Positions 1-64,000 of a DNA stretch of 64,000 nt are shown one piece after another. Origin of the DNA: Ustilago trichophora (Eukaryota; Basidiomycota; Ustilaginomycetes; Ustilaginales; Ustilaginaceae); assembly GCA_900323505.1 (NCBI GenBank), contig OOIN01000013.1, forward strand, positions 124,001 to 188,000. Reading direction: 5' to 3'. Numbering within the stretch: position 1 is the first letter of the stretch; each line of letters begins with the position of its first letter. Below the pieces are notes generated by a model. It ran no database searches. It saw only the letters and a list, made by a program, of their open reading frames with translations, and was not told where the DNA came from. The position numbers and the translations under genes were made by a program.

Positions 1-1278
1 TATCGTCCTTCTTCGCTGTCCGTCGGATCGAGCATGTCGGCGCAGCACGCGTACCACTCGGGCACCAGCCAGGTCCAGCAATGGGCTATCGTATTCCTCG
101 TCTATTTCGGCCCCGCTAACGTCCCCACCAGGATTTGTGTATGGTCCTTCTGGATCGTCTGCAGCGCCACCATTAGGACGGGGGTTGGGTACGACGCCTA
201 TCCCCTTCCTTTCCAGCGCACATTCGCAGTACGTCTCGTATCTGCCTCCCGCGCTTTCGCACGATTCGCACTTCTATCCACTCAATCCCTTCGAGATCAA
301 ACACCGACGACGGACCACCAAGACGCAGTTCCGGGTGCTCGAATCGACGTTCCGTGAGATCCCAAACCCAATGCCACCTCAGGAAGCAATCAGTGACAGC
401 TCGACATGCCCGTGCGAGCGGTGCAGATCTGGTTCCAGAATCGCAGAGCCAAAGCCAAGGCCATGGAAAAAAGAGGCAGACCAGCGAGGGAAACACCAGT
501 ACAGATACTTCGCAGGATCGTCAGAGGCCGGCACAAGACGGCGTCGCCAACCATCATTTGTATTCGGATGCGGGCGAACGTAGAGGTCAACAGCCACCCG
601 AACTTCCTATGTATGACGATGCCAACCGTGACAATCATTTGGTGGTGTGGCGGTCACTATGATGATGGAGCAAAGTCGTCGTCATCGACGATGAGCAGGT
701 CGATGGATCTCCCCCCTTCGTATCCAATCGGATCAGATGAGGCAGGATAGCTATGGCTTGCCTCGACGAGCGTCACCCTCCCTTCGATCAATGCTGAGGC
801 TGGCCCATCACGAGATACAAGAAGAGGTTAGCATCTTCACCCATCCCCGTCGTACCCGGCATTCTCGGCAATTCGACCCTGGGATTCGTATTCACCTCGA
901 TGCACGGCGAGAGTCAAGAACACTCTGATGAGCACAACGGCATGCGCGGTAGCGGTGCCATTGGACACGGCCCATCTGGATCTAGTCTCTCACTAACCCA
1001 TCTCCAAAAGGCATCAGTCGACCCAAGTCAATCCAACAACAGCACTCTCAACGCAATCATGCCTTCCGCATCCGATAGACTCAACCGTCCATCACCATAT
1101 CCAACACGAGAACAGCACCACCACCCCTACCACCCACTTCCTCCCCTCGACAATTCGGCCACGATCCATCCCGCCTGTGGCCCACACCTCAACAATAAGC
1201 TACAGTCACTCAAACCCCAACCACACACACTCTTTTGGTTTTCCACCGTATCGTATCACATCCATTCGTCGGTCGTGA
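1..1278 (+). CDS. homeodomain transcription factor (5' partial, frame-shifted)
   Basis: Nuclear DNA-binding protein. The homeodomain runs from about 299 to 465: helix 1 reads RRRTTKTQFRVLESTFRE and helix 3 reads VQIWFQNRRAKAKAMEKR, with the invariant W, F, N and R of the recognition helix. The residues between them (LRKQ, then SDS) lie in different frames, so at least two or three single bases are missing between 360 and 405. Downstream, hydrophilic Ser/Gln/His-rich sequence (for example TSEGNTSTDTSQDRQ, then HHHPYHP) continues in shifting frames to a TGA at 1276-1278, 90 bp before the convergent CASP-like gene ends. The 5' end is open at the window edge; ATG 34 is a possible but unproven start. 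The homeodomain call is firm, but exon structure and exact ends are not. Confidence 0.72.
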
Positions 1279-1368
1279 TCAAGAAATCACAGTTGTACAC
1301 TAGTCATGGACGATGAATGACCCAGCATCGAAATCAAGCATGTTGTACATTTCAGTTTTCAGACAGCG

Positions 1369-3593
1369 CTACTGTGGCACTGAGCATGTCTGTGAAGAAG
1401 AAGTGTGCGAGACCTCAAAGAGCATGCCAAAGATGAGAAATGGAGGAATATGGCGTATGCCATGAAAAAGAGGCGCATACGGCGATGGCTGAGCACAAGC
1501 CGGGTGAGGATATGGAGGCTCTTTCGAGCGGATTCAACTGTGCCATGGCTCTGGACTGTTCTCGGCCGCGGAATGCTTCGAAAGGATTCATTGACTCCTC
1601 GTATTTGGCGCGATACTTGTCATCGCCCATTCGAGGCGGTGGGTAGGCTCCCGACGCGTCGGTGCGTCCCGTTGCGCCAACCCCAATTTGGATGACCGAA
1701 TCGCCCCCGGCTCCGGCACCGGATCTACGTCCTCCAGCAGGACCGTAGCTCTGCAAATAGCGCACCTTTTCGTATAACCCGAGATTGTCGGCTTGAAGAG
1801 TCTTGATCTCGGTTCTGAGCTCGCTGATGGTCTCGAATTGCTTGCGCAGCTCTTCTTCGAGCTCGGCGTTGCGACTACGGAAGCGGTCTCGCTGGGATGT
1901 GACGATGGGTAGAATGCTGCTGTCCCCGCCAAGTGCGGCTGAGGTGGAGGGTCTCGGGGAGGCTGAGGCAGGAACGGACCTGGCGGGATGCGTTCCATTG
2001 ACTCCTTCTTTGCTAGACGGAGCGTTGCGCGCCTTTGCACCCTGGTTGCTTGGCGACTTGGGCTTCGAGCGATTCCATCTCTTTGAGGCATCTTCGGCAC
2101 TCATAGCAGCAGGTCCTTTTGCTGCGACGGAAGGACGGCCGCCATCGCGACCGATGGACGCCAGATCGGTCTCAAGCCTCTCGTTGAGTGTTTAACATGC
2201 GCATGCTCTTGTTGGAGAGATGTGAGGTCGGCCGTAGCTTTGGTCAGCGAGGTCGAAAGCTCGTCGTTCGAGACGCGGAGGGTAGCAAGCTGATCTTCGA
2301 GCCGTTTGTTCTTCTCCAAAAGCAACGCTTCCAGGCTCTTTCCATCTGCGGATTTTTTACCGGATCCCTGCTGGCCGTCTCGATTGGCCGTCGTTGACGC
2401 TGTCAACTCGGTATCCTCATCATCCTCGGCGTTAAAGTGGACAGCCTTGACGATCTCGAGCTCGCGCTTGATGTCGGCATAGTCGCTTCGCTGTTGAAGT
2501 TGATACGGAGCGACTCGATCTCTGCATCCTTCTCGGCTTGCAACTTGAGTTTGTCGTCTCGTGTCGCAGCGACCTGCTTGGTCAGATCGGCGGACTGCTG
2601 ACGTTGTGTCTCGAGCAGCGACTGCACCTGGACGAGCTTGCGATCCTTTTCTTGAGTCTCTGCTTCGAGCTTTTGGAGTTTGTCGCTCTCTTGGCGACCG
2701 CTCTTGACGCTCTCGATCTCGGCACGCAGCTGCTCGTTGCGCCTCTCGACACTCTCGACTCGGGCGTGTGCGCGTTCGAGATCACGGGAGAGCAGTTCGA
2801 CTTCGGCAAAGTTGCCCTTGGCGTCTCGATCCTCGTCATCGTGGCCTTTCTCGAGTAGCTTGGCTGTGGCTGTCTCGTCTCTTGACTTGAGGTGCTTGAG
2901 CTGTTCTTGGGCCAGATTGAGCGATTTTGTAAGGTCGGCTTCCCTCTCCTTGAGGTTGCGTATCCTCTCGTCCCACTTGGCCGACAGCTCCAACTCGAGC
3001 GCAGAAGTGCGTTGCTGCAGTTTGGCCTCAAAGTCTTGCTCGAGCGAGCGCATGCGCTCTTGCAAGTGTGCATTCTCAGCCTCGCGCGCTTTGTTGGCGT
3101 CGGCCTCGGCCGTGTGATGCTGCAAATCTCTCTTGAGCTTTGCATTTTCTTCTCGCAAGCTTTCGAGATCATTGAGGGATGCCGCCTGTTCCAGTGTGAC
3201 CTCAAGAAAGGGATATGGATCAGGCGCCGCTGTCAATGCCGAGTGGACGTTGAGAAAGGCATTCTCAGCGGCTTTGGAACGCTTGGTGAGGGTATCGATC
3301 TCGGTCTGATACGCTTTGAGCAAAGGTTTGAAGCTTTCAAGCTTGTTGGAATCGGGCTGCTTCTTGAATTCTCTGGTTTGATCAGCAAGCTTCTTGCGGT
3401 TGGCGACAGCTGCCTTTTGCGCTTCGAGTAGTTCAGGAGCGGTGCCGTTGAGCTGTCGTTGGAGATCGGAGAGGTTGATGTCCCTCCAGATGGAGAGAGC
3501 TGCGGAGAAGTCGATGGGTGGTCGACTTGGACCTGACCCATCGATGCTGTACGGCGCTGCTGCCGCTGGCTGCGACGACGACGCGGCGGCCAT
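1369..3593 (-). CDS. CASP/Coy1-like Golgi coiled-coil membrane protein
   Basis: Homologue of CASP (CUX1 splice form) and yeast Coy1, a tail-anchored Golgi protein involved in intra-Golgi traffic. The N-terminus (IDFSAALSIWRDINLSDLQR, then EAQKAAVANRKKLADQTREF) matches the conserved start of this family. Long heptad coiled coils follow (residues about 120-390), then a Ser/Pro linker. The conserved CASP C-terminal block ends in KYEESMNPFEAFRGREQSRA and NPLERA, then a membrane anchor reading HRRMRLFFMAYAIFLH and LIFGMLFEV. The protein is split over three frames (breaks near 2405, 2100, 1510 and 1440), each compatible with one missing base. The frame carrying the anchor ends at TAG 1369-1371. The start at 3593 is the first ATG before the conserved block. 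Confidence 0.85.
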
Positions 3594-4348
3594 AGCTGTG
3601 GTTGTGCCGTCACAGTACAGTGCAAGTTCGGTGCAGTTCGGTGCAGTAGCGTGTAGCAGAGTACCATCGAGGTCAAACGTCGAGGACCCTTGTTTGAGAG
3701 TGTCGGTTCGTATTCTGAAATTCGCACGGACGCTGAAGGGCTTATATTTTCTTCAAGATGTTAGATGTCTCAAGCAACAAATAGCGCCTAAATCGCTTTG
3801 ATTGGTTGGGTCGTCTGGACTGAACTTGGCTCAACAACAGCTGAAAAGTCGAACTCTGATTCGATGAAATTTTTCTATCGCCGCGTCCGTGCCACGGTGA
3901 CGGTGAATGGTCATCAGAGGAGAAGAAGAAAGAAAATCTCGTTTCAGAGGAGCTGCCGTAGTTGGAGTTGACTCGACAAAAGATGAGAGAGAGGCCATTT
4001 TGACTCGAATCCTTATCTTGGCACAAAGCGCTCATTTCACTTCTTTCCTTCTCTCCTTCTTCTCCTCTAATCCCAAAGTACTGCACCACTTTCAACTTCA
4101 AAGCTACTCCTATTCAAGCTCAACTTCATCGCATCCTCCTCTGAAGGATCCGAACTCTAAGCTCCTCCTGCCTCTACCACCAAGTTCCACCGCCCGAACG
4201 CAAAGGGCTGTATAGCGCATGTTCGTTCAGCAGACCAGGGACGACTACATCAGTGATTCCGTCTACAAATCTTCGCACAACGCTTGAAGATCCCCTCGAA
4301 ACACTCTGTCTTAACGTATTCCTTTCTTTCCAAAAAAAAAACAACACC
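3594..4348. promoter_or_regulatory. divergent promoter region and CPA1 leader
   Basis: This is shared upstream DNA of the divergent CASP-like gene and CPA1. The stretch 4030-4210 is pyrimidine-rich (CTTCTTTCCTTCTCTCCTTC), typical of fungal transcription start regions. It also contains the CPA1 upstream ORF, annotated separately. No other coding signal was seen. Confidence 0.5.
4219..4287 (+). promoter_or_regulatory. arginine attenuator peptide (AAP) upstream ORF of CPA1
   Basis: A 22-codon ORF starts at ATG 4219 and stops at TGA 4285-4287, 61 nt before the CPA1 start codon. Its core reads RDDYISDSVYKSSH. Yeast CPA1 and Neurospora arg-2 leaders carry the equivalent motif (QDYISDHIWKTSS and QDYLSDHLWRA), at the same distance from a short N-terminus and just before a stop codon. 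In those fungi the nascent peptide stalls the terminating ribosome when arginine is high and so shuts off translation of the downstream gene. The Asp of DY(I/L)SD, known to be required there, is present. Position, length and motif all agree, so the same control is inferred here; transcript data would be needed to show that the leader contains it. Confidence 0.88.
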
Positions 4349-5790
4349 ATGCTTGCTCCTCTCCGCAACACCATGCTCCAGCGTGCCACCGCTGCTCCCT
4401 CCATGGGCCACATGCTTCGACGAGGCGCCCTTCGCTCGCTCGCTACCCATGCTCCTGGCCCTATCACCTACACCGAGGCTCCTGCTTCTAAGCCTGCCAC
4501 CCTGCACCTCAAGTCTGGCCACTCGTTCACCGGCCGCTCCTTCGGTGCTCCTCGAAGCGTGTTCGGTGAGACCGTCTTCACCACTTCGATCACCTCGTAT
4601 ACCGAGTCGCTCACCGACCCTTCCTACCAAGGCCAGATCCTCACCTTCACCCAGCCTCTGATGGGCAACTACGGTGTCCCCGACAACGGTTGCGGTCAGT
4701 CTCCCATCGAGCACCCCGCCGACGTCGACGTTGGCGCTTTCCTCGAGTCCAACAAGGTGCAGGCTGCCGGTGTCATCGTCTCGAACCTTGCCGAGCGATT
4801 CTCACACTACCTGGCCAAGGAGTCGCTCGCCACCTGGTGTGCCCGACACAACGTTCCGGTATCTTTGGCGTCGACACTCGTGCCATCACCTCGCTCCTCC
4901 GAGACCAGGGCTCCACCCTGGGTGCCATCCTCGTCGGCGACGGCCACGAGAAGTCTCCTGCCACTGGCGACTACATCGACCCCATGTCCGAGAACCTCAT
5001 CGCCAAGGTCTCGACCAAGGAGCCCTACGTCCTTCACCCCGTCGGCGGTGCCCAGGCTGCCCGCTGCCACGTCGCCTTGATGGACTTTGGCTGCAAGGCC
5101 AACATTCTCCGATCGCTGCTCCGTCGTGGTGCTTCGGTCACCGTCCTCCCCTGGGACTTTGACTTCAACAAGGTCCGTAACGGTTTCGACGGTCTCTTCC
5201 TGTCCAACGGTCCTGGCTCGCCTTACTCGATCGAGCCTGCCCTCGACATGGCTCGCGCCGCCATCTCTGAGTGGGATCGTCCCATCTTTGGTATCTGCAT
5301 GGGTAACCAGGTGATTGGAATCGCTGCTGGTGTCGAGGCCTACCGCATGAAGTTTGGCAACCGTGGCCACAACCAGCCCGTCGTCGCTCTCAAGTCGGCC
5401 GGCAACTTTGTCAAGCGCGGTCGTGTCTACATCACCTCGCAGAACCACGGTTACGCTCTCACCCCTGATGAGAGCAAGTGGCCCGAGGGATGGCAGCCTT
5501 GGTTCGTCAATGCCAACGACTCTTCGGTCGAGGGCATTATCCGCACTCAGCTCAACGAGCAGCGCGCCATGGTTTGGGGTGTTCAGTTCCACCCTGAGCA
5601 CGCCGGCGGTCCCGAGGACACCAATGGCATCTTCGAGGACTTTGTCGAGGAGGTGGTGCGCATCAAGGGCCAGCAGGGCAGGTCGCACGCCGGCAAGGGT
5701 CTTCCTGAGGACATTGCCGTCAAGCAGGGTGCCCCCGCTTTCCCCGTCAACGACTTTGGCGTTGTCGGTCAGAGCCCCGCACACCTTTGA
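4349..5790 (+). CDS. CPA1: carbamoyl-phosphate synthase, arginine-specific small (glutaminase) chain
   Basis: Glutamine amidotransferase subunit that supplies ammonia to the large chain to make carbamoyl phosphate for arginine. Residues 1-40 (Arg/Ser/Ala-rich, no acidic residues) look like a mitochondrial presequence. The N-terminal small-chain domain (FGETVFTTSITSYTESLTDP) is followed by a class I glutaminase domain: FLSNGPGSP, the nucleophile Cys in FGICMGNQ, and the His/Glu pair in VQFHPEH. The ATG at 4349 follows a run of A and CAACACC, a good context. The frame breaks once near 4855-4858, between ARHNVP and GIFGVDTRAITS; one extra C there restores a full-length protein of about 480 aa. 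As the gene is needed for arginine synthesis and everything else is intact, a base-calling error is more likely than a null allele. Convergent with the DUF1749 gene, about 120 bp apart. Confidence 0.95.
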
Positions 5791-5912
5791 GTGATCCCTT
5801 TTCCTCTCTAAAGTTTCACTGTCTACATGTAGTTAAGAGCTCTCTTCTGGGCTCGCAGTTTTTTTCGAATCGTCTAATGCTTTTATAATTTCATTGCTTT
5901 CTTGTGCGTGCG

Positions 5913-7076
5913 TCATGTGAGTTTCGCGAGGAAATCATCGACAGTTTGTATCAAGTGATCTGTAGCGACTTGACCCGCCGCTTGGTGGTTGGCTTGCTTG
6001 AGCACGGTCGCTTGGAATCCACCCGTGCCGTTGAGAAGCTCAGTCCAGCGCTGGAGAAGGATGTTGGCGACACCATCGGGTACGTACTCACTGAGGAGAA
6101 GGAATAGAAGATGAAAAGGGAGACAAGGGCAATGTCAGACATGTGATAGAAGGTCAAGAAGAGTCTCAAAGGGTAAACACTCACTCTTTCTCGCCGATGA
6201 GTGCCAAGATACGCGGAGTGATGGTCGAGTTGGGACCGACTCCTGCTTGGAGGTTCTTAATCGCCCTACCAATTGTTCGTGAGCCTGGATCAGTGGCTGT
6301 GATAAGCGCATCCTCGAGATCAGAGCTGAAAAAGTCATCATGTCCGCCCTTGGCTCTGAGTGACCAAGAGCGGTAAGCCGTCATGGCTGGAGACAGAACA
6401 GCAGATGCATTGCCTGAGCTCGTGCTGCCTGTTGCTACAGAGTCGGCAGGCTGCGGAGGATCCGAGGGATCTGTCGGCATTGAGATGGACGCGGCATCCT
6501 TCCTAGGCAGAAGAGCAGCGCCTTGACCTGTTCGTACGAGCTGTGTAGCCTCTTGGAGCTCACGATCCATCTCCTCACGAACCGCATCCGAATCGGCCAG
6601 TTTCCTTTCCAGCTCGAAGAACTCCCGATCTGATACGGGCGCCTGCAAGATAGCACCATCGATTCTGGTAGAGGGGTCAGCAGCGCGCGTGGATGACAAG
6701 AGATACGCAATCAAGTCTTGACAACCAGTCGAGTGTCCCATGAGCACCACCTTGCCCTTTTGCTTGGCTGGTAAGCTACGAAGATGCGAAACGCAGGATG
6801 CAATTTCCTGTGCATCTCCTTCAAGTGTACACTGTCCATATCCACCCAAGTTGCACGTCAGCTGCGGTTGAACGAGGGAAAAGCCATGGTTGCGGATCGA
6901 GTCGGCGAGTCGAGGCAAGTAGGGGATGGTTCCGATTGTGTCGGTGAGCCCTGGAGCAAAGACGAGCGAGTGTGGTAGATCCGCATCGGTGTCAAAGTAT
7001 GGCAACGCTACAGGCTTCTTTTGGAAGAGCTGTAGCGTGCCTTTGAGCGGCGTTGGAAATGAAGCTGTCGAGGCAT
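5913..7076 (-). CDS. DUF1749 (UPF0613) alpha/beta hydrolase
   Basis: Fungal alpha/beta hydrolase of unknown substrate. Exon 1 (6185 up to the start) holds the N-terminal strand region (LPHSLVFAPGLTDTIGTIPY) and the nucleophile elbow GHSTGCQD. A 94-nt intron (6091-6184, GTGAGT...CAG) is followed by exon 2 (5913-6090) with GEKDEYVPDG, the acid region, and a late NHQ that could supply the His. From the LPYF codons at about 7005 the two exons give exactly 333 codons. Similarity-like sequence (FPTPLKGTLQLFQKKPVA) extends further upstream without an ATG in frame. The ATG at 7074-7076 comes into frame if one C is added near 7055, so the span is drawn to there. The 5' end is the uncertain part. Confidence 0.82.
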
Positions 7077-7494
7077 TTAGTGTGAGAGACCCACTTGAGA
7101 GATATATGATACGACGACGACGATGACTTTATGTGGGTCTCAAGCCGTCTGTCTCAAAGCTCAGCCCAGCAACGGCGTTGGCTGGCGTGAAAGGCATCGC
7201 TTGCCTCTCGAGATCTTTAAAAGGCTAAACCTAATTTTTATTATTCTTTTCTTTTCCTATTTTTTGTTTTTACAAAAAAAAAGTGGGACTGGTACTGTAC
7301 AGCGCATTCACGCAACGGGGACCACAGAGCAACACTTTGACACGCGCCATGCATGCCTCTACTGTAGAGCTCCACTGCTCCAACACCTTCATAAAGGTGC
7401 ATCAGAGGGAACACAGGCCCTTCGTTCGTCACTTGCACCGCGCTTCCTTCACTGCTTTCCACTCACAACAAGGGTATGGTCCGTATTGGCCAAC
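7077..7494. promoter_or_regulatory. divergent promoter between DUF1749 and coiled-coil genes
   Basis: 418 bp between two divergent starts. It holds an A/T-rich stretch at 7228-7282 and a perfect GTACTGTAC palindrome at 7292-7300. No coding signal seen. Confidence 0.4.
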
Positions 7495-10400
7495 ATGACG
7501 GACAATGAGCCACGTCAGCTTTTGCCCGAATCGGAATCCCATCAGAACCTCTCCACCAAGCTGAGTGCCTCTCGCCCTCTTCCGCCAAGGAGTCGCAACA
7601 ACAAATCAGCCACTTCGCATACCGCACAACAGAACAGATCGGCGACCTCCAGTGTGATCGATAGCAATGTCGGCATTGATCCGAAAAAACAACACGAGCT
7701 CCCTCTTTCTCACGATTCGCAGATGACTGCCAAGAGTCAAGGAGAGGACGAGGACGAGGACGAGGAGAAGGATCAGGCAGATCTTGAAGCGAGAGGAACC
7801 GCTTCACCTGTACGCATGTCGGCACAGAGAGCCGTCTCCAGCAGCTCTATTCGGAGCACCCGATCCAATGATATGCCATCGGACATTCCTAAGGAAGAGA
7901 TCGAAAGGGCACTCGAAGGTCTTGGTCGAGACGATCTCGTTGTGGCGCTGGGACGGGCCAAAGTGCAGATGGATGAGATTGAAGCGCAACTCGACCAACA
8001 AGTGCTCGAAAACGAGACTCTGCACGACTCTGCCGCTTCCTTGACTCAGCAACTCGGTCAATCCGAAGCGCAAGTTCACAATCTCCAAACGCTTGTCAAA
8101 CAGAGAGAGGAGAGGATCGATGAGATCATGGCCGAGCAAGAGAGAATGGAAGGCGAAGTCTACTCCACCATGCAAATCATTGAACGTCTCCGAAAGCAGC
8201 TCTCTGAAACGGAAAGAAGTCGCAACGATGCCGAGAAACGCTATCTCGATCAGATGGCCACCATGGACAAGGAACGCCAGTACTACATGGACACCGAGGC
8301 GCTCCTCAAATCTCAAAAAGCCACTCAGGCAGTCGCATACGAAAAGCTCCTCTCGGGTCACAATGAGCTGCTGCGTGAGCATGAACGTCTCACCAATCGC
8401 CTGGCGTCCATCAAAGCTAGTGGAAGCATGCCAGACGTTGAGTCTCCCTTTGAGACAGCACGCGATCTCACCACCGATCAAGGCAGCGTCTCCCAAGACT
8501 CGCATGCCAGCGCATTAGCCGATGATGATGACCAAAAAGCAGATTCGAGCGCCGCTGATGATGCAATCCACTCGCGTCAAGCACGTAAAGGTGCAGCCAA
8601 AGCTTCTACTTTCGCCCAAGAAAGGGACATGGCTGCATTGATAGAAGAGCTCTCTACTCTTCAAAAGTCGCACTATTCACTTTCAGAGACCATGGTCACC
8701 CTGCAGACCGAGCTCAAGGATGTACGAGCCGAGAACGTCGCTCTTCGCGACCAGAACGAGACGTTCATGGATATCCTCCAGGAGAAGACGTTCAGCGGCG
8801 CCTTGCTCAACGAAAGTGCCATGCTTCGTGGCATTCGAAGAGCTTCCCTTGGTCGTCTTCATGCGCAGAACGGCCTCGAGGATCCTTACGATGACGAGTA
8901 CAGCACTGAGGCAGATTCGCTCGATATTGATGATGAGGACGAGGACGACGAGGGCGATAGGACTGGCGGCACATCCATCTCTTCGGGTACCATCCCTGAA
9001 GAAGATGAGGATGACGTCGACGATGTGCCTGATACACCCAAAGCTCCACCAAAGCAAGTCAAAGGCTCTCGACGAAGGCGCAGCAGCTCCAACGCTCATC
9101 TGCACGCAACCACCGATCTCGCCTCCGAACTCCAAGACACATCCAACAACTCACTTGCCAGTCCAGCCGACAGGATCGGCCGTGAGAATCGTTCCAGCCA
9201 GCGCATCGGAGTCGTTTCAGACAGCGTCGACGAGTTGCAGACCGAGGTTCGCGAGCTTCGTGAAGCCAATCAAGCTCTAACCCTGTACATCTCCAAGATT
9301 ATCGACCGCATTATTGCGCGCGAAGGCTACGAAAACATCCTCGCCGTCGAAAGCCGTGGCACCATCCGAGGTCCGCGTCACAAAGCTTCTCGAGCCAGAC
9401 TTGGTCAAAGTCCAAACCACAATAAGGCCAACAGCGAGGACAAGGCTGGTTCGCGCAACGTCTCGAACACCAGCAACAAGTCGAACGCCAGTGGTTCCAG
9501 TCAGGGCGGCGGTCTCTTTGGCTTCGGTGCAACGCCCGGCGAAACCCGTCCTTCCGCTCCCCCAAGAGCAAACGAACCTCGTCGATCGATTGGCGAAATT
9601 TGCCTTTCCTCGGCGGCGGCGGCAGCAGCAGCGCCGGCAATGCTCCTGAGCCCAGTTCCAGCTTGCGGCCGCTAACCTTGCAGTCCGACAGCCTGCGCAT
9701 TCCTCCTCGCGAAGGAACCGCCCGCAAGCTGCGGACCAGTGAGGAAATCGAGGATGAGCACGATGTAGCTGAACGCGAGCGTATCCGCCAAGAGCTCCTC
9801 ATGCGGGGAATCAAGCCTCCCAAGCATCAGCTCGTACAGAGTCCCACTAGCCCACGCAAGCAGCGACCCCAAAGCATCTCGACTGCTCCAGGAGCTGGCG
9901 GCTTTGCTGCCTTCTTCTCCCGCGTTGTCGGTGGTGCGAGTTCCAACACCGTCATGAGTCCCGGCAGATCCGACTCGCAGTCCCAGGCGTCCACTACACC
10001 CGGCAGGTCAACAGATACTGTCTTCGACCGTCCCAGCTCCTCTACACCTGCCATGGACAGCGGTAAGCGCGACGAAGAGAGGACGCGAGCACTCCAACTT
10101 TCGGCTGGTGGCGGTAACAGCCTGACCAAGCTCAGTGGCGGCCAAGGCATCGCATCCAGAGCTCGCCAACTGCGGGCTGAGCGACACCAGCAGACGCTCG
10201 ACCTTGCCGCTGACAGTAACCCCGGCTATCCTTTCCCTTCGTCCTCACAAAGCAGCAGCACCAACAGCCGCGCCACCAGCGGGTCCAACAGCCTCGCCGA
10301 CAGCTCCTTCTTGGAGAATTCGATTGCTGGAGATGAAAGCTACTCGCTCCCCGCACCCACCGGCGCCACTCAACTGCAGGGTGAATCGGATGGGTTCGAC

Positions 10401-10750
10401 TCTCCTTTAGCCGGATATGGCGGCACACTGCCACCACTTCCCCATGAAACCACAGGCGACGAAGACCCACAAGCATTCCGATCGCCCACACTGGCGCAGA
10501 ACAAATCTGGGTCGCAGAACAACAGCCAAGACCAAGGCTGGAAGCGCGCCTTTCGCCGCATCAGCTTGCTCAGCACCACTTCCTCAGGAAGCCCGACCCA
10601 GGAGGTCGGCGAACATAGTGCAGCTGCTAGTCCTGTCGATGCACCTCGTAGCAGCCCTCTAGCTGCACCAGTGTCGCTCTCGTCGACTGAGATGGATGCC
10701 GACAATGATGCGGGTTGGGTACGCTGCTCATTTACGGTGTCATCAACTAG
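7495..10750 (+). CDS. large Ser-rich coiled-coil protein, function unknown
   Basis: About 1,085 aa. A Ser/Asn/Asp-rich head is followed by coiled coil (residues about 140-320: EIEAQLDQQVLENETLHDSA and onward) and a second coil near 380-440. An acidic stretch (DIDDEDEDDEGD) and a highly ordered block, LTLYISKIIDRIIAREGY, at about residue 590 come next. The tail is disordered, with GWKRAFRRISLL near its end. The LTLYISKII block looks like the signature of a conserved fungal coiled-coil family with no known role; no function is assigned. The first half is one clean frame from ATG 7495. A missing T near 9595 switches frame. A missing G near 10718 would end the protein at TAG 10748-10750 (reading GTLLIYGVIN); without it the frame runs to 11012 through sequence of different composition. 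Confidence 0.75.
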
Positions 10751-11042
10751 TCACATTTCACAAATCTCCACATATCCTCTCTCATTGATACCCTTGAATG
10801 AATTACACACTCTCCACGCACAACCACGCCTTCTCAACCAAGATGAACTACACTCAGCAGCATTCCTGTTAACACAGATACGCGGAAAAAAAACTGTCAA
10901 AGCCCCGAGGGATGAATTGATGCCAAGCGATACATCTATATGGTTTGTCAGTGACTTCCGCCGCCAAACAGCACTCCACCATCACCAGAAGAGCTGCGCT
11001 GCATATACATGAGGTACTTCCAGACCGCGGTCACTGCAGCAG

Positions 11043-12628
11043 CTAGTAAAACGCTGAATCGAAGAGGCTACCAAATACCACTTGAAAACTGGGCAAGGTT
11101 GCTAGGAGAGGAGGCGACTTTTCATCATTAACCAGATCCCTCGGTATCGCCGGTGTCGAAACGGATGCGGGCAGTGAGGATCGCAATTGGATCAGAGTCG
11201 CGAGCAGGTAGATGGTCATGATCTCGGCAAGGAAGAGGACGAGGAAGGAGCTTGATACGCCTGTACCAGCTGCGCGGAATGCCGAGCCTAGGTAGCTGAG
11301 CACATTTCCGATCCTTCCCCAGATGAGCACACCGACAAAGAGGAGCGACACCTGCTTGGTCCACGCCGCGACATCGAGGTTGACATCAAAGATGCGAATG
11401 AGGTAGGCAACGCTGAGCGAGATGAAGTCTGGCGGTGCCGTGTCTCTATACCCCAAGATGAGCAGGTTGAGCAGCGACAAAGCGATTCGAAAGGCACAGT
11501 AAGCGGCCCATATCCAACCTACAAGAATCCAGAGCTTACCGACAATCGTAGCATTAAGCTCCTCTTTATGCTGCAGTGAGGTCATCCGATCCAAATCATC
11601 GCGCATGGCCGCTGCGACGGAGGACAGGCCAAAGATCTCCGACTTGAGCGACTGGATCTCCCTCGACCGGCTATCACCTCCCCAGAGACTCGAGACACTC
11701 CAACCAGCATTTTGGCGGCGATCTCGTTTTCGAGACGATCCAAGTCGGCTTTGCGTGAGGCGAAATCGGAGCAAGTTCGCTGAAACGACTCTTGGGCCAA
11801 TCGAATGTCGCTTGCGGACGGAGGACGTTGTTGTTTGCCCTTGAAATGCTCGACTGCCTCCCATGCCGCTTGAAGCGCCGCGGAGCCAGAGAGAATGGCG
11901 ATAAAAGTGACTCCAATTACAGCCGTCCTTGCCATGAGCCCGTCAAAGATGCCAGCGCCACTACGCTTATTCAGGAGCGCAGCTGGAAGTGGCACCTTGA
12001 AGAACAGCACCAGCCACGGAATGAACGGAAGTAGTAAGTACGCAATTCGACGCGGTAGAGGTGTGGATGTGTTGCTGCGATACGTAAAGAGTAGACATAC
12101 GGCGAGAGGTATGCACACGATTGCCAGAGCCAGAACGGACGCCAGCGAAAAGCGCCAGACCTTGCGCAACGTGGTTCCATTGCCAGCTGGGAAGCCTGCA
12201 GTCTCCAGCAAGACAGCAACAAATAGCGAGGCGGATTCCTCGAAAGCCAGCGAGAAGAGCAGCGCCGAGACGCTGGCGAGATCTAGGCTTCCTTGGGAGT
12301 TGCGGATGCGCACGGGAGCAAGCAGGGAAGCTCTGAACTGCGTCCATGTGGGTAAAGCTGATCCTTTGGCGGTTGCTAGGAAGGGGGACCTATGGGTTGC
12401 GGTGCGACCCAGCGGCTCGTCGTCGTCATCGTCATGTAGAGAGTAGGAATGAAACGTACTGAAGTTCGAAGAGGTGTGAGCAGAGGCAGGGGCGGGGAGG
12501 GAAGCGTTTGATCTGGTGCTGACGTCCAGCGATGCGTGGCGTGCCTGGCCAAAGAGGAAAGGAAGCGCAGCTCGAGCAGAGAGGTAGAGCCCCAGCTTGA
12601 TCGCTAAGATGAGGACGAGGTCTATCAT
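11043..12628 (-). CDS. Golgi pH regulator (GPHR/GPR89)-family membrane protein
   Basis: Multi-pass membrane protein of the GPHR / ABA-GPCR family, proposed anion channels of Golgi and ER membranes. Start ATG 12628 leads directly into a membrane helix (MIDLVLILAIKLGLYLSA). Several further helices follow, then a coiled segment (RKADLDRLENEIAAKML). The diagnostic C-terminal domain contains LWILVGWIWAAYCAFRIALS, DVNLDVAAWTKQVSLLFVG and a loop with MTIYLLATLIQLRSSLP. The length of about 528 aa fits the family. One base is missing near 11700, where the coil passes into WGGDSRSREIQSLKSEI; both halves are otherwise open. Divergent from Duo1. Confidence 0.85.
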
Positions 12629-13100
12629 GATGCTGCTGCAGACTCTGTCATTCTGTACTTCCCAGATGAGGCAATCTAGACCGAGACAGGTGGTTGAAGC
12701 TGGAAGATGCCGTGTGATGGTGATGAGGATGACAAGGAGTGACACTGTGAATGGTCCAAGCGTGAAACACCGCACAGCCTCCACCTTGCTAACAAAAACC
12801 AAAAAAGGAATTTTGTTAGACCTCTTCTTACAACCAACCAACTTAAAACCGCGCGAGAAAAGGCCTGGGGACGCGTCAAGTTTCAGAGGCGAGGCTGAAT
12901 CTGACATGTTTAGAGTGTTTTTCTCCCAAACCAAAGACGCGCGCGCGTATACTTTGTGCTCTGGTGCGGAGCGCGCTTCGACTCTCACAAAAGTTAAACC
13001 AACACTTTGCCCGATTCCAACTTTGATGTCAAGGAGGGAAAGAGCATCACAAGCATCTCTGCTCATACCACCATCATCACCATTCAAACTGCCCGCCATC
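12629..13100. promoter_or_regulatory. divergent promoter between GPHR-like gene and Duo1
   Basis: 472 bp between the two start codons. It carries a GCGCGCGCGT run near 12940 and a pyrimidine-rich patch before the Duo1 ATG. No coding signal seen. Confidence 0.4.
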
Positions 13101-14459
13101 ATGCCGACGCTTCCAACCACGCCGAAACCTAGCAATGCAGACGCAGGCGACTCTTCATGGCTGCTCGATGAGAACCTCTCCCCAGCGCTCGTACAAGGCT
13201 CTTTACGCGATCTCAACATCTCTGATTCGCCTTTGCAAGGTCCTCTCCGCACCACAGCATCCGCCGCCAACTCGGCTTCAAATTCCGCATCGGGAGTGAG
13301 AAACCCATGAAGTCTCGCCCTCGTGGGGATCTGCGGCGGTGCTCGACTCCAACAACTCGGCCAAGGCCATGTCCAAGATGCGACTCTTGGCGGGACTCGA
13401 TGTGAATGATGAGAACAAGCCGCCTGTTTCACGAAGAGCGCCTACATCATCGAGCACGTCCACAGGCGCTGGTAGACCGCGCTTCTCGCTGTTTGCAAAG
13501 CCAGGCGTACCTACCAACCTCATGCCTAAAAAACGCAGCATCAATCGGAACCAGAGGACGACGACGACGACTTGACCATCAACGGTCTTCCGGACGCATC
13601 GGTACTTGTTTCTTCCTCCTCCGTGCTCGATCCTCCGCAATTGACGCTGAGGACGAATACATCCGCGAAGCCCTTTCAGGCAAACGCGCATCAGCCCGAC
13701 CATCGACGGCGGCCCTACACCAGCCGAAGCAAAGAATCGCAAGAACTGGCCGCTCGTCAACTCACCGAACTTCGACGCATGAACGACGTCTTTGAAGCCT
13801 TCGAAAAGATGCTCCGTGGCAGCGCTGGACAGATCAACGCCTTTGCTCAACGTGTTCAGGAGACAGACGACCTGCTCAACATTTACATTGGATTGCTGCG
13901 ACAGACCGAGAAGACACAGCAATTGCTTCAGGACCAGGATTGGAAGGGACGAGCGAGGATGCTAGCGCCCACGCCCTCTCTGTTGCGCTTGCAGAGCGAG
14001 AGACGCAACGTCTGCAGGCTGAGGCTTTGGCGAGGGAGCAAGAAGCCCAGCGCGCGGCAGAAGAAGCCGCGCTTCGGGCAGAAGAGGAGAACGTCGTCGT
14101 CAGGAAGAAGCACGCCGTGCAGCCGCTGGCGGTGCACGAGGAGGTCGAGGCCGTGCTGTTTCTGGATCGACAAGGGTACAGCTAGAGGTGCCGCTGCCTC
14201 TGCTCGTGGGGCTTCGACAGCTGCCACTCGAGGCCGTGTTGTTAGCTCCCGCACCACAACGGAAGATGTGCGGCTGGCTCGGCCCGAACCACAACTGCTC
14301 CGTCTCGACCCGAGGAGCTTCAGCTCGAGGTCGGTCAGCTTCGGCGACAGGAAGGGGCACGGCTCGACCATCGGGATCCCCACTCGCACCGTCTCGGGCA
14401 GTTCCGGTCTCGGTGGGCAGTATGCCAACGTCAAGAGTTCTGGTTACGGGCCGAGGTAG
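13101..14459 (+). CDS. DUO1: DASH complex subunit Duo1
   Basis: Outer-kinetochore protein of the DASH/Dam1 ring, which couples chromosomes to spindle microtubules. The family core is clear at about 13740-13940: ELRRMNDVFEAFEKMLRG, AFAQRVQETDDLLNIYIGLL and RQTEKTQQLLQDQDWKG. A Lys/Glu/Ala coil (LAERETQRLQAEALAREQEA) follows. The Arg/Gly/Ser-rich C-terminus ends in GGQYANVKSSGYGPR, also typical of fungal Duo1. Start is ATG 13101 (MPTLPTTPKPSN). At least four frame switches (near 13305, 13560, 13945 and after 14100) are each explained by one missing base, for example GG read as G near 13555. DASH subunits are expected to be important for division, so a true pseudogene is unlikely. Confidence 0.88.
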
Positions 14460-15221
14460 TACTCCGAGCTTGTCCAAGACTCTGTTCGCTCTGTTATGAA
14501 TCCATCGCTCCCTGTTGTACTCTAGTGTGCTTAATGTATTTGTTTCGTCAGTTTCAAAAATGTCTGCGCAACGCTTGTATCACAGGCCAGCCATACCACA
14601 TACATACACCTCACGCACGCGTGCCGCGATATCTTTCGTGCCCCACCAAGAGATTCATGCGCTTGATGCGCAAATGAAGTTGAAGCTCGAGAGGAAGCGC
14701 AGCGCAGCACCCTCTCGAACTTCGGCTATGGAGCCTGACGGTGCGCAGCGCGATGATGATGAGACGCGATGCAAATCTGAGACAAGGAGGAAAAGAAAGA
14801 AAAAAAAAAAAAAAGAAAAAGAAAAAATCGACAATTGGAAGAGACCAAGAAAATTTGGCTCTCCTCTGAATTTGCCGGTCGCCTCCACTCTTTCTTCCTT
14901 CCGTCCTTCCTTCCATCCATCCTTCCACCCTTTTACCTCGCTATCAACACCCTTGCAATCAACGCCGAAGCGGCCTCCATTTGCAATGCGACAGCCCGCT
15001 CAGAGTAGGTACTACGAAGACGACCGCTACTCAAAGCTTCTTTTACATCGACCTGCGAGTCGCTCAGCCCATTCTTCGATCGATGGACCACTCGCACTAA
15101 TTCAAGTTGTCGCAGCTCGACAGCGCATACGTATCATCATCTCAACTTATATTCAGACAGGCGGCACACAGTATCACATCTCCTCCCTCTCAAGCGCCGA
15201 CATGTTCTCTCCAGCCAGCAA
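14460..15221. other. intergenic, purine and CCTT tracts
   Basis: 762 bp without a convincing gene. It contains an A-rich purine tract at 14789-14827 and a CCTTCC/CATCC-rich tract at 14895-14930. An open frame crosses it but is low-complexity and has no supporting motif. Confidence 0.4.
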
Positions 15222-18200
15222 ATGGCCTCGGCCAGTCAGGTAAATGCAAAAGGCAGAAGGAAGAGGTAAGCCTGGCCGACCTTCCATCGGCAGTGTGACC
15301 GCAAAGGATGACGAGACCATGTCTCCTCCACACCAGTTAGCCGCTTCGCCACCCGCCACCACGATGCATTCTCTCCATTCAGCTTTAGGTCCTCCCAAGA
15401 ATCGCCCAGACCGGATCCCCCGCCTCGCCCTCGGTCATCCTCTTCAGCGGTCCTGCCCAGCGTGGCTTCGAACGTGTCCACGATGACACCTTCCCACAGA
15501 ATGTCCAGCTTCTCAAAGATATGGCTAGGACCAAGTTCAAGCTCCCGTTTCTGCGCCAGTGGAGATGAGCTACGTCAATCCCGATGGTGTCGTGTGCGAG
15601 CTTGATGACGAGCACGATCTTAGGGCTCTCGCCATGCATGCGGCTTTGAGCCAGAAGGTCAAGGTCAACGTCGCTTCTTCCGCTGATACCAATGCGGAGA
15701 TGCCTCCTCCAGGACCAACTACGAATGGAGCATCGGCTACAGGCTCGACCACACCCTTGCCGAATTTGAAGCCCAAGAATCTCAGGCAACTCCCAAGCAT
15801 CCGTCAACTATTCCGTCTACCAACGGAGCCTCCGTCGACCCAACGCATACAAAGCGCCCAAAAAGACTGTCGCTGGCATTTCCCGAAATCGGCAACCCCA
15901 CAGCCAACGGTCGCACCAGAAAGAAAGCAGAGCCTTCAAGTCGCAACAAAAAAGTCCATCGAAATCTGCATCTACTGAAGTCGCACCCGCCACACCTGCG
16001 GGCCGAGACCTAACGGCGTAAACCGATGGGAGGATCGCGAGGATCCAGCTGCACTGGTCGCCCGCCTCTTCCCTTCTGTCGCACCCGAAGGGTCTTCCAA
16101 AGCGCAAGAGGCGTAGCGACGAGTGCAAGCCACACTCAGGCAGAGGCCCACCTTCTGCACCTCTCAGGGTGCCGACTCTGTCACCAAAAAGCTTCTTCGA
16201 AGCGCAAACGTGTCGACAATTCCCTCCGCCTCCACCATCTGCATCGGTGTTCCAGAAACACCCTCATCGCCATTGGACCCATTGCAAAGAAGCCACGAGG
16301 GCGCTCGAAGAAGTCGCTCGCAAACGATGCAGCATCCACCGCCGCGGATGCCGCTGCTTCAGCTACACCAACCGAAGGATCAGCTCCTGTTGAGACCGCA
16401 CCTCCAGCGACGCAAACCAGTATCGCCTCTCTACCCGCCGCAAATGGAGTTGCGGACCAAATGCAGGCTCCCACCGAAACTCCGAAACGCAAGGCCGGCC
16501 GACCAAAGAAATCTGTTGCAGCGTCTCCAGCTCGTACAGCTCCATCGCAGCCAGAGTTCCCAGCAGCAGCCGAGGCGGAATCCTCCTTGAACAGCAACGC
16601 AAAACGGGCAGTACCCAACCTGACGCTTCTCCCGTCCCATCGCAGACCGAAAGTGCCGCGGCGACGCCGTCGCAGGGTCCCAGACTGACAGCGAACGGCA
16701 AACGTATCGGTCGACCACCCAAAAAGGCACGGCAGCGGCACAAATTGCTGCTCCCAAAGAGAAACACTCACAGGCTGTTTCTGAAGTTGCTGAAACGGTA
16801 CCGACATCGACTGCAAAGAAGACGACGAGAGCGACCAAGGCTAGCAAAGCTAGAGCCAGCGCTGCTGCTGCTGCTGAGCCCGTTGCTGCATCTCAGATGG
16901 CCGAAGCGGCCGCTTCTGGAGCAGCACCTATGCAGAAGTTCCAGTAGACCAGGTGACGGAGGAAGCCCCTTCAACGCAAGCGAGCGAAGTCGCGCCGACC
17001 CAAGAGCATCCAGATGTGGCACCACCAGCCTCTGGCAAGCGCGCTGCTGCCATACCTCGTGGCTCAAAAGCGGTTGCCACAAAGGCTGCCAAGCGGCTGC
17101 TGCCGCCGCTACAGAGGATCAAGTGATGGAAGATGCCACCGCTACGCAAGAGAGAGAAGCGGTACCGAGTAGCTCTGCTCCATCTATACCTGTTGCCACG
17201 CAAGAAGAAGAGGTTGCCGCTCCGCCAGCTTCTGGCAAGCGTGCCGCCGCAAAGCCGCGTGCTACGAAAGCAGCTGCTGCCAAGGATGCCAAGGCTGCCA
17301 AGACTGCTGAAGCCGCCACTGCCGCTGAGGACAGGTGATGGAGGAGTGGTCGCAACCTCTGATCCGGCTGCCACTGTCGCATCGCAGGAAGATCACGATG
17401 TGACCCCTCCGCTTCTGGCAAGTCTGCTGCTAACCTCGCGTTACGAAAGCTGCCGCTGCCAAGGCTGCGAAAGCAGCCGCCGCCGCTGCGCGCCGCCGCG
17501 TCTTCCGCAGAGGATCAGGCTACGCAGGGCGCAACTTCAACACAACCAGACGAAGCTGTACCCAAGACCCTGCCCCGCTGCTCCCGAAGCAGCTCAAGGG
17601 GGGATGCGGCACCAGCAGCTTCTGGTAAGCCGCTTCCAAGCCTCGCGCCTCGCGAGCGATTACCAAAGGCAGCAGCCGACACGGACAAGTGCATCGTCTG
17701 CGGCGAGACCCCAACCACGAAAAGGAAAACTGCAGCGTTTGGCTCGGTGGATCGCAAGCCATCCTCGATCTGCTCTCCATGATCCGCAACAAGTCTCGAA
17801 AGAGGAAGCAGGAGAAGGAATCTACCAAAGTGCTCCATCAGTGGCTTTCTCAACAGTTTGGGGTGCCTCAACACGATCTGACCGCTAGTCAGGATTCAGT
17901 CACGACTTCGAAGGATTCGGCTTTTGCGGCAAGCGAGGATGCGCCTCAGACTGCTGGTGCTGCACCAGTGTCGACGCAGGAGTCGGCCAAGGAGCAAGTG
18001 AAGGGGATGCGGCGACAGTAGCTGCAGCTCAAGAGAAGGCAACCCGGACGAAAACTGCTGCAGAAAAGCGTCGTGCTAAGAAGGGGGAGGCTGCTGCAGC
18101 GGCCGCATCAGCGGAAAAGGAATCGCAATTACCTCCTCCCTCTGGAGTAGAGGCGACACCCAACACCACTACACCGGCAGGCCAGTCGCCGGAGAAGCGA

Positions 18201-19383
18201 TCGCTGCCAAGACTACACGAGGTGCTGGCAAGAAAGCAAAGGCTGCCCAAGTCTGCTGCTACTTAACGGCATCAGAGCCAACCATCGCCCTGACTCCATC
18301 TTCTCCCGCCATCCTAGCATGTCGCAATCATCTGCAATCGAAGAAGCATCGCGAGGGCTAAGGGCGCCCTCTGAATCGTCCGAAGCCGAACTGCCACGAG
18401 CCCCATGCTCTCCGCCGCTCCACGTGAGGTCACGATATGGACGTCGAACCGCTCCCCGTCCAGTCTCAGCCCAGCAGCAGCGGCACGGCCGCTCAACAGC
18501 TGGAAGAGAGGAAGCGCAAGATGAAGATGGCCGATAGAGGTGCGCGTCGTTCGACGAGTCCTGCTACGCTGAAAGATCTGGTTGCAGCCGAGGATCAAGG
18601 TCGAGATCGGCTTCGATTACCAGTTCTGACACCTCGCACGGTGGACAGAGCAGTGGCAATGAGGATTCGGATGCGGACAGCGACGCAGATGTGTCGAGGA
18701 GAAGCAAATCGGCGAGTAGCAAGTCGACACGTTCGCCCGCGCGACCTACCCGTCGCTCTGTTGGTGCTGCGGATAAGCGAGCTGCTCCTCCGTCGTCTTC
18801 GGACTCTGATTCATCGTCGTCGTCTTCTGGTTCAGAGACGGAGTCTGAACCCGAACCGGAGGCAAACACTCCCAATGCCTCCACCACCACCACTCCTGCC
18901 GGGGCAAGGTCCAAGCCTACCGCGTCGTCCCAATCGCAACCGACCGCACGCAATCCTTTTCTGCGAGGACTCACACCCCTTTCCACCCGCACGGGCGCCA
19001 ATGGGAAACCAACATCCTTCACGCGTCTCTCGGATCTGAAACCAGCAACGTTGCGTCAGAACCTCTCGCAACCCGGCTCACCCCTCAGCACCGGAGGCTC
19101 TACTCCACTGAGCGGGTCGAGTCAAACACCGTTCTTCAGCCAACCAGTTGCAAACGGAATCAGCGCCGTAGAGGAGAAGCAAGGCGAGATCGAGAGTGAT
19201 TATGAATCGGATTCTTCCGCCAGTACCTCTTCCTCTTCCTCTTCTTCAGATGATGATGGTGCAGTGGGGGTCAAGAGGGGTAAAGGAAGGGCGACGGCAA
19301 AGGCGGTAGGAAAGAGAGCCGGTGTGAATGCTGCTGCCAAGCCAGCTAAGAAGAAGAAGAGCGTGTTTGGACTCTTTGGCTGA
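15222..19383 (+). CDS. nuclear AT-hook protein with ubiquitin-like N-terminus and histone-H1-like repeats
   Basis: The proposed start ATG 15222 gives MASASQVNAKGRRKR. An AT-hook-like GKPGRPSIG follows at once, then a compact domain (15435-15700: VILFSGPAQRGFERV, KDMARTKFKLPFLRQ, YVNPDGVVCELDDEHDLRAL, KVKVNV) with the strand-helix pattern of PB1/ubiquitin-like folds. Further AT-hooks lie at 16281-16320 (PRGRSKK), 16480-16516 (RKAGRPKK) and 16693-16730 (RIGRPPKK). Four Ala/Lys/Pro repeats follow, then a small Cys/His cluster (CIVCGETPNHEKENC, about 17690-17737) and a Ser/Asp-rich tail ending KKKKSVFGLFG. The layout recalls Net1/Dnt1-type nucleolar scaffolds, but this is inference. There are many single-base frame breaks. 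A stop at 18264-18266 just before an ATG at 18319 could instead divide it into two genes; the 18319 frame stays open across that point, so one gene is preferred. Confidence 0.55.
17019..17676 (+). repeat. four degenerate ~190-bp protein-coding tandem repeats
   Basis: Units begin near 17019, 17211, 17399 and 17607 with the same phrase (PPASGKRAAA, KPRATKA, KAAK). They are separated by acidic/Gln linkers (EDQVMEDATATQE). Composition resembles a histone H1 tail. Spacing of 188-208 bp is read directly from the repeated GCTTCTGGCAAGC-type cores. Confidence 0.6.
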
Positions 19384-19607
19384 TCGTTGGTATGAATGCT
19401 AAAGGGGGGTTTTTTTTTTGTTTTTCTTTGGACGAGCGTTTGTGAGCTTGCAAGCTGTTGCACGTGAGCGTTTCCTGACGGTTGTGAGGCGAGATGGTTG
19501 CAACATGTCGTTTGAGATCACAGACTCTTTCTCATGCATGCAGAAGCTGTGTGAGAATACTGTAGCGCACCCTTCCGAACGACAAGATGTGTCTTGTGGA
19601 GTATGAA

Positions 19608-20444
19608 TCAAATCAAGCGCAGACGGATGCTCTTTGCGACTCTAGTAGTACAATCGTTGAACTTTTGGCTGTGCTCCATCGGGCAAGAGCTGTTTGGCGG
19701 GATTGGAATCGAGTGCGAGACGTACTCGTTACCGTACTGGAGCATACCCACTTTGGGCATTACGTTGTATTTCAGGGTGAAGGTTGCGTTTTTGATATCT
19801 CTGTTTTGGGGGCCGGTCGAGAAGAGGGATGTAAAAATGGTTAGCTGGGGGAAAAGAGTTTGACATGAAAGGGATGAGGAGATAGGAACTCACTTGAACT
19901 GACGACCGACTTCACGGAAGCCATACTTGTTGCGAGCTGAGTTGAGGCTGACATGTGCGTCTTGTTTGGTGCGAAGGATTCGGTCCCAGATGACCACTTC
20001 GTTCTTGATCTATCCGTTTCAATAAAGACAAACGTCGATCGATTTTCATGTCAGCACGACTGTTTTTTTTTTTCTTTTCTCTGCATGTTTCCGGAATGCC
20101 TTTCACGACATCATTATAGATGCTCGGTTTTGGGGAAGAGGAATACTTACGTGCTTGGGCGAGTCATAGGTAGCGGTCAAACTGACAAAGACTTGCTTTG
20201 TATTCCAGTCGAAGAGAGGTGAGAAATCGGCATCTACGTTGAAGTTGACCTCGACAAAGTCTTGAATGTTTCGATCCATATGCCAGGCAGCTTTGGCACG
20301 TACGACTTGGAGCTGGTTGACCACGACGCTTCCGGTGGGTTTGTGGGTAGTGAATCGTGTGACATCGATGAGAACGACGAGGACGAGGATGATGGTGGTT
20401 GCGAGTGCCGAGACTGCATTGAGCCTGGAGAGGGTGCTATGCAT
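19608..20444 (-). CDS. SPC3: signal peptidase complex subunit 3 (Spc3/SPC22-23)
   Basis: Type II ER membrane subunit of signal peptidase, which removes signal peptides from secretory proteins. There are three exons: 20151-20444, 19894-20009 and 19608-19800. The introns of 141 and 93 nt have GTAAGT and GTGAGT donors and AG acceptors. Together they give 603 nt, exactly 200 aa plus stop, with no frame error. Family features are visible: an N-terminal helix (SALATTIILVLVVLIDVTRF), FNVDADFSPLFDWNTKQVFV, NEVVIWDRI, and NKYGFREVGRQFK just before the last exon. That exon carries the hydrophobic NATFTLKYNVMPKVGMLQYG. The final residues (TTRVAKSIRLRLI) are less typical. Start ATG 20444 (MHSTLSRLNAVSA) matches the family. 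Confidence 0.95.
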
Positions 20445-22972
20445 CGTGCCGTTATGATGCCTGAATGGAAGGTGATGGGAGAGAGGGTGACAAGGAGGGG
20501 AGGGGAAGGATGATGTGATGAAAGTACCGTAGACTTGTAGCAAAAATGGAAAGATGAAGGCCACGTCGAAAGGCATGCACGCTCCTTCTGAGCATTCTGT
20601 GTGTTGGACCCTGATGTCGACGTGGATCGATCCGTATCGGCAATAACCCACAGCCCGATTGGAATATTCGCCAATGAACTTCGCTCGGTCTAACAATTAG
20701 CAGGCACGGATCTTATTGTGCAGATCTAACAAAGTTTTGCTGGCTCCTCGCAAGCGCCGCCAAGCTCGATTCCGTCGATTCCATCATGGTCGGTTGCATG
20801 AATCGCAGACCCATGTGCGCGCGACAGAACGATCTCGCATCTGCACAAAACTCACATCATATACCATCCTTACACACACACACACACACACCACTCACTA
20901 TGTTAGTGCATGTGGCCCTGTGTGAAATGCACCAAAAAATGTCTCTCGGTTGCAAGACATGTACATACAGTACAAACGCAATTTAAGCTCAAAGTGAAGC
21001 CTCGGCTAACTTATGGAGCTTAAGAGAAGGCGGGCGGTTGTCAAGTTTCTGTGCGATTCTGGGGCAATAATCAAGTTAGGGTATAATGTGCCGAGCCAAT
21101 CAAAAGAAGGTACAGCAGAGTAAGAGTAAGGGTGTGTACGAGGGATCGGTGGGAGAGATGCCGAGGGTGAACTAGGATGTGGTACAGTAGTTGAGGAGGA
21201 GAGATCGGAGTTGCAAGTCACAAGTGTTGCATGAGAATGCTTCGAAGGTAGGTTGTGGATCGACGACGGCTTGAACCTCGGCGTAGTCTCTCTCTCTCGG
21301 AGAAAGGAGAGCCAACCGCTTATTGGATGGAAAGCTGGCACTCTGACTGTGGGGATGGAAGGTTACGAGTCGATCCGCATGAAAACTCTCAAGACGAGAA
21401 TAACGTCATTCCTCGATCGCATCGAGTCTTAAAAATCTCATCTCTCTGTACGTTTCGTCCTTTTGGTTCTGATGTGTGCAAGTATTCTCCGACCCTCCTC
21501 AATGCTTCACTTTTTCGATTGGCAATAAAAAAAAAACAAAGCTGTGTTTGAATACCGTCCCCCTCCCTGTGATGCTACTCTTATCGGTCATGTCGACACA
21601 GCCCCGACGCTAAGCCGATCGAGAGAGAAGAAGAAGAAGAAGAAGCAGAAGGAAAGAACGTCTTGCTCCTCCTTGTTCTTTTTGGACGCACGGCCAAGCT
21701 GGAACATTTCTCTTCTTCTTTTGGATACTGTGTATTGCGATCTGAACCAGAGAGACACAGAGAGTCAGGTCTAGCCGAGAGGTTTGGCGTCGAAGCGCCT
21801 AGAATGGGGCTAAGTACAGCTCTATTGTGCCCTCCAACAAAGAGACGCATAAGCGACGAGGATGGTGCGCGTTATATCCGGTAGCATGTGCCCAGACTAG
21901 TCAAGGTTGAGTACGTTGAGGTTCGAGAACTTGAGCGTCTCCTTTTGTTCTTTGGGCCGAAATTTCATGCCTTGAGGGAAGGGGATCTGCCCTTGGCCTT
22001 GCATTGGTTCCCTTTTGTTTGCCATGCTCTCCTTTGTTGTCCCGTCGTCCCACAGAAGGGGAGCCGCTTTGTTCGCTCGCTATGGAATGAGAAAAGTTCA
22101 TATAGCATTTACACACACACACACACCGCGCTTCACACATTTGGCCTGCTGGAATGCTGTCGCAGAAAGATATGGAAAGTAGCGGCGGTAGAGTGAGCTG
22201 ACAAGTGCGAGGAATAGTGGTCGACAGAATCGCAAACGATGCTCAAGACATGGAACCTATGTCGCTCGCGATCTCTAGAGAAAAAAAAAAAAAAAACAAA
22301 AAACAAAAAACAAAAAACAAAAAAAAAAACAAAAAAACAAAATCTCATTCGGCTGCCCTTGGTCGGGAGTGACTCTGATGGAAAATCGCAGCCGATTCTC
22401 GATCCTTTTGATCAATTGGTTGGTGTACCATAAAAAGCATCCTCTTTAGGTTTGAGGATGTTGTTAATTTTTTACGAAAAATTCAATTTGGCAGCCAAAA
22501 CTCCTTGCATCCTGACTTGATCGATGCACTTGATCGAGTGTGTGCTGCTGTTTGTGTCTCTGGATGTTGTGCATTGCATTGCAAAAAGTGTCAGTTCGGC
22601 TAAGCGAGAGAGAGGTTTGTCTCCGAATTTAAGGTAGAGAGAGAGCTTGTGTCGACCGTCCCGTTTGCCTCGTTCTGATGGCGTGACAGTCTTTGTTCTC
22701 TCTCGCTCGACGCGGCGCTTATTCTAGAAAAGCAAAGGCTGACTGGCTTGTTCACCACCTCATCTCCCTCTTCTTCTAACCTCACCACCACAACCACCAC
22801 CGTCGTCATCATCATCATCAACATCATCTTCACCTCGTAGTTCACCTTCAGCGCGTGCACATACATGCATCAGCCTCGTCTCGTTGCTGGCATTAGCATT
22901 GGCATTGGCTGTGGCTTCCATGCACGATCGCTTCCCATTCATTCATCTTGACCTTCAGCCGCGCTACCGACC
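20445..22972. other. 2.5-kb gene-free divergent intergenic region
   Basis: Lies between the divergent Spc3 and Med11-like starts. Only short unconvincing open frames occur. It holds a CA repeat at 20873-20891, another at 22111-22126, an A-rich tract with interspersed C at 22281-22340, and pyrimidine-rich DNA before 22972. No RNA gene was recognised. Confidence 0.45.
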
Positions 22973-23824
22973 ATGTTTACCACACCCAAAGCATCCTCAA
23001 CCTCAAACGAGGAGAGCAGCCTCGATATGCTTCCCTCAGAACTGCAAAACACGATCATGGAGAAAAAGTTTGATCAGATCCGTCAACAGCGACAGGAAGC
23101 GCACAACGTCCTTCGCCAGGCCAAACAGCGTACGCGCAACCAGCAGACCGACCAGCAAATCCTCTTGCTCATGCAGGCCGATGAGCGACTCGCTGCTCTT
23201 CTGTCCCAGGCCGCCGATTCAATGCGTGCACTGTTGCCCGTCACTCCGCCAGCCGTGGAGACGCCGCAGTTCGCATCTGGTTCCGCATCAGCTTCTCCTT
23301 CCCACGGCGCAAAGGCCTTCGAAGACCGAGCCCAGCAGTGGTTCTCGATCCTCAACGAGGTCCAATACTCTCTCAGGAGCGCAGTCCGCTACCTCCGAGA
23401 TGCACAACTCTCCCCACTCACCCCTCCCGCAGCACCCGACGCACGACAGACTGGCAAGGCAGGATCCGCAGCACGAGGCCACAACTTGTCGCTTCTCGAA
23501 GCTTTTGTAGACCTCTCCGGTCTCGATGGCACCACGTTCGAGTTGCCCCCCACCAGTAGTACGCCAGCGTCCACCACTCCTTCTCTTTTGTCCGGTGGAT
23601 TGCCAGAGGCAAGTCTCAGTCTGCAAGCGTTGCGAGAGAGACAACGCAATTGGAAAGCGCTCTCGGGTTCACTGCACCAAATGCACCAATCTATGATGGC
23701 GACGACAACGGATCCAACACATGGCCCCATCGAGTTGTCGCTCTTGGAGAGCATCAGAAACGGATGCAGCTCGGATAGGGTGCTCATCGACGCTTTGGTC
23801 AATACCGACAACATGGCCCAGTAA
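22973..23824 (+). CDS. probable Mediator subunit 11
   Basis: 283 aa, single exon, clean frame. The first half shows the Med11 pattern of paired helices: QADERLAALLSQAADSMRAL, then after a Pro/Ser linker EDRAQQWFSILNEVQYSL and RSAVRYLRDAQLSPL. In Med11 these helices bind Med22 in the head of Mediator, which links activators to RNA polymerase II. The protein is longer than usual; the extra C-terminal part (about 150 aa, including LRERQRNWKALSGSLHQM) is unfamiliar. The upstream region is pyrimidine-rich and the ATG context (GACCATG) is good. Assignment rests on helix pattern alone, so another small coiled-coil nuclear protein remains possible. Confidence 0.58.
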   Translation: MFTTPKASSTSNEESSLDMLPSELQNTIMEKKFDQIRQQRQEAHNVLRQAKQRTRNQQTDQQILLLMQADERLAALLSQAADSMRALLPVTPPAVETPQFASGSASASPSHGAKAFEDRAQQWFSILNEVQYSLRSAVRYLRDAQLSPLTPPAAPDARQTGKAGSAARGHNLSLLEAFVDLSGLDGTTFELPPTSSTPASTTPSLLSGGLPEASLSLQALRERQRNWKALSGSLHQMHQSMMATTTDPTHGPIELSLLESIRNGCSSDRVLIDALVNTDNMAQ

Positions 23825-24462
23825 AGAAACTCATCAACCCTTGAATTTTTTCTTTCGTTTGTCCTTTTTCCGTTTACACTACCAGCATCTGCATTTCCAC
23901 AACGCATATCACATATTGTTTTGCGACCCTTGTTCAATCCAGAGCCGATGCGCCGTGCGCTCGCTCACCTTTGTACTTTTACATCCCTTTTTTCTTTGGT
24001 CATACCCTTTGCTGATTTTTACCTCATCTTTTGGCACCTACTCTCTAGACTCTTTTAATCCCATTTGCATTCTTGTTGCTAAAGTTGTGCACGCCAGAGT
24101 GGTGGGATGGTCAAAAGAGCCGGTAAGTTTTGTGATGCCTTAGTTGTCATGCAGATGGAGTTACGTTTAGAAATTATCAAACCTGTTAGATCGGAAGTGG
24201 TATGTTTTGGTGGTGCTTTATTTTGGAAAGTGGTGAGATTAGAGTGACACGCAACGGGACTGCGTGTGTGTCGTTCGAGCCACATCTCACTCACATCTGT
24301 GCGCGCTTAGAAGCTTCCTCATCATCATCACACGGTACATCGATCGCATCTTCCCTCCCTTTAACAACACTAGCTTCCACCTCAGATTCGGCCTCAACAC
24401 AATAAAACCTGACACTGTCGTGAGATTGCAAGTTTCACCCCCCCCCCCCCCCCCCGTTCAAC
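23825..24462. other. intergenic with poly(C) tract before the Arf-GAP start
   Basis: 638 bp. Nothing coding was seen. An uninterrupted run of 18 C lies at 24438-24455, seven bases before the ATG at 24463. The rest is A/T-richer than the genes. Confidence 0.5.
24438..24455 (+). repeat. poly(C) 18 tract
   Basis: Eighteen consecutive C directly upstream of a start codon, probably inside the 5' untranslated leader. Confidence 0.85.
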
Positions 24463-25743
24463 ATGTCTCGCGTCACCCAATCTCGAGCACAGACAGAGGC
24501 CAACGCCAAAATCTTGCGCTCTCTCGTAAAGTCTGCCGACAACAAGGTCTGCGTCGATTGTAAGAAAAACGACCCTAGATGGGCGAGCTGGAATCTAGGC
24601 TGTTTCCTGTGTATTCGATGCTCTGGTATTCATCGTTCCATGGGGACCCACATTTCCAAAGGTAAGCCACATACATACATCACATCCGCATCTCTTCCGT
24701 TTTCCCCTTTCTGTAGTTCGAACAAGATGCTGACGATGTGATTTTTCAACGCTTGATTATTATTATTATTATTATTTTGCGACGACTTGGTAGTTAAGAG
24801 CATCGATCTGGACATTTGGACGCCGGAGCAGATGGAATCGGTTCAGAAATGGGGCAATCGACGATGCAACCTTTACTGGGAAGCTCATTTGAAAGCTGGA
24901 CACGTGCCTGCGGATCACAAGATTGAAAGTTTTATTCGTAGCAAGTACGAGTCAAGACGTTGGGCTAAAGATGGTCCTCCACCTAGCGATCCTGCTGTGT
25001 TGGATGGTGAGCGCGGATCTGCATCTGCGCCTCCTGCTGCGGCTGCAGCGGGTAGTGCAAGTGCAAGTGCCAGTGCGGTAGCGAAGAAGAGTAGCGCCCC
25101 TCCAGCCGCAGCAGCAGTCGACTTGCTCGACGACCCTTCGCCAGCCCCTTCCCCTGCTGCACCAGCAGCATCTACAAAGCAGTCAGCATCCACCTCCACC
25201 TCCAACACCGCAGCATCCTCCAAGCCAAGCGGTGGAGGCGGAATCTTTGACTTGGACTGGCACGACCCTTCCCCCACCTCTCCCTCCGCCACCAGCCCTA
25301 CAACCACATCTACCTCCTCGTCGACCGGCGGAGCCAAGGGCAAAAACGACATTATGAGCCTCTTTGCCGCCAAACCATCCATCCAACAACCCATCCCCAA
25401 CAGTACCAGTAACGCCTTTGGAGACTTTGGAAGCTTCGCTTCCGCTCCCTTACCCACCAACACCAACACCAACACCAACACCAGCATCGGTACTTCTTCC
25501 GGAATGACAGGTCTAAACTCAACTTTTGGCACTCTCGACTTGTCAGGTGGTGCATCTAAGACCAGCACCTCTGCAGGAAATCCTTGGTCCACTCCCTCCA
25601 ACACCACTAGTACTGGCACCAATGGAGGCCTGTTTGACACACAAGACGTCTGGGGAACTTCCAACCCCACCACCACTACCACCACCACCAATGCCATCAA
25701 GAAGGACGATGCGTTTGCCGATATCTGGGGCGATTTCAAGTAA
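24463..25743 (+). CDS. Arf GTPase-activating protein (SMAP/Age2 type)
   Basis: Stimulates GTP hydrolysis on Arf in post-Golgi vesicle traffic. There are two exons (24463-24661 and 24794-25743) and a 132-nt intron (GTAAGC...TAG); 382 aa, clean frame. The zinc finger C-x2-C-x16-C-x2-C starts at [11 protein letters not shown] and ends CIRC. It is followed by [12 protein letters not shown] with the catalytic Arg, and after the splice by [15 protein letters not shown] and YWEAHLK. The rest is Ala/Ser/Thr-rich and disordered, with an NTNTNTNT run and short FGDFGSF and FADIWGDF motifs of the kind that bind clathrin/adaptor ears (inferred). A transposon lies 201 bp downstream. Confidence 0.95.
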
Positions 25744-25944
25744 AACCATGCCACTCGCTTGGCAGAATATCTACGACGTCGTGTCGAGCTTTGGAAGGGT
25801 TTCCTTTTAAGACAATAGAGCAACTAGGTATTTCGATGGGTAAAAGTCTACTTGTTCCTTTTGGCTGTGTATAGAGGTCCATTGATGCAGAGAATCGTGC
25901 ATCAACCCAACCATCTCTATCCTGTCGCATACTTTGATACTCTA

Positions 25945-25985
25945 ACGTAATTACAGTAGTTCCGACGCATATGTAGTTCCGACGC
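25945..25985 (+). repeat. left terminal inverted repeat
   Basis: 41 bp, perfect inverted match to 28166-28206. Contains one full and one partial TAGTTCCGACGCATATG unit. Confidence 0.92.
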
Positions 25986-26119
25986 GTTTTTGAGTATGAA
26001 ATCAAATCTGATGGTAGTACACATCGTGATGATGAGCACGGCTGTTATGAGGTGCAAACAACATGAGACTTGGATTGCGCGTACATGAGATGCTATGGTA
26101 CATACTGAAGAGGCTGAAG

Positions 26120-27961
26120 TCATGTGTGCCTGCGAGATGGGCCAGCAACAGGAAGCAGTTCGAAGAAGCCAAAGGGATCTTCCTCGTCATCTCTGATGGC
26201 CGACAGAGGCTCACTTTCACTGAGCTCATCATCCAGATTCTGCATGGATGGTGTTGTGAGCGTGCTTGATGATGACAAAAGAGCCTCGTCACCATCAATA
26301 CCTGCTTCGTCGCGATCAGCAGCAGCTGCAGCTGATGGAGGTACAACCTCCGTATCCACCTGCCTGCCCTTCCCCTTCGACTGTGATGAGCTTCCTATGC
26401 CCTTTGTCACCAACTCTCGTTCTGCATGCTCTCGAGTGATCATGACATCCTTCGACAGCACTCGCTGATCACCCTTTGCCTTGACACGACGTACCTTTTG
26501 AGCCAATTTCTTGCTGTGATTCTCTTGGACATGAAGTACCGTGTTTTCGGCCTCCAGGATCGCAATTGATGCATGTGCTTGCTCGTTTGCTTGTAGCACG
26601 GCCCTCTTGAGACGTCGGGCTCTCCGGATATCCGGTTTGTTCCTGAATGCATCCAGCGTGGCGTTCATGGCTGCATCCGATGCAGGAACGGCGACTTCCT
26701 GCAGCGGGGTTTGTGTTTCTTGAGGAACGGGCGTGCAATGGCCTGGAAGCCGAGCGATAACCTTGTCCGGACTTGGGCTCATGGTAATTCCGGAGTCCAC
26801 AAATGCCTTACGCACAGCAGACTGTGTCAGGACCTGTTCCCGAGCCTGTGCATAGAATGTGGCGAAGAGCGCCTTGTCGATTGTGTCCACGTGCTGTGCA
26901 GCTTCATTAACGGCATGCTGATACCGGCCTTTCAAAGGCCGAAAGATCGAGACATCCAGTGGCTGCATCACATGTGTTGCATGGGGTGGAAAGAGGAATG
27001 GTATTATGTGTCGAGACCACAGTGCATTGCAGAACTCAACGCTGGTGTGAGAGCCGTGACCGTCCAGTATGAGAAGGCGCCATGCTGATGGTGGCGATGG
27101 CGTAGTGGAGGGGTCGAAGATGGTTTCGACCCATTGGACGGCAAGCTCGTTGTTGGTCCAGCCGTTGTTTGACTTGGCGAATCGCCATGTGGCCGGAACA
27201 TCCTCCATTTGCCGCTGTTCTCCGACTGTATGAACACGGCCTTTGGTAATGACAAGCGGCGGAAGTACCTGACCAGCACTTCCGATGCACTCAATCACAG
27301 TTGCAGATTCCCGGTTGCCTGGCTGAGCCTTGAAGGATGCAGCTTGATCACCGGAAGGCACAACCACTCGCTCTCTGCCGCCGACACCAAACATGAACCC
27401 TGTTTCATCCATGTTGTATATGTTTGTTGATGAGACATTGTATTCACGCAGTATGGCAGCCAATTGAGTGAACCATTGTTGAATGCTGGCCTTGTCTGTG
27501 CCTGTGAGCCGTGCATTGTCGAGGCATCGAGACCAATGAGACTTGATTTCAGGATGCCGAAGCAGGAACGACTGCAGCCATGCATGGCTGAGCTTAACCA
27601 GCGTGCCGCCAGCAGGCAAAGGCCGAGACACGGCGTTTGCATACTGCATCACAACGGCGGGCGTCAGAGGGAAGCCGCTGCAGGCACAACGCTGGATGTG
27701 TGTGATGACAGCGTTCTCGGCGGCACATGTAAGTGCCTGTTGAGCTTCATTGGCGGCCTTTTTGTTCTGCCAGCCCGACATCCGGTGGCGTAGCGTCGAT
27801 TCCGAGACATTGTGGGCAGCCGCTGCTTTGCGAATGCTGTTGTGCTGGCCCTGCTCGAGCTCACTGATGGCCAGCTGCAAGTGTCCCTCACGCTGGTCTC
27901 GCTTGCTCGCCGTTGCAGCTCGATACGTCACAGACCGTTTTGACAGAGGGTTGCGTGGCAT
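26120..27961 (-). CDS. pogo/Fot1-family transposase
   Basis: 613 aa, single uninterrupted frame. The N-terminus carries a Psq/CENP-B-type helix-turn-helix (ISELEQGQHNSIRKAAAAHN, VSESTLRHRM) and a second CENP-B-like domain ending WLQSFLLRHPEIKSHWSR. The DDE_1 catalytic core follows. It has the acidic triad typical of this family: first Asp in NMDETGFMFGV, second in LLILDGHGSH, third in HATHVMQPLDVSIFRPLK. The C-terminal region is basic coil, then Ser/Asp-rich. It would bind the element's terminal repeats and catalyse cut-and-paste movement into TA. All catalytic residues are present and no frame break is seen, so it may be active. Confidence 0.95.
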   Translation of the reverse strand: MPRNPLSKRSVTYRAATASKRDQREGHLQLAISELEQGQHNSIRKAAAAHNVSESTLRHRMSGWQNKKAANEAQQALTCAAENAVITHIQRCACSGFPLTPAVVMQYANAVSRPLPAGGTLVKLSHAWLQSFLLRHPEIKSHWSRCLDNARLTGTDKASIQQWFTQLAAILREYNVSSTNIYNMDETGFMFGVGGRERVVVPSGDQAASFKAQPGNRESATVIECIGSAGQVLPPLVITKGRVHTVGEQRQMEDVPATWRFAKSNNGWTNNELAVQWVETIFDPSTTPSPPSAWRLLILDGHGSHTSVEFCNALWSRHIIPFLFPPHATHVMQPLDVSIFRPLKGRYQHAVNEAAQHVDTIDKALFATFYAQAREQVLTQSAVRKAFVDSGITMSPSPDKVIARLPGHCTPVPQETQTPLQEVAVPASDAAMNATLDAFRNKPDIRRARRLKRAVLQANEQAHASIAILEAENTVLHVQENHSKKLAQKVRRVKAKGDQRVLSKDVMITREHAERELVTKGIGSSSQSKGKGRQVDTEVVPPSAAAAADRDEAGIDGDEALLSSSSTLTTPSMQNLDDELSESEPLSAIRDDEEDPFGFFELLPVAGPSRRHT

Positions 27962-28148
27962 AACAGTGGTTGATATTGCTGAGTGATGGTGTCAAAAGGT
28001 TGTTGTAAGCAGTTGATGATGGAACGGCGATGGTGGAGATGGGGTCCAAGAACTTGGGATGGTGGGGCTCATGCAAGGAACAAACAATGTGCTCACGATC
28101 ATGCAGGCCACTACCATCACGTGTTGAATTAATCTCACATTCGAAAAC

Positions 28149-28206
28149 GCGTCGGAACTACATATGCGTCGGAACTACATATGCGTCGGAACTACTGTAA
28201 TTACGT
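28149..28206 (-). repeat. right terminal inverted repeat with an extra unit
   Basis: The outer 41 bp (28166-28206) match the left end. A third 17-bp unit extends the array inward to 28149, making the two ends unequal. Confidence 0.9.
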
Positions 28207-28451
28207 TATCAACGGTTTGGTGATTTGCTCTTTATGGTGTGGGATTGTGTGTTGGTTTTTTTTTGAACCTCAATTTTTTGACCTTGCTAAAGTTGCTTTT
28301 CTCAACCACAATCACTCTTGGCGTTGCCAATTCTACTTCACTGTACAAGCCTCTGTTTCTGAAACACTAAGGGTAAAGAGTCGAACGTTACTAGACCATG
28401 GTTGAATTGCGATGTGTGAGAACAAATGCTGATTTGATTGCTATTCGAAAG

Positions 28452-28517
<66 letters not shown>

Positions 28518-28582
28518 AAAGAAAAGAAAACGAGACACCAAATGCAACAAGAAAATGCAAAGAAAAGATGACGACCACCAGG
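28207..28582. other. intergenic with a 64-base poly(A) run
   Basis: 376 bp between the transposon and the 3' end of the lipase gene. Apart from the A run at 28452-28515 nothing was recognised. Confidence 0.5.
28452..28515 (+). repeat. poly(A) 64 tract
   Basis: Sixty-four consecutive A, the longest homopolymer in the window. Others are T35 at 42044-42078, A29 at 42875-42903 and T35 at 49743-49777. Confidence 0.9.
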
Positions 28583-31670
<3,088 letters not shown>

Positions 31671-32551
31671 GGTGGGCTACCTCGTTGCTGGCGCCCGACA
31701 GCTGCCAAATCTGCCACCGTCAATGTCGAGGATGAGATAAGACTGAAGTCTTGGAAGAGGTAGTCACCACCACCACCACAACCGCCAGGAGCCGTGTGAG
31801 TAAGTGCACGAGAAAAGCGTCAAGTGTTGATCATGAAAAAGGTAGTGAAGGAAGGCAAGAGAAGTCAAAGAGCGCTTTCAAGAAGGACGTAGGGCGGCTA
31901 GACAAGATCTCTCCTTGGTTTAGCTTAGCGCCGTCAGCAAGATATCAAGCGCCAATCGCTTTTCTCGTCCCCTCCCTGCTTTCTTGCTCGAGCTTGTGCG
32001 CGTATTGTGTGTCACCTTTTGGAGCTGCGAGAGTCGATGCGATGTGTTTCAAAGCCATATGCTGGGTTGTGTAATTGAGAGAAAGAGTGTCGCTTGCTCT
32101 CTTCAGATAGAGTTAGAGAGTACCGTCACAGGGTTCAATCAATAAACGGTCCGTGTGCAGCTGTCGCATGTGGCTGAAACGCCGCGTGAAAGCCAAGCGA
32201 GAAAAGCAGACACGCCCGAAAAACTGAGCGCAGCCAGTTTTGCCGGTAAAGTTACTGTAACTGTACTCTGTCGCGCCGCCCTTTTCACGCATGAAATTTC
32301 AAGATCGCGCCCAGCTGCTGCATCCGTCAGCCTCTTTTTTTTTCGACAAGCTTGCAAGGCTCGAGTCTGAGCAAACAAGACTCTCTCTTCGTTAATCTTA
32401 TCTTCAGAACACCGCATGTAGGAGGATATCGCTCTGGTTTAAAACGCAGAGCTGCTGTGAGACGCCGAGAAGACGTGTCTATTACGACAGGTACAAGACT
32501 CCACAACGTGTTATATACAGGATATGGTTAGGGCAAGAATACGAGAGTAAT
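31671..32551. other. intergenic, promoter side of the lipase-like gene
   Basis: 881 bp between two minus-strand genes. It has CAC/CCA triplets near 31765 and a GTTACTGTAACTGTAC element near 32251-32266. No gene was recognised. Confidence 0.4.
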
Positions 32552-34720
32552 CTAAGACCACACATCGAGCAACAACCTCGATCGCTCCTTGAGAAGCTTC
32601 ATCTCCTTCTTGGCCTCCTCTGCTGAGCCCTTGGCCTCCTCGAGGATCTTGCCAAAGATGGCCTCGACGTCGTGGGCCATGCCCTTGGCTTCACCGCAGA
32701 TGTAGATGTAAGCCTTTCGCTCGAGAATGTCCTCGGCGATCTGCTTGCGACGCTCCCAGAGCAGGTCCTGCACGTACATCTTGGAGCCATCGGGCTTGAA
32801 CTTCTCCCTGGACAGCGAGGTCTCCATGATAAACTTGCCGCCAAGCTTCTGTGCGTACTCGGGCCATTCGTCACGGTAGAGGAAGTCCTCGTTGGCCTTC
32901 CTGCATCCGTAGAAGAGCCAGATGTTGCCCCAATCCTTGAGCGCCTCCTCGGGAGTCTTGCCGTTGGCCTTCTCGAGCGCCTTCTCAGCGCTGCATACAC
33001 GGTCCTGAACGAAGGAGCGGAAAGGGGCAACACCGGTACCGGGACCAACCATGATGACAGGGATCTTGGGCGATGTGGGTAGGCGGAAGTTGGATCGTCG
33101 AATGTGAATGGGAGCGCGGAACAAGCCGTCCTTTGTGTAGGCGCCTCGAGGTCCGTCGAGCAGATACTTGGGGGTGCCGAAACGAGGGTCGTTGGGACCG
33201 CTGGGCTGTTCGCCGTTCTTCTCCATCTTGATGGTGCTGATAAAGTTGGTGGCGAGACCGTGGACCCAAGGACCGGACTTGTTGGCCTGGTAGCGAAGCA
33301 CGACAGCAGTGATGTGAACCGACTTGGGGTGCATCTTGGGACTGGAAGAGATCGAGTAGAAACGAGGACCGACACGGGGAAGGTCGGAGATGACACGGTC
33401 GAAGGGAATGTTCCAAGGCTTGATGGAGCTGACATCGGCCTGAAGATCGTCACCGGCCACCCACTGCATGGCCTCGGCGGTCTTGAGGAGGCGGCTGCCG
33501 ATCTCGGCGTGGAAAGTGTCCTTGTTGGCGCAGATCTTCTCGAGCTTGGCCTGGATTTCGGGCGAGGGAGCAAACTTGGCAAAGTTGTTGAGCGTCTGAC
33601 GAGAGGCGTGGCTGGTGATGTCAATGTAGTGTCGGAAAACGGCTTCGTAAGTGGTAGGGACGGGGAAGGGGACCTTGGCCAAAGTAGGGTCAAGCGACTC
33701 GACGTCAATCACAGCAGTGCGCTTGTCGAGAAGACCAAAGACGGCGAGAACGCGGTCGACCTCCTGCTCGGGGTTGTGAGCCCAGACGGCAATGTGGTCT
33801 CCGTGCTGGTACGAGATACCGGAGCCTTCGATGTCAAACTCGACGTGGACGCAGGTGCGGTCGGCGGTGCCTTCAACAAAGAGCTCGCGAGCCTCCTTGA
33901 CGACGGCGTTATAAGGGTTCTTGGCGTCGTGGATTCCCTTGGTACCAAGCAGGGCTCGGGCGGAGAGCTCTCCGTGGTAGACCTTGTCTTCGGGGTGATC
34001 GGCGAGCTCAGTAACCTTGAAGTCGGGGACGTCTCCTCCTCCGCCCTCCTCAAAGTTGAGCTCAGTGGCAAGTGCCTCAAACATGGAGTCCTTCCAAGCC
34101 AGATAGTCCTCTTCCATGCTCTTGTCGTCGTCACCCTCACCTCGCTCGCCGATGCGCTTGGCACCAAGAGACTGGAGACGGTTGTCGAGCTTGCGGGCAA
34201 CGGCGTTAAAGTGTTCGTAGGTACGGTTTCCGAGACCAAAGATGACGTAGTTCAAGTTCTCGAGACGGTCGCTGCCGTTGGAGAATTCCGGGGTTTCGTT
34301 TTCGATGAACTCCATGAGGCCGACAGCGTTGTCGGTGGGTTCACCTTCACCATAAGTAGCCATGACAAAGACAGCGACGCAGTCGTCGGGCATCTGGTCG
34401 AGCTTTTCAAACTCGTACTCCTCAGGGTCGAGGACGAGCGAAGAAGTACCGAAACGAGCCTTGGCCTCCTTGGCGAGCTTGGTGGCGTACTCTTCGGCTG
34501 TACCGGTTTGGGAGCCGTAGAAGATGGCGATGCGCTTCTTTTGAGATTTGAGCTTGGAGACAAAGTCGGCGCCACCTTCCTCGGTGGCAGCGAGGGCTGC
34601 ACCATTGGCGAGCTTAGAACCGGTATCCTTGGCACCACCGAAGAGAGTGTCTCGGAAGAGGTAGAGGACGGCGAGCAGGCCTCCGAGACCGAGAACGATC
34701 AAGTCGAGTTGCGACGCCAT
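32552..34720 (-). CDS. NADPH-cytochrome P450 reductase
   Basis: Diflavin reductase that passes electrons from NADPH to microsomal P450s, for example in ergosterol synthesis. 722 aa, one clean exon. Start ATG 34720 leads into the ER anchor (LDLIVLGLGGLLAVLYLF, residues 5-22). The FMN domain has the phosphate loop YGSQTGTAEEYA (residues 68-79), MATYGEGEPTDNA and FGLGNRTYEHFN. The FAD domain has RFYSISSSP. The NADPH domain has GPGTGVAPFRSF, YGCRKANEDFLYRDEW and YIYICGEAKGMAHDV. The C-terminus LLLDVWS keeps the Trp that stacks on FAD. Length and every cofactor motif fit the family (NCP1/CPR). No frame break is seen, unlike many neighbours. Confidence 0.97.
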   Translation of the reverse strand: MASQLDLIVLGLGGLLAVLYLFRDTLFGGAKDTGSKLANGAALAATEEGGADFVSKLKSQKKRIAIFYGSQTGTAEEYATKLAKEAKARFGTSSLVLDPEEYEFEKLDQMPDDCVAVFVMATYGEGEPTDNAVGLMEFIENETPEFSNGSDRLENLNYVIFGLGNRTYEHFNAVARKLDNRLQSLGAKRIGERGEGDDDKSMEEDYLAWKDSMFEALATELNFEEGGGGDVPDFKVTELADHPEDKVYHGELSARALLGTKGIHDAKNPYNAVVKEARELFVEGTADRTCVHVEFDIEGSGISYQHGDHIAVWAHNPEQEVDRVLAVFGLLDKRTAVIDVESLDPTLAKVPFPVPTTYEAVFRHYIDITSHASRQTLNNFAKFAPSPEIQAKLEKICANKDTFHAEIGSRLLKTAEAMQWVAGDDLQADVSSIKPWNIPFDRVISDLPRVGPRFYSISSSPKMHPKSVHITAVVLRYQANKSGPWVHGLATNFISTIKMEKNGEQPSGPNDPRFGTPKYLLDGPRGAYTKDGLFRAPIHIRRSNFRLPTSPKIPVIMVGPGTGVAPFRSFVQDRVCSAEKALEKANGKTPEEALKDWGNIWLFYGCRKANEDFLYRDEWPEYAQKLGGKFIMETSLSREKFKPDGSKMYVQDLLWERRKQIAEDILERKAYIYICGEAKGMAHDVEAIFGKILEEAKGSAEEAKKEMKLLKERSRLLLDVWS

Positions 34721-36362
34721 ATTGACGGGTGGGATAGCAAGGAGGGAGGAAAATCGCCTATCCAGAGCGATCACTTGCGGTTAAAGGATGGAAATGGAGG
34801 GGGGTACAGTACTGATGGTTGTGAAGGTGAAAGAAAAGGAGGGTATCACACGCTAATCAAGAGCGAGTTGATGAGATGTGGTGAAAGGGGAATACAGTAA
34901 AAGGAGAAGAAGGACACAAGGAGAAAGCAACAAGGGGAGGTTGCCGCCACGACACTCGGAATTGCCCAAATGGAGAGTTGCGTCGAATAAAAAGGGCTGG
35001 CTGGTTCCGAGTGAAGGTCAAAGCGATGTGGTGCGATGCGATGCGTGTGCGTTCCTCCATGTTACCCAAAAAGCTGGAAGAAAGCGGCAAAGCCTAGTTG
35101 CTCAGCTGTTTTTTGTGCCTTTTTTTTCCAATTGTTTCCCAGAGTGCGCGGGTGTGGGGCGAGTCGCGAGACGCTTTTTCTTTTTTGGTTCCGCTGTTTT
35201 CACCGCTTTGGCATTTTTCGTCTTGGCTAAGCTTTCGGCCACGTCGTCTGGCCACCTGTCAAGAGGGCAGAGGCGGTCACCTGCGCTGGTCACTGTACCG
35301 CATCTCACGAGGTTTCGGTCACCACCGCCAACCATACTGTACTGTACTGTACTGTACAGTACCTCTTTGCTTCATATTGACCTGATTAAACTCAAGCCCC
35401 TTTGAGTTTCAGACAGCCCAACCCAACCGGTGGTACGACCATCGACTGTGGTCAAGTAGTCTTCTGATGAAATCGCATATTTCCAGATGGTGAGGCACGA
35501 CTCAGAGCGTTGCAAAGTGATTTTGAGAGAGGATATCACGGTGCGCTATTGAGGACCGATGAAGAGTGTCTGCTCTTTCGGCATTCGCGGCGGCGTAGCG
35601 GACGAGTGGCGGAAAATAGGCCGGAGCATCCGTCGTTCAGTCGTTCAGTGCAGTGCAGTGCAGTGCAGTGTAGTTACGCGCCTGACGAGGTCGCTTTCAC
35701 GTAATCTTCGGGCCAAGCAAGCCTGCCCTGCATCAGTAGACCTCGACCACCTCTTGACATTCCTCGTCCTGCTTCTCGAGTGTTCGTTCCGAGTTTGTGA
35801 ATCCCACCGACATGTTGTAATATCGGGTTCAGACTGATTCAACTAGCTCGCCCATGAGCCTTTTGCAACCAACTTCGAGCTGACAGCCAAAAAAACCTTT
35901 GCGGGGAAGTGGGATGTTCAAAAGTTAGGAGTGCTACTACTACTGCAGCAGCAACAGCAGCGAAGACCCTTCATTCGTTCAATCGGAGCCCCACAAAAAT
36001 GGCCAGCTGACACTTCCATCCCTCGTCATCATCTCCTTCTCACTTGCTATCTGCATCACAGCTGCATCACAGCTGCATCTCAATGTCATCTCTCCACGCT
36101 TCAACCTCGGCCTGATTCTATCCCAACTCCTCCACAATTGACCGAGCGCGGAATTTAGCCGTTTTGCCGCGCACATTCTACATTCAATCCAGCTGTCACG
36201 ACTCTTTCCCCTCATTAGACACAGACAGATATCACTCGCCTCAGAACACCAGCAACGCAACTACTGTATATTTCTGGAGGAAGCGAAACAGACGTCGAAG
36301 CTTGATTTACCAAAGACTCAACACGGGACATGGAGTATTGATTTACCCCGCATTTTCGCAAT
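34721..36362. other. intergenic region between the P450 reductase and tRNA genes
   Basis: 1.64 kb. It contains (TACTG)4 followed by TACAGTAC at 35335-35362, five CAGTG units at 35646-35670, a CAG/CAA run near 35942-35962 and three copies of an 11-bp GCATCACAGCT unit near 36050-36080. No convincing coding frame. Confidence 0.45.
35335..35362 (+). repeat. (TACTG)n / GTACTGTAC palindromic tract
   Basis: Four TACTG units end in TACAGTAC, making an imperfect hairpin. The same word recurs in other intergenic regions of the window. Confidence 0.7.
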
Positions 36363-36459
36363 GCGGTCATAGTGTAGTGGCTATCACGTCTCTTTCCCAA
36401 TTTCTGCATCATGCAACGGCGAAAAGAGGAGGGCGCGGGTTCGAACCCCGCTGGTCGCA
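36363..36459 (+). tRNA. tRNA-Gly(CCC) with a 24-nt intron
   Basis: A cloverleaf can be drawn completely. The acceptor GCGGTCA (36363-36369) pairs with TGGTCGC (36452-36458) with two G-U pairs; the discriminator is A 36459. The D arm is GTG/CAC. The anticodon stem is TCTCT/AGAGG, and the T arm is GCGGG-TTCGAAC-CCCGC. The anticodon loop reads TTCCCA up to position 37, giving anticodon CCC (36396-36398). The intron 36400-36423 sits at the canonical place between positions 37 and 38. A D-arm A box and a perfect B box (GGTTCGAACCC) are present. Confidence 0.92.
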
Positions 36460-36470
36460 TCAGGCTTTGA

Positions 36471-36480
36471 TTTTTTTTTT
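36471..36480 (+). terminator. RNA polymerase III T-tract terminator
   Basis: Ten T starting 12 nt after the tRNA 3' end. Confidence 0.85.
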
Positions 36481-36637
36481 CTGCCTTTTTGCTTCCTTTT
36501 GGGTTCGTTGAGGATCAAGACTCTTTGCCCGCATCGTTTTCTCCAGATTCGTTGCTGGCTCAAGCCTTCAAGTGCATGCAATGTTCTAGTATATTAAGCG
36601 CTGTTCCGAAAGAGATTATACATGGTTTCATCTCCAT

Positions 36638-38769
36638 TTACACGCCAACATAGACAGCAGAGAGAGCACGCAAGATCCGATCTAAGTTAGACATCCTCGC
36701 TCGTCGACCAGAAGCAATCTCGTCCTCGGTCTGCGCCTCGATCCTATCCCCAATAGAAGCATACACCGAGCAAGCAGCTTTTAGACCTGCCCTGGCTGGA
36801 CGGTTGGGGATCTGTCCTAGCGCTGGGTACGAGGCATCGTAGAGTCCCTTGGAGATTTGTAGCAGTCGGAGGGCGTACTTGCGCACATCTTGCGGTCGCA
36901 CTTGTTTTGTAGAAGATGATCTTTCTCGACTTGTGGTCGTAGATTTGGCTTGGCCGCTGGTTTGGGCACATCAAGATCGCCTTGTAGCAACGCGTCTTGC
37001 ATATCACCATCGTCCTTGTCAAACATCGCTGCCGGGAGGTAGCAGCGACGCAGCTCGACCGAGTCCGGGACAATGTCACGCGCAATATTGACCAGTTGTA
37101 GGCTCACACCCATCCTTCTTGCCTCGTATAGCAAGGTGTGAAGATCCGCCCTTTGCGACAGATCCAGCATGCGCGACGACGAGGTCTGCGGCTGTGATAC
37201 TGACGTTTCCTTGGTGATAGACGAGCCGTTCAAACGCAGCGAGATTGACCGGTCAACATGCAGATCCAGAGGCACTGCCGATCCACAACGGCCCAGAATG
37301 ACGCGCGTGCACATCTCTCCAACCACACCAGCTACGCACTGGGAGTACTCGACCAGATCATCCATGCTTTCAAGCCGCGTCCGCTTGTCTGCCTCTGCAT
37401 GCTCAAAGCCCAGATCGATGCCGTACCCTTCGAGCATCTCGTACCACAGGCGTTTGGGGATGTACCGTGTGAGGGGGGCTATTGATGCTGCAGCTGCGCG
37501 GATGTCGTCCTTGATTTTGGCTGAGAGCGCTACCGACGCCAGCATGGTGCGGATGCGTTCGGTGATGGGCGTTGAAGGGTTGTTCGACTGCGGTGCTTTT
37601 TCGGCGGCATCGGCACCTTCCGAATAGATGGCATCTACAATACTTCGGATTACCTCCAAATTCTGCGTCTTGGCTTCAAGACCTTCTGCTTCATCATCGA
37701 CTAGATCGTCGGCCACACGGCAGAATGCATACAGGCATCCGAGATCGGTGCGCAGATCCCAAGGCAGAAGCAAGCTGGCAGCGTTGAACGATTTGGATGC
37801 CGTTCGAAGAACTTTGAGGGACGCAGAGAGATCGCGTGGCTCGACGCTGGCCGATGATGCATTCGTCGCAAAAGGTGTTCGATCGGAGCGAAGGAAAGCA
37901 GCCCAGAGCTTGGTATAGGTGGCCCAGGAGCCGAGCGGCAGGTAGCTGGGCGACAGAGGCGGGGTATCTCCTGAGACTTCAGTCTGTCTGCAGATGGCCA
38001 CGCAACGATCGAACGTAAAGCATGCGCTGACGAGGATGAGGTTGGTGACAAAGAAGAAGAGCATCTCTTCGAGGGGCAGATCCGGGATGGGAAAGATGTT
38101 GAGTGAGGTTGCTTCGTTGATGTGCCATGTTCCTCGGCGCAACGCGTAGACGTCGGAACACCACAGATAGACGGTGGGAGCTACGACTGAAAGCGTGCAT
38201 GGCACCAGGCCAGCCCGAATGCCAATGTTGACAACAAAATCAACGGAGCCCCAGAGCAGCAGAGCCAGAGGAAGTGAAGCCCACCAAGAGATCATGCCAA
38301 AGTAGTATGAGTGGGTCTCCGGCTTAGCAGCTTTGAGGCCAAGCACAAAGCACAGCGCACAAACGGTAAGCGCCGGTATCGCTAGCTTCCGTCGTGAAGA
38401 CGAGGACGGCACGAGGTAGAGATTGGGCAGATACCATCGCGTGAGAAGAGTGCACCAAAGGGTCGAGATGAGGCTCTGGACGATGAAGAAAAAGTACTCT
38501 TCAATAGGCACGTAGCCGATGGTGAACCAGATGCAGTGTCGATGGTAGAACCAAGCACGGTTCTTGACGATGAGGTTGTCCCATGGCGTGGTCCATACAA
38601 AGGCAATGATGGGCAGCAAGATAAGCTTGGCACGATCAAGCTTGGTGAGAAAGGGTCTGGCGATTAAATAGAGTACGGCGCAGAGAGGGAGTGTCCAAAG
38701 GAGATGAAAGTGGCGATAGCTGAGCGTGCAAATCGGCCAATTCGGGTTGGATTCGTATAGGGTCGACAT
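36638..38769 (-). CDS. car2: bifunctional lycopene cyclase / phytoene synthase (CrtYB, car2 type)
   Basis: Makes phytoene from two geranylgeranyl diphosphates and later cyclises lycopene to beta-carotene. Start ATG 38769 ([20 protein letters not shown]). The N-terminal half is the fungal membrane-embedded cyclase with its duplicated PxEE motifs ([16 protein letters not shown] and [17 protein letters not shown]). The C-terminal half is a squalene/phytoene synthase with the two Asp-rich sites [14 protein letters not shown] and [10 protein letters not shown], plus [13 protein letters not shown]. The frame breaks near 36905; the last 85 residues continue in another frame from [19 protein letters not shown] to stop 36638. 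The total of about 710 aa fits the family. The gene has more than 5 kb of gene-free DNA upstream. Product is certain; the symbol is by analogy with Ustilago maydis. Confidence 0.93.
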
Positions 38770-39500
38770 GATGCGCAACGGTTTTGGCTCTGCAGAGAAG
38801 CACAACAGTGGATGTGATAGGCACCTCTGGATGATGTATGGAAACCGCTAGGATCGAGGGTGAGCCTGCAGAGTAGCCAGTAGGATTCGTGGACGATATC
38901 GAATCCAATTGAGATTTCTTGCGTTACAATCGATGCATGATGAGCGTCGAGCCGTCTTTACGAGTGCCGTCGAGGCTGCGATGCGAGAAGAAGTGGTTCG
39001 TCAAGCCAAGCCGCCGGTTCGGTCTTGGAAGAGATGCTTGTTTGGAGGGTATGCCAGTGCTCAGAGCCAGAAATGCAACCTTGAGCTTGAGGAAAGCTTG
39101 TCGGACTTGGGTCACTTGAATGAGCGACGGTGTCGAGGAGAAAGATGTATGTGTATGTGTACAGAAGCTAGAGATGGAGGCAGAGCTGGAATTTGATATT
39201 GCATCCGTCGCCATTCGGCAAAGGAAGGGTGGATGCAAGTCGCGGTAAGTGTAAACGGAAAACATCACGGGCCATCGGGCCAAGCATTTGGCTGCAGAAA
39301 AAAACAGCCAGGGTTCACACAAGAGGAAAGGTAAAAAAAATCGGTCGATTCATCGAGGAAGCCAGGATCAGAAGGGTCTAGCCGAAGCAAGTAAGCAAGC
39401 AAGCAAGCAAGCCAGCCAGCTTGTTCGGTATTGTAAGAGATGCGTCAGAGGCATGTCTGCGTGGCAGCAGAGCAAGACCAGAGTGTCTGAAGGGATGTGT

Positions 39501-39540
39501 GTGATGCGATGTGATGCGATGTGATGCGATGTGATGCGAT
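39501..39540 (+). repeat. 10-bp tandem repeat, 4 copies
   Basis: Four exact TGTGATGCGA units in a row. Confidence 0.9.
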
Positions 39541-40436
39541 GGGATTTATCGACGGATTCGTCGCGCACTTTTTTTTCACCGTCATAACCGTGACCGTGAC
39601 CGTGAAGGCTGAAGCTAAGCGAGAAAAGAAGCCAGCTGACCTTTTTCTTCGCGAAATTCCAGAGGTGGTGTAAGCTTTGATGCACGACCCGATCTGTGCC
39701 CTGATCCACCACGCCTACTTGTTCATATCATTCCGTGTCATATCGTATCCGTGCACACTCACCGCAGTCGTACGAATCACAGCTATCGATAGCGACGCTG
39801 CATTAGGAGCGCATGAAGGACGGGAGGGGACGGATAAGCTCGCAAAACAGGCACGCATCGAGGGGGTTTAAGCAACACGGGGTCTGGGGGAGATTCTGCA
39901 CGATGCAAAGACCCTTGTTATCATCCACCGCAACATGGCCCCTTCTCTAGTGGTCCTTAGTTTGGGCTAGCCAATGGCTTGTCTGTCCTCGATAAGACAA
40001 TCCTCTCATCAAGTCACGTGTAGAGAGAGTATCTTCAGCTGACCATGAGGTATCTTGTTCAACAACTGTGTTACGCCGACGCTATCCCCAGAAGACAAGG
40101 AAGAGAGAAACGTGACAATTGACCGACCAATTAGCTGCTTCTACCGCTGCTTGTGCTCAAAACTAAAGTACAATACATATATTAAAAAAAGTGTCGGGGA
40201 CCGAGAAGATGCACGCTCTGCTGCAGCAGGGGCGTTCCGCGCAAGGCACAATCCAGGATCTGCTTCGGTGGACCCGCTCCCGGAAATCGATGCTTTAATT
40301 GGTACGGATGAACTAAGAATATCAGAGATACCCTTCCCGAAGTGAGTCGAGTCGAGAACACACTACACACTAGCTCACAAAGTAGGGAACAATTAAAGCA
40401 GGACGAGCTTATGCTGCGAGGGTCCAGTCCTTGGAA

Positions 40437-40465
40437 TTGATTGATTGATTGATTGATTGATTGAT
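40437..40465 (+). repeat. (GATT)n microsatellite
   Basis: About seven tandem GATT units, followed 60-80 bp later by a GT repeat. Confidence 0.85.
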
Positions 40466-41777
40466 CGAGACCAGGCTTTATCAAGAAAATCAACACCAAC
40501 AAGTCCACGCGGTTGGTGTTTGTGTTTGTGTGTGTGTGTGTGTGTGTGTCTGCGGGCTGATCCAGCTCGCAATCTGTTCGCCGCAACTTTGCAGCATGTC
40601 TCGGAGCAGCCTCACCGCTGCAGCTGCAGCCTTGGATCAGACTCAGCACTCGACTTTGCTGCACCCTATCACTCAGATCGCATCTTGACAGCGTTGATGC
40701 CATCCGGACCATCCATTATATCTTCCCACTCTATCCACCTGTTCGGCATCGAGCGGCAAAACAGCCGAGGAGCAATGAACTGGTGACAAGTCATGGTGGA
40801 AACTGGATGCGAGATACGTCGACACCGTAATGCGCTTATCCAGCGGCAAAGGTTCAATATTCGGATCAAAATGGTTGGTAAAGAGACGAATCATGCTTAG
40901 TACCCGTCTCATTGTCCTGAACGCCAAGCCAGTCAACAATCTAGACAGCACTCGTCAACTTGATAGCTGTTGATTGGGCATGCGATTACACGAACATAAC
41001 GAAAGCAGATGCACAACCAACTGAAATCTCCAGTTGGGCTCAAAGAATGCTGGCGTGGCGCAAGAAGAGCACTGCACATAGCAGCGGCAGCTTGACGCCG
41101 CAACAGCAACGCCATCCCAAGAGGGGGCAAGAAGGGGTTAACATTGGGCAGAACCAGAATGAAATCATTCACCGTGAGCCGCAGCCGAACAGTTTCAAAA
41201 AGCGCGGAAGCGTGCTGTTGACCGATCTATTTTTTTTTTATTTTGGAAAAGAAGGAGCAAACAAACGAACCGGAGAAGCTTCCGAACTAGTCTGCACAAA
41301 CCAGGCGAGTCTATCGATCACGTATTGCACGCACACTTCCCTCGTCGCAACGGGAGGAGCGCAAGAAGACAGAAAGGTCGGGTCGTTTGGATAGCTCTGC
41401 ATCGGCTCTGCGCGGTTCAGAATGGAGAGACATTTTTTTTTTGGCGGTTAACTTAAGCGAGCTCTGAGCGTTCCGGACCTCGAGTCGACAGCTGACATGA
41501 GCCAAGCGAGGTGGTTCTTTTGGACAGTTGGGTCCGATGCGGGTCAAGTCGAAGACAGCGCGAAGAGGCTGGCTGGCTGGCTCGCTGGCTGACAGGATTC
41601 GGCGGTGCGTACCAAGGGAGCCAACATCCAGTGAGGACAAAGGTCTCTTGATACTGTCACACTCCCACGACGACGGTGCACACGCATTGCATTGCATCTC
41701 TATCTCAGATTCGGTCAAACAAAGAGGGAAAAGAAAAGCAGAGCGAAGCAAGCGGGAAGGGGATAAAAAACAGCGTA

Positions 41778-41805
41778 GTACAGTACTGTACCGTACTGTA
41801 CAGTA
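41778..41805 (+). repeat. GTACAGTAC/GTACTGTAC palindrome cluster
   Basis: Overlapping inverted words GTACAGTACTGTAC and CGTACTGTACAGTA, able to form a hairpin. Confidence 0.7.
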
Positions 41806-42041
41806 AGTTGTGTGTGTGCCTTGCGAACTTACGGTCGAAGCTAATTACCGGGCCATTTTGTTTGTTTGTTGGATTTGCTTCGGATTGGCGATTCGGCCAA
41901 TCTTCTGCTTTCAGATGTCTCGCCTTGATTCGGTGTGCAGAGAGGGCAAGAATTTCATGCTTTTGCTTGGTCAAGCTGGAACACGCACACAGAAGAAGAA
42001 GAAGACTCAAAACTTGGGTGACGGGATTGCGAGAGTCTCTT

Positions 42042-42043
<2 letters not shown>

Positions 42044-42078
<35 letters not shown>
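42044..42078 (+). repeat. poly(T) 35 tract
   Basis: Thirty-five consecutive T. Confidence 0.9.
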
Positions 42079-42874
42079 CGTAATGGATCAGCAAGAAACG
42101 GCACAAGAGAAGTGAAATGAAAATGGACCGCACCTGCATTTTCACACATAAATTCATTTTTAAGTAGAAAGAAATAAATCGGATGTTCCGCTGCGACCCT
42201 TAAATTGCTGTTCTTCGTCATACCTCAGGACGCCTCTTCTGTCCGCTCGGCTTTGCTGCCTGTTCAGGACACGAGAGGATCAGGATTAGCGAGCGAGTGC
42301 TTTTCATCTTGGCAGACTTAATTGACGCGCGTTGGCCTAGATTTCGTTCAAACGCCCGCATCAAACACTATAACCTATACGTTGTTGCTCGGTACATTCG
42401 GTTGTACACGTCGAACCACAAAGTACTGTAGCAATGCAACCATTTATCCGCCAACAGCCAACAAGAAACGTATGAACGTCAAAGAGGGGGAGAGACGGAA
42501 GCAAAAAAAAGAAAGAGGAAGAAAGTGAGAAAGAGAGAGAGTGTGAGAGTGAGAACGCAGAGATAACACATGAGCACGGGAGCTACAGTACAGTACATGA
42601 GACCGAATGACCGACCGAATGACACCGACAAGCGTCATCGGCAGCTGACAGCGCAGCTTGTTCGTAGGTCGCAGTCCAGATCTGCAATGGTCAAAGGGCT
42701 AGCCCTAAGGTGCTCCCTCTGACTGTAGCTGTGAAGCCGGCCAGCCATACAACCAAATATAGTTGTGAGCACGCTTCCCAAGACTTTGACGTGACTGCTG
42801 TGCTCAACTGCCACCTTGTTCTCCTTCCTCCGCACAGGCAGGAAGGGTTCAAACACAGACAGTCCTGAATGGAG

Positions 42875-42903
<29 letters not shown>
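42875..42903 (+). repeat. poly(A) 29 tract
   Basis: Twenty-nine consecutive A. Confidence 0.9.
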
Positions 42904-42905
<2 letters not shown>

Positions 42906-43156
42906 GCATTTTTTAGACTTGGTTTTCAGGCCCCGAGAGTGCCACATAATCAACTGCAGTAACCGGCCAGCCAGTCAGTCAGTCACTGCGTCAGTCAAGG
43001 AGGTCGGACAGTCGTCAGTCAGCAGCCAAGCAGCAATCAAGCAATCACTCAAGCAAATCAATCAATCAACCGACCAAGCAGCCAGCCACTTTTTCGGACG
43101 CGAAGCTGGGCCCGTTCGCGCTCTCGCTCGCATCGCACTCTCCTCTCTCTTTCTAT

Positions 43157-43195
43157 TGTACTGTACTGTACTGTAACAACCCTGTACTGTACAAC
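43157..43195 (+). repeat. (GTACT)n tract with GTACTGTAC
   Basis: Three TGTAC units, a short AACAACC spacer, then another TGTACTGTAC. Confidence 0.7.
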
Positions 43196-44229
43196 AACTA
43201 CTGTACTCTATCTCAAGCTGCCAATTGTGCGGTCTGCTGCCTCGAATTGGCTCGCCTGAATCCAATTGAGCTTCCATTTGCATTTTGCCATTTCCACTTC
43301 CACTTCCACTTCCACTTCCACTTCCGCCCAACCACGCTCCGACCTTGACCCACTTTCCTTACACACACTCCCTCTCATATCCTCACCATCCTTTCTAGTC
43401 ATTCACTCACACCATCTCATACACTACGCTCGGTCCACCATCGCTTCTTTCTTCCCCTAGTCGCATCCAATCGCATCACATCACCTCACGCATCCGGTCA
43501 CGACGCCTTTCTGGCTGGCATCTACTAGCACTCTTCATCACTCACTTCAGCTTGGCGCCTAGTATCTCCCGTCTAAAGCGCACGCTCCCTTGCACCTCTC
43601 GGTCGCAGCATCGCACCGGACTCTCTACAAGAAGCTCTTGTTGCTTGGAGCAGATCCACAGCTCATCTCGCACATCTCCGCCTTCTCCAACCTCTTCCCG
43701 CAAGCCGAGCATCGCCCTGCAGTTTTGGACGGTCGACTACGGACTCCAGAGCTGAGATCCATCATCCCCCTCATTAACACCTTCCGGCGATCCATCCTCC
43801 ACCCTAGAAAGTCACATCGACTCTACCCCATAGCAACCTGCAAGACTCGTTCCTTTGCATCCTGTGTGATCCTCGAGCTTCCGTTGTTCGGACAGGTCGC
43901 GCGGCTTCACTCGACTCTACTCTACTCCGATCCAGCCTTGTGCCAACTCGCGGCACTCTGCTCCATCGCCGCTCGTCTTGATCGCTCACAAGCCAACAAG
44001 AGCTTTCGTGCGCCGTACCGTTCCTTGCACCCAGATGCCCTCCTAAAGCTCTCCTTCTGCCTCTATACCGTCTCAGGGCCCCTGCTGCCTTAGCTCTGTC
44101 GCTACATCGCTTCGGCGTGCGCGCACATATCTCTACCCGCTCATCTTTGCTCCAGCAGACAACCATACGCCGCACACCCCGGGGATTTTGTCCAGCTCTA
44201 CGCCCACTTGAGGTGTGCAACGCACCTCC

Positions 44230-47200
44230 ATGTCGCTTGCCAACTCCCTGAGCAACACCAGCATGCAGTACGCCATGCGACGCAAGTCCGAAGTCGACCG
44301 TCTCGACCCTGCCGGTCCCAGCAACCCCCCGGCCAACAGATCCTACGTCCCTGCATCACTCGGCATCGGCACCCCCAACACGCAGAGCAGATCCCTCAGC
44401 GAACGTCTCAGACTTTCCAGAAACGCTTCCTCCTCCTCCTCGGCATCCAAATCAAAGTCCAGCAGTGATGGACTCCAGTTTTCTAATGCAAATCCTGCCG
44501 GTCGCAATGCGGGCGAGTTCGGCTCTTTCCCCTCCATCCCTAGCTGGGGACCCCAGAGCTCAAACTCGTTCGCCAACCCGCCCAACGGTCTTTCGACAAG
44601 CAGCAGCACCGGCTCTCTAGGCTCGACAAGCTCTTCACGCAACTTTCTCGTGCCTATCGGCGCAACAGGAGCGCGGCAAAAGCTATCCATCGCTAACGCC
44701 TCGCATCGACGCCGCCTAGCAGCCTCAGAAGATGCGAAATGGTCCACAGACAGCCCTACCGGCCAGGAAGGCCCTCAACAGCAGCAGCATCATCATCAAC
44801 AACAACAACAACAACAACAACAAAAGAACGAGGCGGGTTTGCATCGATCGCAGTCCGACTTTTACAGTCTGGCCGCGCTTGATGGCCCTGCTGGCCAAGA
44901 CATGAGCAGATCTTCCTCGGCCGGCTTCTTTGCATCCGGGCCGAGTTCAGCAACTTCTAACTCAATCCACAACGTACCAAAAGCAGGCGCAACGCCCGCC
45001 GAATTGGTGCAACAGGCGGCGATGCAGCGCCTGTCGTCTCAGCGTATCTTGCCTACTTTCAAGAACAGGAGCGTCTCGGAAAATCTTGTGGGTACCAGTC
45101 ATTCGTCTAGAACACAGGCACCATCTATATCGGGTTCTCCAGTTCTGGAACGAGACCAACCGTCTCCCTCGGTCCGTCCGGTAGCGCCAGTCACAGCCAC
45201 GGCCACGGAAAGACGCACAGACCCTACTGTCCTTGCAGCGCGCACAGCTACCGTCACTGTGCCAGATCGAACAGCATCGAGCCTCGGGCCCACCTACCGT
45301 TCCAATCTGCCAGCTCCACCCACCAGTGTTGACGAGATCCCAAGCAGGTTGGAATCACAACGACACGTCGACTTGGTCGATCGCGATGTCGACAGGTCCA
45401 TTGCATCGAAACCGCTCACCTTGGCCGAGTCATACAAGCGTGCCATGCTTGAGCGAGATGCCGAGCGAGCCAAGACGGCTGCGCGTGCAGAGATTGCATT
45501 ACCAAAGTCGGCTTCGACGGCGTCAGCGGCCTCGCAAGCTTCTGCACCGACCCTTGACTTGGATCTGCCAGCTTCGAGCTTCTTCTTTGATGACGACCAA
45601 TCCGAGACCAGCAGTTCCTTCACAGCCCGACCTGCGCCAGCCGCCACTGCACGCAACGAAGCGCCTAACAGCCCAAAGACAAGAACACATCACGTGGATA
45701 TCAACTCTAGTTCCACCGACACAACGCCAGTCAAGGACAGTAACAGCAAGCGCATCGCCGCCCTAGCCAACGCATCACCGACGCAATCTGGCTCGGATCT
45801 GCCTTCACTTCAAAAGTCCTATGATGAAGCTATGGCAATCCAAGACCGCATTCGACAGGGTATCTCTGATGAGCCTGCTTATGGTGGTCTCTTTGACAGT
45901 GGCGCTTCACCTTTTGCAAGGCGCAGCAAGGAGGATGGCATTGCGCGTTCTTACCTGGCTCTAGGTGACGACGATGACGAGACCTCGGATCACAAGAAGC
46001 ATCAAACAACGGACAAGCAAAATGCTGCTGCTGACGCCACCGCCACCGTCCTGGCTTCATCTCGACAGCCAGCTCAGATTCAGCACCAAGGCGCTTCGGC
46101 CCTTCCGAAGGCACCAACCCTCGCGTCGAAGCCACCGACAACGCCACCTGCCGACAAGAGCTTTGTTCAATTCTCGACACCCGAAGACGAAGGTTCAACT
46201 CCAAAGACCGAATCATCATCCTATGATCTCACCCCTTCACGCAATGGCGACCAGTCAGTCGGCCGAGCCGCTGTAGAAATCGACCCCAAAGACATGGACA
46301 GGCCAAGTTTGCCCCGCGAGTCCTCGCTTCAGACCTTGCGATCGCCCCCAACAAGTTCGAGACGCAACCTGGCCCTCGCGAAGAGGCTGCTTTGCAAGCT
46401 GGTGCCACGGCCGCTGCTACCGCGTCTCCTCTGGTAGCAGCTCCAGAGACCCATGTGTCAAAACAGTCGAGTCTGGCTGCCTCACCTGCGATCAATGGCG
46501 AACGCACCGTGCAGCCGACCGACGAGGGTGCCGATGGCATGAGGTGGAGACGCAGCCAAGACGCACTTGCGGCGCTCTCACCGTTGCAACAGAGTCGCTT
46601 CTCCGAGGCGAGTACGGACCTGTCCGACTCGCGCGCTCCTACTCGCAACGAGAATCGATATTCTGGCCGGGCATCCAGCATCTCGAGCGGTGACGGGCTC
46701 GAAGAGGAGTCTAGTGACGGCCACATGCTTCCTACAAGTGCCTGGCAAGAAGTTGAGAATGCTCTCAGGCGATTCCGTGACAAAGCCACCAGTGTCCCGG
46801 CCGATCGAGGCAATTTGCTGCGTGCTGTACTGCTGCCCTTCTTGGCGCTCGAGGCAGAGACGGCTACTGTCGACGTTGTTGGTTCTGGCGTCTACGTCAA
46901 GGGCAAGGCTCGACGGGCCCTCTTCTTTGATTGGATCCGCTCCCTCCTGCTGGAACTTCAGCATGTTCAGACCTCGGCTGATCGCGGTGCCATCCTCGAG
47001 AGCATCGCCTGCATCATCGAGAGCCGTAACTTCTCCGCCTCGATCCTCAGCACCGACCCGGAGGATGAAGCACGTTTCTCTTCCGTCTTTGGCCACATTC
47101 TCTCGTACGCCATCGGCGAGCTCAACAAGAAGGGCGTCTACCAGAACACGCTCATCTTCTCTGGTCGTCTGCTGGCCGTCGCCTTCTTCAGGGTGAATGG

Positions 47201-49429
47201 GGTCGCGAGCAAGCTGCTGCGTGCGCTTCCGGTCAATCGCTTCGCTCTGGAGCGAGTGGCGCGAGAGTTCGACTGGCAGAGAAAGAGACCCGTCGACTTT
47301 GAAAGATTCGTCAACCGCTTCCCTGCAACACTGAGACAGCTATGCTACAAGGACTCGCGCGAGTACCTCAAGATGCTCGACAGCGAGTCGATCGCTGGTG
47401 CTAGCAACGGAAGCGATCCGCAAGCTGCAGAGGATGACCGATTCTTGGTCTGCCAGCCTGAAGTCGAGGTCGAGATGTCTGGCAACTGGCTCCGTCGATG
47501 GCAATCGGATGATTCCGAGCTCTTCTTCAGCTTCTGCCGCAGCTATCATCGCCAACTTGCCAGCCTTTTTGCCAGCTCAAAGTCGTTGGAGAGCGTCTCT
47601 AAGTACTTTTTGGCGGGCCCGGATACGCCCATCTGGCAACCTGTGTTCACCAAAAGTGCTTGGCGTTGGTGCATCGTGTCATCCTGTCCGTTACTACGCT
47701 CTCCTCGCAGAAGAACTTCAATCCTGCTGGCGAGACGGCCAATGTGCTCTCAGGAAGTACGGCAGGCAAGCCACGCATCCTCGAAGCCGCCAACCGCCGA
47801 TGCACGGCCATTGTGGTCGACATTGTGCGTGCACCCGCCGGTACCAACATGATCTTTGCACCCATGCTGGGCCTGCACATCAAGGCGCTGATCAAGCGAA
47901 CTTCGCTCTACGACGTTCAAGGCGTCTTCTGCCTGCTCGACTGGCTCGACGGAGTGATCAGCCACATGGACTCGAACGACCTCATCAATGAAGGGCTGGT
48001 TGACATTTCGTTCATCATCACGACGATTGGCATGCTGTTGGAGAATGCCGATCACGCACTTGCACTCATGCGTACGATTGCTTTCTGCTATGCCAACTTT
48101 GGTGTGCTCACAGCAACGACCGAGAACCGCATCTACTTTTGCGAACAGATTTTGCTCAAGCCAAATGTCTTCCACAAGCTCTTCCTATCGTGGTCGTTCA
48201 CCATCCGCGCTTACTACCTGCATCTGCTCGTCTTCCGACTGGCGCGCATACGCGACTTCCCTGCACCAAGGGATGACCCTACAGGACGCACTGCTGTTCG
48301 CGTGGTTCGTCTCTTCAACCAGCGGCTCGAAGCTCTTCGAAAGAGACACGACTCGCTCTCGCCCGAGATCGACTCGAGCTCGGATGACACCAAGTCGGAG
48401 GATAGCAAGTCGCGCAAATCAGGCACGTCCACCTTTATCAGCACTATCAAGCGTGCTTCTTCCGAAGGTGCAGGCTCGGAAGGTAGCGTGGAAGGACGAC
48501 CCAAGGCGGAGAAAATCATGGGCATGACCGCTGTTGCTGCACCGACACCTAAGGTGGAGATCAAGAAGTCGTCGCACTCCAAGACCAAGAGCTGGCTCAA
48601 GGCGTTCCGGAGTGGATCAAAGCAAGATGTGAAGGGTGACTCTGGCCGCGGCGCTACTTCTCCACGTAGCATTGGAGCTTTCTCGCCGACGACGGGCAAG
48701 GTCACATCGCCCGAGTCGGACGACGACAGCAAGACGATTGGAAGCTCGCGGACCACACCTCGTACTTCGTTTGAATCGACGAGCTCGGATGCCATGTCGG
48801 ATGTCTCGACGCTGGCAGGTAGCGTTCGTGGGGCAAGGAGCTCCAAGAGCAGCGGTGCGTTCGAGTTTGACATTAAGCAGCAGCAGGCCTCGCAACAGCA
48901 GCAGCAGCAGCAACAATCGCGCTCGGCATCGCAAGCCACAGCAAACAGTGGCTCTGCAGCAGCTGCCGCCAACGCCAATGCCGTCCTGACTCCCACTCAT
49001 GATGCCGGCATTGCCAAAGATACCGTCTTTGATCTCCAGTCCGCACACGCCCACCACCCACCGACGCCCGGAAGGACCCCGCAATCACCGCGCGTATCCA
49101 AGGCCTTCTCGCGCCGTGCCTCGATGCTACCAGGTCCTGCATCTGAGCTCGTCGCCAGCCTGATGGAGGGTGAGGGCGAAGAAGTGCCACCGGTTCCCGA
49201 CCTGCCTTTGGACCAGGTCGGGCTTGGACTGAGCGGCATGATCAACGGCAACAGCATCGAGGTGTACGACGAGACTCTGCACATCTATGCGGTGCAGAGC
49301 TTGAGAGAATACGAGCAGACGGTTCAGGAGCATGATGAGTTCTTTGCTTCTTTGCCCGAGGATCAATCTGCCCAAGTGCCAAGATTGCCTGTCAACTGGC
49401 CGGCTATGTGGTCGTCTACTGGAGAGTAG
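44230..49429 (+). CDS. DUF1765-family protein
   Basis: About 1,730 aa. The first ~700 residues are Ser/Gln/Pro-rich and disordered, with a Gln/His run (QQQQHHHQQQQ, 44773-44823). The ordered middle begins near WQEVENALRRFRDKATS and includes FFDWIRSLLLELQ, NTLIFSGRLLAVAFFRVNG, SGNWLRRWQSDDSELFFSF, GLHIKALIKRTSLYDVQG and YFCEQILLKPNVFHKLFLSW. This last block (continuing FTIRAYYLHLLVFRLARIRD) is characteristic of the fungal DUF1765 family, whose function is not established. The tail is Ser-rich with a second Gln run. ATG 44230 is the first start. Frames break near 46330-46395 and 47655; one missing base each would account for this. Confidence 0.85.
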
Positions 49430-49741
49430 AGCCTGTTTCTATTCATGGGGATTGTTCTGATACATTTCGTTAACATCAATCTAGCATTGGTTTTTAGTCA
49501 AGTTACGCGCATGTGAGTGAAGCAAGTCAAGAGACATTGAGTGGTTGTTAGGTAGCAGGGACATGGATTCGACAGGATCAAGTAGGATTGTCAGACGTGG
49601 CTGAATCGCGACGAGAGAGAACGGCAGTTTGCTCCGCGGAAATCTACACTTGGCAGACCTCGGCAATCAAAAATGGCGCATTCAGATCTGGTAAGCCGTC
49701 TGCTGTCCATCCAGAAGATCTCGCCTAAGTGCGCGTTAGCC

Positions 49742-49777
<36 letters not shown>

Positions 49778-50177
49778 CTTTTTCTTTTCTTTTTTGTTTT
49801 TCAAACCGTAAAGTCCGAGAAGCGTGGAAAGAGGGAAAGAGGAATGTCCTTGTGTGTGCGATGCTGAACGACAGATTGGATGCGAAGAAAGAAAAGGGTC
49901 GTTTCATTGCCGCGCGTTGCTTGGTTGTGGAGCAAGAGAGTTGCAGTCGCTCAGCTGGGTTGTGTAATGCCGGCGATCGTTCGATGCGCCCTTGTCCTGT
50001 GTGTGTGTATGTGTTGGGTCTGACTTGACCATCATCTCTTCCTCGAGTTGTGGATTGGTAGGGCTTACTTTTGCTCTATCAGTGTCGGCTTTCAGAGTCC
50101 TTCTTCGGGTTTCGTCTACCAGTGGTGTTCCGACAAAGAATCTCGTTTCACGTCGTTCAGAGCCGTCTAAAACAAAC
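49430..50177. other. intergenic with poly(T) tract
   Basis: 748 bp between two plus-strand genes. Contains T35 (49743-49777) and a GT repeat near 49998-50012. No gene recognised. Confidence 0.45.
49743..49777 (+). repeat. poly(T) 35 tract
   Basis: Thirty-five consecutive T, then a T/C-rich stretch. Confidence 0.9.
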
Positions 50178-51931
50178 ATGTCGACCTCGCAACCATCCAC
50201 CGCAGCGGCGGAGGTGCAAGATACCAATTTTAGCGGAACTCGACAGCACTATGGCTCGACCCAATCCTCAACCCCAACCGCACCTAAACCCACGACCGCC
50301 TCATCCCGCGTCATAGCTCCAGACCTGCTCCGAGGCCTCATCCTACCGCTCATGTCCCTCGACCACGCGGCGCTCTTTATGGGCGCCTGGCTGCACGGCA
50401 CTCCCAAACAAACCGAGTCTGCGGGGACACCCATGACTCAATGGAACTTCAATTCGGCCTACATCTCTCGAACCATTACGCACTTGTGTGCCCCCGGATT
50501 TTTCTTCTTGATGGGGATGGGGACGGTATATTTCCACCGGTCTAGGGCGAGGCTCGGTTGGGGGAAGGCAAGGATGGCGAAACATTTTGCGGTGAGAGCG
50601 GTGGCACTGACTTTGGTTAGTGAGGTGATGGGTGAAAGTCTGATGTGGGGGAGACATATTCTGGTGATCAACATTGTGCTGATTGGGTTGGCGGTGGATT
50701 ATCTGCTCTGTGGATTGCTCTGTTTGGCGTTGGATAGCTCGGAGACGGTAACGGCGAGGTGGATGGAGAGGTTGGATGGGAGGAAGGATGATGCCAGTAC
50801 TCCGCTGCTGAGAGGTGAGGATGGTCACGTTGCTGAAGAACAGCGTGGGTCCCATGGTTCTTCTGCCAGGTCACAGAGCATGTCCTTCTGGCTGCACAAC
50901 TTGTTGTTGGTGACATTGACCTACATTACCATCTTTTGGAACGTCTGGCTCTCCCCAACTCACGGCCACTGCCCATCGACCTCCGTCCACCCGACTATAA
51001 CCACCACAAGCAGCACTGTACCCATCGAACTCCTCGCCCTCACCTCCAACACCAGCACCAACCCTTCCCCCATCCCTGCCATCTCCGGTAGATCCGCTTG
51101 GATCGACTTCTGGTTCCTCCCCGTGCAAAACCAATACGTAATGTCCGGATTCCCTCCTCTAGCCTGGATCTCGTTCTGCCTCTTTGGCATGCTCTACGCT
51201 CGCATCATGCTTCATCATCGCTGGTCCGCCTCGATAGTCATCATGGGAAACTTGAGCATCGCCATCCTTCTCAGCGTCCTATTCGTGGCCACCCGTCTAT
51301 TCCACTTTGGCAATCTGTCAGAAGCATGTCTCCACATGCCCGAACACCTTTCTCATCCAGGAAAGAACCAATATCTGGCCAGCGTAAAGAGCTTCTTTTA
51401 CGTAACCAAGTATCCACCTTCCCCATCATTCTTCGCCTTCACAATGGCGATCAATTTCGGACTTTTGGCACTCTTCAGTGCCATCCCACCCACAGTGGCA
51501 ATCAAGATTCCAGGATTGATGAACTTTGGCGGCTCGGCACTCTTCTTCTACGTGTAAGTGTCCCTCCCTCCCTCCCTCCCTTCCTCCGTTCTCGCCAACA
51601 GCTTTACTGCCGACGAAAGTAAGCGACTGTAGCACTAACACACCTTTTCGTTCCCCTTTCTTAAATGATGGTGTGACGGTTGCGGTTCTTGCGCATGTGC
51701 AGAGCCCACATGTACCTCTACAGCCTACTCTCGATCCTAGCTCGGTACTTTTTCGAACACGACTTGCCAGATAAACCCCCCAACGAATGGGAACGTACCA
51801 AAGGTTTGGGTGCCTCAGCTCCCTTTTGGATCATCTGGGTGTTGGGTCTATTCATCCTAAACCCAATGTGCAAGGCTTATGGTCGGTTCAAGAGTGCCCA
51901 GAGTACCGATTCGCTCTGGCGATTCTTCTAG
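50178..51931 (+). CDS. DUF1624-family multi-pass membrane protein (HGSNAT-like)
   Basis: There are two exons (50178-51553 and 51703-51931) with a 149-nt intron (GTAAGT...GCAG); 534 aa, clean frame. After a Ser/Thr/Pro-rich head the family signature appears: VIAPDLLRGLILPLMSLDHA, in which the LDxLRG and DH positions match the catalytic domain of heparan-alpha-glucosaminide N-acetyltransferase relatives. About ten hydrophobic segments follow, for example HLCAPGFFFLMGMGTVYF, ILVINIVLIGLAVDYLL and GFPPLAWISFCLFGMLY. The splice lies inside a helix, joining LFFYV to AHMYLYSLLSILARYFFEHD. A role in moving an acyl group across a membrane is inferred from the family; the substrate is unknown. Confidence 0.85.
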
Positions 51932-52070
51932 ACACTTCAACCCCACCCCAAGCGCGGATAGATCTGTGGAAAGGAATGGATAGAAAATTGATCTTGCATT
52001 GTAGATGAAAGTCCGTGGTTGCTTCTGGTGCGTGGGTATCGTTGCAAGCAATTGACGAGAGAGTGCGGAT

Positions 52071-52675
52071 CTACGCTGAAGAAACAAAGATTTCGGCTTG
52101 ATAGATCGTCATCCGTCCATAATCATCCGTGCTACCTTGCAATTCCAACCTCAACCATTTGACCATCTTTGCCTCCTCTTCCGCCTGCACCATTCTGCTC
52201 ACATCAAAGTACTGCTTTGCGTTTGTATCGCTCGGAAACAGATCTCCCCCTAATGGGGACCAAGTCTTTCCGTCCTCTTCAGAAGATGAAATGTTGAACG
52301 ACATTGGGCTGAATCCACCGGCAAAGGTCAACGAGAGACTGTGCAGATCTCGTACCGCTATCGGTTGGGCCAACTTGAACGTGATGTTGTAACGGGCGGT
52401 GGAAGGGTCGCTGTTGGGTGGAAGGTTGTCGGATGTCCAGCAAGTTTCGGTGGAATCGTCCAGGATGTTCTTGGCGCTTTTTGAAGGGCCGGATGAAACT
52501 CTATCGTATGGGACAGCCAGTGAAGAATGAGAGCTTAGAGTTGAGCGCGTCAAGTTGAAGATTAAGGTGGGTGAGTGGGAAAAACTTACTTGACTTTTAC
52601 ATCGCCCGCTAGGAGGTTGGTGAGCGATCTGCCTTCTGGAGCAGAGGGAGGGGTGAGTGTGGGTGCGACGCTCAT
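52071..52675 (-). CDS. NR2C2AP-like protein with F5/8 type C fold
   Basis: There are two exons (52590-52675 and 52071-52500) with an 89-nt intron (GTAAGT...ATAG); 171 aa, clean frame. Exon 1 encodes MSVAPTLTPPSAPEGRSLTN and leads into KVKVSSGPSKSAKNILDDST, then ETCWTSDNLPPNSD, IAVRDLHSLSLTFAGGFSP and DDYGRMTIYQAEIF. Strand order and the ETCW..SD and GGFS motifs match nuclear receptor 2C2-associated protein (TRA16), a small galactose-binding-like domain protein of unknown role in fungi. It is divergent from the first RNase H gene, sharing a 309-bp promoter. Confidence 0.85.
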
Positions 52676-52984
52676 TGCTGTGATGCTTGAATGCCGTGTG
52701 TAATGGTTGGCGACGATGGTGAAGAAAGGCAAGATGGAAGAAGAAGTGGAAAGCGTCAGGACTTACTCCACTTTTTTCGCCGAAATTTTGCCCGACTTCC
52801 GCAATCTGCGCCTTTCATTTTGTGGACCCTGAAGCAGCAGCTCACACACAAAGCTTTCCATGGCGCTTCCCTTCTTATGTCTTTGTGCTCCACCATCCGC
52901 GCACTGCATTCGGTCCACCAAACCCATAGATCTTCCTTTGCTTTGCAAGGTCACACAAGGGCCGTACTCGCGTGAGATGGCTGC
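52676..52984. promoter_or_regulatory. divergent promoter of NR2C2AP-like and RNase H1 genes
   Basis: 309 bp between two start codons. A pyrimidine patch near 52750-52790 is visible; no other element was recognised. Confidence 0.4.
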
Positions 52985-54238
52985 ATGACCAGCCTCAATC
53001 GCATCATCCCATTGTTCCAACGCAGTGCACGGACTTCACTTCATCGATCCGCATCTGGTCCCACCACGCGCATTGCAGCCCACTTTCGCGCCGTCGCGAA
53101 CTTTGCTTCCTCGAACATCTACAAGAACCCACCTTGCACTCTCAATTCGTTTCTGACCAGCAACCACAACCACTTCTACGCGCATCAATTCGAACTTGCA
53201 ACGTCGTCATTCATCTACGAATCTTCAGAGATGGGCAAAGCAAGCAAGAGCGGCGGCTACTACGCCGTGCAAAAGGGCCGACAGCAGGGAATCTACAGAA
53301 CCTGGGCAGAATGCGAGTCTGCTACAAAAGGGTTTGCGGGGGCTGTATTCAAGAAGTTCCCCACGGAGGCGGCTGCGAAAGAATTTGTTAAGGGCAATGG
53401 GTATGCGGGTACTTCTCGCGGTGGTGGTGGTGGTGATGGACATGAGCAGGATAGCGGGTATGAGGGGGGATCGTCCTCTTACGCTAGCCAACCGTCTCGC
53501 TCCTACCATCCATATGCAAAGCCGGGATCGACAAGCAACGCGGCAACCTCGTCCGAACTCAAGTCTGCCAAGCGTAAGACTCCCCCGACTACCGAAAGCA
53601 ACACCGTCCGCAGACCCGAGCCGATCTACAACGTCATGTCTTCCGTAACCAAACCTTGCGCCGCTGGAAAGCGCAAAACTGTTGCCTACTGCGATGGCTC
53701 CTCGATTGGCAACGGCAAGGCGCACGCTCGCGCCGGGTGGGGTGTATTCTTCGACGATCCTTCGCTCCACCATCTCAACGAATCACGTCGCCTTCCCGGA
53801 CCTTTACAAACCAACAACCGTGCCGAACTGATGGCTATCATCCGTGCCATTCAACTGTGTCCCAACGACGGTCGCGAACTGGTCATCATGTCTGATAGTC
53901 GCTACTCGATGGATGCTGTTACCAAGTGGTTGCCTGGATGGAAGAAAAGAGGATGGACAACGAGTACAGGCGGAGAGGTGCAGAACAGGGATCTGATCGA
54001 AGAGCTGGAAAGAGAGTTGGGACAGAGATACCCGCATCCCAAATTAGAGTACGTCAAAGGTCACGCAGGAATCGATGGGAACGAGATCGTAGATAGAATG
54101 GCAAAGTACGGAGCTAGTCTGCCAGAGAGCGATTCGCGGGATTTGAGTTCGAGATCGACAGCGCCAGAGAGTCACTTGCAGAGGGTAGAGTTGACGGTCA
54201 CTGTTCAGGCTAGTCCGGGCAAAGAGATGTCGCATTAG
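52985..54238 (+). CDS. ribonuclease H1 with hybrid-binding domain
   Basis: Cuts RNA in RNA:DNA hybrids. 417 aa. Residues 1-45 (MTSLNRIIPLFQRSARTSLH) are basic and hydroxylated, like a mitochondrial presequence. An in-frame ATG at 53231 in strong context (GAGATGG) begins right before the hybrid-binding domain (MGKASKSGGYYAVQKGRQQG, then IYRTWAECES and FKKFPTEAAAKEFV). A Gly/Ser linker follows. The catalytic domain (from about residue 225) has the four acidic residues: VAYCDGSSIGNG, NNRAELMAIIRA, IMSDSRYSMDA and VKGHAGIDGNEIVDRMAK, with the His also kept. It is the full-length member of a three-gene tandem array. Confidence 0.95.
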   Translation: MTSLNRIIPLFQRSARTSLHRSASGPTTRIAAHFRAVANFASSNIYKNPPCTLNSFLTSNHNHFYAHQFELATSSFIYESSEMGKASKSGGYYAVQKGRQQGIYRTWAECESATKGFAGAVFKKFPTEAAAKEFVKGNGYAGTSRGGGGGDGHEQDSGYEGGSSSYASQPSRSYHPYAKPGSTSNAATSSELKSAKRKTPPTTESNTVRRPEPIYNVMSSVTKPCAAGKRKTVAYCDGSSIGNGKAHARAGWGVFFDDPSLHHLNESRRLPGPLQTNNRAELMAIIRAIQLCPNDGRELVIMSDSRYSMDAVTKWLPGWKKRGWTTSTGGEVQNRDLIEELERELGQRYPHPKLEYVKGHAGIDGNEIVDRMAKYGASLPESDSRDLSSRSTAPESHLQRVELTVTVQASPGKEMSH

Positions 54239-54421
54239 CTAGAGAGTCGATACGTGGCATAGGTTGATCAATGGCTAAGAGAATTGGATTCGACCAAAAA
54301 GAAGATGAAGGGTGAAGCACAAGAAGTGATCAGCGAGAAGAGAAGCACGCTTCAGCTTGGCCATATGCTACTCGCAGCTACACCCCAAACAGCCTGCTCC
54401 TAGATTCTAACTCTCACCTTA

Positions 54422-54762
54422 TTCCTTTTTTTGGCCGACATCGTAATACCCTGCGAATGGATCGTAACCTGCGCTTTTTTGTTTCGTAACCCTGCAAAGC
54501 CGTTCATAACTATGCTGTTGTCTTCGTAACAGTGCAGCCTTTTCGTAACAACAGCATGCCTGTCAAGCTGACTCCCACGGGAGTGCGGCAGCTCCAAAAT
54601 TACGAAGCAGTGGCTGAAATTACGAAGACATCAGCATAGGCATTACGAAACAGCCTTGCAGGACTACGAACCAGGGCAGCTGACTACGAAAACCCACTAC
54701 GAACGAGCAGGAGAGATTACGACCGGTGTCCTGCCAGTTACGATCTCATCCAAAAAAAGGAA
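54422..54762. mobile_element. foldback MITE with iterated TCGTAA/TTACGA motifs
   Basis: 341 bp flanked by TA on both sides (54420-54421 and 54763-54764). Ends are inverted: TTCCTTTTTTTGG at the left and its complement at the right, followed by an imperfect match up to ATCGTAA. The left half carries five TCGTAA words plus one TCATAA. The right half carries eight TACGA words in the opposite orientation. A near-perfect palindrome (ACTCCCACGGGAGT, 54571-54584) lies near the middle. There is no coding capacity. The TA duplication suggests mobilisation by a Tc1/mariner or pogo-type transposase; its ends differ from those of the 26-28 kb element. Confidence 0.75.
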
Positions 54763-55350
54763 TACCCCAAGGCGCTCGGGCCTCTCACTGCATCACAAGA
54801 CAGAAGGACATCCGACGTATATCCCTTCCCGTCAGTGTAGGCTGTCCCGCAAGTAGATTAAGCCACCAACGCGGCCCTTCCGAGCCAGCTGGTGAAATTC
54901 AGCATCGACTTTGCTGCGCAACAGAGCTCAAGTCTTGGGACTTGCCGAAGAGGGCCGAAGGCTGGTGGCTTGCCGTGCAGAAAGGTAGGAAGCAAGGCGT
55001 CGTTTCCCGCAAGGGCCTCATGCTAGAGCCCTAGGCTGGACCTGTGTACTGTATAAGTAGCTTCCCCCACCTGAACTCTTGCGGAACAGTTCGTCAAGAG
55101 CATCGCATTTAGTCCTCTTCAAGCCGACTCGATTCACGAGCAACATCTGCCCCTCCGACCACCACTCCTCTTTCAAGCCAAGGCCTTCTGCATCTATATC
55201 ATTCTTTCAACCAGCACCATACTGCAGATAGCATCCAAACTTGAAAACAATCAATTCCAGCCGATCGAGCGTTTCTGCCAAAAAACAGCAAACTCCCCTC
55301 TTCATCAAGACAAAAACAAACCCTTTTACCAAACCGATCCCGCATCTGCC
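54763..55350. promoter_or_regulatory. upstream region of the second RNase H copy
   Basis: 588 bp that includes the domain relic. A TATA-like GTACTGTATAAGTAG lies at 55048-55062, about 290 bp before the ATG. CT-rich DNA follows. Confidence 0.4.
54954..55034 (+). pseudogene. relic of an RNase H1 hybrid-binding domain
   Basis: This frame reads AEGWWLAVQKGRKQGVVSRK and ends at TAG 55032-55034. The core AVQKGRKQG matches AVQKGRQQG of the neighbouring RNase H1, and the two Trp replace its two Tyr. No ATG precedes it and the rest of the domain is absent. It lies about 300 bp upstream of the second RNase H copy, where that copy's lost N-terminal domain would be expected. Confidence 0.6.
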
Positions 55351-55881
55351 ATGTCATCTCGCTACGATCCTGTCTCCGGCTCACAAGGCCAATCCATCCG
55401 AGAGACCACCGTATACTGCGACGGAGCTTCCTCTGGAAATGGCAAGACGGGTGCCGCTGCCGGCTATGGTGTTGTTTTCCAAGACAAATCTCTTAGCCAC
55501 CTCAACGAGTCGGGCCGCTTGGCCGGCCCCGCGCAGACCAATAATCGCGCCGAACTTCAGGGCATGATTCGTGCTGTTCAACAGAGCCCCAAGGATGGAA
55601 GTCAGCTCATCATCAAGTCGGACAGTCAGTACGGCATCAAGGCTGCCAATGAGTGGCTCCCCGAATGGAAGCAAAACGGTTGGAGGACCGCCCGAGGCGA
55701 GCCGGTCAAAAACCAAGACCTCATCAAGCAGCTCGATAATCAACTCAACGGACACTCACCGCGTCCCAAGCTCGAGTACGTTCGGGGCCACTCGGGCGAT
55801 GCTGGCAATGTTGAGGCCGATCGACTGGCCAGAAACGGCGCCAAGCTGCCTCAGCCAGACTTTTATGAAGAGTACTACTGA
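55351..55881 (+). CDS. RNase H1-family protein, catalytic domain only (copy 2)
   Basis: 176 aa, single clean exon. It lacks the presequence and hybrid-binding domain of the upstream gene and consists of the nuclease fold alone. All catalytic positions are kept: TVYCDGASSGNG, NNRAELQGMIRA, IKSDSQYGIKA and VRGHSGDAGNVEADRLA. Shared phrases with copies 1 and 3 (LSHLNESGRLAG, NEWLPEWKQNGWRTARGEP, NQDLIKQLD) show a tandem origin. ATG 55351 is the first in frame. The C-terminus is short and acidic/aromatic (FYEEYY). Without the hybrid-binding domain, processivity and substrate choice should differ from copy 1 (inference). Expression is unknown. Confidence 0.92.
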   Translation: MSSRYDPVSGSQGQSIRETTVYCDGASSGNGKTGAAAGYGVVFQDKSLSHLNESGRLAGPAQTNNRAELQGMIRAVQQSPKDGSQLIIKSDSQYGIKAANEWLPEWKQNGWRTARGEPVKNQDLIKQLDNQLNGHSPRPKLEYVRGHSGDAGNVEADRLARNGAKLPQPDFYEEYY

Positions 55882-56700
55882 TGGTCGTATCGTCATGTCG
55901 TCTTTCTTTCGAAATGTCGTTGCACGACCTGCTGGGAGGCTCGAAGCACTTAACGAAAGGCATGTCATCGTAAGGTTTATGAGCATAATGAAAGTGAAGC
56001 GTTATCAAAAAGACATGGTCTAGCAAGACGTGTGGCAACAGAATCACCAACAAAAAAAGCGCATAAAAGGCGAAATGAGATTTCAAGAAAGTGAAAAGGT
56101 ACTGTATCAAGCGGTTTAGACGCTTCGGCCTTGTCCTCTCTCTACTCGCTTCCAAACTGAGTTGCAGGAACCGGTTCGCTTCTCACAAATTAAGCTTAAA
56201 ATTTACAATACGGTCGAGCCTCCGTCCAGACTCGCATACATCACGCATCCCATCCCAGCTCGCATCTCGCCAGAGAAGTGCACACCACCACGGCAGTTCG
56301 GCCTCAGCTGCTGCCCACTTAAGGCCGAATTCACGACTTTGCCCATACCGAAAGCAGTCTAACGAAGTCTAACGAATGTGGGGCTGACGCCGTGCGGAAA
56401 CAAAGGAAGAGGCATTCTTTCGCACCTTGGAATGAAGGACGGGCCACTCTTGACGGAGTGTCTCATAGGAGCCACGTATACGGCCTTCCTACTGAAGCTC
56501 GGCTCGACAACGACCATCATCTCATCTTGCAAACAGCAAAACTTCTTTTGAAGCACACTTTCCCGCTCCTACATCAGCTTTTCGACCACAACCACTCCCT
56601 CAAGAGCATTCCAGCTCAACAGCATCAGTTCAATCAAGCACTCTGCACAAGCGGTTCTCTCTTCATATACATTCAGCCAGGGAGAGATTCCGAACCTACC
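55882..56700. other. intergenic between RNase H copies 2 and 3
   Basis: 819 bp. Some sequence downstream of copy 2 recurs downstream of copy 3 (GCACGACCTGC near 55921 and 57257, then GAGGCTC and ATGAGCATAATGAAA or ACGAGCATAACGAAA), so the duplicated unit included 3' flanking DNA. The in-frame stretch before ATG 56701 has no ATG. Confidence 0.5.
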
Positions 56701-57216
56701 ATGTCACCTGGCCATCATCGTCGATGGCGTCCTGCCTTATTTCCCAAGATTATTGTCTACTGCGACGGAGCCTGTCTTCACAATGGTAGAAATGGCGCCA
56801 GCGCCGGCTGGGGTGTCTATTTTGAAGACCCAGATCTCAGCCACCTCAACGAGTCGTGTCGCTTGAGCGGTGAAATCCAGACCAACCAACGCGCTGAACT
56901 CATGGCCATGATTCGTGCCGCTGAGCTGAGCCCTAGAGATGGGCGTCGAATCATTATCAGGACAGACAGCATGTACAGCATCAACACTGTCACCGAGTGG
57001 CTCCCAAAGTGGGAGCGCAACGGTTGGAGAAACGCTCGAGGACAACCTGTCTCAAACCAAGACCTCATCAAGCGCCTGGACTACGAACTCTATCAGCACA
57101 CGCCGGAACCCATACTCGAGTACGTTGAGGCTCATTCAGGTCTCGCCGGAAATGAGGAGGCCGACCGGTTGGCTAGGGAAGGAGCAAGACTGACCTACTA
57201 TGGATACTACTCTTAA
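56701..57216 (+). CDS. RNase H1-family protein, catalytic domain only (copy 3)
   Basis: 171 aa, single clean exon, ATG 56701 (MSPGHHRRWRPALFPK) in good context. Closest in the window to copy 2: LSHLNESCRLSG, TEWLPKWERNGWRNARGQP, NQDLIKRLDYEL. Active-site acids are present (IVYCDGACLHNG, NQRAELMAMIRA, IRTDSMYSINT, GNEEADRLA). The loop before the catalytic His is changed from (K/R)GH to EAH. It lacks the hybrid-binding domain, and no trace of one was found upstream. A tail of YYGYYS parallels the FYEEYY of copy 2. Confidence 0.92.
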   Translation: MSPGHHRRWRPALFPKIIVYCDGACLHNGRNGASAGWGVYFEDPDLSHLNESCRLSGEIQTNQRAELMAMIRAAELSPRDGRRIIIRTDSMYSINTVTEWLPKWERNGWRNARGQPVSNQDLIKRLDYELYQHTPEPILEYVEAHSGLAGNEEADRLAREGARLTYYGYYS

Positions 57217-57450
57217 AGGTCCGATTCGGCTGCCGTATTCACCTCAGAACGCTAATGCACGACCTGCGAGGCTCAAATCTTCAGACGAACGGCATATTCT
57301 CATGTGTTTCACGAGCATAACGAAAGGTAAAGCACGATTAAATAGAGACAAGTGGCAGGATGTGTGGTAGCGGAAGCGGGGAGAGGGGCAGTGTCGAGAG
57401 TAGACGATGTCAAGCAGAAGGACTATGGCAAATCGCCTTGGTTCGAATAA

Positions 57451-58256
57451 TCACGAAGTGACAACGAGGACGGTAAATGCCGCCACAACGGCGACAAAGA
57501 GCAGATCACCGAGTACATGCTGAGCTGTAGCCCCATTGGTATTGTGAGGGACTGGCTTGAAGCTGCCAAAGGAAGCCGAAGAGCCATCGAGACGCGGGAG
57601 TGCGCCGGTGGTACCGTTTGCCGTGGCTGCCGTGTTGGTCACATCGTCAGGCTCTCCAGGAGGTAACACGATGCCTGGGGTCTGGAGGTAGGGTTGGATC
57701 TCGCTCGGGATGGAAGACTGGCCGGAGGCAGGGTCGGGAGTGGTGCCCTTGGGCTTGATGACAAACTGCGAGGACGTGTAGAGCACCTTGTTCTCTAAAA
57801 AAAAAAACAAAGTAAATTTCCCCACTCGGAAGAGTCAATTTTCTTTCCCACTCGCATCGATAGCGCAAGAAAGCTACAAGGGAGAATGCATTGGTGGCGA
57901 CACTTACGCTTGTGATCATAGTGATCAGGATTGACAAACATCAACGAATACCCGCTGGTGGCTGGCAAGCAAGGTACATACACCATGGCCGCATTGTCCG
58001 ATCCCTGTAGGGCGTTTCCGATTTCAAAGTCGTCGTTGAGAAGAGTCTTGTTGGAGTTGGTCAGCATAATGGTGACGGTCTTGGGGTCGTTGGTGTACGA
58101 TTTCCAAGTCATGTTGTTCCAGCCGCAGGCGACCCAGTAATTGGTGGGGCTAGGGAAGGTGACTTCGAATGCCAAGGTCGTGGTTGTGGTCACGGTGAGG
58201 GCGGCAAGGAGGCTGCCGAGGGCGAGGGTGAAGACTGTGGTGGTGTGATGGGACAT
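57451..58256 (-). CDS. GPI-anchored cell-surface protein, Kre9/Knh1-like domain
   Basis: There are two exons (57908-58256 and 57451-57794) with a 113-nt intron (GTAAGT...TTTAG); 230 aa, clean frame. It has an N-terminal signal peptide (TVFTLALGSLLAALTV). The domain resembles Ser/Thr-rich GPI-anchored proteins of the Kre9/Knh1 type: FEVTFPSPTNYWVACGWNNM, VTIMLTNSNKTLL, YSLMFVNPDHYDH and LYTSSQFVIKPKG. A Pro/Thr/Ser linker follows, then a hydrophobic end (LGDLLFVAVVAAFTVLVVTS) suited to GPI attachment near NGATAQ. A role in the cell wall or surface is likely; the molecular role is unknown. Confidence 0.82.
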
Positions 58257-59241
58257 TGTGTGCGGTGTGAGAAAGGGCAGAGGGGAGCAAGCGAGGGGAA
58301 GGAAGGGGGGAGAGCGGGAGAGGGCAGCCAGGGGACTAGTAAGAGAAAGAGGGAAGTGAAGAGAGGTTGTAAGGGATGTGGGATGAGGCTCTCAACGGAA
58401 GACAAGTGAAGCTGGATAGCTTTATATACACACGACCCGCTTCCCAGCAACTTTCCATCGTGTGGGCGCTTTTGAGACTCTCACACGCTGAGCTTTGTCG
58501 CAATCTTTGCACCTCATCGTTTCGAGTGAGGTTGTTGCCAAACCATCAGCTTGCCCCTGAAGCGTCGCACGCAACCCGGGCTACAATACAGCTGGATGCA
58601 GTGGACAGACAAGAGATGCAGACCCAACCCACCTGCCGTTCTCGTAGACAATCACTTCCGAAGGAGCCTTCATACCGAGCGCCACCGAGCTTCTGACCCT
58701 ATCGGAGTGTAGTCCGAAGCCAAGTAGGTTACGCCACCTTCTCCCCTTCAAAGATTAGACAATCTCGGGCATGCACTCAGTCAATCAGTCAACTTCCACA
58801 CCTCGTTTCGACCTCCTTCCAGTAGTAGATCGACAAGATTTGGCTCTGTAGAGAACATGGAAGTGCATGACCTACTCAAAGATAAGCAAAGGTAGGCAGA
58901 CGATCGTGGGAGAGGAAAGGTTGCAAAGCGGTGGGGCTCAAAGAGAGATGGGATGAAACGTCGACATGCGGACGTTTCGGATGATGGACCGGCATGTAGT
59001 TCGGAATTCCGACTGTTAGAGCGGCCCAAAGTTGCGTGAAGTGATTGATCACGTGACGGGAAGCTCTGGAAATTTTTGGAAGGACCCTTTTTACTCCACC
59101 TGCTGCAATCTTCCAACTGTCTCTCTCTCCTCCTCGCACCCCGCAAGACGACACTATCACCACTATTCGCAACGTACCCCTTGACTCGCTACCAGCGTCA
59201 TCTACTTTGGATACTCAAGTATCATCACAAGAACCTCAACG
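58257..59241. promoter_or_regulatory. divergent promoter between GPI protein and Trm112 genes
   Basis: 985 bp. A purine-rich tract (58255-58370) lies directly upstream of the GPI-protein start. A CT-rich stretch (59115-59140) lies before Trm112. No gene recognised. Confidence 0.4.
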
Positions 59242-59771
59242 ATGCGTCTCCTAACGCACAACCTTCTGGCATGCCACGCAAAAGCCTGTCAAACGACATC
59301 CAACAACTTCCCCCTCATCCTCAAAGATGTCCAACTCGAGCTGATCGAAGCGGAAACCAACGATACATTCATCAAGGGGTTCCTGCCCAAGCTGGATTGG
59401 CCTGCACTGGTGAAGACCGCACGTAGTTTGGGAGACACTTCGTTGCCAGATGTCGGCCCGGATCCCAGCCAGCCTTTTGAAGATGAGGCCCTGATCAAGT
59501 TGTTGCATCACGTCTTGCTCGAGGTAAGTGTCCAACCCCGTGGCCTTCTATCACCTTCTGATTGAAGCATGGTGAAGGTACGGACGAATTGAGTGGAAGG
59601 AAAAGAGGATCGATAGCCGATTGACGTGTCTTTCCATTCTCTTTCTGTGTTGCCGTCAAACAGATCCACGTCGTCGAGGGACAAATGATCTGCCCAAACT
59701 GCCAACACATCTATCAGATTCGTAGTGGGATTCCCAACATGCTTCTGGCTGAGCACGAGATTGGAAAGTAA
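59242..59771 (+). CDS. TRM112: Trm112, shared activator of methyltransferases
   Basis: Small zinc protein that stabilises several methyltransferases acting on tRNA, 18S rRNA and release factor eRF1. There are two exons (59242-59523 and 59664-59771) with a 140-nt intron (GTAAGT...ACAG); 129 aa, clean frame. Start MRLLTHNLLACHAKAC has the first Cys pair. FIKGFLPKLDWPALVKTA is typical, and the second exon has the second Cys pair and C-terminal signature (GQMICPNCQHIYQIRSGIPN, MLLAEHE). Length and all motifs fit the family. Confidence 0.96.
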
Positions 59772-60609
59772 AGTAGTCATCCCTCGCCCCAGAACCCCGC
59801 TCAAGGATTAGAAGCTCTTCGGAGAGGCATCGTCAAACCCAGATTTGGCTCCATTGCACAGCGACCGTGATTCGAAACCTGTCAATTCGTTACCCTTGTA
59901 CTTGTACCTTTCCCAACTGATTCAATCAACATTTGCAAACCATCACATCGTCTGCATTTGCGCCAATCGTAGCGTCCTGAGAGAGGGGCCCGTGATCCAG
60001 GTCACTTTACTGCTCGAATTCAACTCCCACATGTGCTGAAGACCCGCCGGGTTCATTTGAGAAGATTCTCTAGCAGATATCAGGTCGTAGTTACTGGACG
60101 TCTGTGGAAAGATGCAGAGTTTAGCGTCTTGAAGTGAGAAGGGTGATAAGAGGAGAAGACGCCCTTGATCGGGCTTTTTGAATAATGCATCGGGACTCTA
60201 GGGAAATGTCGATTCTGATGCGTTTTGGCCCCTGCACGCGTGGCTCGGCAACACTTTGGAGGAGAAAACGCACAGGCGCGATTCACCGGCGTTGTTTGCT
60301 GGAACAACACCAACCAAGCCTCCACTCTGAACTTCACCTCACCATCAATCCTCATCAGCTGCACCATCCTCGCCGAACCTTTCTTTTGCATTCTGTTTTA
60401 TAGGAGACAAGGGCACATACGTCTAAATTGATATCGACCGCGCTGACATAGATCACTCTCGGGAAAACTTACCGGGTTCAGCGCTCATTCAGCCTGGCAC
60501 TGGTAGCTCAGAAGCCCTCGACAAACGGTCCCCCATCTCTCCAACAACAACTAAGCGCAAAGCCACCTCACAGCAGATCACGCAGCCAGGTGCATAGACA
60601 CTGGTCACT
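59772..60609. other. intergenic between Trm112 and Vps26
   Basis: 838 bp, no gene recognised on either strand; only short low-complexity frames. Confidence 0.4.
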
Positions 60610-61791
60610 ATGGCGTCTTTCTTCTCCTTCTCGTCACCAGTCGACGTCGATGTACGTCTCGAGGGCGAAGATGCACGAAAACAAGTCGAGATCAAGATGG
60701 ACAAGGCGGGCAAGGAAAAGTGTCCCATCTACTTTGACGGAGAGAGCGTCAAAGGTTCGGTATCAGTCCGTGTAAGAGACGGAAAGAAGCTCGTCCACGA
60801 AGGGATCAAGATCGAGTTTGTTGGTAGCATAGGTATGTACCCTCCTCAGCTTGCATGCCGTCCTGTGCAAGGGATCATAGGAAAGAGACTAACGGTTTCA
60901 TTGCGCTCCTTTGGATGATCGACAGAGATGTTTTACGACCGCGGAAACCATTACGAATTCCTATCGCTGGTCCAAGAGCTCGCATCGCCAGGAGAGATGA
61001 GAGCGGCGCAAAACTTTGATTTCGAGTTCAAGAACGTCGAAAAGCAGTACGAGAGCTATAATGGTATCAATGTCAAGTTGAGGTAAGCCCACCCTCCACA
61101 CCCGAAATTGTAAATCGAGCTACGAGAAGGACGAGCGAAGCTGACATTCCGGCTCGGAATCTTTGCTCCATGGCCGCAGATACTACATTCGAGTGACGAT
61201 CTCGAGAAGGTTGACGGACGTTGTCAAGGAAAGAGACATTTGGGTCCACTCGTACCGCATGCCACCAGATTCCAACAACGCCATCAAGATGGAGGTCGGT
61301 ATTGAGGATTGTCTGCATATCGAGTTCGAGTACAACAAATCCAAGTAAGTCATGAGACATACGATGATGAAGTCGCACCCTCCTCATTCCACAGTTCGAC
61401 CTTATTCTGACCCAACTCTCACTTTTTTTTGTAATGCAGATACCACCTCAAAGACGTCATCGTCGGCAAGATCTACTTCCTCCTCGTCCGCATCAAGATC
61501 AAGCACATGGAGCTCTCCATCATCCGGCGAGAGACAACAGGCGCAGCACCGAATCAGTATAACGAATCCGAGACCATCACCAAATTCGAGATCATGGACG
61601 GTGCTCCCGTCCGCGGTGAAACTATCCCCATCCGTCTCTTCCTCGGAGGCTTCGAACTGACACCGACCTTCCGCGACGTCAACAAGAAGTTCAGCACGCG
61701 CTACTATCTCAACCTGGTCCTGATTGACGAGGAAAACAGGCGATACTTCAAGCAGCAGGAGATCACCGTATTCAGGATTCCGGAAAACTAA
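60610..61791 (+). CDS. VPS26: retromer subunit Vps26
   Basis: Arrestin-fold subunit of the retromer, which returns cargo from endosomes to the Golgi. There are four exons: 60610-60832, 60926-61082, 61180-61344 and 61440-61791. The introns are 93, 97 and 95 nt; all have GT...AG ends and keep the frame, giving exactly 298 aa. Motifs in order are [120 protein letters not shown] and NKKFSTRYYLNLVLIDEENR. This is the family's conserved sequence and length; the variable tail is short. Confidence 0.97.
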
Positions 61792-62705
61792 CACTTTGCT
61801 ATCGCTAGCAACGAACATCATACCCGCGCCTAATCAAAGTCTTTCATGATGAGCCTTCATCCGGCTGTTTCGAGTGCCGAACACCGTCCAAAACGAGATC
61901 GGCTGAGCTTTGGATAGCCATGATAAAGGTACGAGCGAGCGAGAGTGGAATGTTCATCGGCGACTCAATGCACGGACCCTCGCATCTTCACCTAAGGGAC
62001 CGGCATCGAACGGGCAAGACCTCTTTTGATGGTTCCTACATGTAGAACTGTATGTGCACACGCACGTACGACGGCGCTCGACGTTCGGCAAATGCGACTC
62101 AACGCCCGTGCCTCGTCTTTTTTTTTTTCCGCATCTTACTTTGAGCGATCAAGCCAACTTTCTTCATGTAGCAAGAAGGCCCCGTGACACGATGCACTCG
62201 AACCTCGACCCTGCTTCACTTGACCGTCTGAGATTCCGGGGTGCGAGAGAGACTGTGAGTAACGCTCGGCCCTGCGCGATCGTAAAGAAAACTCAGCATG
62301 ATACTGAAAGAGGCTTCTGTGACGCCACACCGTGATACACCACTGATGATGAAGAGACTGTGCCGCTCTCGAAGGATCGAAGCGGTCGAGTCTCATCCGC
62401 CATCTCATTCCCCGCTCGAAAATGCGCAAGTGGTGACCATCAGCACCCTATCGAAGCATTGATGCGGGCTCGTCTTTTCGAAACGCCACACTGATCCAGT
62501 GGCGCTCATGTCTGCGCTCCAAGAGACGGACCAGCTTGGCCGAGCGGCAGTTTCGACATCCGTGTCCCTGCATATATCAACCATGCTTCTCCGCTGCCTT
62601 GGCGTTCCTGGTCGACCCCACCTTCTCCAGTCCCCTCCCCTCAGCTCCTCCCCTTTCTGCTCCATTCTGCCGACTACGAGCGCCTCGTTGATACACCTCG
62701 TCAGC
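61792..62705. other. intergenic between Vps26 and the last gene
   Basis: 914 bp. Short frames on the minus strand (62136-62429 and 62405-62737) lack motifs. No gene recognised. Confidence 0.4.
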
Positions 62706-64000
62706 ATGTCTTCCACCAACCCTTCCGCACTGGACAATCACCGCTTCGACAAGCGCTACAACGTTGGACCGACCCCTTTTCCCGTCATCATGTCAAAATC
62801 TGTCCATCGCAAAACCTCCATCTCTAAACGGGACAAGCTCAAACAACTCGACGCACTCGCGTTCAGCGGCGCCAGCTACAACAGCTCCCGCGCCATCTCC
62901 TTCTCTCCGTCTTCTCAAAGCGCGTCCCAAGTCGATCCCGATCTCTTCCGCAAAACAAAAAGCGACGACCTTGACGACGCCTCTCTGTACTCTGAGGCCT
63001 CAGCAGAGGGTGCCGGCGGCCACTGCCCTACCATGGACCTCGGTGCTCCCTTCAGCCCACTGTCGATGCTCTTTGAGGGCATTTTGGCCGATTCGCAGTT
63101 GAGGCAGGGCGTCAACGATGTTTGTCAAGATGACAGTCCGTATCCCTACAGCCCAGCTTCGGCGGATCATTCCCGGGTGGCCTCACAACAACAATGTCCG
63201 GGAGCTGCTGTGGATAGGAAGGCAAATGTTCAGAGCAAGTCTGACTTCCCTTCTCCATCTACATTATCGTCAACAAGTCTTGCTACACCCGACTTGTCCC
63301 CCGACGATTTTTCTGGGGATAGCCTCGATCAGGCTCTGGCAGAGCTGAAGGCGCAAAAAGCGCTGTCAGAATCCAGGCCCAGACACGGCTTCGAAATTGC
63401 GGCCCTAGGCCCAGAAGATAGCTTGCTGCTTGGCTCGTGTTTCGCCTCTCCTACTGCAAGCAGGCCCCCTCGTAAACGGCCCATCTTGACAGAGGTGTCG
63501 GAAAAACAGACGGGTGATGGAATCGAGGAGGGTAATTGTTCGTACAACTTGACAATGCCAGGAGGTGGACCACTTCTAGAACCTCCGGGTGGATCTGATA
63601 GTAGCTTAAGTCCGTTCTGGTACTCTCCCCCGGTATCGACCCAGCTCATAGCACCTCCCACCTTGAAGAAAGAGATTCAACTCAACGTCATCCCTCCTCC
63701 ACGTCCGCCTCGGCCCGAGCATTGCAGCATCACCCTCGCAGATTTTGGCGATGCCAGCAGTGCCGTCTGCAGCCCGTACGCTTCGGCTTCTCCCTCCTTG
63801 AAAGCCTTGCGCAAGACTCCAGCCGCATATCTTCACCCTCACAGTAGATCGAGCGGAGGTAGCAGCATCTGCATTGTCGACAAGGTCAAAACGAGGCAGC
63901 TGGGTGACTTCAAGCTAGCCCCTGCGCCGTCGAAAGGGAATCGTCTTGTACCTGATGATAGGAAACATGTGGATAGGAGCAGCACGGCTTCTGTGCTGAG
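62706..64000 (+). CDS. unknown disordered protein (3' partial)
   Basis: From ATG 62706 an open frame of 431 codons runs off the window without a stop or frame break. It begins MSSTNPSALDNHRFDKRYNV. The protein is rich in Ser, Pro and Asp and looks disordered. It has a basic stretch after the start (SVHRKTSISKRDKLKQLD), a short ordered-looking stretch (PLSMLFEGILADSQLRQGV), Pro-rich motifs (PPPRPPRP) and RPPRKRPILTEVSE. No domain was recognised and no function is assigned. Codon use and length support a real gene; a nuclear or cytoskeletal regulator would fit the composition but is not shown. Confidence 0.72.
   Translation, partial: MSSTNPSALDNHRFDKRYNVGPTPFPVIMSKSVHRKTSISKRDKLKQLDALAFSGASYNSSRAISFSPSSQSASQVDPDLFRKTKSDDLDDASLYSEASAEGAGGHCPTMDLGAPFSPLSMLFEGILADSQLRQGVNDVCQDDSPYPYSPASADHSRVASQQQCPGAAVDRKANVQSKSDFPSPSTLSSTSLATPDLSPDDFSGDSLDQALAELKAQKALSESRPRHGFEIAALGPEDSLLLGSCFASPTASRPPRKRPILTEVSEKQTGDGIEEGNCSYNLTMPGGGPLLEPPGGSDSSLSPFWYSPPVSTQLIAPPTLKKEIQLNVIPPPRPPRPEHCSITLADFGDASSAVCSPYASASPSLKALRKTPAAYLHPHSRSSGGSSICIVDKVKTRQLGDFKLAPAPSKGNRLVPDDRKHVDRSSTASVL

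Follow-up and report, generated by a model that had tools for sequence, protein, structure and literature searches.

A short upstream open reading frame (uORF) in front of CPA1, the gene for the small subunit of arginine-specific carbamoyl-phosphate synthase, is probably the counterpart in the smut Ustilago trichophora of the fungal arginine attenuator peptide (AAP), and by analogy with yeast, Neurospora and Cryptococcus it would act by arginine-dependent ribosome stalling. The assignment to the AAP type is supported by the place of the uORF, by the core of its peptide and by the fact that the core pattern occurs nowhere else in the assembly. The features are located in the window, that is, the whole stretch of 64,000 nucleotides of contig OOIN01000013.1 that was analysed:

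2403-3593, minus strand: gene with a CUX1-like N-terminal domain, identified by domain search
4034..4073, plus strand: 90% pyrimidine tract, the likely neighbourhood of the transcription start
4219..4287, plus strand: arginine-attenuator-type uORF of 22 codons, encoding MFVQQTRDDYISDSVYKSSHNA, out of frame with CPA1
4234..4269, plus strand: 12-residue core TRDDYISDSVYK, residues 6-17 of MFVQQTRDDYISDSVYKSSHNA
4288..4348, plus strand: intercistronic spacer of 61 nt; its last bases give CPA1 the start context aacacc ATG, with A at -3
4349..5790, plus strand: CPA1, arginine-specific carbamoyl-phosphate synthase small subunit, with a one-base frame break near 4855-4865

CPA1 and the gene with the CUX1-like domain are divergent and separated by an intergenic region of 755 nt (3594-4348). 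The original prediction of a 22-codon ORF located 61 nt before CPA1 was borne out, as the plus-strand uORF at 4219-4287 ends at exactly this distance from the ATG at 4349. It is not part of a longer frame because an in-frame stop codon (4213-4215) precedes its own ATG at 4219. A short AUG uORF located 5' of a CPA1/arg-2 orthologue and outside the main frame is one mark of the AAP class, and it is found here. The uORF ATG is the sole ATG between the pyrimidine tract and CPA1. Five more ATGs precede the tract; transcription starting that far upstream would add them to the leader. The splice-donor words GTAAGT, GTGAGT, GTATGT, GTACGT, GTAAG, GTGAG and GTATG are all absent from the 755-nt intergenic region.

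The start contexts of the two frames differ, with C at -3 of the uORF and A at -3 of CPA1. Among the ORFs of at least 300 codons in the window, 10 of 14 have A or G at this position, a count to be read with caution as the first ATG may not be the true start. The yeast CPA1 uORF is described as having a weak start context and being subject to leaky scanning (PMC7969011). The weak context of the smut uORF fits this leaky-scanning model.

The smut peptide was compared with the AAPs of yeast CPA1 and Neurospora arg-2. After the basic residue, their tails read TSSH (yeast) and ALNA (Neurospora), and Trp-19 is needed for the Neurospora AAP. A published mutagenic primer agrees with the yeast stretch T-C-Q-D13-Y-I (PMC7969011). 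Residues 6-17 of the uORF peptide were aligned without gaps to residues 9-20 of the Neurospora peptide and to residues 10-21 of the yeast peptide. The core TRDDYISDSVYK is identical to these references at 7 of 12 positions (yeast) and 5 of 12 positions (Neurospora), with positive scores at 9 of 12 positions in each case.

Like the Saccharomyces cerevisiae AAP, the smut uORF precedes CPA1 itself, and both peptides contain the core T-x-x-D-Y-I-S-D-x-[I/V]-aromatic-K. The smut peptide differs from it by Tyr for Trp, Ser for His, a different N-terminus, a length of 22 instead of 25 residues and a distance from core to stop that is one residue longer. The Neurospora crassa AAP also precedes the same gene and shares the T-x-x-D-Y-x-S-D core and the Asn-Ala end, whereas Tyr for Trp, Lys for Arg, Ser for His-17 and a tail longer by one residue set the smut peptide apart. 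Judged against these peptides, the second mark of the class is present as well, namely an Asp-Tyr-[Ile/Leu]-Ser-Asp core in which position +6 is hydrophobic and position +8 basic. The +7 position is Tyr, and there is no Trp.

DYISD and the hydrophobic/aromatic pair announced in the original prediction are part of the core, with their spacing kept, and the core alignment confirmed the predicted Tyr in place of Trp. The prediction let the resemblance begin at DYISD; this motif stands, but the starting point had to be moved, as the yeast and Neurospora peptides share a further residue with it, the Thr three positions ahead of the conserved Asp. Nor does K-S-S-H directly precede the stop, since Asn-Ala stands between the two. 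Beyond the basic residue the peptide ends in the five residues SSHNA, against four in both references, and the uORF stop lies 14 codons past the conserved Asp, against 13 in the yeast and Neurospora peptides. With a tail longer by one residue, either the core would be located one residue deeper in the tunnel when the stop is reached, or the halt would occur one codon earlier, during elongation.

To weigh this resemblance against chance, every 12-residue stretch of ATG-stop ORFs of 12-60 codons was scored for its match to the two reference cores, from Neurospora arg-2 and from yeast CPA1. With TRDDYISDSVYK, the uORF scored 35.5. Dinucleotide shuffles of the leader (4034-4348) never reached this score (0 of 30,000; best 25.5), any ORF of at least 12 codons being present in 11,931 of the 30,000. 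Shuffles of the intergenic region (3594-4348) did not reach it either (0 of 30,000), and their best score was 32.0, not far below 35.5. Together, the window and 37 genome loci supplied a set of 2,636 such ORFs (12-60 codons), in which the runner-up scored 23.0. The CPA1 uORF occurs five times in this set because four of the loci overlap the window there, and the comparison is strict because 30 of the loci were chosen for a D-Y-x-S-D-like site.

The shuffles, for the leader and for the whole intergenic region alike, make it extremely improbable that the uORF is a short ORF that arose by chance, without a specific role for its peptide and repressive in no more than a generic way. What speaks for such an ORF is that D-Y-x-S-D alone occurs at chance frequency genome-wide (30 sites, compared with 31 for the reversed-pattern control), so the proof lies in the longer core and its position, and these five residues alone give none. 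The degenerate pattern D-Y-[FLIMV]-(WSN codon)-D-x-[FLIMV]-(TDB codon)-(MRN codon) was found at a single site in 38.8 Mb, the CPA1 uORF, exactly before CPA1, and at 0 sites with the reversed control. As used on the genome, the D-Y-x-S-D pattern misses some Leu and Val codons, and the longer degenerate core pattern is wider. No further AAP-like uORF scoring above 23.0 was found among the ORFs of 12-60 codons in the surroundings (about 3 kb each) of the 30 D-Y-x-S-D sites, and no second copy of the leader was found in the assembly. One locus with a score of 22.0 (L033) was considered as a second AAP-like uORF and rejected, as the ORF is antisense to a long open frame.

Several studies describe how AAPs work. 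At high arginine, the nascent AAP blocks the peptidyl-transferase centre; with ribosomes halted at the uORF stop, those still scanning do not get to CPA1, and nonsense-mediated decay is a possible further fate of the mRNA (PMC7969011, PMC11550727). The yeast AAP stalls ribosomes at the stop, and the D13N exchange abolishes this effect (PMC7969011). On the Neurospora arg-2 uORF, ribosomes were seen by profiling (PMC5487733). In the basidiomycete Cryptococcus, the AAP uORF of the CPA1 homologue CND01050 is strongly occupied by ribosomes, the main ORF is repressed, and a 5-fold increase was reported in a upf1 mutant (PMC7049704). Like the smut uORF, it is of the AAP type and belongs to a basidiomycete CPA1 homologue. 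An AAP-like arginine-responsive peptide that needs a conserved Asp is also encoded by the uORF of ApiAT1 in Toxoplasma gondii (PMC8370653). This uORF is unlike the smut one in that it has 33 residues and precedes an arginine transporter, not CPA1.

If the smut uORF operates in the same manner, most scanning ribosomes would bypass its weak start at low arginine and initiate at CPA1. Once arginine is abundant, the nascent chain would inhibit the peptidyl-transferase centre from within the exit tunnel, and the ribosome would halt at the uORF stop or one codon earlier. The halted ribosome would block those scanning behind it, lowering CPA1 synthesis, and the stalled stop may expose the mRNA to nonsense-mediated decay. 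Should this mechanism hold, nascent-peptide arginine feedback would reach the Ustilaginomycotina, and a natural variant with Trp exchanged for Tyr and one additional residue would be at hand to test which residues, and what spacing from the peptidyl-transferase centre, the sensor requires.

According to the original prediction, the uORF would extend arginine feedback by nascent-peptide stalling to a basidiomycete smut. Its AAP reading is supported, with the sole AUG of the likely leader, the core and the unique pattern in its favour, but its novelty is weaker, as the Cryptococcus CPA1 AAP is already in print (PMC7049704). The class is therefore not confined to ascomycetes, and its occurrence in a basidiomycete is not new at the phylum level. 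The smut uORF is a somewhat divergent example of a known switch rather than a novel type of regulation. In the searched listings and passages of open-licence papers, a smut AAP was not mentioned. Spevak, in 2010, reportedly compared the AAPs of many fungi, and together with work by Hood in 2007 this is said to cover AAP sequence and evolution in a survey of many fungi. Given the survey of 2010, an AAP from a smut could well have been published already.

Database searches with the uORF peptide returned no match in Pfam at E values up to 10 and nothing among PDB sequences at E values up to 10. The Pfam model PF08252 (Leader_CPA1), run over the whole genome, gave no match at the uORF and two matches below the cut-off elsewhere (contigs C36 and C43), which were taken as chance. 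The peptide does not reach the curated cut-off of 18.5 bits, and the uORF was not filed under PF08252 because the model fails to detect it. A fusion of the peptide to the CPA1 protein was looked for as DY[ILVMF]SD and found in none of the best 120 of 7,921 relatives. DNA scans of viral and prokaryotic collections yielded one viral-collection locus (L038, 40% identity) and, among 569 confirmed loci, at least 80 with bacterial titles; all 81 were left out of the analysis.

The exchange of Trp for Tyr and of His-17 for Ser, the stop 14 instead of 13 codons past the Asp, the lack of a PF08252 match and the frame break in CPA1 were counted against the AAP reading. Two modified readings build on the Tyr and the longer tail. 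In the first, which is rather unlikely, the attenuator is re-tuned: with Tyr for Trp and a tail one residue longer, it would stall ribosomes during elongation, with Asn-21 in the P site and one codon short of the stop, or need a different arginine level. If this were true, Trp would not be essential, and tail length would set the position of arrest. In the second, less probable still, the uORF is homologous but altered, being translated and lowering CPA1, with its arginine response lost or changed through the Trp to Tyr exchange and the extra residue. The Tyr, the tail one residue longer and the blindness of the Pfam model to the peptide would agree with such an alteration, but Asp-Tyr-Ile-Ser-Asp, the aromatic +7 residue and the basic +8 residue are all retained at the exact spacing, which speaks against it.

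The frame break in CPA1 concerns the downstream gene itself. The frame starting at ATG 4349 encodes a CPSase small-chain domain (PF00988, 6.6e-32), and the following frame encodes a class-I glutamine amidotransferase domain (PF00117, 5.3e-45). Among the best 120 of 7,921 listed relatives, the second half is 90% identical to a metagenomic protein (P0001); of those with a named source, Malassezia proteins come closest (66-71%), followed by Acaromyces (60%). These relatives place the host very probably in the Ustilaginomycotina. No other CPA1 gene was found in the assembly. P0001 and other relatives are open across the break site. An intron spanning the break was considered and rejected, since the relatives encode residues there. 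The one-base break is probably an assembly or sequencing error, an assembly error being the likeliest cause because the frames on both sides of the break are otherwise open. If the break were real, the gene would be dead, the uORF a relic and the strain an arginine auxotroph.

With this one-base break in the sole copy found, CPA1 could be a recent pseudogene; alternatively, transcription could start downstream of 4219, which would put the uORF outside the mature leader, and in both cases the peptide would be inactive in this strain. Either is very unlikely. The pyrimidine-rich tract at 4034-4073 is located upstream of the uORF, and the CPA1 frames are otherwise open around the break, with a second half close to P0001. 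Moreover, a chaperonin-family match near the end of another contig (C9:3567-5146) switches between two frames without gaps; this alternation looks like indel errors in the assembly and suggests that such errors occur outside CPA1 as well.

As for the N-terminus of CPA1, the residues encoded at 4349-4450 of the window are basic, contain Ala, Arg and Ser, and resemble by eye a mitochondrial presequence. Extra in-frame ATGs are found at codons 9, 19 and 22.

In the 38.8-Mb assembly, many conserved genes are present twice, on paired contigs (e.g., C1/C2, C3/C4, C10/C11, C17/C44, C28/C34, C32/C38 and C37/C39). Most matches to the chaperonin family come in pairs of near-equal score, and a CAD-type frame of 2,239 codons occurs on both C17 and C44, with 94.7% identity over 3,559 bp. 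A stretch of C15 and C16 is 87% identical over 2,018 bp, and a third pair, C21 and C34, gave no alignment. The paired contigs suggest two subgenomes, as would be found in a hybrid, in a mixed culture or in a dikaryon with high heterozygosity. For the contig that holds the window (C12, 910,607 bp), no near-identical partner was found at three places: window positions 2403-6500, window positions 30000-32500 and 486-489 kb of the contig. The lack of a partner at these places may stem from a lost homologue, from loss of heterozygosity or from the purging of a contig. The place at 486-489 kb, about 360 kb away on the same contig, has fragments of 67-79% identity on C10, C11, C28 and C34.
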